From Xylogone sp. PMI_703 (lineage: Eukaryota; Ascomycota; Leotiomycetes), in the NCBI GenBank assembly GCA_021399445.1, contig JAJTUQ010000004.1:4650001-4714000 (forward strand): a DNA stretch of 64,000 nucleotides, read 5' to 3'. Position 1 is the first letter of the stretch. Each line of letters opens with the position of its first letter. The notes under the pieces are model-generated. The model made no database searches, had not been told where the DNA came from, and worked only from the letters and a program-made list of their open reading frames with translations. The position numbers and the translations under genes are program-made. Below are positions 1-64,000 of this stretch, piece by piece.

Positions 1-860
1 ACCCACGACTTCTTCGCTCAGCTTTCATGCATCCTTCATATCCATATGTGTATGAGCACATACCCAGTTACCAGCGGCTGGAATTTCTTGGTGATGCCTT
101 ACTCGATATGGTTGCTGTTGATTTCCTTTTCATAAACCATCCAACCAGAGACCCACAATGGCTGACTGAGCATAAGGAAGCGATGGTATCAAACCAGTTT
201 TATGGTTATCTCGCAATCAAGCTAGGGTTTCATAAACACCTCCTGTATTTTCATGGCGACATACAGAATCAGATTCGTGATTACATCACTGAAATTGAAT
301 ACTGCCAATCGCTGGCTGAAGAAGAAGCTATTCGATGTGGAAAATCCAAAAAAGATATTTCCCCTGACTTCTGGATAGATGCGAGGCGTCCTCCGAAATG
401 TCTTCCAGATGTGATCGAAGCGTATGTTGGAGCCATCTTTGTTGATTCAAGATATAACTATGATGAGGTCCAACGATTCTTCAATGTTCATATCGCTCCA
501 TTTTTCCAGGACATGTCTCTCTATGATCGATTTGCGAGCAAACATCCGTCTACCGTTCTGACGCGATTCCTAAATGACAACATGGGTTGCACAAATTGGA
601 GAGTTTATACTAAAGCATTGCCGCAGATCAATGGTGAGAAGAATGGGGTTATGTGCCTCTTGAGAATTCATGAAGTGGTTGTCTGTGATGGTGTAGCAGA
701 AAGCGGGAGATATGCCAAAACTAAGGTCTGCAAAGCAGCAATGGAGATACTAAGTGGCTTGCCAATAAATGAATTCCGGGAGAAACATGGTTGCAATTGT
801 GGAGACGGCGATGCTACTTTGGTTCCAGAAGCAGAAAAGATCGGTGGCAATGGAAACTAG
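1..860 (+). CDS. dcl1: Dicer-like protein 1, C-terminal part (5' end outside window)
   Basis: This is the C-terminal end of a fungal Dicer, which cuts double-stranded RNA into small RNAs for quelling and antiviral silencing. The frame is open from base 3, so the first Met at 27 is internal; residues before it (PRLLRSAF) already belong to the domain. Counting from that Met, the RNase IIIb signature QRLEFLGDALLD spans residues 16-27, with catalytic Glu19 and Asp23. The second acidic pair lies in PDVIEAYVGAIF, with Asp128 and Glu131. A short dsRNA-binding-like tail (GRYAKTKVCKAAMEIL) and a Cys-rich end (CNC) follow. The catalytic acids are all present, so this part looks functional. The match to DCL1 rather than DCL2 rests on the FMHPSYPYVYEHIPSYQRLE context and is from memory of the family. 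Helicase, PAZ and RNase IIIa parts would lie upstream. Confidence 0.95.
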   Translation, partial: PRLLRSAFMHPSYPYVYEHIPSYQRLEFLGDALLDMVAVDFLFINHPTRDPQWLTEHKEAMVSNQFYGYLAIKLGFHKHLLYFHGDIQNQIRDYITEIEYCQSLAEEEAIRCGKSKKDISPDFWIDARRPPKCLPDVIEAYVGAIFVDSRYNYDEVQRFFNVHIAPFFQDMSLYDRFASKHPSTVLTRFLNDNMGCTNWRVYTKALPQINGEKNGVMCLLRIHEVVVCDGVAESGRYAKTKVCKAAMEILSGLPINEFREKHGCNCGDGDATLVPEAEKIGGNGN

Positions 861-1533
861 GGAAAGCCATAGCATTGCTTTATATGGTACTCAAGATAGT
901 TGCTCCTGAATAGATACTTTCCCGCTTTTACGTTATTGAAAGTTTCATAATCTATTCCTTAAAGAATCCTATACAGACTGGATAGAATTGCAGAGATGAG
1001 TATGTCTTACAGGTAAAGCTTTGTGCATGAAAAATACATGTTCAATCAGCCGATTCAAGACAAGAAACCTTCATTCTTTGTACACTTTGTACTAAGGCAA
1101 AATAAAGGCTGAATAAGTTAAGAGGATATGTCACAATCCAGATTGAAACTTTGCTAATACCTGACTCATCACTGCAGCAGATGTTGTATTTATAGGGTCA
1201 TAGGGGCAATACACAGGTGGGAGTTTCCAAATATGTGAAGAATTATTTTTCAAGAACCTAAGTTAATCTATGAAATATCCCACCACCCAAGGCTCTGATA
1301 CCCATCAAAGGCCTGATAATGCTCCAAATGCATTTTCCTCCAAAAATGAAAATAACTCCGCGCTAATTCAACAGAAAACTTAACTTATAAACCAGAAGAT
1401 CTTTCTTAGTAATCGGGAAATGGAGGTAGTTTAGAATATCGAGGGCATCCGCTCTTTTATTTTTATAATTCCTGTACTCGTATAGTTTCTATCATCACCC
1501 CAATATCCAAAATGGTATGTCGGGTGCATCGTA
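861..1533. other. Intergenic region between convergent genes
   Basis: This stretch separates the 3' end of the Dicer gene from the 3' end of the zinc-finger gene, which are convergent. It is AT-rich and should hold both 3' UTRs. I see no coding sequence, RNA gene or repeat in it. Confidence 0.6.
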
Positions 1534-2465
1534 TTAATGACCATGTATCTGCTTTAAATGCCTTTTTAAATGGTCCTGTCTTGCGAATCCAGAAGTTGCA
1601 TGCCTGCACCCTTTGTACGGACACACTGGTTTAGCGGCCTTCTTTGCATGGGGAGACTCTGGATGGTGTGCGTTGACATGGCGCTGTATATCGCGTGCGG
1701 TGGCATTTTGACTGCCGCAACCTGGCTCTGGACAGAGGTAAGGCTTTGTATGTATCTTAACATGCCGACTAGATAAAGGAAATCATTAGCATCAATATTG
1801 AGTTTAAAATCGGAGACTAAATGAGTAATGAAAACTTACTTATAAAGATGTCGTTGGGTGAACAACTTACGACAATCTGGGCATTGATATGCTACGTTTG
1901 CGGGAGGTGATGATGAGACTGTTGACGGTGGCGTTGATGATATTGATGATTCGAAGTATGAATATGGGGAATCGGATATGTTGCTTCCTTCTGGTGAGAT
2001 GTCCAAGGAGCTGCTATTCTCACCCAGGGCTTCCCATAGTGGAAAGTCAATGTTTGGTGGAATATGAGGGACATCTATATCGGGTAAAGGGTGATAATAA
2101 TCCAAGGCGCTAACACCTGGCATTCCGTGGAGGGATTCAGGCAGCATATATGTATCGGTAGGTGTAGGGTAGAGAGGTGTTTCGAGATGCCATGTTGTGG
2201 GGTCGTTGGATAGAGGATAATTGAGGGTGTTAATATCGTCGAATAAGTTTTGTGAAGCAAAGTCTTGGATGGACTCTGGGAAGTCCATACAGTCTGAGAA
2301 GAGTGGTTCTGACATGGTGTATATGTCAATATCGAATTCTAGGTATTGGTTTTCTCGTAAATGGCCCCCTTGGGGCACTCGATTCTGTTGTTCTTGGTTT
2401 ATAATCGACTGGTTCTGCATGTTGAAAGGTAGAGATATCTGCGGTGGAAAGTGCGCGTTCGCCAT
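1534..2465 (-). CDS. C2H2 zinc-finger protein, putative transcription factor
   Basis: Two exons (2465-1840 and 1768-1534) give 286 aa. The 71-bp intron has a GTAAGT donor and a CTAG acceptor and splits the first finger exactly. The N-terminal 190 residues are low-complexity, rich in Ser, Pro and acidic residues, and may act as an activation region. Three zinc fingers follow at the C-terminus. Finger 1 reads CPDC with HVKIH as its His pair. Finger 2 starts CPEPGC and finger 3 starts CPYKGC and ends with HLKQIHGH just before the stop. Fingers 2 and 3 have the long C-x4-C spacing common in fungal regulators. The likely role is nuclear DNA binding; the target is unknown. No neighbouring gene points to a pathway. 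The start is the first ATG of the open frame. Confidence 0.85.
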
Positions 2466-3002
2466 ATTTTCAGCAGTTTTCTGACGTTACTGAGGTCATT
2501 AGCAGATATGACGATGCACCCCACGCTGGCTAGATACTTCAGTATGCTAGTCAACAGACTATCCGTCCAGTTGTGCCAATCGAATATCACAAAGTGTCCC
2601 TCTCTTTATCTACTTTTTTCTTTCCTAGTTATGGTCCTGTAAACATAACTGGATATTCTCCCCTTCAATCGCGCGCTCATTATGACAACACCATGAGCGC
2701 GAGCCAAATAGAACAAAGCAAAACATTTAAAACCTTGCATAGTAAATTTCAAACAAAATAGGAGGGTGAAATGATGCTGTTCAAAATAAAACAAGAGGGA
2801 AAGGTGCAAAAAAGAAAGCCTATTTCAGAAAAATTTCCAAAACGATGTCATGGAGGTGTCAGCGCGGCCGGGCAATGGCTCCTCCTATTGATATATTATC
2901 GAATGATAGTGGCAGAACATGATATCCAAAGATAAGTGCATAGGATATCTCCAGAATTGCCGTTGCCCGGCTGCAATCATGCTTTGATCATCTTGATGAT
3001 GG
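2466..3002. other. Intergenic region upstream of the zinc-finger gene
   Basis: About 540 bp holding the promoter of the zinc-finger gene and the 3' side of the small gene at 3003-3786. The part around 2590-2830 is AT-rich. A more GC-balanced piece near 2850-2990 has no coding frame that I can support. Confidence 0.5.
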
Positions 3003-3786
3003 CTAAGCTGAAATGACGATATTGGCGGCGCCAAATACGATGCTGTAGCCAGCATCGTTTTCCTCCCGACGCATGTTTTTGCCCAGTACTGAAGTTTGTC
3101 GTAATACTGAAGGTTCTTCTTTCTTTATGTGGTTGCGCAAATTGGCTTCATCAATTGCAGCTATCCATTCAGTGGTTGTATTCTCCTGCTGCATCTCCTG
3201 AGTAGATGTCAGGAAGAGTTGGTTGAGATGCAGATTGTAGACGAATTTCAGTATCGACTCAAAGCTGTAAAGCATTAACCAAGATAGACTGTCAGAAGGC
3301 AAATTCCAATGGTGAAGGTTGTCGTTCAAATGTCTGGTGCCGTCTGGTATTTTCGTGTTGTTCCATCCGAGAGATTGAGAGGCTGATGGGGCTATTATGG
3401 GCGATACTATTGAGTGTCAGTAGATACACGGTAACCGCTTATCGTACAGGTCTACCTGAGCAATTGTGGCATGTCCATTTTTCTAGGGTTGAAAGTAGAT
3501 TCTGTTCAGCGAGAGTCGCCGATGCGTCTATGTTCGGTTCCCAGGAGATACAACAGAGATGGCCGTGGTTAGTGCTCAAGTAGCTTGCTTGAGCCAAACT
3601 CGGTGCGCTGGGTACTGAAGTCCGTAGCGAAATGTCCTCGAGGACATCATCGAGATAACAGTTAAACTCTTCGATTTCCTTGCAGACCTCAAGTACTTTC
3701 ATGGTAGATTTATATTCGGAATAGACGTCACCGGCGATGGATATGAGGTGGACTATGTCCGCAATTCCATAGCTAGATGTTGACAT
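3003..3786 (-). CDS. Uncharacterised protein, two exons
   Basis: Exon 1 is 3786-3456 and exon 2 is 3382-3003. The 73-bp intron has donor GTAGAC and acceptor ATCAG. Splicing keeps the frame (711 nt, 236 aa) and joins NCS to ASQSLGWNN smoothly. The N-terminus (MSTSSYGIADIVHLISIAG) resembles the helical N-terminal domains that fungi place in front of STAND/NLR-type proteins, but this likeness is loose. The C-terminal half is rich in polar and charged residues. No catalytic motif, signal peptide or clear membrane segment is visible. It may be a free-standing N-terminal domain or a shortened relic of a larger gene. I do not recognise a specific family and assign no function. Confidence 0.55.
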
Positions 3787-4682
3787 GATCCACCCACAAT
3801 ACCAAACTTGGGGAACGACTTGGGCGCTTCAAAACGGCTGCTTCTTTGATGGAAGATAACACTATTTGGGGCGCAATACGCAATAATATGTGAAACAAGT
3901 ATAACAGAAGGCTATGGTCAAAATGCAGATGTTGAGTATTAAGAACAAGGTGGGAAAGAAAAAGAGTATATGTCTGCCTGGGGCCCTTGAGGGCGAGGCG
4001 CAATTTAAGTACTGGTATCGGGGTCGCGCGTGCATCACCGAGAGGCCCATCATGCCAAGCCCTCTAAGCCCCTGCTTCCCCAAGCCACAGGTGGGAGGCC
4101 CCTCGTGGTCGGACCCCCGTACGGTCCGTGCATGAGGCGGAGCTAGTAGCCTTGCGAGCCTTGTCTGCCTTACCACGTCGTCATTGGGCAGGAAGTGGTT
4201 CTTAGGTACAGTATCTTTAATAGGGTCTGGCCCATTGCACGTGCGCGCGTCATTTTCCTACTCAGGGGATTCTATGGGCCGTTATGGATCATTAATGATC
4301 TTTATTTGATGTTTAGCTTCATAATGAACCTCATATATTACGACATTTATGCTAGTGTCCTTTGTTTTACGGGAGCTCTACACTTCACCGGGTTGATGTC
4401 GTGCAGTAAGAGCTTGTCTAAGGAGAGAGGTCTGGTTCCCAGTGCCTAGTCATAGCTCCACTTGCATCCAAATCATTTCTCATGTTTCATAGGGCTCAGA
4501 GAACTCGTCTTCAGCCACTCTTGTAGGACCTTGAGTATGGAGAAACATATATCAGCTTTCTCATGATTCCATGTACAGCTTCCCCCGTAAGTTTTATGGT
4601 ACATCTAGTTCCAGGATATGCTGTTCATGCCATTAGTGCAACTCATAATACAATCAACTAGAGGTGGAAAACAAGCAACTTA
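3787..4682. other. Intergenic region
   Basis: About 900 bp with no convincing gene. A GC-rich patch near 4020-4145 contains the palindrome-like bases CCGTACGG and differs in composition from its AT-rich flanks. It could be a fragment of an old mobile element, but nothing identifies it. Confidence 0.45.
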
Positions 4683-6044
4683 CTAAAGCATGATCCCGGC
4701 GCCAGCAGCCAAAGCCAGAAACTGCATCGCAGTCCTCCTAAGTTCTACGCCACGATCCTTCCCGGTCTCCAGCAATTCGGGAATGACAGCCACGGTCCCC
4801 ACATACAAGAAGGTTCCAGCGGTAAACGGAAGCAACATGTCTCCCCACGTCAGGCTGGTACCCCACAATCCCTGATCTCGTCCCATAGCCACTGAGTCAC
4901 TGCTGTTGCCACCAAACTCTTGAATTGCAATGCCAATGCACGTGCCGAGTAATGCGCCTAGTGCTGTAACAAACTGTGCCCCCATGGCAGCACGTTTGGA
5001 GAATCCAGACTGGATGAGGAGCGCAAAGTCGCCGACTTCATGAGGGATCTCGTGAAAGAAGACTGCAACAGTCGTAGTGGCACCGATAGTAGGCGAGGCA
5101 TAAAATGAACTCGATAGAGCTAGGCCATCTGTGATATTGTGTGTAAAATCCGCACTGTCAAGCGACAATTAGATAAATACAGTAGCACGAGAGGGAACAT
5201 CTGACTCACATAAGGTTAAGATATCCCGCGAGCTTGACACTAGCATTCATCTCCTTCTCCTTCTCCTTCTCTTGTACCGCCGCGCTCGGCTCATTTGCAC
5301 CTTCCTTCTTCCTTGACTTTACATTGCCCTTGTTCTCTACGGCTGAGCTGACAGCAGTGGCTGCATTGTCCGCTTCTCCATGTGAATGCCCGTGCGAATG
5401 GCTGTGCCCCTCATCTCCGCCTGTAGCGATTCTTAATCCCTTATCCATAGCCACAAATGTCACGAATCCAACTAGGATAGCCACTCCCAATAATAAATTC
5501 CTGTTAGGCTCCACCATCACGAATCTCACATGCTCAGGGGTATCTTCACCGAGGAATATCTCGGGCAGCAAGTGAAACAAAGTGTCACCCATAAGACCAC
5601 CGACCGCAAATGCCACCATTATAGACAAGGAAGAGGGGTCAATGTTCGGAGGACATAACGCCAACAGGAAGTTAGGCGGACCAGATATGTATAGGGTCGC
5701 CAAGAGTGAGTTAGTGGCTGGGCTAGAAGGGAAGAGGACATTGAAGACGCGGGAAGTCAGTGAGGACGTCAGTGGGTTTGTTGCGAGCTTATGTGCGTTC
5801 AAATCCTGCACTAGAGGGCATTCCTATAATTGGATACTACGCGTCAACAGATCAATTATGTGAAGAACGGGCCGACAGACAAAAATAATTAAAGGGACTT
5901 CCAAGGAAAGCTATTTACCTGCAGCCCAGCCTCAATGTCCTCAATGCTCATGTGTGCTACTGATGCTGCATGTTTGCTTGCAAAGACACCTGCAACTGCT
6001 ATACAGAGCAGCAGGGCTGTTCGCCGAGGTTGAAACAATGCCAT
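4683..6044 (-). CDS. ZIP-family zinc transporter (KE4/ZIP7 type)
   Basis: Three exons (6044-5919, 5805-5210, 5154-4683) encode 397 aa; introns are 113 and 55 bp with consistent phases. ZIP proteins move zinc or related metals into the cytosol, and the KE4 branch usually sits in the ER or Golgi membrane. An N-terminal hydrophobic segment (residues 9-20) may be a signal peptide. A His-rich stretch GHSHSHGHSHGE near residues 174-185 forms the expected cytosolic loop. The two metal-site signatures of the family are intact: HNITDG at 246-251 and HEIPHE at 275-280. Several hydrophobic segments lie before the His loop and after 240. The chosen ATG (6044) starts the signal-like segment; an upstream in-frame TTG-led extension is unlikely to be used. 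Function is firmly supported by motifs; compartment is inferred from family. Confidence 0.93.
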
Positions 6045-7255
6045 TTCGAATTGCTGAGGTTGTTGACAACTGGACGTCAAGGTGTAGGAGATTAGGAACG
6101 TGTACGGGCACGGTACCTTAAAATTACCAAATTCAGTTAGCGTTGCCCCGTTCCTGACTGACGGACCCCTCAATTAATTAATTATTTTTCGGATTTTCTA
6201 GGAATTCTTCCTCCCATAATCATCTGTCAGTCTCTGCTACATCTCACTGGTCGAGGGCAATGTCTTTTTGTCTAAAACGAACTCATGGAGGTGGTATCAG
6301 TCACCTCCGACCCTCGGAGATACCAACTATGAGAACCAGGATAAATCTGTGTTTGACAGTCACACCGTTGGTATTCACTGCGGTCTTCCAACATGTCTCT
6401 CATCCGACTGCAAATTCTGCCTTGATTCTATAGGCATCTGCCAGCCAATCCCTGATTCATGCCATAGGTGATCAATTATCGGGCCCCGAAGTGATCACGT
6501 GCGGGTCCGGAGCCTCATCTACCTGGGCTCGCTGGGTACTGCGGTTCAACGTTTCCGACCATGGTGGCAATTGAAGAGTAGGCTGGCGAATAAACTGAGT
6601 TTATGCATCATTCAGACTATCCGCATGAACTTGAGCAAGCTCCTCTCAACGCTATCAGGGACTTTGCAAGGTTCATCAGTTGCAAATGCCGGCGTTTGAG
6701 TGGCTCGGTGATTTGTTTCCCTTGCGCTTCGTGGCGGTGCCGCTGCCCCGCCTAATGCTATGGCTGGTGAGGCCACCATGCAGGTAAGGCAGAGCACGTA
6801 GGTCTAAGTCAACGTCAAATAAACCATTTTTATTCTCCTGCTTTCCATGCAGCTTTTCTTTATCCCATATTGTTTCGCTGGCTCCTGTTGTTCTCCGTCG
6901 TTCCTCTTTGTCTCGTTCATTGCAAACAGCTTATAAGAAACTGAGCTCGCCGTGCAAATAGTTCGCCACTAAAGTCGGCTGCCTAAACCTTCAGCCTCGT
7001 CATTGTGAGAGGACAAATATTCACATATTTGATAGCTGAGTAAGAGTGAAAGCTTTCATTCGAGATTAGTTCGAAGTTGGTTGTGCTTTCGTCTAGTTAT
7101 TGCTTTGGAAAGGCCTGCTGGCTCAAGCAATATAACCCGGCACCCGTTCCATTAGGTGGACGAGCACACCTCCACCAAATATACACGAGGGGATAGCTGA
7201 CATCTTCAGAATAGACACACAGGCTGGTTAGGTACTACAGAGTGATAATCTAACC
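6045..7255. other. Divergent intergenic region, probable two-way promoter
   Basis: About 1.2 kb between the start of the ZIP gene (minus strand) and the start of the gene at 7256 (plus strand), so it must hold both promoters. The short frames in it are not convincing. A TTG-led frame at 6268-6471 is Cys-rich but has no ATG in a useful place. Confidence 0.55.
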
Positions 7256-10200
7256 ATGGAGCTCCGTACTCGCGACCTCAAGGCCGTCGAATATAGCAGG
7301 TCCCTTCTTACGGAAGGAGACACTATGGTATTTATATCATACCCCAACAACATCCGAGCACTTGATCCAATGGGCTTCCCAAGAGCAAGATACCGTATGG
7401 TTAACAGTGAGAACTTACTTAAAACTGGCTCAACTGTTTTTGCACGACTCCTTTCAGATACTGCCCAAGCACGCATACGACGACGGAAAGGTTATACGGA
7501 AGATGGCGACCTGCCAAAGGGCGTTAAATATGTGCTTGATCTCACACCTCCGAATGAGGGGGACGACGCCGTGGAATTAATAAGTGAGCTATCTTGTCCC
7601 ATTGGATTTCGGCAATGGTACTCGGCCAAAATAAGATGTGGCGTTCCCGAGTCATTAGTTGGTGGTGATGACGAGGTGTACCGTCTACCAGCGTCTCCTC
7701 CTGTGCCTCCGGAAACTTCAAGTATGGCACAAAAATCAGATTCAAGCATAGCATCAGCCGTTGATCGTGAGTCGAAGGCTAATCGCAAACCTCTGTTCGA
7801 GGAGAAAACGGAGTCGCCAGACGAGGACTATATCCTCCGTCAGACTATAGAAAAAAGCAAAAAGGAGTTTCTCGAAGATGCTATGGCTATGGGAGATATG
7901 CCAAAAAGACAGACGGAGGATAAAGAAGTACCAGAGTACTGTCCGATACGACACCGCGTTGGAATCGAGAGACTCCTCCAGTGTATAGAAGGGGATGATC
8001 CGAAACTTGACTCGGCTCCTAAGGTGTGGACATTATTTGTGCTAGCTAAATATTTTGATTGCACTAGAGTTGTGGTGAGTCATGTCTTCTAAATACCTAG
8101 TTATCCTTTGAGATTTAGCAAAGACTGATAACTCTATAGTTGGACTATATTACCTCATGGCTAATCGTTGAACCCAACTGCCAAATACTCGAAATACTTC
8201 CGGACACATGTCTGAAGATTGGTGTTGGCTTACGAAATTCTGCGGTGACTCGTACCACTTTTGGCATCCTAGTTTCCGAAGAAGCTCTCAGTATTGCATC
8301 TCGACGACAAGGAAAACGTGATGCCGATGACCACCATACTACTCAGTTCCTCAGACCTAAGGAAACAATTGATGAGGATTGGCTAAACTGTATCCAGCAC
8401 GCCAGCCAAGATTTTCATGACAGAATCGTCAAAGTTGCAGAGGATCTACTAGACGAAAGGATGTTATGGTTTCAGGAGATGCCTGAATATAGGAAGATAT
8501 GTCATTTCGAAGATCATAACAATCTCACAAAATTGAGGCCAGGCCTTGAGTATCACAGGAGATTACGAACTATTCAAAATCTTGTGACAAAACTTCGCCA
8601 TTATGTTCGGGGCAGAATTTCTCAATGTCTCCTTGCAGATCTTACAATTAAACAGCTCGCCACCGGGCTGAGACATCGAGCAGCTGAAAGAAATGGCCCA
8701 TCTGAACTCAGTTTTGGAGAGATATGGGATTCTTTTAGCGGCGAAGAGCGACTTATGACTAGAATTTTCTGGCAGAATCTCCTTGACGCAACATGGGATG
8801 TCGAGTTGACAAATATGAATGCAGCATCCTTATTCTGGAGTAACGATCTAGATCGTCTTCCATTCAATATTAAACACAGTCATATACCAACCACTTTATC
8901 CGAAGTGCTGGATGCGTGCAACCATCTGAACTGGGCAATATCTGCAGCTACGAACGAAAAGGGCTTTCAAGAACTACACCAACCCAGTGCTGCTCCACCA
9001 GTTGATGATTTTCCATCTCTTATTGATGATGATGATCTGAAGCTTGAGCCTGTCACCCCTACTTACTCGAGCCTATATGATCCTGATCATGCTTATCATC
9101 AAGCCAGGCAGGCAGCTATGAAGAGAGCTTCCACTTCAACGACTTGGTCTCCTAAGGCTCCTAAGATATTTGGTGATGATTATGAGGTAGACAAAAAAGC
9201 ATCTCCGATTGATATTCCTATCCGTCAGAAACCAAAACCCAGTGATGATGTACTGGACCTACCTGACTTTTCGCCTATCCAAACGACCTCCGAAAAAAAT
9301 GATGCCCCTATCCTCGTTCAAGCATTGAATATGTATGCTGCCGTTTCTCGGTCAAAGTCTCCTCCTGTAGGAGCTGAGATAACTCAAACCACTCCATTCT
9401 TCAGCATTCACCGCTTCATGGAGCAGGTATCTAGCCATATTAAAAGACTCTGCAATGATACGCTGCGCAATACGAGCCCAGACTTTGATTCCTGCACTTT
9501 AACGGACACACTTCTCTGCCTTGATGATCGTGAGTTCAAATATCTCCCACTCTGGGCAGGAGGGAACGAAGATGGCACCGGTGGTGTGTTTGATGACCTC
9601 TTGCCTGCTGCTGAAGCGGGACCCAGTGGACCGGGGCCGGCATTCCATACAGGGCTGAGCTTGGATAGTTCCTCTAGAGACGGTTCCGTATCTGAGAATG
9701 AAAAAGAAGGTAGAAGTATCAATACAAGTCTCGACGTTGAAGACGGCTTTACCGATACGCTGAATCGAAGGCGGGTGTATTCAATGAGCAGCTCCGGTAG
9801 TAGTTTTATCCCGGCCATCCTAGACGATGGAAGCGACTCAGATGATTTTACTTTAATTGGGAGAAAAGAAAAGAATGTATGGAAAGGCAAAGGCGTCGAT
9901 CGTGGCGAATCGGCAAGCGCTGAGGGAAAACTGCCGAGCTACAATTCGGATTCGGAATCGTCATTCGATGCCATTGGTGACCTTTCCCTAACAGAAAGTG
10001 ATGACAGAACAGAGGTAGGAGATGAGATGACTATAGATGGAGGGGAGGAGCAGAATTCGCATTCAGCTCCTGTTAAAGATTCCACGGTCAACGCAGATAG
10101 ACCAGCCAGAAGAGCCGAAGTTAGGGGGCCATCTTCGGAGTTTGAGGATGACGAAGAGTTCTGGAACGAAAGCGACGAGGACAGTTTGTTTGGCGATGAT

Positions 10201-10275
10201 GGCAGCGATGAAGACTCAGACTCGGAAATGGTCAATATTGAAGTCGACGATGATATGAAAGATAAGAAGGTATGA
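7256..10275 (+). CDS. Large uncharacterised protein with acidic C-terminus
   Basis: Exon 1 (7256-8074) and exon 2 (8140-10275) join over a 65-bp intron (GTGAGT to TATAG) to give 984 aa. The N-terminal 90 residues look folded. A segment near residues 188-200 reads EDYILRQTIEKSKKE and fits the ubiquitin-interacting-motif pattern loosely, with Thr where Ala is usual. The middle part, from CRHR-like PEYCPIRHRVGIERLL into exon 2, is hydrophobic enough to be globular. From about residue 560 the chain is disordered, and the last 150 residues are very acidic (FEDDEEFWNESDEDS). No catalytic signature is visible. The length and conserved splice site suggest a real, expressed gene of unknown function. 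Acidic tails of this kind occur in nuclear or chaperone-like proteins, but I make no assignment. Confidence 0.85.
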
Positions 10276-11514
10276 AGGCTTGCCAGACGCACGTAAGCTG
10301 AGGCTCAAATATTGCTGGCTTTTACACGGTTATTTCGTTTTTGGTTCATTTTTGCAAATTTGAAGATATATAATTATTTAATAATGGCTTGAGGTAACAA
10401 ACAACATAGCCCACGATTCGATGAAATAAGAAAAGGATAGCTCTCACTGTAGGAATATATATACCTCTTGCGTGCTTTAGTCCTTCTCGCCCTGTGATTT
10501 TACTTCATCAGGAGCATTAGCCTGTGATTGTAAGTTGCATACAGTAGCGTCCGAGCTTCATGGCTGTACGTCAGCACTATGAAATACTTTCGGCTCGAAT
10601 CCGCGAACCATCTACGCCGTGGAGCCTTCTGTCGTCCGACCATCGCATATACTTTATATACTGGTTCAGAACCAAGATGGCATAATGTAACTATACAATG
10701 TGAATTGTCAGCACTGGAGCTTGAATCATCCAGTAAAATGAGATAGAGCGTAACTTAATACAAAAGCTTAGTACTAAGCAACGTACATGCGTATGCGTGA
10801 ATGATTGTCGGACATTGAACGAGCCGTCCCTTGAATGAAGTACGAAATACTCCGTACGAAGGACGGGCCTAAGGGGTCTTCAGCGGATCTGGCGTCCATG
10901 CATCTTGAAATTTATTGGCTGAGAGCCTAAATAGCATTCTTACGTGATCCTACTCCTCCCTCTCAGCCAATCGTGTCGGGAACCAAGGAGCTGCCGCCAA
11001 ACCCGCCGCATGCCGATATCAAACTTTTATTACCGGATTGGGGCAGCACCCCACTTTTTCCCTCATCCAGTAATAAGCTCTACCTCCTCATTCCTATTAA
11101 GTACGGCATCTATAATACTGATATTCATGCTGATAAATGTCCCCTCCATGCTTAAACCAATAGAATTGATTCCATAAGCCCCTATGAGGATCTTACGGGT
11201 GTAAAACATGACCTTAATTAATAACGGACACCCAGACCCGTAACCAGAAGTACTTGAGTTTGGTAGAAAGATACCCTTCTGCCGGGGGTATCGTGGTCTG
11301 GTTGTTTGCTCCATCAATCTCACAGCTATGAGTTGGTTTTATTGTCAGACGAATTACGAAAGCATGCTATTTATACACAGGGACGGTGAGTTGATATAAA
11401 AGCTGGGTGAGCTCTGCTCAGCCAAAGCTGCTATATAATGTGTGTCTCCTGAGTATCTGTCAACATTAACCTTCGTCTTTTCCCCAACACTTCAGATACT
11501 GCAATTAGTCAACC
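10276..11514. other. Intergenic region before the metabolic cluster
   Basis: About 1.2 kb. It contains near 10840-10866 the TACTCCGTA-type motif that is common between fungal genes. No coding region can be supported. The last few hundred bases should hold the promoter of the hydrolase at 11515. Confidence 0.5.
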
Positions 11515-13054
11515 ATGACACCTCCTCCTACGGCTCAAGAGACTCTCCAGCTTACATTTGGAGAAAAACTCGACTGTGCGATCAAAGTTGGCGGAGGAGG
11601 TAAGTTACGCTCTTAGTCTATCGACATCTGTATCGTGATATCGACACAGCTAATACCATGAAGTAACTGCTGCGCTTGGTGCGCTAGTTTGCTATCCATT
11701 CCTAAGTAAATCGAATAAGCACCCAGTTCTTTTCCAACATGTGGTGTATACTCTGGCGCGCAACCTAACCTCGAACTTCACAATCCGGCAGATGCGGTAA
11801 GTCCGGTCAGCTTCCAAACCACACCTTTCCAGCACACACATACACATGTAAAATATAACTCACTCGCTTGCCTTTTAGTGCCACCGGAGCTACTACAGAA
11901 GCTGTATACAATGCTCTTGCCGCCAAACACAATTTTGCTCCCAACACCGTTACAATTGATGAGGATGGGACAAAGGCATATTGGCTTGGGGACACCACGG
12001 CAAAGAAGGTCTTACTTTGGCTCCACAGTATGGAAATCTCGTGTCTTTCACACTTATATCGCAGGCAGAAGCTTTGCAGTGTCAAATAAGAGCCGGCTTT
12101 GTGTACTAACATGATACAAGGTGGCGGGTACTGCTGTCATCAGGCACCACAGGAACTCGATATCTGTTGGCATTATCACCAAATATCGGAGGGTAAACTA
12201 GCTGTACTAGTGCTGGATTACGGTGAGCCTCTCTTACCGCATCGTAACAGATAGTCATATCTAACGAGTAGCATTGCTTCAGATCTCGCTCCTGAGCATC
12301 CTTATCCACGTCAACTATCCCAAGCAGCGAGAGCACTTCAATATCTATTATCCAATGGAAGATCACCTTCAGAGGTAACCGATCCCTTCCCTATCTGAAT
12401 TTTTATTGCTGCATCGAACTAACATGAGCAATGCTCTAGATTATCATCGGTGGTGGTTCAGCCGGCGGTCACCTCTGTCTCGCCCTCCTGGGACACCTGT
12501 CTCACCCTCATCCGAATCCAACTGTACCAGCTATAACACTTCCTGCTCCGCTTGATGGCTTCCTGCTCATCTCGCCAGGCGTAAGTCTTGATGGCCGAGA
12601 GCCACCAGCCCCAGCACTGGACAGTATAAGTAGTGTAGGAACCGGAAAATGGGGCGCTGCGTATCGGGGAGGCGTAGATTTCGATCCATACAACTCTCCT
12701 GTGAGTGCTAATGCAGAGTGGTGGAAAAATCCAAAGGCGAAGAACATTCTGTTTGTGGCTGGAGCAGACGAGATACTTGCTACGAATATAAAGGAGACGT
12801 CCGATAAGATGAAGGTTCGTGTAGTCCCCACCCCTCCTCGAGCATTATATCTTGCCTCATATATCGATACAACGTCATGAAAGTATTTTGGAACAGAAGT
12901 TAACTTTGTGCTGTAGTCTGTTTATCCGGAAACGGAGACTCTCTTCGCCGTAGGAGAGAGCCATATGGCAGCCGTATTCGGAGCAATTATTGGAACAAAA
13001 GAACAGTCCGAGTCGGCTATCTTTGTGGATTCTTGGCTTAAGAGAATTATCTGA
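11515..13054 (+). CDS. Alpha/beta hydrolase (HSL-like esterase/acetyl hydrolase)
   Basis: Seven exons (11515-11599, 11664-11796, 11879-12027, 12121-12222, 12283-12374, 12440-12814, 12917-13054) join in frame to 357 aa. Signatures of the hormone-sensitive-lipase type are present: a tryptophan and histidine leading to HSGGY (residues 122-126), DLAPEHPYP, the nucleophile elbow GGGSAGG with Ser194, an acid in GADE, and His in GESHMA. The oxyanion motif is normally HGGG, so here the first Gly is Ser. The reaction is likely ester hydrolysis, for example deacetylation of a small molecule; such enzymes often occur beside fungal terpene genes. It lies 1 kb upstream of a terpene synthase on the same strand. 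Substrate is unknown. The exon count is high, but every junction keeps phase and each exon carries family sequence. Confidence 0.85.
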
Positions 13055-14079
13055 ATTAGTTAGTTCTAGTCAAAAGTTGTATGGCTTGATAGTTGCTAGC
13101 TTGTTATATTTACTTAGCTTTTCTAATTATTGCTCAAAAGGTAATCGAATTTATTTAATCCGCATCTCACTCGCAGTAATACTAAGAAATTATGTATGGA
13201 GTTTAAGCATAATAACATATGTATTTTGCTCATTGAAGTTGTGGGCTATACCACCAGGGCTCGATTTCATGACACCGCAAAGTATATATGGCTGATGCAT
13301 TTTACCTCCACCAATGGAATATAATATGCAGTTATCTCATGGCTATAACCATATATCCAAGCAAAGCATATTGTTATGCAGAGTATCATTTCGTCATTTC
13401 TAGATGATCTACTGCAGGAACCCGCCTGCGATCCGTCCGGGCGCTGGTACCCGCTCGGGGCGGAGCAGCTGTGGCTGAACGCGTCATAAATTACTTTGCG
13501 ATAATGCACTCGGACGACTTACCCACATATCTGGAATCTCCTTGTTCAAAGGATTAATGCCAAAATTTATACAGTGTTCCATTAATCAGAGTAGAAGATT
13601 TAGAGATAGCAGGTTCAATATGCATTAATTACGTATGAAACTTGGACAGCTCAATATGAGATAATGAGAGTGCAGGTTCTGAAATTTATGTATTCAGAAC
13701 GTCTTCCCCATCCTACTCATGATTTTACTTTGAACATCTCAATAACACCATATACATATATCGTGAGGAAATCTCCGTCGTATCCTCTAAGAGACTAGTG
13801 CTTACTGTTATAGACCGCTCTTTTCTATTTAGTTCGGTTAGATGAGATTTTATGTAAGTTTAAATTCATAACATCTGCTATATCTCCCATCATAAGAAAG
13901 TTAGACCTAGAGGGAATTTCGAAAAATTGGATACCTCAAGGTAGGTTTATAGTCTCTGCATATTTAGATAATAGACTATCTTAGCTCAATCATACCTAGA
14001 GAACCTAAAGTCTGGGGATCTCAACTCAAAGCTGAATTGCTGTACTTATTCAAACCTCCCGAGGTCTCATTTGGACATC
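13055..14079. other. Intergenic region with a GC-rich relic
   Basis: About 1 kb, mostly AT-rich. A sharply GC-rich patch at about 13408-13490 reads, on the plus strand, as a short coding-like peptide (EPACDPSGRWYPLGAEQLW) ending in a stop. It may be the remains of a lost gene. Its family is not recognisable. The 3' part should hold the terpene synthase promoter. Confidence 0.4.
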
Positions 14080-15175
14080 ATGAGCTCAATGAAGGCATTC
14101 GATTTCGCTGCACAGCCTTACCAAATACCTCCTTCTATATTCGAGTCGAGATTCCACCCTTTACCAATCGAAACAATAGAAGCCTCCATTAACTCCTATC
14201 TGGAAAAGAACTGGCAATTCAAGAGTGAAAAACAGAGAAGCTCCGTATTCAAAGTCAACTTCTCCAAAGCAGCTAGTCTCTTCTTCTCTTTTACCTTCAA
14301 CGAGCGTCTTGATGCAGTTAACAGATTGTTTTATGTATCGCTTCTGATCGATGGTATGCTCAGAAAATTAACTACTCATTCTCACGATTCTAATGCATTT
14401 ACTATACTAGATATCCTAGACCAGTTATCTCTGGAAGAAATGATAGCGTACAGAGACCGCTTAGTGAAGATAGTGCATGGAACTGTTGCACCGGACAACG
14501 CAAAGTGCCTGGAGAAGATACTTGCCGAGAATTTCCAGATCATGAGAGATTTCGACGAGAAACTCACGGAAGAGGTTGTACAAGGTTTCTGCATTGTGCT
14601 GCGGGCTCAAACTGATAGTAGCCGTCCTGAGGTGAATCACTTAGGCCCGTTCTTACAGTTCAGAGATGTCGACGTTGGACGACAGTATGTGACCCCGCTA
14701 TGAGCATTGATCACCCAAAAGAAAGCATTAAAGAAGGTTAACAAAGTACGTTAGACTCTACACTGCCCTCGCTAGATTTGGTGCCGGGATACACCTCACT
14801 CCCGAAGAGCGAGAAACAGTCCTCCCACTCGAGGTGAAGATATTCCAGCACTTGGGCGTCGTAAATGACATCTACAGCTGGAACAAGGAGTGGAAAGCAT
14901 ACCAGGCAAGTCCTAGTGATACTACTCTGCCGTCCTCTTCCATCCGGATCTTCTCCCAGGAGACTGGATTATCGCACGCATCAAGCAAGAGGATGATGTA
15001 CATGCTCTGCAGAGAGCTGGAAATTGCGTTCAGGGACGATGTTGTTGAGATTCGACAGAAGAATGGTGATCAGCCGTTACGGCCTGAAATGGAGAAGTAT
15101 CTCAAAGTGCTTGAGTATTTTGCCCGAGGCAATGAACTATGGAGTCAGTCTACGCCGCGGTATAATTCTGTATGA
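14080..15175 (+). CDS. Class I terpene synthase (sesquiterpene-cyclase type)
   Basis: Exon 1 (14080-14684) and exon 2 (14755-15175) join over a 70-bp intron (GTATGT to GTTAG) to 341 aa, the usual length for fungal sesquiterpene cyclases. The second metal motif is complete: NDIYSWNKE matches NDxxSxxKE. The diphosphate-sensor region reads FLQFRDVDVGRQ, and the C-terminal WSQSTPRY motif is typical. The expected first metal motif (DDxxD/E) is degenerate: the matching place reads LLIDGMLRKL, with one Asp and no second acid. The enzyme should ionise and cyclise a prenyl diphosphate, most likely farnesyl diphosphate, in the cytosol. Altered metal binding may change or weaken activity. It sits in the middle of a hydrolase, P450 and epoxide hydrolase group. 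The ATG at 14080 was chosen over an upstream TTG. Confidence 0.9.
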
Positions 15176-15801
15176 AGATTGGATATATTTCGGGGGTCAT
15201 CCCAAGAATTGCGCTCTACAGATTTGCCACGATTAAATTGCAGATAGCTAAGAGTTTAATTATGAAGAGCACTAATTCCAGCTACGCGTGTATCACTGTT
15301 TTGCTTTATTTTGGGTTCCAATTATGCAACTCGCTTTCCAAGGTAACACAAAAACTCTATATTGACCTCCCGGTTGCACTGGGCAATTGAGACCTAAACT
15401 GTATTAAATTCTGAACCCTGGTCCCAAGCATCCTTGTCCCGAGAACCCGTTAGTCCCAGGAATCACAGGTTCTTAGGAGGGGTTCTATTAATAGCGTACG
15501 AAACCGCAGTACCATATAATATAAAATAAAACATTACCCTTGTGCATAATTCGTTTGGCTTAGTGGTACAGCCTCACTTGTATTATTTTGGAATGAGGAT
15601 CCGCGGTTCGTCCCGTGAATGGGCAAAAAAAAATTAATTTTTAAATATATATTTTTTGCTTTAACTTTTTTTAATATAATTAAATAATATAATTATTTTT
15701 TAATTTAAATTTTATATAAAAGTATTCCGGTTAGAGTACATCTGCATTTCATATATAATTCATATGCTTTTGTCAGGACAGAGTGCTTAATTAATCCGGC
15801 T
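15176..15801. other. Intergenic region with very AT-rich core
   Basis: About 630 bp between the terpene synthase and the P450 relic. It contains a tRNA-like sequence (listed separately) followed by a run of almost pure A and T at about 15626-15725. That AT-rich part directly abuts the decayed P450 and may be its missing 5' portion after heavy C-to-T mutation. Confidence 0.5.
15541..15625 (+). other. tRNA-like relic
   Basis: TGGCTTAGTGG at 15556 matches a pol III A box, and GGTTCG at 15605-15610 resembles a B box about 40 bp later. The ends TGCATAATTC and GAATGGGCA can pair imperfectly as an acceptor stem, and CCTCA/TGAGG can form an anticodon stem. The loop is far too long (17 nt) and the B box lacks its usual A. 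It is probably a tRNA pseudogene or tRNA-derived element, not a working tRNA. Confidence 0.3.
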
Positions 15802-16380
15802 GTGATGAGACGGTCTTACAAACAGGTGAAATGTCTCCCAGCGGTGGTGGAAGAGACATTCAAGATCTCCCTAAGCCCAAATGCGTTCCCTCGCCTTGTT
15901 CCTGGGAAGGGAGAGAATATTGAAGGAAATTGGGTCCCAAGAAGTACAACAGTTGGTGCCGTACACCCAGAAGGTGCCACTATGTACCCAGACAATTTTG
16001 CCTGACCAAAGGAGTTCTTACCTGAACATTAGTTAGCTCCGGAGTCGTACGAGCAAGATTATGAGCCAGCTGAGCAGTACAATGCTGATAAGAGGCACAT
16101 GTCGCAGCCGTTCTCTTATGACCTTGGGGATTGTATAGGAAAAGAAGTGAGTGATTTACTCGTTCTTTTGAGACAGCTTCTGGGAATATAATACTAACCA
16201 AGACTTTCTTTAAGCTTTGCTTATGCCGCAATCCGTGTCATTATCTCGAAGCTACTTTGGAAATTCGATCTTGCATTTGCTCTAAAATCGGACCACGATA
16301 ACTGGGCAAGCTCTCAAAATGCTTTCTCTCTGTGGGATAAATCAGGGCTTGGGATAAATCTTACCCCAAGATGGGATTGA
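15802..16380 (+). pseudogene. Cytochrome P450 relic (C-terminal part only)
   Basis: The sequence reads clearly as the last 170 or so residues of a P450 but is broken. It begins near the K-helix: PAVVEETFKIS, where the ExxR motif appears as ETFK. The meander follows (FPRLVPGKGENIEGNWVP). In-frame stops then appear at 16003-16005 (TGA) and 16036-16038 (TAG), at places where the family has Arg and Arg-Trp. The haem loop reads FSYDLGDCIGK instead of the expected FxxGxRxCxG. After a likely intron near 16146-16212 the C-terminus is intact (ISKLLWKFDLAFALK, LTPRWD). The upstream two thirds are missing. Changes such as CGA to TGA are typical of RIP or cytosine deamination. The gene once probably belonged to the surrounding cluster. 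It is distinct from the intact P450 at 19317. Confidence 0.88.
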
Positions 16381-16623
16381 ACAATGAATGAAGAAGACTG
16401 CGAGGATTGAATATCACCACTTACATCTCCAGCAGTTGGTAGTCTAGAATTGTTCAGGTCAACGTGCAATGTCTGAATGCCATGGGGCTCATCTCCTATC
16501 GGCTTGCGTGATTGGCCGTCGTTCATCAAGACCGTCATAATGTGTATTAGTCTATGTCTTGAGTATGTTATAGGAAAGCCTCTGATCCCTGATTAATCTT
16601 TGAAGATACTGCAGTTTTATTCT

Positions 16624-17960
16624 TCATAGCGCGAGCGCCGCCATCTTTCTACCTCCTTGCATCAAAAGAGCGTCCATAATGCAAATCGATGCCATGGCCT
16701 CCACGATTGGAACTGCGCCTAAATATGGTTAGCAGAATCAATTTAATCGTTTGATTTGACCTACGTGGAACAACGCAGGGATCATGACGCCCTTTGGCCT
16801 CTAGAAGTCCATCACTTTCTCCTTCAAACGTGACTGTTTGTTGAGGTAGGCCAATCGTTGCAGGCGACTTGAAAGCGACACGGAAAAAGACGGGGGCGCC
16901 GTTCGTGATTCCTCCCTGAATACCTCCGCTGTTGTTCGTCAAGGTTGTGAGCTTTGGTTTCGCAAAGCCGTTCTTGGAATCCGAACTAGTATCGGGACTG
17001 CGAATAAACATGTCATTGTGCGCGGACCCAGGGATTTCTGTTCCTTCAAATCCAGAGCCGACTTCAAATCCCTTTGTCGCTGGAATACTGAGCATTGCCT
17101 GGGCAAGTGTCGCCTCCAACTTTGAAAATACTGGCTCGCCGAGTCCGGATGAGAGATTTCGAATGACGCACGTAACTGTGCCTCCTATACTGTCCTGGCG
17201 ATCTCGAAAGTCGGCAATGTAATGCTCCATTCTGGCAGCTACCTCCGGGTCTGGACACCGGACAGGCGACTTGTCAATAGTTTCCCGTGTAACCGTTTGA
17301 AGCAGTTGGAGAAACTTGGGGTTCTGAGAAGTGCGAGGATGCTCAGCTGTGGGTGGGATGTGATGAATACTCCCGACAGATGAAACCCAAGCAACAATCT
17401 CAATCCCATGGGCAAGTTTAAGGTAGTGTTCACAAAGAGCGCCTGCCGCCACACGACCGATTGTTTCTCGCGCACTCGAACGGCCCCCACCTGACGATGC
17501 ACGAACACCATACTTCTCAAGGTAGGTGAAGTCGGCATGACTGGGGCGCGGATACTGCTTCATGGTATTGCCTTTGTAGTCTGCGGGGCGGAAATCTTGG
17601 TTTTTGACGACCATAGCTATCGGGGTCCCGAGTGTGACTCCTCCTTCCACTCCTGATTGGATTGACACAATGTCAGCCTCATTACGGGGTGTCGTAATAG
17701 AGCTTTGACCAGGGCGACGGCGAGAGATCTGACATTTTGTGTTAATAAAGTTCTAGAAAGTGTGATGGTTATTCTATATACTGACCTGAGGCTGAAGTAT
17801 CTCTTCTGAGACGGGGACTCCAGGAGGAAAATTGTCGACAATACACCCAACGCTGGGGCAATGGCTACGGAAATGAGCGACCAGCGCTATCCTAGCTCGA
17901 AGAAGATACTTACCTCTCGCCGTATGTCGTTACACGCAGAAATTGCCCAAAGGTTGACAT
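16624..17960 (-). CDS. aro2: Chorismate synthase, possibly a cluster-associated paralogue
   Basis: Four exons (17960-17914, 17864-17786, 17728-16765, 16718-16624) join in frame to 394 aa. The enzyme makes chorismate from 5-enolpyruvylshikimate-3-phosphate with reduced FMN, the last common step to aromatic amino acids. Family motifs are intact: [68 protein letters not shown] and [18 protein letters not shown]. One notable change is HCPSVGCI, where the N-terminal signature is normally HCRSVGCI. The protein appears complete and under constraint, unlike the P450 relic beside it. It lies among terpene-modifying genes, so it may be a second copy serving secondary metabolism; one window cannot show whether another copy exists. 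It is divergent from the P450 at 19317, sharing a 1.36-kb upstream region. Confidence 0.93.
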
Positions 17961-19316
17961 GGTGGGTTATGCCAATAGTTTCCGGGAGACGTATGTTCTA
18001 GGAAAACGTTTTGTAGCCAGATCTGTTGCTGTGGACTAGAACCTATCATCAAATTCTGCAACCACTTATCAAGGTAGGCCGCATGGCATTAACAATGTTG
18101 TTCTGAGTCACATTTGCGAGTTACATACTTCAGTATGTGGATAAATTATTAGTTCATGTCGGATGAACATATTTCCATAAAAAAAACATCATGCACACGT
18201 GATAACGTACACACGTGCAAGTAAGCGGCCAAAGCAGCCTCCAACAAACAATGTGTGCAGCCCTCTCAGAATAATAACGTGCATATGTTTAACTCCTCCA
18301 TATTACAGAACTCCAAGATCCTTTGAAGGTCTTCTCGCGTTGTGACTAGTGTACTGTTACAGCTTGGCTTGTTAGCGCTAAGAAGCCTTGCTGCCTCAGG
18401 TATGTAGAAGCCGCCCAGAACAGAAATAGCGGAGCGACGTCCACTGGTCTACAAGTAAGCCGAGGCACAAACCTCGAAGATGCTCCGACTTGCCTATTCC
18501 TCACCCAACGCACGTCATAGATGTCCCTTTTGGTGGGAAATACTGAATTAGACGTGCAACGTCTCCATATTTGTCTTGGTTCATCGATCTATAACTTTAA
18601 ACGGAAGATAGCGATCTGGAACGCCGTGCTCAATTGAGGATAATTGCTTCTTTTAGCGCGAAGACAGTCTTGTGTAGCACGGGATTACTGAGTAATTTCT
18701 GAGTAAGGACGATTGAGGCCCCGCGAACGTGGTTTGTGATAAATGATCAATTGGATCTGTATCTACCATATTCCAATGGCATCACGGTGTAACCAATGAG
18801 AAGTTGCCTATTTTGTGTTGGACCTAGTGTCCTCGGTGTCTTCTTGGTTGGTCTCAGTTCTAGCACCGAGGGCATGATTATAACGAGCAGACGAGTACTA
18901 TGATGACGCCCGTCATCACAAGCTTTTCGAGCTTGCCTCGGATCTTGCTTCCTACCTTGCTCATCTCCACACCCCGCCAATTCATCCAAATCCTTCCATC
19001 ACAGGCTCACCAGGTAAAAGACATGGGCAAGGCGGGGCAATTCTAACCCCGTGGCACTCGCGTTGCTTTGTCAGGTCTTAGGTTCTTACTAGAGAGATCA
19101 GCAAGAGGCCGCTGGCAGCAATTGCCGACCGCCGACATGGACGCTATCACAATCTGGTGGGACTTTGCGAGCCGCCGAGCCTGCTTCTTAGTCTGGTCAT
19201 ATAAAGATTTGCCCACATATTCGAGCCCTCATGAATGCGAGCAGTCGGATTTCTTATGTTTTCCTCCTTAACTTCACCTATTCAAATTTATATACACCAG
19301 AGGTAGAGTTTTGAAA
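17961..19316. other. Divergent promoter region of chorismate synthase and P450
   Basis: About 1.36 kb between two divergently transcribed genes, with no coding sequence I can support. Two CACGTG boxes lie near the chorismate synthase side. A moderately GC-rich piece at 18830-19140 gives short frames on both strands that look like chance. Confidence 0.6.
18196..18217. promoter_or_regulatory. Pair of CACGTG E-boxes
   Basis: Two perfect CACGTG palindromes at 18196-18201 and 18212-18217 lie 16 bp apart, about 240 bp upstream of the chorismate synthase start. CACGTG is the binding site of bHLH factors in fungi. Placement in a shared upstream region makes joint control of the two genes possible. 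Binding is not shown. Confidence 0.4.
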
Positions 19317-21068
19317 ATGTTGTCCGACGTCCAAATCTTCGGGCTGGGGTTCGTCGCGCTTTTTGTCTTCTACGAGACCTTCGACTCCCTATGGAGCTGG
19401 CACCGGGCTCGCCAAGCTGCCGCTGCTCTCTCCTGCAAACCACCCAATGTCTGTCCGACCGGCTTTTTAGGAATCCCAGGAACATTCAAGTTGATTGACT
19501 CTGTCAGAAATTGCACCACATTGCAGGTGCTCTCAGAGGAACATGATCTATATGGCAACACCTTTGTGCGTCCTGCTCCAGGTGGCCGATTGCTGATCAC
19601 TTGCGAGCCGGAGAATCTCAAAGCCATGCTTGCAACGCAGTTCAATGAGTTTGGCCTAGGTCATCGGTATGAGCATTTTTATCCATTGCTGGGGGACGGG
19701 ATATTCACTCTCGATGGCGCTGGATGGAGCCATTCCAGAGCCATGTTGCGGCCACAGTTCAGCCGGGAGCAGGTGACTTCACCATATAACACATCTCATC
19801 GAAACTGTTCATGCTAACTTAGAGGCCCATATTTAGGTGGCAGATATTCATGCGCTTGAGATCCACGTTGACCATTTGGTCTCCTGCTTCCCACGACCCG
19901 GGCAAGCATTTGACATCCAGGAGCTCTTCTTCCGTCTCACGCTAGATAGCGCAACCGAATTCCTCTTTGGTGAATCAGTGAACTCCCTTGTCTCATCAAG
20001 TGCAACGCAATCCGGTGTCCCCGTCAAGTCAACTGAGAACGTTCTCGGTTTTGAAGATGCGTTCAACTTGTCACAAGATTACTTGGCATCCCGGTCCCGA
20101 GCCCAGAAACTCTATTGGCTCATCAACCCGGCGGCATTCAAGAGATCTAACAAGGTGGTCCATAAGCTTGTCGACTACTATGTAGCCAAAGCTCTAGAGG
20201 CCACCAACAAAAAGATAGATAACGAAAAGAACGGGAGATACATCTTCCTCAATGCCGTCGCCCAGGAGACACGCGATCCCAAGGCCCTGAGAGATCAAGC
20301 TCTGAACATTCTTCTTGCGGGTAGAGATACCACATCAGCTCTGCTTAGCTCCGTATTCTGGCTATTGGCTAGAAACCCTCGGGTCTGGGAGAAACTGCGA
20401 ACAGAGATTTTGAATGCTTTTGGAACTCTTGACAGTCCCAAGGGGCAGATCACCTTCAGTAGTTTGAAGGATATTTCATACCTGAGACATGTTATGGATG
20501 AAGGTAATATTCTACGTCTTATCTTTTCTTATCTTCTCTGTTTCTGACTCGGTTATTAGCACTGAGACTCTTCCCGCCTGTTCCTCTAAACTTTCGAACA
20601 GCCTTGAAAGATACCACCATTCCTAGAGGCGGTGGTCCCGATGGCCGCTCTCCTGTCTTTGTTGAGAAAGGAAAAGATGTGGGCTACTCTGTCTACGTGA
20701 TGCACAGACGAAAGGACCTTTGGGGAGCAGATGCCAATGATTTCCGACCCGAGAGATGGGCGGAAGGGAAGTCATTCCAGAACTGGCAGTTTTTGCCTTT
20801 CAATGGTGGGCCTAGAATTTGCCTTGGTCGTAAGTGATACCATGATGCTGCATCCTACCTTCTTACTTTCCCGGGTTGAGAATACGTTGCTAACTATGAC
20901 GCAGAACAATATGCGCTCACTGAAGCTGGCTTCGTGATTGCAAAACTATTACAGAGGTATGAGAGAGTTGAGAATGCGGATACGCATATGGGAGATGCAG
21001 TTATCGATGCCAATCTTACTATGAAGCACCATCATGGTGTCCGAGTTAGGCTGTACTCTGCAGCTTAG
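19317..21068 (+). CDS. Cytochrome P450 (CYP52/CYP63-like)
   Basis: Four exons (19317-19772, 19837-20503, 20560-20829, 20905-21068) join to 518 aa. An N-terminal hydrophobic segment (residues 4-20) anchors it in the ER membrane. The I-helix oxygen motif AGRDTTS is at 313-319, the K-helix ExxR is EALR at 374-377 (split by an intron), the meander reads FRPERW, and the haem loop [10 protein letters not shown] is at 455-464 with ligand Cys462. All key residues are present, so it should be active. The overall pattern resembles alkane and fatty-acid hydroxylases of the CYP52/CYP63 type, which often recur in fungal clusters. Here it likely oxidises the terpene product or a linked acyl chain. The next gene is an epoxide hydrolase on the same strand. 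The ATG at 19317 starts the anchor segment. Confidence 0.95.
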
Positions 21069-21667
21069 AACCCGGCTGTCTGTAATCTAGTTTTTAACGA
21101 TCGGTTCTTATGTGAATTAAATGATACCATATGAAATCAATTCCAGAGATAACTGCATAACATGATATCACAAATGAAGAGCTCGGCACCTCGGTAGTTA
21201 GTCAATGTGCCAGGAGAGGATTTTGTAATCGGAGGCCTAACCAAGTAAAAGGTAATATGTGAGTGCGGGGTCGTAGGGCTGCTGGATAATTGAATGTAAT
21301 CATATTAGTATGAAGCAGCCTTAACTGCCCACCAGTTACACGGGAACTGAGCTCAATCAATATATACTTTTTCAAAATAAGACTCATAAGGATAAAATAC
21401 CCCTGGACAAACTTTATCGGACAGCAGATGCCCCGCGCCGTACTGGATGACGAACATCCCCCTTATGTCAGCATTTACATACGAGCAGGACCAATCAGCG
21501 ACGACTCTCTACTGCTACCCCGGGACTTGCATCTAGAAAACTGATTCACACATATGCTTCCCTCCTGCACTCTTTTTCATCCCTTTTACTCCTTAAAAAA
21601 AAGGAGCATCTCGAAAAATTTTCAATTCTAAAATCAATCCCCTACTCCCAAAAGAAAAGAAAAAACG
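21069..21667. other. Intergenic region between P450 and epoxide hydrolase
   Basis: About 600 bp between two genes on the same strand. It should hold the P450 3' UTR and the epoxide hydrolase promoter. A pyrimidine-rich stretch and an A-run at 21550-21660 lie directly before the epoxide hydrolase ATG. Nothing else is visible. Confidence 0.55.
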
Positions 21668-23195
21668 ATGTCATCCACTATAAAACCATTTAAAATCGAC
21701 ATACCAGACAGTAAAATACATCGACTCCACCAGAAGCTCGATCTCGCGGATTACCCAGAGGAGCTGGAGGACGTGGGATGGAATTGCGGCCCACCACTGA
21801 GCGATATCAAGCGTCTTGCAAACCACTGGCGAAATGGATTCGACTGGCGCAAGCAGGAAGCGAGGTTGAATGAGATGGCTCAATTCACCATGGATATCGA
21901 TGTCGAGGGGTTCGAGACGCTGAATGTTCATTTCGTGCATGAGAAGAGTGTTGTTGATGGGGCGATTCCGTTGTTGTTCATTCATGGGTGTATGAAAATC
22001 TCCCATATCCTATCTATGAGCATCGTAGATTTCGACTGATTAATTGGATTTCACTGATGATTTTGGATTAGGGCCCGGAAGTTTCATCGAGGTTGAGAAG
22101 ATATTGCCGTTGCTTAAGGCGGGTGATGGGGGGCCTGCTTTCCACGTTGTCGCACCCTCGTTGCCGAACTTTGGGTTCTCATCTCGAGTGACCAAGGTGA
22201 GTTTTTCATCCATCATTCATCTCATTCATGTATTGCTTCTATCTAACTTTTTATAGAAAGGGTTTAGCCTTTTCCAGTACGCTGAAACTCTCAATAAATT
22301 GATGATTGGGCTTGGATATGACCAGTACGGTGAGTCACTCATCCCCCCTATTCACAATTATAATCAACCATCCAACTCCAACGAACCTATGAAGAGATTC
22401 ATCCCACTTCACCTCAATTCCATACAAAAATCTCACATCCCTCCATCACACACCACATACTGACCCCCTCCAGTCATCCAAGGAGGCGACTGGGGCGCCA
22501 TAATCCTCCGCGCCCTTGCCCACGCCTACCCAAACAACGTCCGCGGCCTCCACACGAACATGGTCCTCACCAGTTTCCCCAAGCCCCTCGCCGCACCCCT
22601 CAGCTTCATCAGCGCCATCACCCGCTACGCCCTGAGCGGCTACCTCCCGACACACTCATCCCTCGAACTCAGCCTTCTCGAGCGCGCAAAAGACTGGTCC
22701 TCCGGCTCCGGCCGCGCATACTTCGCGCAGATGGGCACCAAGCCGCAAACGATAGGGTACTCCCTGGCAGACTCCCCCGTGGGGCTCCTGGGCTGGATCT
22801 ACGAGAAGCTCGTGGCCTGGACGGACGAGTACCCCTGGACGGACGACGAAGTGCTCACGTGGATCAGCATCTACTACTTCTCGCGCGCAGGCCCCGCGGC
22901 GGCGAGTTTCATCTACTATGAGGCGGAGAGCGGGAGTAAGACCGCGGAGAGTTGGGGTCGGTTGCAGAGCTATCTGAAGGTGCCGATGGGGTTGGCGTAT
23001 TTCCCGAAGGAGTTGGCGAGTATGCCGCGGGTGTGGGCGGAGGCGGCATGGAATGTGGTGCAGGTGAGTACGCATGAAAAGGGGGGGCATTTTGCGGCTA
23101 CGGAGAGGCCGGATGCGATTGTGAAGGATTTGAAGGAGTTGTTTGGGAAGGGGGGGAAGGCTTTTGGGGTTGTTAAGGGGAAGAGTGGATACTAG
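21668..23195 (+). CDS. Epoxide hydrolase (microsomal type, EHN plus alpha/beta hydrolase)
   Basis: Four exons (21668-21989, 22072-22196, 22257-22329, 22474-23195) join to 413 aa. The N-terminal EHN region covers about residues 1-90 ([16 protein letters not shown]). The oxyanion motif HGWPGS spans an intron at residue 108. The nucleophile is Asp179 in GGDWG, and His379 in [11 protein letters not shown] is the catalytic base. These are the classical signatures of enzymes that open epoxides to diols through a covalent ester. No N-terminal membrane anchor is present, so it is probably cytosolic. Codon use in the last exon is markedly GC-rich at third positions compared with its neighbours, which is worth noting. 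It follows the P450 on the same strand, a sensible order for epoxidation followed by opening. Confidence 0.95.
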
Positions 23196-23354
23196 GGCGG
23201 GGTTGTTCTCTGCTTTTGTGGTGGAATCTTCGTACATATCTGTAGCGTGTTGGTTATGTGACATGATTGGGAATGAATAATGGAATATATATTAACTTTT
23301 ACTTCCTACATTATATGACTAAAGCAGAACTACATGCGTGGAGTGATCACTTTC

Positions 23355-26175
23355 TCATCTCAGCCCCTCATCTCTCGTGACGGCCAAGAACGTCAGGCTC
23401 CATAGCTGCACGATATCGCTCTCCGTAGGACTCTGTCCTGCGGGTGGAGGTAGAGTTCCAAAGTCCACGTAAGTAAACTTCTCAGTGGTATTGTCGTAGT
23501 TCCAGGACCAGACTTCGGTTTCAAGATGTGCTGAGTTGGCCTCGATAACATCCCAGACGGTGTTGTATGCCTTTTTGACATTTCCGTAAACGCTCGTATC
23601 AGTGCAGAATGCTGGTGCTGAAGAGGAGCCGGTCGAGCTACAGCGGGATAATTGCAGCTCCAGTCCACGAGCGAGCATGGCGAGTGGCCAGCTCCATATC
23701 ACGGTGCCGTGATAGGCATTGTGTGTCCAATTTGCTGCGTAGACTGGATTATCCCCGTATGCTGGGTTAGCAATCAGGACTCCAACATCCGTATAAAGTC
23801 CAGCTGGGAAGCGCCATTGAATGTTATTTGCGGTAGAGTTGAGGAAGCTTGTTAGTTGCGTTTGATTGGTTGTGTTCAAAAGGAAATGACGGAAACAGTC
23901 ATCTGTATTCATGACTTGGACCTGGCTGAGGTTGTTGTTACCATCAAGAGATAATGCGTGGAAGACAACATCAGAGTCAGGGATATCGGATTGAGAGGCG
24001 ATGCCCAGTCCGGATGAGTAACTTGTGAGTAGAGACTGGACATCGGATTGCGGGACTCTAACTTCAAAGAACTGCAGTGTCTCATCTTCCCAGACTTGTG
24101 CAATATTTTCAATTTCAGTGGCGTTGAATCCGCGTAGCAAGCCACTCTTTGCCAGACTCGCAATGCTTCTCAATGCTGCAGGCGCCAAGCCTGTGTTCAC
24201 ATCGTAGGGAATCCGGCCTCCTCCAATGCCGTAAGTGGAATCACGCCACTGTCCGACTATCTGATTATCTTTGAGGTGCATTAAATTTTCAGTAGTTTGG
24301 TTTCCAGGAGCAGCAAACGGCCGAGCCAGATTTACGATCTTGGAAGCTGTGAAGGTGAATAACTGCCCATAGGTTAAGTTGGAGGAAGATGGGAAGAAGG
24401 ACGCTTTTGTACTGTATATGGCTGTGAGCATAAAATAACTTTAGTTTTAAAATGTGACTGTACCTAAGAAATGCGGAAGCCCTTGAAGCTCCCCTTGGAT
24501 TTTGTACAAAGTAGCGATCCATCAGGATTGGGAGGTAGTAATCCGAGTCAATCTGTTTTATATTAGTCTCATTCCTCGGAGATGCACAGTCGTATATCCA
24601 ACTTAACAAAGGCAATGAAATGAGCTTACCATAGCATAATTACACTGCGGGGCTGTATCTGTGATATTATTCTGCAAGTTTAACCAGGTAGCATAATCAC
24701 TATAAAATCATCGTCAGTACCACGTCAAATCACAAATCTCACACAGTTGAACCGGACTTAAGAAAAGGAAGCATACCCAAGTGTTTCCTCATGGCAAACA
24801 CTCCCGTCCTGCCCTGTGGCATTCACTCGTTCCAGCACTGCAGCTATGACGGCCTCGATAGCGCCTCCTTTACCCTCACTTAGAACTGGCTCAAGCAGCA
24901 GTGCAGAAATCATAGAATCTCTTCCAAAATATGTTAAAAATCTCCAAGCCCCAGCAAGAAGCTTTGATGTGTATGATAAAAACGATAAAGCTTCCGTCTG
25001 CTGTGGAGACTGGGGGATGAGATCCTGAGAAGCAGGGGAGAGAACACTGGAAACGGAGAGCGGGGTAAGCTGGGGATAGTTGAACGTTGCGTTGACGATA
25101 TATCTCCCCGCGGGAAACGTAGCTACTGTAGAGTTGGTGGAGTTTTTGAGGGAAACTACAGTAGAAGTGTCGGTAGCCATGAAGGTCAGCTCAGTTGTGG
25201 TCAAATTATCCAGCCAAGTTCTACTCAGTTTCACTCCGGCCCCCGAGCCCATGAGAGAATACTGGATTGCATCTTGAATCTCTGGTCGCAGAAGACTGGG
25301 ACCCTCGGTGAAATCTCTAATTGTTCGAATACTTCCTAGGATTGCTAGCGACAAAGTTGCTGAGCTATTGAATTCAATTGTGGTGCTAATTCCCACGGAT
25401 GCATTCCCATTCCGATTCCCGGCTCCTCCACCCATGGCAGTTGGTACTTCATAAATTGCGCCTAGAGGCTCTCCGATAGATGAATTAACTACTTGGATAG
25501 CTAGTGATCCGTTGATACCGTTTTCTGGGGCAAACCATGCTGCCACACCACTGTTTCCAGCAGGCCAGGCGACGAGGAAGCGCGGGCCAATGATGGTGAG
25601 ATTGCTGTCTGGCAGAGGAGAAACGACGACAACTTGGGAGGAAGAATGGCAATCCGAGTGGAAGAAGTTCTCATATGGAGGAGAGCTGAGATGAAGAGTG
25701 GTTGAATTGGAGGTACATACTCCAGGAGCAGAACCTGGCGAGGTAGGAACAGAGCCGGGTGCCGAGGAAGTGGTGGTCGAGACTGGAGGATAGACCAAAT
25801 GACCATTTGCACATCTACAGCGTTCTAATAAGATTGACTACTCATTTGTGAGAAAGTTGTTTCTACTCACGAGTACATTTCCGGAAGATAGCAATCCGGG
25901 CCACATCGCAGGGTTGGTTCACCATTCAGGACGGGGCAGAGAAAGTTACCGTCGTAGCATGTGTACTGGATTGCGAGACGTCAATTAAAATGAAAATTCT
26001 CAGCAAATACAAAAGAAAAGTGCAATTGGATTGATTATCCTTAACTTACCTTGGAAGCATAGTAAAATGCATCTCCACATGGGAGTAGCGACTCTCCGCC
26101 GCCATTGGTGTTATTGCTGCTCCCCATCGCCAACCCCGCCATGCCGAAGGTTACGAAGAATCGAAGAAGCTCCAT
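23355..26175 (-). CDS. Secreted six-hairpin glycosidase-like protein with Cys-rich N-terminal module
   Basis: Six exons (26175-26050, 25965-25871, 25814-24777, 24699-24630, 24552-24464, 24411-23355) join in frame to 824 aa. Residues 1-18 form a signal peptide. A Cys-rich module follows (about 33-80), with the spacing CYDGNFLCP, LRCGPDCY and MYSCANGHLV; this resembles the Carb_bind/CBM52 type of glucan-binding domain. A Thr/Ser/Pro linker leads to the main domain. Motifs FGRDSMISALLLEP, HEETLGDYATW and WRDSTYGIGGGRIPYDVN recall the glycogen-debranching C-terminal and other (alpha/alpha)6-toroid glycosidases, where Asp and Glu act as catalysts. There are many N-glycosylation sites. It is probably an extracellular or wall carbohydrate-active enzyme. 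Substrate is not predictable, and it lacks the classical GH15 motifs. It is convergent with the epoxide hydrolase and likely lies outside the cluster. Confidence 0.8.
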
Positions 26176-29100
26176 CCTGACAGCTGCCACAACCAATGCC
26201 AGAGAGATATCTCAACAGCATATACTCCAGATGTGAACACAACAAGAATATTTTTAAAAAAAAAATAAAAGTTTAAAGTGGCATCCCTGCAATTAATAAA
26301 TACAGCAGATCAGCATCTCCCCGCACATCCGCATCTTGCTCCCTGCCGATCTCCATGATGTCGGGGCAGCTGGCAGCTCAATTGCAAGGAACAACTGAGT
26401 AACAAAACTGATTTTATCCAAGGATAACGGTTCAATCGCTCTCCAACCCGCCAAGCTTCCACACAGACGTCATCCGATCCCAACAATCCACGAGTCCCTC
26501 GTTGCCACAGTGGTCGTCAATCATGACCACGTTGTCCTGGTAGGTCCAGAGTGTGGGGAAGAACCCCGGAATTGAAATCCATGAGTGGATAGAATGTTTC
26601 TCTCGGAGCTATCACCGGTCGCATTGCGGGGGCATTATTAAGAATCTAACTTGAGATGTTAAAGAGGGTAAAATGCTAATGTCTAGCAAGACGAGAGCAA
26701 GCTGCGGATTTGTTGGTCTGTCGAATGGAAGTGCCGGATGCTGGCGGGAAGGGAAAGGTGAGAGAGAGGGGTTTGAAGATCCTGCTTGCTTTGCGGAAGG
26801 TTCATGCGGTCGGGCTATCCGAGAATACGACCAGCAAATGAGAACAGCTGCGTGACGATGTCTTTCGTCGGCCATGATATCATATGTAAGAAGTGGGATT
26901 CTAAATAAAAATAAAGGTTTTAGATGTCAATTTCTCATTGATGAAATAGAAATTTACAGTGAGTGAGTGGTTTAGCTGGTTTATGAGCTCAGGGTCATAA
27001 GTATAAGTTCAACCTCGAGACAGAGGCCAATAAGTACAACACCCGTGAACAGGCTCACCATCATAACTAAGACAACATCGATCTAATCTTAGAAAAGAGA
27101 TTGCTTTCGCCTCCGTACCATGATGAAACTCTCCATAATCCCATCTTGTAGATGCAGAAAGTATCTGAGGCCGTCTCGAAAAATATCCTCAGCCGTTCCG
27201 TCTCACTGCACAAAAAGCACTCCCAACTAGATCTTTGACTCCTCCTAACAAAATAATCCCAAGACGTGTGGGCGCATATTCTTAATGCATTAGATTGCTG
27301 CACCGGTTGAAATGACTATAAATGAGAGGTATGAGGGCGACCGAGGTTCGTGAGATAAATGACTTACAATAGGAATCACAACGATGTTAATACTTTTGAA
27401 ATCTCTAATGCGAACTTATTTCATAGGTTTAATAGAGCTTAATATAGATTCAGTCTAAACAAACCGAAGGAGTACACCTCCGTTGGTAGACGAGTAATTA
27501 TAGATTTCATTTTACGAGTATTTAAGCATTATTTCTCTACGTACGAAAACGAGTAAGGCTAAAGCATCGCGAGTAATTCGACGAAGAAAACAAGATCCAA
27601 CAGATGGTGAGACATCACGCCTAGTGGTATGATTCTTTGTGTTTCAAAGAAACATATTTATATGAAGCAGAAATATACAAATACATAGCAATTTGTTTCG
27701 TACGGCTAAATGGAACTCCCTTGCGAGTGTCTGTTAAAATGAGCCATACCTCCGCATTGTAATCGAGATATCTATGCACTAGCTTGAACTTAGTCTAATG
27801 GGTTGCTTATCCACTAGACAGATGCTGGAAATGAGTTACTGTAGCGGCCCATTCTGCTGGGCTGACTGAGATAGCGTGTTCCTGAAGCCTTAAATCTTAT
27901 TAGTAAGACCCGCTTGAGAATCAGGAGTGCTCCAAATTACGCTGTTTAGTCTTATACGGTGCAAACATCGGAAGTCTAGCCTGCTTGCTTAGCATAGTAG
28001 CTAACGGTCTAGCCTGACGTCCTCTGGCCGAGGGGAGATTAGAGTCATCGGGAACAGTCAGACTACCCCGTATACGTATACTGGAACCTTTTTCTCGAAT
28101 ATCTTACCGCTGACTACTTCAATTGCTACCGTTGATACGGGTATGATAAAGGCCGATTAGTGGTGGTCGAAAATAGCTACTGTAATCGACAGAGTCTTAG
28201 AGCGGCTGGCCAATGGATGGCCAGTGCTTCCTACGCACATACCTACATTCGTACCCGATAATGGAAAGTAAAGGACGGTTGACTGAATAAGGTATCTAGT
28301 GGGAAAGTAGCATCACGTGATTCGTAGGAGAAATCTTATTCTACTTCCGCTTTTCGTTTCGATACGGGCGGGTCTTGGTCATCACCTAGTGCTGACGACG
28401 AGATGAAAAGATTATCGGGCTAGGTCCGCCTGGCCGTTTCGCCGGATGGTTCTGACACGAAGTTACCATGAAAGATGGGAAATGAATGACAAAGATTTTT
28501 GATAGGTGTGGCCTGAACTGATTTCAACTTCACACCGCAAAATGCGGGTTTGCCAAGGGTGTGATCCTACCATTGGGCCTCTCTGTACCCAGCACTTAGT
28601 ATACTGCACCTTATTGTTAAGCATGAATGAATAGCCTGACGACCCTGCATTAAGGCCTCGCTAGCCCAAGCACTTGTTGACTTCCATAGCGCCGTACCGG
28701 TATTGTAAGAATGCACCACGGAAACCTTGAAACGGCCCAATCTGATTAATAATCTCGTGCTATGCCAGATGTGCTTTTCTGTGGAAGGCAAGAGGTCAGA
28801 TCTATCCAGCTCAATTATACGGTATTGACGGAATGCCACAGCATTTGATCAGAATAACATACCTCCGTAAGCCAACAGTCATCTCTTTGCAACCAGTGTA
28901 ACAGTGTTCCGATGTTCGGAATGAAGCCGTCATAGGGTAGTTGGTTGCGGTACCTGACTAGCTGACTAATATCCGCTAATGGACTCAGGTACAAACAACT
29001 CTAACCAGGTACGGTTAGACTCCAATGCTCAAGGAGGCTCTTGTCTTTCATCTTCATCTTCCGTCCTCGTCTCCTTCGACGTCAATCCATCAATTGACAT

Positions 29101-29653
29101 CGCGTACAACAGACTGATCTTTGCTGATCAACACAATAGCTGCACTTAGATCGCGATGTCCACTGGTGGTCTGGAAGCATGAACAGCAGCCTCAAGCTTC
29201 TGATCTCTTCATTTCCGTCTCTAGTGCTGACGTGCTACGTCCCAGGACTCGTAACATTGCGGGTGGTTTGTGGGCCTGTCCAGCCTCAGGCCCCAGCGAT
29301 GGTGTGTTCAAGCTCTAAAGAAGGTTTAGGAACCCAATCCACCCTGGCTGGTTTGATGTTTATTTTTCTCTCATGCATTAATTTTTGGCATTTTTAGCAA
29401 GGACTACTACCGAAATAGAAGCTAAGTCATCTCTTTCCAAGCCCAGTCGTCGTCAGTCCCAGCGGTAAGGCTCCCAGGATGCTGCAAGTCTTGCCCGGTA
29501 CTCCAGACACCGTCAGCTTAGGGAACGCGATCTTATATTTCCTCTTCTCTCTTTTCCTTCCTTTCTCTTTCTTTTCTGTTTCCTTTCACTCGTGACTGGA
29601 CGACGACAATATCACGCTCCGTCGAGTCCATTCTCGTCCCCGAGGTTGATAGG
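26176..29653. other. Long region without a recognisable gene
   Basis: About 3.5 kb. The first few hundred bases hold the glycosidase promoter. From about 26900 to 29100 the sequence has balanced base composition but only short frames on both strands, and none reads like a known domain. A frame at 28567-28839 (minus) is the longest, without recognisable features. This may be decayed mobile DNA or a non-coding transcript. The last 600 bp, with pyrimidine-rich runs near 29540-29600, is the likely promoter and 5' UTR of the next gene. Confidence 0.45.
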
Positions 29654-31801
29654 ATGTGGTCAGTGGCTTCTTTGTCCGCTGCGGCGGCGCTTTTTATGTT
29701 TCCCATCGCCAATGCTTTTCCTGGTCAGTATTTGCTACAAGCCGAGCATGCCATCCTTCATAGTATCAAACTCACGAACAAGAGACTAACGATTGCGCCA
29801 TAGCCAATTCGTCAATCCCAGCTTCGACGCCAGCTTCCATAACGTCAGCCCCTTCATCGGCTTCTCAGTCCTTTTCCCCCGCTGGTCCATTCCCAACCGC
29901 GTCCTCTTTTGGAGGCGGCGAGTTGGGTCTTTTCCAAGAGTTGTTCACTGGCTACAGCACTTCTCCACTGCTCAGTGAATTCTGCGTCTCGTCAGCCTTT
30001 GCCAACTTCACTGATCAGACTCTTCACACCATAACGGAGACGACCACGTTCCCCATCTCCTCTGTGGGTTCTTCCGAGATCTTAACTACCGTTACCACGA
30101 CCTTTGCTCCTGGCATAAGTGCAACATTTGCATCGCCGTGCTGCAGCTCATGCACCCTTACAGCTAGCCATGTGGACCTATTCTACTGGCCCACGCCTGC
30201 TCCTTCCAACTTCAACGGGTCGACCGTAGTCAGTGATGGCATTACTTTGTAAGTAGAACCACTCTCTTTAGGTGTGCATTTGCGTTGGCTAACTCACATA
30301 CAGCACGTCTCCATCCATATACCTTCTATTTGGGGAGGTGACTGCTGCTAACCTCTGTGGAGAAATTGCCACCCTCAGCACCCCTAAAATCGTCTCCCTT
30401 CCTCCTGGTCAACTCAGTTCGTTCATAGGAGGCCAAATGAGCATCGAGTCCACCACATCCGTCAACTTTGAGGATCTTAATGGATGCCCTACAACCTCAC
30501 TTGACCCGGCTACACAGGAGTCTGAGTTCTTCCGCTGCAGCCCTTTCCTGGTCATGCCAACAGAAGTTACCTCGCTTGATCCAGGTTTTGCTGGTTGCAC
30601 GCCTTTGCCTGCTGGGTTGTTGGATCCTCCATCGGTATTGACGCATGTCACTGGAATACTTCCCGCCAGTTCAGCACCCGCGTCGGTGTCGGTAATCACC
30701 CCTGTTGTACCATCCAGTACACCTCCTGCTCTTCCACAATCCACACCTCCGGCATCTACTCCTGCAGCAACACCCGCCCTGCCACCACCGCCACCGCCTG
30801 CTCCATCTTCAACCACGGCATCGCCGCCTCCTCCTCCTCCTCCACCTCCATCGCCATCTTCTTCAACTATAGTGGCAGCTCCACCGCCACCCCCGCCGCC
30901 GGCTTCTGCTACTCAGACAGTGGTTCCCCCAGTAGTTCTTCCACCTCCTCCACCGCCAGCCAGCACACCATCTACTCCTACTGAAGCTCCACCCCCACCA
31001 CCTCCACCAGCCTCCGCTACTCCTCCAACTATTTCTCCGCCGGTAATTCTTCCTCCTCCCCCTGCACCAATTAGCCTACCTTCAATCAAGCCAGTCCTCC
31101 CTGGTTTACCACCGACTCAAGGAGACGGGCCTCAACCTCCGCCTCCGCCTCCATCTCCACAATCACCAGCCTTACCTAGCACCCCGCCGACACAGCCATC
31201 TCCGCCTCCGCTTCCGTTGTCATCGCCGGCTAGTTTGCCCCCATCTCCACCATCACCACCTCCGGCTAGCTTACCTACAGTGCCTCCATCCACACCTCTA
31301 GCTCCAGCTCCGGCTCCAGCTCAATCCCAAGTTGCAGGAGGATCTGGTTCAGAATCAGGATCAGGGGCTGCAACGGGACCTACAGCAGAACCAAGCGATC
31401 CCACTAGCTCGATTGTCCCTAGCTTGTTTCCATCAGCAGCAGTACCAGTATCCGATCCTGGCTCGACAGACTCGGCACCCGCTCCAATAAGTTCAGAAGC
31501 TGCTGGAAGCACATCTCTAGTGGTACCACCACTAGTGCCTGTATTGACTAGTACTGTCGGTTCTTCTGCCCCATCTGATTCAGCCTCGGTCGAACCGACA
31601 GTCGAATCGAGCACAGAAACCTTGTCAGGAGCCGTTACTTCAAGTGTCCAGGGAGCAGCCGCCTCTTCAACTACGACGTCTGCACCATCAGCAAGTGGCT
31701 CGGGGTCGCTACCTTTTAAAAACGGCTCCAAGAAGACGGTCTCTAACATTGGCATCGGTGCCGCGCTTCTCAGTATCTCAGCTGTTGTATTTCTGTTTTA
31801 A
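29654..31801 (+). CDS. Proline-rich, probably GPI-anchored cell-wall protein
   Basis: Three exons (29654-29723, 29804-30248, 30304-31801) join to 670 aa. The N-terminus is a signal peptide (residues 1-22, ending IANAFP). A folded region to about residue 340 contains Cys pairs (CCSSC, NGCPT, FRCSP). The centre, roughly 345-530, is dominated by Pro runs mixed with Ser, Thr and Ala (blocks of PPPPPP). A Ser/Thr-rich stretch then leads to a C-terminal hydrophobic tail (IGIGAALLSISAVVFLF) preceded by small residues, a good GPI-attachment pattern. The layout suggests a wall or surface structural protein carrying heavy O-glycosylation. No enzyme signature is visible. Several long frames on other strands are by-products of the biased composition. 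Confidence 0.82.
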
Positions 31802-32876
31802 ATAGTATTGGGATGTTAGTTGTCTTGCGCGCATTTCTAAAAATACTTAATGAGCATGTTAATGATAATATGAGGCCTTTGATGCATGACCTCCCGTGAT
31901 CCTGTATAAGAATGTATACTCTGGTGTTGAGAGCAGAACAGTTTTCCTTTTCTGCATAAGATATATACCCTTCGATAAGCTGTCATTGCGGAAGCTGTGT
32001 TATTTATATCCATAGAAAAAGAAAACATCAAGTCTATTAAGTCAATCAAGCTACCTATAATTACTTCTCCTATCTACCTGTTTTCATTACGAGGTAAATA
32101 TCATCATTTGTCGCAATTCAAATTGGAACCCTAGTGCATCAGGTTCTCCGTGTACACCAGCTACCAAGCCTCAGGCCTTCAACACTTCCGCTGGGTTGCA
32201 ACAATAACCATTTCTCGGTCTTAAAACTTTAATACTCAGATTATAAGAGGCTTATTAATAATGAGAATATAAAGGTAGTATAGAGTTATTACTAACGTGG
32301 AAGGTAATGTAATATTGTGACAGGGAAACATGGCATGTAATTATAATCATATTATTACGCTCACACTATCGCTTCCACAATATAAAGCTGAATATGGGGG
32401 TAATATAATAAGGCTAATTCTATAATCATATAGAGTAGAGGATATAAAGGCTTCATATGCGTTGCTTTACAGGTCCTTAACTAGGGTAGATATATCCATT
32501 TTAGGTTATATCCACATTGGGTTAGGTAATACACGTAATACGAGAATAAAATGTCCTGGTCGCATGGCTCATTGTGATTGATTTGCATTATTTCGGTGTG
32601 ACTGTGTAGTTAATTGTGGATTAGTTAAAGATTTGAGATGCTCTCCCGGAAGTCTGGACCCGTGTACCTTATTGTGTGACTAATATATTTATGTATTGAA
32701 TTTCGCTTTACCTTTATGCTTATCTATAATTAGACAGGCTTCTCTTCCACGGGTATTACTGTGGCCATTTATCGTGATGACTATAAACACGGGATCATAA
32801 TAGCCAAGACTTTGTATAATTCTGTATCTTATAGTTAATAACGGTTTAATAACCTCTCCTGCTTCAGACAGTAGAG
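31802..32876. other. AT-rich intergenic region
   Basis: About 1.07 kb, strongly AT-rich between 32220 and 32560, with no coding region. The 3' part should hold the promoter of the HET gene. Confidence 0.5.
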
Positions 32877-35210
32877 ATGCCGTTATGCGAGAGATGCGAT
32901 CAGTTCTTCCATGGCAGAGTCTTCGAATATACACAGGGCAGCACATATTGGCAGGCCAGTATAACTGATCATTATCCCCATCATATCTCCCTTTCCTGCT
33001 TCCTCGAGGCGGTGGATCAGAAGTGCTTTGTATGTTGGCGCATATTTTATAACTCCTTCAACCGTCGCACTAAAGTGAAAAGACACCTGGAAAAGATAGC
33101 GCGTGCCATCTCACACCCCGAAATAATAGCTCAACGATCGCAGCTCTCCTTAAAGCAACGATGCGTGACTTTCATCTGGGGTGGTTTCAATCGGATAATG
33201 CCAATGTTTAATGGAGAGTTTCTCAAGGCACTAAGAATTTGCCATGACACTTTGTCTGAGCTATTCCCAGATATTGAGGCTGTTGAAAAGGATATCAGGG
33301 GTGATGAACGTGATGAGATGGGACGTGGAAGGGGGTTCATAGTCCTTGTTCCTCGTGAGCAATCAAGTATGTTGCTCATTCATGCTTACCTGGCAAATAC
33401 TCTCTAATTATCTTCCTTCCTTGCAGGTATGAATACGGTGTTATCGCCTTCCACAGCATCTGATCAGACATTCTTAAATATCAGCACCTGGATCCGTCAT
33501 TGTGAAGCAGAGCATACTCGATGTACATATCTTAGAAGTAAGGTTTCATGGTATCCAACCAGACTCTTAGATGTCGGTACCCAAGGCAACACCCTCATTA
33601 GACTCGTTCATAGCGGACAAAGTGTGGGCCATGGTCAGAGTTATATGACCCTGAGTCACCGTTGGGGAGCCTCCAAAGTCCCGACACTCAGTACTAAAAC
33701 CATAGATGCCTGGGGTAAAGGTCTTTCTATCCAGATATTGCCTCAGACGTTCCAAGAATTCATTACGCTAGCTCACCGCCTGCAAGTTCGCTATGTCTGG
33801 ATTGACTCCTTATGTATTATTCAGGAAGGTGATGCGGGTTCCGACTGGAGATCCGAGGCTCTTACCATGGACCAAGTTTATATGAACTCGTACTGTAATA
33901 TCTCAGCTGATTGGGGGTCTGAAAAACGTGGGTTGTTCTTTCAGAGGGACCTTCGAATGCTAGATAAGCCTAATGTTAACTTACGTGTTAAGAAGGAACC
34001 TAACTGGGACTCGATTACTATAGAGGAGCGCCTGTTGGTTGAAAGCGAGTTCTGGGAAGACTCAGTTTCTAAGTCACCGTTAAGCAACCGAGGCTGGGTA
34101 GTACAGGAACGTTGGCTATCCCCGAGAAACATACGTTTCGGTCCGCGAGAGGTGTTTTTCGAGTGCAGTCACCACACATTATGCGAAAGATTCCCAGAGA
34201 GCCTTCCACAGATCCTCCGCGAGGGAGACACGATTCTCAAGGCTATCTTTGGTGAAAGCCAGATGCCAAATGCCTCTCCAGCGATATTTGAGGTAGTCGT
34301 CCCTGGCACCGTACTCTATAACGCCTGGAGTGATGTTTTGACAAAGTATTCCAGATGCTATCTTACCTTTGCAAGTGATCGGCTTGTGGCATTTGCAGGC
34401 ATTGCAAAGTTCTTCCAAGCCATTCTAAATGACAGATACATTGCGGGCCTGTGGCAACGGAATCTAGCCTATGACATGATGTGGTTTCGAGATGACATCC
34501 TCACCACAGCTGTCATCAAAGACTCCAAAGACCACCTCTGCCTATTCGAACGAAATCAAGCTGACCAGTATCGCGCACCTAGTTTTTCATGGGCTTCGGC
34601 AGAAGTACCAATATCACCACCAAATCGTTTGAATAGTAATTTTGGTTTCCTAGTCGATGTTAAATGCATTAAATTCCGCTCTGGTCTCAACGTTCCAGTA
34701 GAAGAGATGACTGAAGATATATTCGGTCCCATGCTTAGTCCCACTATCGAAGTCATAGTAGTAGGAAGCCTTAGAAAAATGCGTCTCCTACCATACTTCA
34801 ATAGCCGTGAGACAGAGTTATACGCTGCACCAGGCGGGCCGCCTGCTGTCTTCAACAAGTTAGAAGAGACTAAGGACATATACAGAGACGCAGAATTGGC
34901 AAAGCTTGACTTTCAAATTAGCAAAGATGACATTACAGCATGGACTTCTAATACAAACCTGTATTATATGCCGTGGCAGGACAACTGGGATCCACGCTTG
35001 CCAGACTCCCTTGAAAGACATAAAAACTTCACTTGCTTGCTATTAGAGCTCGTAGATTCTAGCATGAGCCGCTTTCGTCGCATTGGCCGGATGTTTGGGG
35101 AAACCAAACGGCTGAAAGATATCTATCTTGCGCCTCAGGGGGATGAAGCCAAATTGCCATGTGCACATTATGATGCTAATACTACGCAATGCACGATATA
35201 TATTATTTGA
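32877..35210 (+). CDS. HET-domain protein (heterokaryon incompatibility)
   Basis: Exon 1 (32877-33366) and exon 2 (33427-35210) join over a 60-bp intron (GTATGT to TGCAG) to 757 aa. The first 160 residues carry Cys pairs (CERCDQFF, CFVC) typical of the region before a HET domain. The HET domain itself begins near residue 210. Its blocks are YMTLSHRWG (236-244), YVWIDSLCIIQ (286-296) and RGWVVQERWLSPRNI. Proteins of this type trigger growth arrest or cell death when incompatible hyphae fuse, and some act as resistance-like immune genes. No NACHT or repeat domain is fused. Its position at the edge of a repeat-rich compartment fits the fast-evolving nature of HET genes. Confidence 0.92.
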
Positions 35211-35742
35211 GTTTAAGGAAGTTAGAGCGTATAAGTTGGATAATAAGAGTTACGAGTAAGTATGCTAGGTATGCTAGAACAAAGAATTCTATTTACATAT
35301 ACAATCTCTTGTAATCTTATATTCGTGATCTTGTATAACTCTGTCGGTCTTTGCAGGTCCTTTGGTGTGACGCCTTTGATGGCCTTACGTTAATAGTTAA
35401 CCCTACTGGATGAAGTTAAGTTAATTGTGTAAGCTTCTCGCTCTAGGCTATAAGCTATCCTAATTGCTCCGGTGCTAGCCATTGTTTCCAGGATTAAAAA
35501 CCTGCTGGTTATAATCAGCCAGGCCTAGAGGTTCAGATATTATAACCTCACCTCTTATTTTACCACTTCCACCTTCTCTGTCCTTTTTTCGTTATTTTCA
35601 TTTACTCTTTTTATACTTATTGTTATTTAAGATTAAAATTTACTTATCACTTTCATAAATTGGATGACCACCTTGATAGTATTTATATTTAGTTTTTAGT
35701 TTGTTTCACTGTTATAAATGATCCAAAGACCACTGAGACCCC
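35211..35742. other. Intergenic region after HET gene
   Basis: About 530 bp, AT-rich, with no supported gene. It ends where the LTR-like sequence starts. Confidence 0.45.
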
Positions 35743-36130
35743 TGTTGTAGGGATGACAGAGTCAGGATGCGGGTTGTGCTAGGACAAGTGTCCTAGGACT
35801 GGGAGGGTCCTGGGAGCCAACGTCGACTCCAGGACAAAGGGTCCCAGGAGCCAAGCCAATTCCAGGACAGCCGCCCTGGCCCTGAACCTCGCGACCACGT
35901 GGTGGAGTCCAGGAGTCCTGAAGGAATCTAAGGCTCCAGGAAGCCACGAGGGCTATATAAAGTAGATAGTTTCTTTAGTAGATGGGAGCTTCATGCTCAA
36001 TTTAATTGATTTGCAGCATACCTGCATTTCATAGTAACTTGAATCTACAATTACGAAGTTTCACTTGCTCCCTTTGCCACTAAGCCTATTATTTGAGTAA
36101 TAGCAACCACCCTAACGTAGATACATTACA
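35743..36130 (+). mobile_element. LTR-like sequence, possible solo LTR
   Basis: The piece starts TGTTGTAGGG and has a dense set of CCAGGA/TCCTGG motifs up to 35940, then a TATA-like box (CTATATAAAG). A second region near 39045-39420 shares the layout and an identical 16-bp string (TAGTTTCTTTAGTAGA at 35967-35982 and 39233-39248) just after its own TATA-like box. No flanking target duplication or internal retrotransposon genes are visible, and the 3' boundary is uncertain. Confidence 0.35.
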
Positions 36131-36397
36131 CTTACTAGGGTATGTATCTCTGACGTACAAAATACTTTATATAACTCGTAAATTCAAGGCTTGCACGATA
36201 TAAGGGAAAATACAATTGCAGGAAGGCCAGCCTACCATAAATTTGCGACCGCTAAAAATTAGAGAATGGGAAGCCCTGCTATTACCCTTGCAACAGCTGA
36301 AAACAAGGATACTTCAGAGCTAGCGAGAGAGGCGCAAGTTACATTTTGATCACTTATGTTTTACTAATCATAATCGAGACAGTGAGATATTCAGGGG
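36131..36397. other. Spacer between LTR-like and MITE
   Basis: Short AT-rich stretch with nothing recognisable. Confidence 0.4.
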
Positions 36398-36829
36398 TAA
36401 CGTAATTCCTGGTCTGTCCGGCCACCTGGTCGGTCCGGCCACCTTAAATCTACCGTAAAATCGAGAAATTTCACTCTTTAATAACTCAACAAATATGTTA
36501 TTATATTTGACCAAACTTTAGAATCTATTTATTTATATAATAATTAATAAGTATATAAATTTTGATGTAATTAGTATATATGGTTTATACTGTACAATAA
36601 AATAACCTTGAATTCAAAGTCTGAAATCTAGTTTAACTATATATTAATACTTTGAAAACAAAATGACTAAATATTTAGAATTAAACTATAGTAACTAACT
36701 GTCTTACAAAGTTTTACCTTCTAATATTATATAGTTGTTGAGTTATTAAAGAGTAAAATTTCTTGATTTTGCGGTAGATTTAAGGTGGCCGGACCGACCA
36801 GGTGGCCGGACAGACCAGGAATTACGTTA
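36398..36829. mobile_element. MITE with about 100-bp terminal inverted repeats
   Basis: The element is 432 bp. Its ends TAACGTAATTCCTGG and CCAGGAATTACGTTA are perfect inverses, and the match goes inward for about 100 bp with only a few differences, mostly C/T or G/A as expected from RIP. The TA at each end fits a TA target duplication of Tc1/mariner-type transposons. Inside each end, CTGGTCTGTCCGGCCAC and a near copy are tandem. The middle is AT-rich and non-coding, so it must be mobilised by a transposase elsewhere. Confidence 0.85.
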
Positions 36830-37395
36830 TTGCATACTCATGTTGATTATATAAGAAAGTGCCGGGGAAGCAGAGCCAATTGTCTATGTTAGTATAGCGT
36901 CTGGAGATATCGTTATATATGCAAGCACAGCCTATCCCCTTGGCTGATGAAAATGACTGACTTTTTATGCATGTGCACCTGTAGTTGTGCAAGCTACCGG
37001 ACAAGGAACGGTTGCATTTGATTGGAAGGCTGGACAAACAATTTATTAGTCAGTAGTAATTTCAAACAGAAAAGTGTTTTGAGGTTGGCTTGCATAATTT
37101 CACCGAGTCGTTCAAAAGCGAAATATGGTCACAGCGCAAGAAAACGCGCTACAGGTGAGCCATTTTTACCGGCCAAGGGAGTATGAACAGACAGTTTTCT
37201 CCTATGTGGCGCCTATACTTTAAATATAGATACCTCCTTCTGCTTCCTTTTACCTGTTCCATCCTTTGACTATTCCCATCGTTTACCTGAATTAAGATAC
37301 GCTCGTTCAATCCTATCATTTGCCTTACCATACCACATTCGCTTTATAGTTCTCTTTTCAAGTTTTTGCCTTTTGCATACTTTCGAGGTGTCCAT
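36830..37395. other. Promoter region of the CFEM gene
   Basis: About 570 bp, with pyrimidine-rich sequence at 37330-37385 directly before the CFEM start. No other feature is visible. The MITE lies just upstream and could influence expression. Confidence 0.5.
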
Positions 37396-38701
37396 ATGGA
37401 GATCTTTCTAGTCTTTGCTGCCTTAGTCGCAGCCGCTACTGCTCAATCTTTGTCCACTCTTCCTCCTTGCGTCGTGAGTTTTTTCTCGTCAGCCATCATC
37501 ATTACTGGATTACAATCAGCTAAGGCACAGTAATGTGAATATTAGAGCGGCTGTGTCATATCTACTGTTCAGAATTTTACAACCTGTGGCGTTGACGACT
37601 TTGCTTGCCAGTGTCTGGCTTCTAACCGTGAACTCATTGAGAGCGAATCCACCTGCACCTTTAGCTGTTCTGCGCAGGATCAGGGAGGTACGTTAACTTT
37701 TTATTTTCTATGGCAAGCAATAAAGGTTGACTAAGTTCTATATAAAGCGGTCCAAGATTTCTATAATATTACCTGTTCTGATGTATATCCTTACGTCCCG
37801 CAGAATCCTCCTCCTACCTCGGACCAGATCGCTGCTGCTGCCGCAGACTACGCTGCGCAACCTCCTTGCGCTGTAAGTGCCACTTCTAATTAATTCATTT
37901 GGAAAAGTTGACATTGCCTAATACTCCTACAGCAGCAGTGCCTTAACGATACCATTGCGGCAGACGGTCAATGCGAGGTGACTGATCATTCTTGCCAGTG
38001 TAACCCCTATAATATCTTTCGGCTTTCGGATGCGTCAGCGGCTTGTATCGCTAATGCCTGCCCAACTGCGGCAGAGCAGACTCGTATGCGAATCTCAACC
38101 TCATATCCGCTTTCTAGATATAGAGAAGGCTGACTATTTCTCTCGGACAGTTATCCAGAACCTCCTTACAGCCATGTGCGCTGATATTGGGGAGCCACTA
38201 GGAGGTCCCAGTAGTAGTGGCGCTACCGCTTCTGCTTCTGTGATTGAGTCTGCATCACCCACTGGAAATCCCAATAACAGCAGTGTTGCTAGTTTTACTT
38301 CAGCAACTTTGTCCGTATCGTCTACTGAGATAGTCGAATCTGAGACCATTATAAGTATGTCATATCAATCACAATTCGATGGTGGAACTGATAGCTTACC
38401 AATAGGCACCATAACTGCTTGCCCATCGTGGGTTACGGACTGCCCAAGTCGATCAAAGTCTAACAGCGCCATTCCAATTACCACCACCTATAGACCCGTT
38501 TCAACCAAGAGTGTCTACTACAATCATACAGTTGGCTCCACCCAAACTCGACCCATAGGTTCAAGCGTACCTTCAAGCTCTTTAATCAGCTCGACAACTT
38601 CTCCAAGTCCGCAGCCTTACATTAATGCAGCCAGTATTAAGGCGTTAAACACATCCGGGGTCGTATTTGCTCTTTTTTTGGCCATTATTTTTACCATATA
38701 A
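37396..38701 (+). CDS. Double-CFEM, probably GPI-anchored surface protein
   Basis: Five exons (37396-37473, 37546-37687, 37748-37872, 37933-38083, 38151-38701) join to 348 aa. Residues 1-16 form a signal peptide (ending ATAQS). Two CFEM-type Cys modules follow. The first runs from PPCVSGCV through FACQCLAS to CTFSCS. The second runs from PPCAQQCLND through SCQCNPYN, ACPTAAEQT and AMCADIGEP. Each carries the Cys pattern that forms the flat haem-binding fold in known CFEM proteins. A Ser/Thr-rich linker leads to a hydrophobic C-terminal tail (VVFALFLAIIFTI) that fits a GPI signal. Likely roles are haem capture, adhesion or host interaction. Two modules in one protein are less common than one. 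The intron after the EQT residues resembles the usual CFEM gene layout. Confidence 0.85.
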
Positions 38702-39044
38702 GCTGAACGAAGTATGCTTTCTTTCTAATTTTGAAAGGTTGCTTGTATTAATTCTCTTTCGAGCCCTCTCTCTCTTTGTTCTGAAGGGAGTAGAGATTAA
38801 TGTATAGTTATTGTTAGTCCTTAGAATACAGTGTCCTATCTCCCGGCTCCCACGTAGTAGCCCAGTAGCCATACTGGTGACTACATATTCTACCGGTTAA
38901 CCCCCCTTCAATCTGCGTGTATCTACGCCGTAACATGGTAGCGAGAATGAAGGGTAGCCCTTGGTTGGGTGATATTCTGATAATATAAGTAGGGAAGATA
39001 CGCCATGATTTATTTCAATTCAAACCTAATATCAGGGCACCACC
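38702..39044. other. Intergenic region
   Basis: About 340 bp with the CFEM 3' UTR and nothing else recognisable. Confidence 0.4.
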
Positions 39045-39420
39045 TGTCGAACGTAGTACGGTACTATCTATGCGTAATATACTAGTGAGTACAACTATTC
39101 CCGGAATCATAGGAGCCAGGTTCCCAGGAAGGGTTATATGATAAACCCAGGGAAGTCCCCAGGGTCCGTAGACCTAGATGGACTGGGGGGTCTAGAGGGG
39201 TCTAACACAATTATATTCTTTATACAATTAAGTAGTTTCTTTAGTAGACATGAGCTATTTTCACTGGCGGAGAGGACACAACGCTGTGGAACGTGGAGTC
39301 TAACTGCACATCTGCATCTAGTTTCTTGGCACGGGCCGATGATACTTCGGGTCGAGTTCCCCTAGGACCAGCGACGGAGAATCATTATTCCAGTGACTCC
39401 AACCTCATCTCAACATCATG
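39045..39420 (+). mobile_element. Second LTR-like sequence
   Basis: It shows the same order of features as the LTR-like piece at 35743: CCAGG-type motifs (39115-39170), an ATTC/TATA-like stretch, then the shared 16-mer at 39233-39248 and a similar following sequence. Boundaries are uncertain. The two could be diverged solo LTRs of one family. Confidence 0.3.
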
Positions 39421-39692
39421 ACTTAACACCATCAATCTATTCTGTGTTTATTGTTACAGTTTTGGCAATTCTAAGAGAACTTCTCCTTTTATTGACAATT
39501 ATGTACCTGTAACGTTGGCTATTAGCTCTTTGGTGTAGAAAAACGGGAAGTAAACTCCATTGCGGGGTGAACACTAGTGCTCTGGCTCTCTACCTTCCTC
39601 CAAGTACCTTGTTGGCCAGAAAGGGTTGGATAGAAGATAATTGCGATGGCAAACACTCTGAAGTGACTCGAGAGAAAGACACGCTTGGGCCA
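39421..39692. other. Leader-side flank of the repeat array
   Basis: No gene or repeat core is visible here. It borders the array and is the natural place to look for a promoter if the array is transcribed from this side. Confidence 0.35.
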
Positions 39693-42482
39693 TTGCCAAG
39701 TGACTGCGACGTGCAACAAAATAATACAGAGGTTATATAGCGCTCTCACCGAGATTTGACCGTGGCGAGAAACCAAGATGCCAAGTAGATGCGATATGCA
39801 ACAAAAAAATCCACGGAATAATACATCCACACCTGGAAGCACACTTATTTGACGGTTCGGGCTTGGCTGCGGTCGTGAATTGCGATTTCGCCGTGCACGT
39901 ACAAGAAAGAAGGATGACTTTGAGTAGTGAACGGCTCGAACGGCAAGTCAATGCCGTGCTAAACGGCTTATTCCCGAAACACCACCTCCCCGGATATGGC
40001 ATTTGCTGTTCGGAGTGCCCGAAACGGCAATCGCAGAACAAACCAACGGCATCAGAGAGAAAGGGCACGCTACGGTCGCTTGCCAGCTTGGCAGATACTG
40101 CGATTTGCAACAAAAAATAAAACAGAATAAGATGCTAGATGAGAGGATGACGTCGTTGATTCATTCGGAGTAATTGGAGCTTATTCTGTGGAGCCTGCAT
40201 GCAGCCAAGTTACTGCGATGTGCAACAAAATTTTTGGGATTCCTCTTACCAGACACTGTATGAGATGAATGGTTGGATATCTTCATGCTCTTTCTGAAAA
40301 GGATAGCGTGAGCATGATCCCCTAGTCTCAGTTAGATTGCCTTGGCACTTGGTGCGATTTGCAACAAAAAAGGACAGTTCTTTTGAGGATTTGGAAGATG
40401 TCTATCATCGCTAGATATTTGGCCAAAACGCTATTCTTCGACCAATGCCAGCCTTTCATATTTATCTTTAGGATTTTTGTTGCGTATCGCTGCTAATGCC
40501 AAGAAAGGTTAGTCAGTAGAAGTGCATTCCAAGAGATGTATGTACCTGTGTTTGTTGCATATCACAGCATATGCCAAGCGTCTTAGACAAACACAGTATC
40601 TATCATTTCTCTCAGGGGACCTTTTTTTTGTTGCACGTCGCAGTAGAAGCCAAGCCCTCTCAAGCATTTTAGCGTTACCTTTTGCTGCCCGGATGGTATT
40701 ATATGGCAACGCAGGCAGCAGAAGGGTTCCACGGTGCTTGTGCCTTGGCATGCAATGCGGTGTGCAACAAATAAGACCTCGTTCTTTCTCTGGGTCTTGG
40801 CAACAAGTGCAATATGCAACAAAAGTACGAGCAAACACTCTGGCAATCTCAGTCGTCTTTTCATAGGTGGAGGTACGGTGACGTACAATAGATGGAGCTT
40901 CTTTAGTGTTATATCTCTCTTTCGTGGCTAAGGGCTTGGCAGAGAGTGCGATGTGCAACAAAAGTATGGGAAATCATTGAGAGAAACCCAGCTATCTTCT
41001 AATAGGTTGGAAATACTCTGACGTATAATAGAATTAGAAGGTGTCATATCTCTATCTCACGTTTGGGTCTTGGCAGAAAGTGCGATGTGCAACAAAGTAG
41101 ATGCAAACTCTGAAAAAGACATGCTATTTGATATCTAGAATATCTTTCAGGCTTGCAGAGAGTGCGATGTGCAACCAAAAATTAGGAGACTCTTGTGTAT
41201 GGAACACTATCCAGCCATAGAAGCCTTGGCATATACTGCGATTTGCAACAAAACCTACCTTGCTTCTTGTCTAGATGGTCACTCCCCTGTCCTGATATGC
41301 AACAGAACCCACTGTCAGTATAAGTCTCACGAAGATACAATGGAAGCGTTAGTTAGCAGTAGGTAAATGAAAGCTCGTTACTAGAATTTAACGAACAAGC
41401 GAACTAGGTGCACAGAAGCTCACTGCTACTAGTTAGAAGCTTGATCCTGGCTCCGATTTGCAACAAAAGAGAAGTCCCAGTTCTAAGACCATACAAAAGG
41501 TTAGAGACCAGTCGAACAAAGTCATGACCCCGGCTGCGATTTGCAACAAAATTTTGGGTTTATCTAACTAGAGACTTGGCAGATACCATGATTTGCAACA
41601 ATCCAGATACTTGTAGCTTGATATCCTATCAGCAGATGGCTTGACTTCACGCTACAGTATAAAGGACATTGTCTCACTAATAACTTGACAGCAAATGCGA
41701 CATGCAACAAAAAATCACAGCTGTTCAATCTTGACTGCTCTCATGAGCTAGTCTAATTTTGATTCTGACGTGCAACAAAAAATGGGGAGAATCATCCATA
41801 GTAAGACATAAGAACGCCACACTCTACAGCGACTTGCAACAAACTAGTGATCATCCCATAGTTCCTTTGTTCTATTGTCTTGGCTGATCTTGCGATTTGC
41901 AACAAAAGACAGGACATAACCTCAAACAAGGCGATTTAAGAGCCTGACCCCTGTCTCCGATGTGCAACAAGGAACTTCCCAAGTGCTAGTACAATGGCAC
42001 ACCCTTGACAGCGATGTGCAACAAAAGGCAAGACATACCCTCAGACATGACGAAGAAATACAGATTTAGAAGCCTGACCCTTGACTCCGACGTGCAACAA
42101 ATAACCTCTTAACTGCTAGTACAATGGCCCATCCCTGACAGCGATGTGCAACAAAACTTTGTGACATCTTTGTTCTCTTGAGTTAGCACTTCCTCTAGCG
42201 TGCAAGAAGATTCAAAGCACGTCTCTCTCTGCAGAAGATGCGAACCATCCTTGTCTCCGATTTGCTTGTCGCCTGGCGCCTTGGCATATACACCGATGTG
42301 CAACAAAAATAATGAGGCATAGATGTCTGTCTGTTTGGGGCATAAACCCTATGATGTGCAACAAAATAAATAAAGTCGTCTTTGCTGAGAGAGATAGAAC
42401 GCTAGATGTTTGATGACGACGCACAGAGGTACCAGGAATATACGCTACACACCTTGGAAGCAAGTGCGATGTGCAACAAAAT
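39693..42482 (+). repeat. Interspersed short-repeat array, about 29 units, CRISPR-like in layout
   Basis: I count about 29 copies of a core whose 3' half is TGCGATKTGCAACAAAA, usually preceded by CTTGGCA and five or six variable bases. Cores begin near 39693, 39778, 40087, 40198, 40341, 40474, 40550, 40622, 40742, 40793, 40933, 41068, 41152, 41223, 41283, 41442, 41523, 41574, 41685, 41757, 41822, 41877, 41944, 41996, 42072, 42126, 42279, 42341 and 42450. The copies at 40474, 40550 and 40622 are inverted. Between cores lie about 25 to 130 bp that mostly do not resemble each other. Spacing is irregular (about 53-160 bp between cores, one gap of 309 holding a decayed copy near 39862). No cas-like gene or open reading frame spans it. 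It could be an old minisatellite with a constrained core, a protein-binding array, or a non-coding RNA locus. Confidence 0.9.
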
Positions 42483-43178
42483 TATAGGACAGTGAGTGAA
42501 TGCAGGCTGGTATGGGCAAAGGTTTGTAGGAGCAGGAAACTTCTAGTATCAAGGTGTAAGCTATATTGTTCAGTACAATCAGAAGGGGATCGTATCTAGA
42601 GTCTAGTTCTTATAATACATGTGTCTTATAGACAATTTATGTTAAGTGCCTCAAGGTTTATTTCTGCAACTATGAACTGGTAACGTTTAAATTTTACGAT
42701 CTTGTTCTGTTTTTCATTGGACTTTTCGAATTCAGTTTAAGCTATTTCTTTCTTTCACTGCTTTTTGGAACTTCTTAGTTATTATACTACCGGAGAAATA
42801 CTGATATCACTCTGGAATATGAGCGCAGGCGTGTTCTTTAGAATGAGGGTTGACTCCAGCAGTGGCATCAGTAGAAGTCTCGTGCCACAGTTTGATGCGC
42901 CACTTATCGGCCCGAAGCGAGTCAGGGACTGGCTCTCAGCCATCTAAAGTTGGATAATGGAGAAATGGTCTGCACGAGAGTGGGATGGCGTTTATCTAGT
43001 TGATCTTGGCTTATCTCTTATCAACACTCTAAATATTGGGGCTATTAAGATGTTGATTACCTCTTGAGCTCCCTCTTCTCTACTTCAAGAGCTCAAATCG
43101 CTTGAGAGGACTTCCGATAGTTCAAGTGGATGCCCACGGTGTGTCTTTAAACTCGAAGACGCCCTGTAAACAACAGCC
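42483..43178. other. Intergenic region before the MFS gene
   Basis: About 700 bp after the last repeat core, with no core copies. A frame at 42765-42947 is probably chance. It should contain the MFS promoter. Confidence 0.45.
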
Positions 43179-44850
43179 ATGGGTAAGACAGACGACATCG
43201 CACGGACAACCGACAATGTGGTAGATATAACGATTGAAGATACAGAAAATGCTCAAGATGTCATTTCCCGGAAGGTCTTGCGAAAGATCGACTACCGATT
43301 GATCCCACTCATATTCGTTACCTGCAATTTCTTCTTCATGGACAAGGCCATTCTTTCCAGCGCTGCAGTCTTCCAGCTTCGCGAGGACAATGTTAGTTCC
43401 AGTTTCAACTTCATACCCACACCTTGTTCTTAATCCATACCGTCAGCTCACAACTTTCAGCATCTTCACGGTCAGCAATATAGTTGGGCATCAAGCGTGT
43501 TTTATTTTGGCTACCTCCTGTGGATGTATCCTACCAGCCTTCTATGCGCTCGTCTTCCTATTGCCAAATACCTTGCCACCAACACGTTGATCTGGGGAGT
43601 GTTGGTGGGTATTACTGCTGCATGTAGCAGCTACGGTGGGTTAATCACAGTGCGCTTTCTACTAGGAGTAGTAGAGGCAACTATTGATCCAGCTTTCATA
43701 TTGTATAGGCGTCTTCAATCTATACATCATTGAGATATAGTTCTAAGTTATAACTGTAGTATTACATCCACGTGGTATACCCGCGACGAGGCACCGACAC
43801 GAACAGGAGTCTGGTTTGCTGGGAATTCTATTGGTGGCATCATCAGCAATCTCTTTGCCTATGGCGTTGGGCATATCAAAGATGGTCTTCACCCGTGGAG
43901 GTGGATGTACATCGTCCTCGGTGTCTTAACCCTTTCTTTGGGCATTTGGAATCTGGGCATTGCTGCCGGACAACATCTCGAATGCTAAATTCCTTACCGA
44001 GGAGGAGCGTAAATTTGCAAGGGACCGAATCGTCATTGCAGGGACTGGACAGACAGAAAAGACTATCTTTCGGTGGGATCAGTTAGTGGAATGTCTAATT
44101 GACCCAAAGACTTGGCTACTATTCGCCATCACTCTCTGTGCGCAGATCCCCAATGGCGGTACGCAAAATTTTGGCAACTTAGTGATCGAATCATTTGGCT
44201 TCTCCTCAATTGACTCGACACTGATTCAGATCCCCCCAGGCGTGATTGCTGCAAGTACGATCGCGGGAACTGGTTACTTGGCTGGACGATATAGGAGTCT
44301 TCACTGTCTGCTGATCATTTCTACGGTATTACCGCCCATCTGTGGAAGCGCAATGATCTACTTGCGATCTCATATCTCAAAGGGCGTGCAACTATTCGGA
44401 TACATGCTCTTGTCGACCGGTCCCGCTCCTGTTCCGCTTATCATGTCTATGGTTCAGACGAACTATAAGGGTGTGACGAAGAAGATGACCATGACGGCGC
44501 TCTTATTCTTTGCGTACTGCGCGGGAAATATTGCAGGTCCACAGTTATTCAAGAGTACAGAAGCGCCAACTTATAGTTCGGCATTCAAGGCTATTATGAT
44601 TTGCTATTCGCTGGATGTCGTTTTCTGCGTGATGTTGCGATTCTATCTGCAATGGATGAATACTAAGAGACAGAATATTGAGGGCATTGATGGAAGCGCG
44701 GGAACATCTGGTGCAGTAGCAGGTGGGAAGATTATTGAACTTGGAAATCATAGTAATCTCGGTGGTGCGGTTCAAGAGGTGGCGCTAAGGGAAGAGGACT
44801 ATGAAGATGTCACCGATTGGAAGACAGTTGGCTTTAGATATCGATACTGA
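43179..44850 (+). pseudogene. MFS transporter (allantoate-permease/Dal5-like) with a frameshift
   Basis: Exons 43179-43391, 43461-43702 and 43760 onward splice in phase and read as an anion:cation symporter of the Dal5 family: RKIDYRLIPLIFVTC, YFGYLLWMYPTSLL, VRFLLGVVEA, STWYTRDEAPTRTGVWFAGN and HPWRWMYIVLGVLTL. At about 43950-43962 the frame shifts by one base. The first frame stops at 43986, while the family sequence resumes in the next frame as LPDNISNAKFLTEEERKFA and runs to the stop at 44850 with the remaining membrane segments. No AG acceptor lies in the short interval, so an intron cannot explain it. If the frame were uninterrupted the protein would be about 515 aa, normal for the family. 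Either the gene is recently dead or the assembly has an indel. Confidence 0.8.
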
Positions 44851-45040
44851 CTTTACTCTATCAATATTGAGAATTATCCAATAACAATTGTTGATAGCTT
44901 ATTTCCAGAGTACGTCTCAAAGTCATTGATTAGATCTCATAGAATACCCAATGAAATATCCACTTTCAACTCTTTTTTTGGCTATTTATCTCTTAAGAGA
45001 ATTTGACATTAGATACAGCAAACTACTCTGGTAGCTTCCT

Positions 45041-45510
45041 CTACTTGTTCTGGCTTAACTGGAACAAAACATTGTTCTTGTTATTGTTCGCGCCTCCAAT
45101 GCAGGTGCTGTTGAACGGAGAATCTCCACAAACTGCTCTTGCCGCCGCCACACAATGCTCCCAACGACCTTTCGTAATGATAATTGTAGTTCCGGCTGTC
45201 TCAACCTGAAGATCAAATCTTGCATCACCAGAGGTGCCAGTGGTTTCAGTAGGCTGTCCTTGGCATTGTTCAATCGGCGCAGCTATGCTTCCGCAGATAT
45301 CTAGGAGGGCAACATTGATGTTATGGCTGTTCAAAGTCCTAGTAGAGAGTTAGACACAGTGTAGGAATAAGATGTTTAATTAGCCTACACTCCCTTATCC
45401 AGGCAGACGGTATTGGTGATAGAGTTGGGATCGACGGGCGTATTGGCTGGAGCGGGTAACGCTACTGAAAGCTGCAAAAGCAGTGCGCTTAAGAGATAAA
45501 ATGCCAGCAT
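45041..45510 (-). CDS. Small secreted protein with six cysteines
   Basis: Exon 1 (45510-45389) and exon 2 (45338-45041) join over a 50-bp intron (GTAGGC to ACTAG) to 139 aa. The first 18 residues (MLAFYLLSALLLQLSVAL) are a clear signal peptide, followed by a short Pro-rich piece. Six Cys residues are spread over the mature chain (VCLD, DICGS, EQCQ, EHCVA, AVCGD, TCIGG), enough for three disulphides. There is one N-glycosylation site (NST). No known domain is recognised. Size, secretion and Cys content are those of fungal effectors or small wall proteins, but this is a class description and not evidence of virulence. It lies just after the frameshifted transporter on the opposite strand. Confidence 0.75.
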
Positions 45511-47369
45511 ATTGATTATGGAAGTTGAGTGAAGCAGTGTGTTCTAGTAATACAAGACGTAAAATTAACAACGTATGGCTTCCAGAGCCGTAGAAGATAA
45601 AAACGAAATATGAGAAAGTATGGTTCTTCCTTTTCTATGTTGATGATTGTATCGCTATTTAAACAGAAGCAAAGGAGGCTACATCGTAAGTTGAGTATCA
45701 TCGCTTATACCTAACCTCCTGGTTTACGATGGTTTTAGAAGCCGACTACTATGAGGTGAAACGTGAGCTGTGACAATTTCTCCATCCGATGTTGAGTCTT
45801 CATTCTACCGTTACAGTACTGGTAGTGAACACCCACGGGTTTCAGGGTTCTCCACGAACCACAGATGGTCGGTTAGGGAGTTAACCTCTCCGTTTCATCT
45901 CCAAAGAAGAATGGTGCGGGACTCGGCAGAATAGCTGAGGCGCCCCTGAAAACAAGGGGATTCGCCTCGGTTACAGTAGACCAATTGATCTTGCGATAAT
46001 ACGATCATGACTTCTGGCCGACATTCAAATATCGGGCGGAAGTATACTGACAATTTGATCTAACTCATATGAAGAGGATTGCCTTTCTCACTTGCTTTGC
46101 GATAACTATAAAAAATAAGATCATACCACTTGACTTAGCTTAAAATCTATAGAATCTAATAAAATTATAATACTATACTCAAGGCACAATATTTGGTAGG
46201 GATACTCAAAAAGCCAGAGAGAGGCGAAAGATTGGGGAACGGCCCGGCCCATTGGCTTACGGGCCGGAACATATTCTTGAGCAAAGTAAACTCAGTAAAG
46301 TAACTTTACCACAGCCTTGCGCTGACAAATCTGGCACCCGCGACCACAGAGCATTCTCAAGATTCGTTACCAAAGTCTCTTCAGTGCATTGCTTAAGTAT
46401 CTGCATCCACGATGAAAAAGCTCTACTGCTGACTATTGCCAAATTCACAGTCACATGGAATCGAAGAAGAGAAACTTGAACGGCAGCCGCCACGGCCTAT
46501 CCCGTGGCATTTTGACTTCCTCTCAATTTTATCCCCGCTCCCAGACGGAGCTCACGAAAATGATGCCGTTGATCCATCGCTTCTTTGTTTAGTCTGTGAA
46601 AGATTTCGAGCATATGTTAAATCGAAGTTTCCTCCTCGCCTTGTTGGCAGCAGGAAAACTAGGGTATTCACGCACTACTCAACTGGATCTGCACTTGAGA
46701 TTTCCTATAAGTAAGCGTGCAGTCTTTGCAGCTTGATCTGGTACAGCCTCATTCGAACGCCAACCCCACTTGATCGTTTCGGTGAACCTAGGCAGTCAAA
46801 GCCAGTCACGTCGAATGACCTTGAAAGCGTCCGAAAAGCAACAAACATCCACATCACCATTTCTAGTGTAGACTTCGGGGACAAAGAAAGTCCTTAGATA
46901 GTAGTCCGGACCACATCTCCTCCTTCTTTATCGCGCAAATCCAATTTCCATCCACCGACCGGGTTAGTTCTAACCCGGATCCCGATCATTAGCTTTCAAT
47001 AAAAAAAGGCTACATTACAAAGCGAGCTAATAATCATTATTCATAATTTAGGAATTTAAGTGTTTTTGATCTTTGTTTCGCCTAAACTATATAAGGATTT
47101 GATCTCTAAAATCTCACACGCTTAATTGTGGATCTTTTCTAGTCCAGTTCTCCTAAATGTTAGATTATGCGGTAGTGTCGCGACGGCTGTTTAGATACGG
47201 TGTTCCGATCGCTGTCTATATTTATACGCACTTCCCGCATTCCTTAATGAGCCCTCGATGGCGAGACCTAGTTCTAGCTTGAAGCAGGGTACTGTAGGGA
47301 CCTGTATGCGTGCTCCTCACCCACGAAACTTGGAATATCATCTTATCTGTTAACCTGAAAACGGAAATT
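45511..47369. other. Intergenic region with possible gene fragment
   Basis: About 1.86 kb. A short frame near 46436-46714 contains SLLCLVCERFRAYVKSKFP, which loosely recalls the Cys region before HET domains, but it has no ATG in a good context and stops soon after. It may be a relic. The rest is AT-rich with nothing recognisable. Confidence 0.45.
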
Positions 47370-48593
47370 ATGGCAACAGAGCCAATACAACTATTACTAC
47401 TGCCAGAACCACAAGAGTTTCACCTCTTCCCACATCTTCCGCCTGAGCTACGTCGCATGATCTGGCGAGAGTGTCGCCCGCATCGAGTGATTGAATTAGA
47501 CTCGCCTCACCCGGATGAAGTGGACGACACTACTTGTAGGTTATATAACCCTACTTTGGTCAACTCTCGACCCCCAATAATCTCAAGAGTATGTCGTGAA
47601 TCACGTGAAGTAGCTTTCGAGGATGGTGCAGGTGTTTTAGGGCGGGGAAGATATAACGGTATTATTTTTCCTCAAATGTTTGGTCCGGGAAACGCCACTG
47701 CCGTAAATTGCCCATGGTTTAGTCCAACCACAGATATTGTTCACCACAACTGGAATGAAGGCGAGAATCCTTTTCGTCCATGCCGTGTTACCCCGTTTTC
47801 CTTTTTCCAGACTGTTGCAGCCACAGCCATTGCAGCATCCATCGATAAGAGTTTCCTACATAAGTTGAACGGCAATGACACAAACTTCTCTCCTTACATA
47901 GACAAAGATCTTACGCTGCTAGAACATCAGAAGCATTACTTTGTTACAATATACATGGTAACACTTCATGTGTCTATAGCCCAAGCTGCACGTTCCGGCT
48001 TGTTTGGAAGACTTGTCGAGGAACGTGTTAAGCTAATTGACGCTGCGGACACGAAGACCTTACACAAGTATTATTATCTCTGGCTTGAGGGACCACGAGA
48101 AGATGAAGAGCCGGCAGAATTCTTTAACTTGGCATTGTCGGGCAATCGTTTTCAAGGCCCCGTGCTAGATTGGAGAGAAGGGAACAACGTCCAGTGGATC
48201 GGACACAAGTGGAAGAATGGCGGAAAAGATAGCGCTGAAAACCCTGAACAAGTTTGGTTCAATCCAGAGAAGGATGATGTTTGGCCAAAAGTAACACCAT
48301 TTGGTGTACCCAACATAAATCATCCCTGGGTTAAGAAGACATTAGAGGATATCCCACGATTCACTCCAATGATCATGTTTCGTCTCTGCGAGCAAAAGTG
48401 TTTCCTCCCGCCATCTCAGCCTCCATCTCCACCGCCGAGCTATCTTCGGTCTATATCGGACATACAGGACTGGAGGCAGATGCAGCGACATAGAGAGAAG
48501 TACTTGAAGCCTCAGAGAAGTGTTACGACCCATGGCGGACCTCTTCGACCCCTTCTCCGTGGCACGAATTTACTACCACGTTATAGGGCTTAG
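47370..48593 (+). CDS. 2EXR-domain protein
   Basis: A single exon encodes 407 aa. The N-terminus has the 2EXR signature FHLFPHLPPELRRMIW (residues 17-32), followed by RPHRVIEL and PPIISRVCRESREVA, which complete the domain of about 100 residues. Fungal genomes carry many such proteins; their function is not known, although they resemble F-box-like recognition modules in some annotations. The remaining 280 residues are not recognised. The C-terminal 70 residues are rich in Pro and basic residues (PPSQPPSPPPSYLRS). The ATG at 47370 was chosen over an upstream GTG because it directly precedes the domain. No intron is needed. Confidence 0.82.
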   Translation: MATEPIQLLLLPEPQEFHLFPHLPPELRRMIWRECRPHRVIELDSPHPDEVDDTTCRLYNPTLVNSRPPIISRVCRESREVAFEDGAGVLGRGRYNGIIFPQMFGPGNATAVNCPWFSPTTDIVHHNWNEGENPFRPCRVTPFSFFQTVAATAIAASIDKSFLHKLNGNDTNFSPYIDKDLTLLEHQKHYFVTIYMVTLHVSIAQAARSGLFGRLVEERVKLIDAADTKTLHKYYYLWLEGPREDEEPAEFFNLALSGNRFQGPVLDWREGNNVQWIGHKWKNGGKDSAENPEQVWFNPEKDDVWPKVTPFGVPNINHPWVKKTLEDIPRFTPMIMFRLCEQKCFLPPSQPPSPPPSYLRSISDIQDWRQMQRHREKYLKPQRSVTTHGGPLRPLLRGTNLLPRYRA

Positions 48594-50211
48594 GGATGGT
48601 AGAGCAACAAGACAGGTAATCACTTTGTAATTACAACTAGTGTTGCTAATAACATGGCAATAAAGTAGTATATTATAATATATACGATATAATATGCATT
48701 TTCTAATAATTTGACAATTAGATTAACTAATGATCTGGTTTAGTCTAGACTGTAAGGGTTTTTAGGGATTGTTTCTTGAGACCTGACTATTAGATTATAG
48801 ACTATATAGTCTAGTCTGAGCTAGAATAACTTTTAAAGATTATTTTGAGATTGTAAGTTGTGCTAAATTATAAGGACATAGTGAAATGCATAATATAAAT
48901 TTAGAACTGTCTAGTAGTGGTTAAGATACGTTGAAAATACAGTTGTTATTACTTAAATGGGGGATGAACAAAAGGTTATTACCAAAACAGTCAAGCACAA
49001 GATGTTTTATAATAACCATACAGTTCAGGTCATAACTAGCTAGAATATAATGTTTGAGGCACTATCAGGTGAATTTAACTATGTCAGCAGTACTCCGCTT
49101 GCTCGTTGTGCTCCTGCTTCTGAGAGACTATCTGTTCATCCCTGTGTACTTGAAGATTCTTATTCACAATAACACATGCATTTTCGACTTGCAATTTCTG
49201 AAACTGTTGAGTATAATAACAGTAGTATAGATGTACCTCTGTTTATGAACTACACGGAGCTGTCTCCGCTCTGTGAGTCAATAAAGATACTTTTGCGACC
49301 AATATGACATTAACTTCAACATGATTAATGTTGACACTCTTCACTGCTATTTCTGTATTGCATCATTGAGTCCTCTGCTAAGCATGAACTTGCTCAAAAG
49401 GATAGATTGATCCTAGAGATCCTTAGTAGCTAGATTAGACGACTAGTTATGACCTACCTAGCCTAGAAGGATTCATACACTTCCCTTTTATTCGTAAGCA
49501 GCTCTTATTTTCCCCTTTCACTGTAAGTAACTGTACGAAACTTTTAATATTAGTAAATCTGTAAGTCGCTTGATCCTTCTGGCTTTCGCTGTAGCATCAA
49601 ATTGTCGAAACATGGATCTGATGTACCAGATATGGTAAGAACTAAAGAATTAATTGGACCAACTATCTTACAGCGTAACTATAGTACAGTTTGTTAATTT
49701 CACATTTCTGTTTTGCAAGTTAATACCCACATCACTCGTTAGCAGAGTGCGGAGACTCGCCAGGCATTAATTTCTGACACGACAAACCGTGGGTCGCTCC
49801 CCTCAGAGATTAAGGATCACTATTGCTGACCAACTTACGGTACACAGAGTTAGAGGTCTACGCCAAAAAGTTATATCAATTATGGTAATTGTAGTAATTA
49901 TGGGTTGTATGCAACTGTTCTTGCAACATCCGATAAGTGGCTACACCCACGTTTCACTATACATATTCAACATAGTCAGGAGAACCCCGAAGTGTGAGGA
50001 ATATTCTGTCAAAGTTCCCTTTATGAAATCCCTGATGATGGAGCGTCATCGACTACTCTTAGGTATTAGTTCCGGATATCTGATACCTTGTTATAAGCTT
50101 TATAGTTCTCTAATAGTTAAATTCTACAGTCTTTACTACTAAGTTCTTAAGTGATTTATAAAGTTAGTAATTATACCTAAAATATAGCATTGATGAATGT
50201 CTACCCTTTCC
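48594..50211. other. AT-rich intergenic region
   Basis: About 1.6 kb, AT-rich with many short A/T runs. A frame at 49789-50142 lacks ATG and family features and is probably chance. Nothing else is supported. Confidence 0.5.
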
Positions 50212-50755
50212 TCACTGCATTATCCACTTTTTATACAAATAAGTATTCGACGGTTCAGATACCAGATGCGGCGGATTGAACGGGTGCCCGATCAGAACAC
50301 GCTCAGGATTTTGGCAATCAGTGATAAATTGAGAGGATGGAATTCCGGATGAGGAGGAAGCAATAACGACATTACTTCTTGTCTTTGCGTCTAGTGTAGC
50401 CAACAACTTGCACTTTAATTCAAGCTTTTCGGGAGCATTCTGATGAAAGTTATTTCTATATCAGATATCCGGTAATATTGAAGACATTACCTCCTGAATG
50501 AAATCCAACCTTTCCGCAATAATCGTCCAAGCTCTCACCCACAAATGTGCAATTCGACAGGGTTGCGTTAGAATGGAGACCCAGCTTCTTAAGGGTTGGC
50601 CATGAGTCATTCAAGAAGGCCATCAACTTGTCCTTTGCACCAGGTGCAGGATCGGAGACGAATACTTGAAGGCCGTGAGCCAGGAAAAGAGCAGTCCAGC
50701 TGGCTCCGATCACTCCAGTGCCCACAACTCCAACGGTTTTGATAGCTGTTGCCAT
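50212..50755 (-). pseudogene. Truncated 3-hydroxyacyl-CoA dehydrogenase relic
   Basis: The N-terminal half of an NAD-dependent 3-hydroxyacyl-CoA (or carnitine) dehydrogenase is visible. It begins MATAIKTVGVVGTGVIGAS at 50755, with the GxGxxG dinucleotide motif. It continues through SDPAPGAKDKL and VGESLDDYCGKV. Here one extra G (in GGATTTCATTC at about 50499) breaks the frame. The family sequence resumes after a likely intron as NAPEKLELKCKLLATLDAKT and RVLIGHPFNPPHLV. It then stops matching, and the whole C-terminal catalytic domain is absent. Normal length is about 320 aa, and only about 155 remain. The break is therefore double: a frameshift and a 3' truncation. Catalytic function is lost. 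Confidence 0.85.
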
Positions 50756-52047
50756 ATTGAAAATTCTGTGATCTTGTAGAAATATTTTTAAATTTACTTT
50801 TGGAGAATTGATGGCAATGAAGATCGAGTTGTATCTTGCAGTCTCCAATTTTGATGGCGTCGGGGTCACTCGGCCGAGCCATCCCAAAACATAGATATTA
50901 CGTCGATCCAGTTATAAAGCTGTTCTAGATCTGTACGCCACAACAAATCACTCGGCCAAGTGTAACTATAGATGTATAGAGTCATGATTGCATGCTTACT
51001 CGGTAGATTCAGCTACGATGATTACCTAGCAGGGTGGGTTGACTTCAAACACTATGGGAAGAGCTAGTTTCGCCTAGACGTACCAGTTTCGAGGTTAGGA
51101 GATGATTCAACGTATTTTGGCTACTATCATCTTTGACATGTATCCCCTTATGTTCTACAGTTTTCTGCATGGACCAAAACATAATTAAACTTAGCGTATT
51201 TCCCCGATGAATGCAAGCTCTATGTTCAATTGATTTTATAAAAATTTGCTCTTTTATCATAAACTGCTTTTAGTATGCAACGTACTAACACAATAGTCAT
51301 GTCTATAACTGGGTGCACAACAAATAGTACAGAAGTAGGTAGTACAGAAGTAGAGAACAATAATAAGCACGGTGGTGGTGGTGATAGTTAATGAAACTTA
51401 AAAGATAAGATCCACTTGGGGAGTTGAGCACAAGACTCACGTCTGCTCGGGCTAGCTCATGTATGTGCATATTCATAGTCTTGAGGACCTTTTCCATCTA
51501 GAGCTCTTGACATATCAGGTGATGTTCCTAGCACTATCTTGTAGGCTCCGCAGCTCCCGGGGTCTACCTTCCGCGGCCCCTGCTATCTTGGGATGGCTCA
51601 ACTCCTATACAGCGTAACAAGCAGAATTAATAGCAATCCTCAGTTGAACCAATATTAACATGGACCATATATGTCCGCAGTCATTTTAGCCCTAAATTAG
51701 TTTATTTGTGCTATATATTAGGACTTTATGCAGGGGCAGCAAAGGCTATCCAATCATACCACATGCAATATTAGAACTAGGTGCGATACCTGGAACCTGG
51801 GTAATTTCAACCAGCCAGCCTCGTCATCTTGCATATAATTCTAGCGTTAGACCTTAAAGCTTGTCATGTCCCCGCGCGGTAGCCGGATATAGATGGACTA
51901 ATCAGCCCTTGCTGGAAGAATGTAAGGACCGGCGGGCCGAAGATTTATCCAGGTAAATGTGTTGATGTATAGCCGCAGTCCTCAAAAACTCAAAGAGTCC
52001 CACACAGCGATGATTTCAAAAATCATCTCTATTTGAAATCCTTCCAC
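50756..52047. other. Intergenic region between relic and GH131 gene
   Basis: About 1.3 kb. Short imperfect direct repeats (GTAGTACAGAAGTAG) lie at about 51325-51355. No gene is supported. The 3' part should hold the GH131 promoter. Confidence 0.5.
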
Positions 52048-53153
52048 ATGGCTCCGAAAATATTGGCGTCGCTGTGTGCCCTTCTGTTGACAGGCGTTGC
52101 TGCTCAGAAATGCCCTATTCAATTCGAGGGCCGAATCCCGGCAGATTATACCACCAAGTCATTTGATCTGGCTACAAGCCTCTATAATCCTCAATTTGTG
52201 TACGGAGAGAGTAAGTCAAAGAAATGCACAAGCTATAAAGAACAAAAAACTTACCGTAATACTAGATCTTACATGGAGTAAGATTATTCATCTCCCTCAC
52301 GTAGAAGCTGCACCGGTATGACATCCTTATGGGCCCAATTCCTCAAGCTTATACGGTATAGTTTGACAAAAAATCCGGCACGAAGGCCTTGGAAGTCACA
52401 ATAAAGTAATTGAGTTCCTTCCGGATAATCAGCTGCTGAGCTGATTTTTTCTAGTGACAAATCAGTCTTTGCCCCCAATCCAACAACTCACCAGACCGGT
52501 TTTCGCCGCGCAGAGTTGCTACCAGCAAGCAACAGTGGCACTGATCCATCTACAAGTGGCGTTAAGACGCTGCATTTTAGTGTTCGTTTGGATAATTCAC
52601 GGCCCCTGAATTACTCACACGAATACCAGCTTGTCTTCCTGGAGACAAACGATTATTCCTCAAACCAATTTGCGCTCAAAACAGGGACTATCGTCGGAGA
52701 CCCTGCGAAGCGGAGCCCTCAGCATCTTGTGCTTCAAAGCAATGTGAGGTATCTTGCTACGACTCGAGACTTACATGTAGTACGGTTTACCCCTAATGTC
52801 TGGCATAACTATGGCCTCGTGCTTGACTTTGACAGAAAGTGAGTTATCTACCCAGTAACTGTAATCCTAAATGCAACAGATTAAGACTGTAGATACTGAC
52901 CTGATTTACAAGTACAACTCAAGTCTACTACTCTAGACAGTTTGACACACTGCATCCCGTAACATCAGTGGAGCCCAACGACGTTAGCGGCCAGGGCCAG
53001 TATCATTTCGGAATATTGAAGAAGCCGACGGGAGATAATCTTACAGATGTTACTACGCAAGGGTATCAAGAGTCTAGTATCAATGAAGGTATTATATTTG
53101 GAGGAATTTTTGAAGAAGATAGCTCCGGGGGGTGTATTAGTCTTAAGCCATGA
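52048..53153 (+). CDS. GH131 beta-glucanase, secreted
   Basis: Five exons (52048-52210, 52266-52315, 52362-52405, 52455-52838, 52913-53153) join in frame to 293 aa. Residues 1-20 form a signal peptide (MAPKILASLCALLLTGVAAQ). The mature chain has family motifs CPIQFEGRIPADY, KSVFAPNPTTHQTGFRRAEL, GVKTLHFSVRLDNSRPLNYS, HEYQLVFLETNDYSSNQF, GQGQYHFGILKKPTGDN and INEGIIFGGIFEEDSSGGC. GH131 enzymes act on beta-1,3, beta-1,4 or mixed beta-glucans and are found in fungi and oomycetes, often as plant-wall or infection-related enzymes. The protein consists of one catalytic domain with no carbohydrate-binding module. The gene is intact, with many small exons, each carrying family sequence. Length is normal. 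Confidence 0.92.
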
Positions 53154-53755
53154 TAGATATCATAACTAAACTTTCCATTATTTGATACTACCAGCTCTCA
53201 TCTGCTCACGACATTTTATAGAATTTTCAAGGTTAAATTTAGCATATGGTCGGTCCATTTGACCTTATCAGATCAACATTCTTAGTTTACCCGCCGTGTT
53301 AGGCTCTTACAATCTCGATGTTAGTTCGTTACTAAGTACAAACACTTTGTAAGTTCTATAGCCTCGGGGCAAAGGTTATTGGGAAAGACCAAATTTACTT
53401 GGATAAATAATGTTACCATGTAGCATACAGTCAATAGAGCACTTAAACCCTGACTGCCGTCACTGAAGTCTTTTTTACCTACATTATCTGGTAGACGTTC
53501 GTGAGGCTGAAACACAGGTCGTACCCCTGCATTTGGCTGCCACATGTCACCTCGCAGCCTTGGACTTACAAATTTCTCCTCTTAACCTGTCAACAGTTTA
53601 TAACCTTTCTACAGCGTTATACAACTTCGTGTGCCTGAATTTATTAGCGCGTAGCTACTCTATACCACGGCGCTTGATCTCGTCTGAGATCGCTGCGCGC
53701 ATCAAATCGAAAGGCTAATTAGGTAGCCTCAGTCGAAAGCTACAGAATCTTGCCA
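53154..53755. other. Intergenic region
   Basis: About 600 bp between GH131 and the kinase. Short frames on both strands have no family features. It should hold the kinase promoter. Confidence 0.5.
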
Positions 53756-55474
53756 ATGGAGAATGAAGTTGACAAATATCGACTAGAGACTTTATTTCTT
53801 GAAAATCCGACCCGTGTCATCCACACCTCCAATAGATCCGCATATGACTCCGTCCTCATCCAGGACCCATTCGAACATGAAAATAGATGGTACCGGGGGG
53901 AGGAGATTGGCCATGGAACCTACTCGACGGTTTACGTAGAAGAGTCTACGAGTGACCTCAAGAGAGCAGTGAAGGTGGTACGGAAAAATGGTCCCAAGCT
54001 GGCACAAAGAACTATCAAAAGAGAACTGGCTGCGCTAGCCGAGTTCTCGAAGCCTAGGGTATGTGTCCATATTATCGCATGATGAAACGTCCCCCTTTCG
54101 TTAGTTTACGCCCTCTGCAGAAGAATATGCTAACAGTGACAAATCGTCATAGGAGCAGACCGACAGCATGTTTGTTGAATTTCTAGGTTGGTTTGAAGAT
54201 GAGAAATACCTCTTTCTCGCTATGGAGTACTTCCCTCTTGGAGATCTAGGCGTTCATATAGGGTCGGGAATGGAGGAGGATACGGTAAAGACGATATGTG
54301 CTCAAGTATTGAGAGGCCTTATCGTTATGCACCAGCAAGGATATGCTCATCGGGACTTGAAACCCCAGGTAAATAAAGAGAACGTCGATGACTTTTCGTA
54401 TACGTGATGACTTACTTGTGCACTTAGAATATATTTGTCGTCCAGACCAAACCGCAGTGGAAGATCAAAATTGGGGATTTCGGGATATCGAAACGTACCC
54501 TATTAGAGGACAACACCGAATTTCGGACGGAGGTCGGAACCCCAGGATTTGAAGCTCCCGAAATCCGTGGCTACGTGGAGTGTGATGATGGACAAGAAAC
54601 AAGCGTATACACTCGTGCCGTCGACATATGGTCCCTCGGTTGTCTATTATATAAACTTATCACAAATGAAATACCTTTCCAAAACGGCCGAGAAGTCAGA
54701 AACTTCTGCTCCGGAAAGAAGCCATTTCCAGCAGAGCCCTTAAAAGGGAAAATGTCAAGTGAAGGGGTAAAGTTTCTTGAGGGTCTCCTGAAAGCATATC
54801 CTCTCTCCCGCCCCACTGCAGGAGAGTTGTACCAAAATGCGTGGCTGCAGACTGATAACGGCCACGGGGATACCACTATTATAAAACAGGTAATTTCGGC
54901 TAATCCTCAGTCTACGTTACCAGAAGATTGCAGGTACATATCAGGACCTTCTCCCCTACCAAAATGGAGGGCTCCTGGTATGAATCAGCGTCAAAGTGCT
55001 GCAAATAGGAATGCCAGAGGAGGTGGGCCTATGCGCCGTATGATTAAGTACAAGGAATCCTACGCCGGTATACTAGTTACCCAAGATCCGCCCGGAACCA
55101 TGCGATATGGCAAACTTCCTTTCGAGCGTTTCCCTTATTTGCATACTAGTTATTCCAGCTCGAATTTGAACTTCGGTAGTCAAACTAACGAAGCGCTTAA
55201 TAGAGATGCATATGACTCGCAATCAAGTCGTAACGGGTTTCAATATGCCCCAGCGGCTTATTGGGATACATCTGAATGGCATCCAGGACTTAACGAGCCT
55301 CAATATTCTTCAGTGCAATCTGGTTCATCAACCGCACGGAATAGTCAGCTATGGCCTGAAGTGGATATATCTCTCGGTGGACAAAATGATAATTGGCACG
55401 GTGCTGCCTTACCCGAAGTCCACCCACCCTCTCCCAGCCAGCGGTTTCCTCCTGTAACGGAGAGTATGAGGTAA
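53756..55474 (+). CDS. Serine/threonine protein kinase
   Basis: Three exons (53756-54058, 54153-54368, 54428-55474) join to 521 aa. The kinase domain spans about residues 46-310. It has the Gly loop IGHGTYSTVY (51-60), the ATP-binding lysine in AVKVV (Lys73), the catalytic loop HRDLKPQN (167-174, split by an intron), the magnesium motif DFG (190-192) and the APE motif after the activation segment. All catalytic residues are present, so it should be active. The pattern is closest to CAMK-like kinases, but I would not name a subgroup. The C-terminal 200 residues are disordered, with Ser, Asn, Gln and Tyr, and may be regulatory or a scaffold. The ATG at 53756 is preferred to an upstream TTG. Confidence 0.92.
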
Positions 55475-56923
55475 CGTGTAGTTATGATCTACTAATTGCG
55501 TTATATGAGAGTCGATTCTAATCTTGCGTGCAGGTGGTAGGAGATGTGGTACAGTTTACATCTCGGGTTATCACTTTCACCTGATTAGGTATAGCGTACA
55601 TATATATGATTTTCCCGTAATGGAAGGAACCAACACTATCTGTAACCAAATCAATGGATAAGTGGTGCAAAAATGAAAGTAATCTTTTTATTTCACTGTG
55701 AATAGTAAAATAAATAGCTGTCCAACCACAATTCATAAGTTCATTTAGTACGAGAATGAATCCAATTCAAAATTATATATCCATACATCGCTGTCAAAGT
55801 CATACGCAGGACCTTACGGCTCACTTGCCAGTTATCACCGCAAGTTAAGACAGAAGTGTCTCGTGGAAAAGTATACTTCAAGTATAGCACGTTTTAGAGC
55901 CAAAGAACTCTAGTTGTCTGGCTGCTTATACCACTATATATCTTTCGTTCTGGCAATACTCTTTGTAGCCATCATTTAGCAACCAGCATTGATACGGAAC
56001 ACGATAACATCACTTCTGACGTCCTTGGGGCAATCCTAAATTACCGTGTATATAGGTTGTCTACAAAGTTGAACTTGTGCATTTTAGCATACACAGTGGT
56101 TATTATCATAGCCTCCTTTAAACCATACTTTTGTATATTTCTCGATAACGTACTACCATATGCCGGTCAACGAGAGTGTTACCTCCTTTTCGAAATCTCA
56201 AGGAATTTGTCAATCTCAGACCGAAGCCCCTTCTCTCAATAAGATGGACCAGTAGTCACCTAGAACTAATCAAGGTGTTCACATAGCTAATGCTGCATTA
56301 TTCATATCTCTAATTACCCCTTAACATCTTTACATCTCAAAAAGGAACACATCGCCCGGCACCCAATCCAAAACAACCATTCTTGAGGAACTGTCATTCA
56401 TTGCTCATCATCCGAGCTGCTTTGCTGCCTACTTCCAAGAGACGCAAACCTAAATATACACACACGAACGAAGGCAGCAAGCAAGCTAGCCAGAGTTCGA
56501 CGAGATACCACTCGCTACGCGTAGGAAGCTATCCCGACCGCTAGAATGATTGATATCGTATCGATATAAAACTCCAACTCCCAAAACTTTTCTTCTTTTT
56601 TCTTCTTTGGGGGAAAAATATCAGAGTCCGAAAGTGTTGTTGAAAACAATTAATATATAAGATAAAAGAGAGAGTCAAGGTCCCTGTAATAGAAAGTTCG
56701 AGACCATGATACAAAACAACAGTGCAATAGACGCCAAATTTGTGCAGTAATGTCCGACAACTCCTGATGCAATAAAAGAGAAAAGATATCCGTCTCAAAA
56801 AGATCCCGAGGTTAGAGGTACAACCCAATGTAAAACAAACCAGATTTGGGTTTAAAAGAAAAAAGAAAAATTATACATCATTACAACAAAACAACGCAGA
56901 AGCCAAGGCAAATAAAGTATACC
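55475..56923. other. Intergenic region between convergent genes
   Basis: About 1.45 kb between the 3' ends of the kinase gene and the gene at 56924-59836. It is AT-rich and holds both 3' UTRs. No gene is supported; the frames at 56057 and 56541 lack family features. Confidence 0.5.
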
Positions 56924-59836
56924 TTAGAATCCTAGGTTCTGCACCGCCGATTCAATATTCTTGATATGCTTAGGCTTCTTGCCTTCTCTCCTGCTGCTGC
57001 TCGTTCCAGAGTTCTTGCTCCCAGGCCGAGAAGCAACACTCTGCCTACGCTCAGCGTCCTTGAGATCATTGATTTTCTTATTATCGTTCTTCTTGACGTC
57101 GACCTTCTTGCTCTCGCTGGCTCTTCTACGGTCCCTCGGCACATCGACAACGGAAATGTTATCCACATCGAGATTCAATTCGGGTTCTAAATCAACGCTG
57201 GCGGATCGATCTTTCTTCATTAGGCCCAGGCCCTTGGCTGCTCCTGTGACCCAGCTGCTAGGGCCATGCGAACTTCTAGGTCTTCTAGTCATGGATATTA
57301 CGGGTGCTGGGGCTTCATTTGTCAATGGATCGACCTGCTCCTCTCTAGAAGATGAAGATGGATCCTCCTTGATTGACCCAAACGGCAACCCAAGTCCGAA
57401 TCCGAAGCCTAGGCCTCGTGGAATACCGACAGACTCCATCTCGTGCAAGCCAGGTAGAACTCCCGAAGCACCATATCCGTCACTTCTGAACAGAAGTTCT
57501 TCTTCCCCAATGGCGCTGCGTTTCCTGCGAAGTCGGGGATCAGTATTGTCGGAAAGGTCACTGTAGTCTTCATCGCTGATGTAGCTCATCCTTTGTGATC
57601 TTGTATTTGAAAAGCGCCCGAAATACTCGGTGGAGAGGAGTTGATGGTCAGAAGTATGTGCTATTGCAGATCGAGGTCTGGGCTGCGCTGGTGGCGAGGC
57701 GTGCATAATATGAGACGCACTCTTTCGCCGCGAGCTGTCCCTTGGGGGCGTCGACGGCACACCGCTGCTACTTCTCGGTCGCATTGCCGAATTGGCAGAG
57801 AGAGTGTGCGGGGTAAGATTATTATGTTTGTTTCTATTTTGATTGGGCAAATCGAGGGCGCCTACAAAGCTGTCCTCTGATGAGCTATAGTCATCGTCGG
57901 TCACATTACCATCATCATCAGATTCGTCAGAATCGGTAGACATGAGTTCAATGTCATCAATATTTATATTGGGGTTCGAAAGGTTTATGTAATTGGGCGT
58001 AAGTCCGGAGATGGGTGGAGGAAGACGGCTTAGAAGCTCGTTCAGGTCCTGTTCGGTAAGTATATTTTGTTTGAGGGAAGGGAGGGTTCTCGGGTTGGCG
58101 GGTGGGTTGGCGGGCTGCTCAGGGTCCGCCCTATCGGACTTGACGTTGCCAGTACCAGTATTGTCAGACTCAATTGTGATAGCTATTAATTGTCAGCGCG
58201 AAACAAGGACAAATCCAATTGATAAAAGGTGCCTACCTGGAACCTCTGCACCATTGGCATTTGCACCGGATGCGTTCGCTGAAGTGCTTGCTTCGGGTTG
58301 TTGTTGTTCATTCGCGGTCTGCTTTGCGAGATTCGGCCTCTTTAATGGGTTGCTAAACAATTTGGACCGGACACCACCACTTGTGCTGTATTTTGACTGC
58401 AAAGAATAAGGCGATTTGGCTACGCCCGTGTCTGCGGCTGGCTTCTCTATTGGTGAGCCGGCGCTTGATCGCTTGTCAGCAACGTCCGAGCTATTTTTCG
58501 AGGAAGCCGTGTCCAGGTTGAGGCTCAGGGGAGGAGTTGCAATGGAAACCAATTCAGCGGTGGCGTGCATAGCAGCATTCATGGCGGGAGTAGACGATTG
58601 GCCTTTCTCGGGGGATGAAGGTGGAGTCGGTAGCGATTTCCTTGGTGATGCCTTTTTCATTGACCCGATATGTTGCTGTCGTCTCTCCAACTTGGTGGCA
58701 GAAGTTTGCCTGACGATGGAGCCTGAACGATGACGAAGGGGACGAGCCGGCTCAGCCGTGGGCGTAGAGCCGTCTGTATCGGAACCATTTTCTTTCGTTT
58801 CTTGGTTAGAGACCGGTGGTTCATCATTATCAACCGATGGGGTAGTTTCACTCTTCGTAGTCGGTTGAACTTGCGGATAGGTAGCGTGAGCAGATAAAGG
58901 TCGTTGAGGTTGTTGCGGTTGTTCAGGCTGTTGAGGCTCGGGAGGTGCACGAGGTGCACGAGGTTCAGCAGAGGAAGAAAAGGACGTGGATAGTAATGAT
59001 GATAACCAGCCCGAAGCAGAGCCTTCGCCGCCTACGCTGCTACGCAATGATCTTGACCTCGACAATGGCCGAGAATCAGATATGCCAAGTCTGTCCAGGG
59101 CCTTGCTATTATCTCGGCGACGAGGACGAAACTCTCTGAATAATTCATCGTCGTCATCGTCATCGTCATCGTCCTCGTCCTCGTCCTCCCTTTCCTGATG
59201 ACTCGACAGACTAGGTGCAGTAACAGCAGAGGCCTGCTTAGTGGAGTGCTCCAATATTGTACTGCTCCAATGCGTCTCCAGCGCCTCGGTAGGTGACATT
59301 CCTGATCGGCTCTGGCCGTGTCTCAGCATAGCTGCATCTATCCCGCCATTGTTCACACCGGTAGGTTCGTATGCCTTCAGTATTCTCGCCGACGATGGAG
59401 GACTCGAGGGAGGCATGGGTGGAATGCGCGTAGGAGACTTGAGGGAGGTGGACTCGATATTCGATCTAGACATGCGCCTGAGGAAGCTCGGTGTCGCCCA
59501 TGACGGACTGGTGGGCGTAGAATGCTCTTTAGAAGGCGGACGAGCTGAGTTGGGTCTCAATTGCATGTCGTCTCGTCGTCGCCGCGGTGGCTCAGGTCCA
59601 TCAGCAGAGTGTCCCCTCCCCATGCTGACGGGCGACTGGCCCCGGGGCTCCCCTGACCTTAACACGCGCTGGAGGTTGACAGGTCCATTGCCAGCCACCG
59701 GGTCGTTCCCTTTCACAGGCTCTTTTCCGGCCGCGACAGTCTCATAAGCCTGAGCCTTGAGCTGGTACTCATACGTGGCGAAGGATTTGGATTTGGAGGA
59801 GTTGTTCCAGAAGAAGAGGCTCCGGACCCCGTCCAT
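56924..59836 (-). CDS. Large disordered protein of unknown function
   Basis: Exon 1 (59836-58237) and exon 2 (58182-56924) join over a 54-bp intron (GTAGGC to AATAG) to 952 aa. The N-terminus (MDGVRSLFFWNNSSKSKSFA) may be a short conserved element. Most of the chain is low-complexity: Ser, Pro, Arg and acidic stretches, including a run of about nine Asp residues at the place encoded near 59150-59185. A more conserved piece follows the intron: NELLSRLPPISGLTPNYINL and then NPNINIDDIELMSTDSDESD. Near the C-terminus are Lys-rich tracts. No catalytic domain, signal peptide or membrane segment is visible. Such proteins are often cytoplasmic or nuclear scaffolds or phosphorylation targets. I do not recognise a name. 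Confidence 0.82.
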
Positions 59837-61619
59837 TTCGACATGACCCTAGTCTCGGAGCTTTGGTGTGCGGGATGACTGATGAAGCGACAGATCGGGC
59901 GAAACCCAAGGGGGAGAAGGGAAGAATTCAGAGACTCATCACAAAGCGAAAGGAAAGACAGCTCCAGCGTACGTCATCTCTCTGCTTGCTCGAGTCTAAG
60001 TCAACGCTCCCAAGGTGAAGAGAAAAAGAATTGAGGAGGAAAAATTATGTTGGTGGGGAGGAGGAGCAGTTAGCAGAGAGTCAGGATCGCCTTTGGCACG
60101 GCCAGAGCCCACAAGTACTCCAGTGGCGTCTGCAGTTTTCTACTCCCGTAACGCAAGAGCGATAATTAGCAACTTGTCTCTCGCCCCTTTTGACTGGCTT
60201 TTCGAAAGTAAAAGGGACGCGTGAGTTACTCTCAGTTGCACTGCTCCAAGCAGCACGGTCGCACCACAACACACCGCCGGCTGGGTGCAAGGACAATGCA
60301 AGCATTATTGCGCGTGTGCGGAAGAATAGATACATGTACGACGTGGGTGGAAGAATGGCACAGTACTGTACCGTAAAAGGGGACATTGACACATTGTCAT
60401 GGCGCAGTGGTGCATTTGGTGCAGCAATGGGCACCTGCTTGTACCTGCGTGTACTGTAACTGGCAGTACTGTATTAAGATCATCGCTGGATCGGCGTGCA
60501 TTGCGACAGAGCGTACAGTGGAGAGTTGCAGTTGAGTTGCAGTTGGGTTGCAGTTGAGTTGCAGTTTGCAGTTGCAGGCGCTCGGGCGAGTCGGGTCTTT
60601 GGTTCTTGCTGCACTCAAGCTGCAGAGTCGGGAACAGGCACGCCAGGACAGCGACTGGACGCCTCAGGCTGCAAGTCACCCACGCGAGAGACGCAAGCCA
60701 CTTTAAGCCACTTGAGGCTTGCACCCAACACGCCGGTGCTCAGCGCTTGCAGCTACGGGTCTTTAGTGCCGCAGCTAAATGGCGAAAAGGGGACCGAGGG
60801 GGAACTGAGGGGACCTGAAGCTGGGGCCCGCTACGACCAAATCGGGCTAGTTAGGGATTTCGGATCTCAACCTCATCACCACCGATGGAAATTACCACCA
60901 CATTCTCACCTGTGGTTCCTCTCGACTCTGTGTCCAACAATCGTCAACCAACCAACGCGCCGAGAACATCGCGCACAGAGGTCACCTCATGCCGCATCAT
61001 GTCTTACCATCTGCTGCCTCTGCATGTCATCGCCAACCAATCGTGTCCAGTGCTTGCCATGGTGCTGCTCTCCCGCCAGCCCGTCCGGTCCCAGCACACG
61101 GGATCTCGCTGCCGCGTTGTCGTGAGGCATTATTGATTGAGTTGATCAAGCGTCAACATGTTGTCGACGCTGTTGTGGATAAGAGTAGTGAAGTGACTCG
61201 ATGGCTAATTACACCATTGTGAAGCTCAACATTACCTGGTAAGAACTGTGGGGAGCTCTACACCATCCGTAGAATCTCGTTCTCGCTCCCAAGTATTCTC
61301 ATGCTTCTTCGTCTCTTCCTCGTCTTCTAGTCTCGTCTTGTGTCTGGACCGTTCCAATGTTCACCACCACCGTTCTTCGTCCACACACGTCAAGGAGAAC
61401 GTAGGTGGAAAGTACGCCGTCATCGATGATGTCGAGCTCCATGACTTCATCTCTTGAAGCTGGGTCACCGTAGGTATTTCTATTCCCATCTTGTGGCCAT
61501 TATATTACGGTTGTAACTTCCGTTTTTCGAATTGCCATTCAATTCATTCTATTTCAACAACAAACTTGATACCCCAATTTTTGCAATATTCTCATATTCA
61601 ATTCAATTGAATTGTCACA
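59837..61619. other. Divergent promoter region
   Basis: About 1.8 kb between two divergent genes, partly GC-rich (60600-61100). It contains an 11-bp tandem repeat (listed separately). Many short frames on both strands look accidental. The 3' part, with TTTCAACAACAAAC near 61550, may be the 5' UTR of the gene at 61620. Confidence 0.55.
60522..60577 (+). repeat. Short tandem repeat, 11-bp period
   Basis: Four to five copies of GAGTTGCAGTT or one-base variants follow each other, the last ones shortened. It lies in the divergent promoter region and is a simple minisatellite. Confidence 0.85.
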
Positions 61620-62679
61620 ATGGCAGTTGCAACAGAAAGAACCAGCACCGTTGTTTCAAACTTCCTCAACAAGGACGGCCAGCATGACACGAAAGTGTTC
61701 GAGGTAGGTATCGAGGGTTTGTATCTCTTCCCACTTTTCATCCTAATTCGCGCTCTTAGATCGTCAATCCAGCTGCTCGGCGTGAGAGCGTCCACCGAAA
61801 GGAGATGGAGGAGATCCAGACCATCGTGGATCGAGAGCTTCGTCAAGATCACTACCACATCTCGGTGCAACCCATCACGAATCTGGAGGTGCTCCCCGAA
61901 GAGCACGTTGATCGACTGATGGAAGTCGAGCATCGCCGTCTCGGCAATGCTAATACAGATGTTGTGAGGCAGCGACTCGAGGCTGATCGTGCTCAATTTA
62001 AAGATATTCGCACCGCCGGCGAAACAACTCACACCACTACAACCCTGCCTATGATCACAGGCGAACATGTCCATCATCATATCCACGAGGTGTGTCTCCG
62101 TAAATGCCGTGCCGGCTAAAATATAGCAGAACTCGTCAGCTAACAACAAGCTAGGTCGTTCAGCCGATACTCCAGAAGGAGATTATTCAGCCAACAATCA
62201 TCCACACCATGGTCCCAGTCCACGAACTCCATCAACGAGAAGCCAAATATCACGGTATCACCACTCTTCCTCCCAAGACTATGGAGGAGTATCTATCGCA
62301 AGGCGGCAGTCTCACTGGTCGTGCGGAGAGGGTTGATTCCTTCACAGGCGAGCCCAAGTCTGTGCTGGACAGCTCGCCCACATCATCCGGATCTCTGCTG
62401 AGGGGCCCGATGTCCTCGACTTCTCCAAGCGAGATAACCAATACCCAGACCACGGTCACGCCTATCGCAACAACCAAGGCCTCAATGGGTACAAAGCGAA
62501 CGACTGAACATCGTGAAGACGCTGGAGCAAAGAGAAGTGGCATGCTGCTGGATGCCGATAAGTCGTCTACCCAGAGGTCAACTGGAACCGCCCAGACGGC
62601 AGCGAACCAAGCCACCAACGCTGCCAGAAACGAGGAAATGAATTCCACTCACATCCCGGGCACATGGCCAGTAGCTTAG
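61620..62679 (+). CDS. Conserved HHHIHE-containing protein (allergen-like), stops at in-frame TAG
   Basis: Three exons (61620-61703, 61760-62089, 62155-62679) join to 312 aa. A conserved core reads DHYHISVQPI, then HVHHHIHEVVQPILQKEIIQ and HTMVPVHELHQ. This His-rich pattern is found in a family of fungal proteins sometimes annotated as allergens; their biochemical role is not established. The rest of the C-terminus is Ser/Thr-rich and disordered. No signal peptide or membrane segment is visible. The frame ends in TAG at 62677-62679. The same frame then stays open for 85 more codons to 62937 and contains a plausible C-terminal end (GRGRRLSFNVFDRLKGR). Whether the TAG is a true end, a recent nonsense mutation or a readthrough site is unclear. 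Confidence 0.8.
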
Positions 62680-62937
62680 ACTTCTAACAGAAGCAATATG
62701 ACCGACAATGTCCAAAATGTGCAAACTAGGAGCAACATGACTGACAATGTTCAAAATGTTCAAAGTGGAGAGAGGGGCAATGTAGCTCAGACTCGCCAGG
62801 ACCCCAACGTGGCACGGACTCGATCTGACCGCCAAGAACGTACCTCGGGAAGCAGCGGCAGTCCAGGTCGAGGACGCAGGCTCAGTTTCAATGTCTTTGA
62901 TCGATTGAAGGGTCGAGTGGGTGCAGTTGGAGCATAA
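62680..62937 (+). other. In-frame continuation after TAG
   Basis: This is the downstream part of the same reading frame as the gene at 61620. It holds a nearly exact 13- to 16-residue direct repeat (NMTDNVQNVQ twice), then a polar stretch and the basic end RRLSFNVFDRLKGRVG, followed by a normal stop. Splice sites that would remove the TAG in frame were not found. Confidence 0.55.
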
Positions 62938-63961
62938 AGACTAGATACAGAAAAAAACAAATGTTGTCTTGGAAAGATATGCCGAATCTTTACTTTTGTT
63001 TTTACCTCGAATTGCTTTTTGATCCCTTTGGTTCATCATGTTATGCATCCTGTTGTCTTTGATATATTTTCTACATATGCAGCAGACAAGAAAAAGAAAA
63101 TCATGAGATGGACACTCGATGGATGGGATGGTGCGAGGCGGCTGTAATGTGTAATGATATATGATCACTCATTATGTATGCTACGTGTAAATAAATATAT
63201 GTTTCTCTGAAATATGGACCTAGTATCATAGATCCTAAACCCTAAACGGGTGCCTAAACGTACAATTTATCCGTGAGCTTTTAATGATCACCAAATTGTC
63301 TACACAGGCAATTCCAGCTTTGCTCTAAACTCGAGTTGTTTATTTATTTATTTATTCATACCAAATTAACTTAACTATCGATCGCGTACATCTGGATATC
63401 GATATGCTTTTTATTTCAGCGATTGAAACATTGTCTTGGACCTGTTTATCTTGTGCTGGAGGGAGTGGTGACGTGGGCGGTGAATGCCGAGCGGAAGATC
63501 CGATAAGCAACCGCTGGGAAATGGAATGGATGGGATTTGCTGACGACTACTCGCATCCTTCGCACCGAACCGATAGGGCACAACGAGCCAGCATCGTCCA
63601 TCATCACATCGTGTTCTCTCGTGTTTTCCTTCCCTCATGCATCTCAGGATCCAATGGATCTGGTCTTGAATGCCCGCCAAGACTGGGTCACGGTACATCT
63701 CTTCCAAGCTGTGTGACATCTCCATGTCCTAGCAGAAGATTATCTCAGCTTCTTCCTCGAACCTCTCTTGCCAACTTCCCTTGACTTCCTTTTCCCATTA
63801 CATCCGCCATCTTCTTTCGCACCGCCTCTTCTCCCCCGACAGGACATGGATATTCATCGGTCCCAGACACAAGACAACCAGCAGCGGGCGAAACAGCAGA
63901 TGTGAGGCCCAATTGAAACCGCGCCTTCCGCAACAAGAATGCTCATATCCCCATCAACATC
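62938..63961. other. Intergenic region at window end
   Basis: About 1 kb. No gene is supported. Long frames on both strands in 63404-63936 do not show family features. The sequence before 63962 may be a promoter and 5' UTR. Confidence 0.45.
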
Positions 63962-64000
63962 ATGGTGCGCTATCTCCCCGTAGCAGCCTGGTTCCTCGCC
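63962..64000 (+). CDS. Possible start of a gene (cut by window end)
   Basis: An ATG begins MVRYLPVAAWFLA, a hydrophobic start typical of a signal peptide or membrane anchor. Only 13 codons lie in the window, so nothing can be said of the product. Confidence 0.35.
   Translation, partial: MVRYLPVAAWFLA

Follow-up and report, generated by a model that had tools for sequence, protein, structure and literature searches.

The repeat of the STB partition locus of the 2-micron plasmid is near 62 bp long, and the meiotic pairing centres of Caenorhabditis elegans are dispersed motif clusters bound by zinc-finger proteins, with one region per chromosome. STB is described as a locus of tandem repeats at which partner proteins bind (PMC3610928), and the zinc-finger proteins of the pairing centres as HIM-8/ZIM (PMC9908027). 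In fission yeast, RTS1 stops forks from one side only, and its region B, ~450 bp long, carries four repeated motifs to which Rtf1 binds, a Myb-domain protein that the same source calls S. pombe-specific beyond its Myb-like domain (PMC10473836). The consensus given for PacC is GCCARG (PMC3618310), and the recognition of interspersed homology during RIP in Neurospora is described as sensing short homology units at near-helical spacing (PMC4858203).

How does the present locus compare with these systems? RTS1 likewise is a block of repeated, oriented motifs in a fungus, but it is one locus with four repeats, whereas we find 14 helically phased arrays of 2 to 28 units; among the systems checked it is the nearest functional fungal analogue, by likeness of layout and not by membership. 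The left half of our site, TGCCAAG or CTTGGCA, contains GCCAAG in both orientations and so fits the PacC consensus; PacC or a relative is therefore a candidate, but only for that half. The present site differs from a PacC/Rim101 site in being a composite, long and of fixed make-up, whose right half is conserved; GCCAAG is missing from many units, and the arrays often do not lie upstream of genes. STB, again compared by layout, shares the repeated binding locus but belongs to a plasmid, whereas our arrays are dispersed over chromosomes; the pairing centres are similarly dispersed but form an animal system with a single region on each chromosome; and RIP recognition has a comparable near-helical spacing but concerns pairing of homologous DNA, with no fixed motif. 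No fungal system with such a layout is known to us, and the titles and abstract beginnings surveyed contain no description of such arrays.

In the window, by which we mean the whole 64-kb stretch of DNA analysed (C20:4650001-4714000 of a 50.1-Mb assembly in 25 contigs), 27 cores match TGCGATKTGCAACAAAA at up to three mismatches, all of them within 39705-42481, with 24 on the + strand and three on the - strand (40475-40642). Chance matches in 100 dinucleotide shuffles averaged 0.34 and never exceeded 3. Scanning with a 29-bp profile added a 28th unit, with its core at 41587, and a right-half scan added a weak 29th core at 41291. The array is thus confirmed: an earlier note on this DNA had counted about 29 copies, usually with CTTGGCA before the core, and this offset is fixed in most units. 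Adjacent same-strand units of the array lie 52-309 bp apart, core to core. The features of the window are as follows.

39693..42481, +: array of 28 scored units (25 on +, 3 on -) and one weak right-half core
39693..39721, +: unit, left half reversed (TGCCAAG), profile score 33.8
39778..39806, +: unit, left half reversed, profile score 28.2
40087..40115, +: unit, profile score 44.4
40202..40230, +: unit, left half reversed (GCCAAG), profile score 34.7
40341..40369, +: unit, profile score 40.0
40475..40503, -: inverted unit, profile score 32.1
40550..40578, -: inverted unit, profile score 33.0
40626..40654, -: inverted unit, profile score 40.9
40744..40772, +: unit, profile score 32.2
40796..40824, +: unit, profile score 33.2
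40935..40963, +: unit, profile score 44.2
41069..41097, +: unit, profile score 41.6
41151..41179, +: unit, profile score 26.5
41225..41253, +: unit, profile score 43.5
41291..41307, +: weak right-half core, 54 bp past the preceding unit, from the right-half scan
41440..41468, +: unit, variant left half, profile score 29.1
41523..41551, +: unit, variant left half, profile score 32.2
41575..41603, +: unit, seen by profile scan only, profile score 22.0
41684..41712, +: unit, profile score 36.7
41752..41780, +: weak unit, right half only, profile score 14.0
41816..41844, +: weak unit, right half only, profile score 15.9
41879..41907, +: unit, profile score 37.5
41944..41972, +: unit, CTGACCC-type left half, profile score 20.6
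41998..42026, +: unit, variant left half, profile score 27.5
42074..42102, +: unit, CTGACCC-type left half, profile score 28.4
42128..42156, +: unit, variant left half, profile score 25.2
42280..42308, +: unit, profile score 38.6
42338..42366, +: weak unit, right half only, profile score 11.1
42453..42481, +: last unit, profile score 42.6
39681..39685, +: ACGCT element (candidate third element), 12 bp before a unit
40067..40071, +: ACGCT element (candidate), 20 bp before a unit
41649..41653, +: ACGCT element (candidate), 35 bp before a unit
42399..42403, +: ACGCT element (candidate), 54 bp before a unit
42442..42446, +: ACGCT element (candidate), 11 bp before a unit
37912..38133, +: exon of a CFEM-domain gene, co-directional upstream neighbour (CFEM E 6e-6, above its cut-off), followed by a further open frame running to 38701
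43434-43733 and 43930-44850, +: two open frames of an MFS transporter gene, downstream neighbour (MFS_1 E 2e-6 and 2e-7, both under the curated cut-off)

The window also contains a MITE-like element in AT-rich DNA at 36398-36829, with 138-bp inverted arms that are 85% complementary, lie 156 bp apart and each hold a tandem 17-bp repeat, and a 2EXR-family gene past the MFS gene (47298-48593, +). No Rfam family matched anywhere in the window, and no tRNA was found in it.

When 95 units drawn from 13 loci are aligned, they define a composite site of 29 bp, CTTGGCA-N5-TGCGAYKTGCAACAAAA, in which five loose bases separate the halves (with A favoured at -2); the flanks outside it are flat and carry little information. 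The motif totals ~34 bits, a figure inflated by the picking of units on the right half alone, and the conservation of the right half is for the same reason partly a matter of construction. The left half is an observation independent of that selection. CTTGGC stands at its fixed place in 48 of the 95 units, and its reverse complement GCCAAG occupies that place, shifted by one base, in nine units from three arrays, so that GCCAAG in one orientation or the other is found there in 57 units and is absent there from the remainder. Further variants of the left half, CATGGAA and TTGATCCCTGAC, recur in several arrays. That the half-site is usable in both orientations is a property of a double-stranded DNA site.

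The earlier note had proposed looking for the same core elsewhere in the genome, and it is indeed present there: the array of the window is one of 14 found, with 2 to 28 units each and 102 units altogether (100 in 13 arrays by profile scan and two in L029). Genome searches, whose counts are lower bounds, returned at least 86 matches to the core at up to one mismatch and none to the reversed pattern, and at least 70 matches to the full motif at up to three mismatches against none for the control. Three variant left halves used as genome queries led to no additional array, and the full-motif pattern had no match in the viral or the prokaryote collection, as expected for a fungal element. In each of the 12 other arrays profiled, all units scoring at least 9 lie on one strand; in the window, three of 28 are inverted. 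Seven of the 14 arrays are on contig C1, which makes up 18% of the genome (p 0.007); this contig also holds, exclusively, two of the three groups of homologous arrays described below. The eIF3a gene flanking another array has a 91% match, and its best named matches, among the best 120 of 2883, are in Stipitochalara longipes (84%) and Hyaloscypha bicolor (83%), both Helotiales (Leotiomycetes), which places the host fungus near Helotiales.

Eight further loci were left out of the arrays and of the phasing analysis: L011, L022, L023, L025, L026 and L028, which have right-half matches only, without CTTGGCA, and L024 and L027, which have no unit at score 9. Among them, L011 and L022 contain one pair each, 108 and 97 bp apart. 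Right-half words (CGAYNTGCAACAAA) gave at least 102 matches against 3 for the reversed control, and 31 of 100 listed places lie outside the 14 arrays. Many of the latter read CGACGTGCAACAAA, and part of them may be due to coding words, for example GAC GTG CAA CAA. Right-half cores are all that L011 (412-536) and L025 (4652-4948) show of the motif, and these two loci have another repeated sequence in common, which may mark a cousin family that has diverged and carries another left half.

The spacing of the units follows the helical repeat of DNA. Among 81 spacings between adjacent units (52-161 bp core to core, from 13 arrays; longer ones exist), 61 fall within 2 bp of a multiple of 10.5 bp (p = 2e-8), and the rule holds for the 65 spacers lacking detectable homology taken alone. 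Gaps above the cut-offs and mixed-strand neighbours are excluded from these sets, and L029 lies outside them: its two units are separated by 173 bp, a distance that an intervening weak core divides into 109 and 64 bp. The sites are thus whole turns apart, as in a helically phased protein-binding array. By blastn at E 0.01 the 81 spacers form 72 homology clusters and so are not all copies of one long unit; had they been, this would have counted, by the earlier note's own test, against its reading. Could slippage in a 10-bp subrepeat have produced quantised spacing neutrally? Exact 6-mers recur at 9-12 bp within the spacers 10 times against 4.4 in shuffles, and autocorrelation of the spacers at 10 and 11 bp is absent (z -0.8 and -1.5); we reject slippage on the latter ground.

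Three groups of arrays, L013/L016, L014/L020 and L009/L012/L015, are homologous beyond the motif, and in them the motif is 89-100% identical against 67-77% for the rest. L013 and L016, which share a copied segment of ~420 bp, agree at 46 of 48 motif positions and at 303 of 424 others (Fisher p 8e-5); for L014 and L020 the counts are 62 of 70 and 169 of 228 (p 0.013). The three pairwise comparisons of L009, L012 and L015 give 46/48, 48/48 and 46/48 within the motif and 95/142, 105/137 and 116/159 outside it (p 2e-5, 3e-5 and 5e-4). Their homologous first spacers measure 104, 115 and 106 bp, respectively; two of the differences are close to one turn, and the remaining one is 2 bp. Compared with L013, L016 has an additional unit of 62 bp, which points to local multiplication of units by tandem duplication. 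Selection acting on the core, one of the earlier note's suggestions, is supported by the greater conservation of the motif relative to the diverged spacers, together with the helical phasing and the use of the half-site in both orientations.

The Pfam matches of flanking frames show mutually unrelated genes next to the arrays: Ytp1 and Rsa3; a thiamine-diphosphate enzyme; MatE and HET; a DAMP1-like gene; TACC and a PALP enzyme; TFIID-18 and aldehyde dehydrogenase; eIF3a and CDC20; amylase; a KRE2-type transferase; and CFEM and MFS. The gene on the upstream side is co-directional with the units in nine of ten callable arrays (p 0.011); the exception, L018, was called from a coding score and a Pfam match under cut-off, and L010, L015, L021 and L029 are without a call. 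Where the downstream neighbour has a Pfam match, it is convergent in L009, L010, L012 and L014 and co-directional in the window, L016, L017 and L019. The arrays are intergenic and mostly 3' of a co-directional gene, several of them between convergent genes. These directions fit a 3'-side or boundary role and not a general upstream-promoter role, although the numbers are small. HET-domain (heterokaryon incompatibility) genes lie near two arrays, at 33408-35210 (+) in the window and at L012:5281-7761 (-). A different tandem repeat, with a period of 73 and 6.7 copies, occupies L013:2982-3464, ~1.5 kb from the L013 array.

We propose that the arrays are dispersed, cis-acting, cooperative nucleoprotein platforms, the best explanation at a probability of about 0.7. 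Whole-turn spacing, conservation of the motif, the flipping half-site and the lack of a fold signal in nine of ten stretches together argue for double-stranded DNA that is under selection and that proteins read from a single face of the helix. Judged from sequence, an array of proteins at the DNA level is very probable, in agreement with the earlier note's protein-binding reading, which the phasing, the conserved motif among diverged spacers and the two orientations of the half-site favour. Of that note's set of readings, this one and selection on the core are supported, and those of a CRISPR-like array, a silencing locus and a small-RNA source are not.

From the site, its phasing, its conservation and its dispersal, all directly observed, we infer the following model. 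Each array would be a series of long composite sites, with a left half CTTGGCA in either orientation or as a variant, a right half TGCGAYKTGCAACAAAA and perhaps, at one or more helix turns upstream, ACGCT as a third element. One sequence-specific DNA-binding protein, or two partners, would occupy these sites. Since the sites are whole helical turns apart, the bound proteins would be aligned on one face of the DNA and able to touch each other, which would favour a filament-like or looped complex; such a cooperative, same-face assembly is probable. Its likeliest task may be control of the local chromosome fibre, as a boundary or as a polar barrier that a fork or polymerase would meet. This is suggested by the position of the arrays, which are intergenic, mostly 3' of a co-directional gene and in several cases between convergent genes; we offer this task only tentatively. 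Equally tentative is a genome-wide architectural system, in which a dedicated complex would form oriented same-face filaments serving as polar barriers, boundaries or pairing/segregation sites; in this reading the composite site is longer than a 50-Mb genome needs.

What else could account for such arrays? Ordinary gene regulation, with each array an upstream activating or silencing sequence of the adjoining gene, is possible but doubtful. The left half could then be a PacC/Rim101-type site, GCCAAG agreeing with the PacC consensus in either orientation (PMC3618310), and the right half the site of a partner factor; helically phased sites have been described in enhancers and promoters, and four arrays (window, L016, L017 and L019) have a co-directional gene downstream. 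However, many left halves are not PacC-like, and in L009, L010, L012 and L014 the Pfam-called downstream gene is directed at the array, so that no promoter follows. Usual fungal binding sites are shorter than a motif of ~34 bits, even if this value is inflated by unit selection. The neighbours, moreover, are unrelated genes, on which ground we reject the promoter of one gene family.

That the arrays belong to a selfish or mobile element, as subterminal or partition-type repeats to which a transposase or segregation protein binds and which copying has spread, seems to us unlikely. Copying between loci did occur, as the three homologous groups show, and the crowding on contig C1 would suit such an element. 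Yet no terminal inverted repeats of at least 14 bp frame any of the six arrays examined for them, which leads us to reject transposon ends or a MITE, and the Pfam matches of the scanned flanking frames include no transposase above cut-off, with the qualification that one frame in L013, open over the period-73 repeat, has a Tnp_DNA_bind match under cut-off.

Sites for chromosome pairing or segregation, laid out like the motif clusters of nematode pairing centres, would share with our arrays the dispersed intergenic clusters of one long address and an uneven distribution over chromosomes; the clusters are not one per chromosome, however, and we hold this reading to be quite improbable. A neutral, degenerate minisatellite without function is less credible still. 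The earlier note's suggestion of an old minisatellite holds for the origin of some units, such as the extra one in L016, and neighbouring units are related to each other in L020, L021 and the window. It leaves the 10.5-bp quantisation unexplained, which extends to non-homologous spacers with no 10-11 bp autocorrelation for slippage to use, and motif and spacer identities differ (Fisher p 0.013 to 2e-5). A plain minisatellite is rejected, as TRF at score 40 gave no row inside the window array and the spacers are mostly non-homologous, local duplications notwithstanding.

We also reject a structured RNA gene or hairpin array. Compared with shuffles, nine of ten stretches show no RNA-fold signal (z -0.91 to 1.30; one at -2.21), and no hairpin is maintained, because the half-site flips while its supposed partner stays. 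Finally, a CRISPR-like or small-RNA locus with captured spacers is suggested by a conserved core amid diverse intervening DNA but has almost no standing, given core-to-core distances of 52-161 bp instead of a near-constant spacer length, inverted units and a flipping half-site instead of a single orientation, array DNA in the window that matches nothing but itself in the genome, and the fold result. Among the 14 open frames of the window scanned with Pfam, none is a cas gene.

What would platforms of this kind mean for the fungus? Phasing by whole turns that persists over unrelated spacers is the physical mark left by proteins that assemble along a single face of DNA. The same rule, whole turns across spacers without homology, could serve at little cost to screen other genomes for similar hidden arrays. 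The conserved 29-bp address in dispersed arrays offers a bait for a fungal protein complex. If the arrays are barriers, boundaries or pairing sites, fungal chromosome organisation would become open to tests at defined sites, each spanning a few hundred to a few thousand bases.
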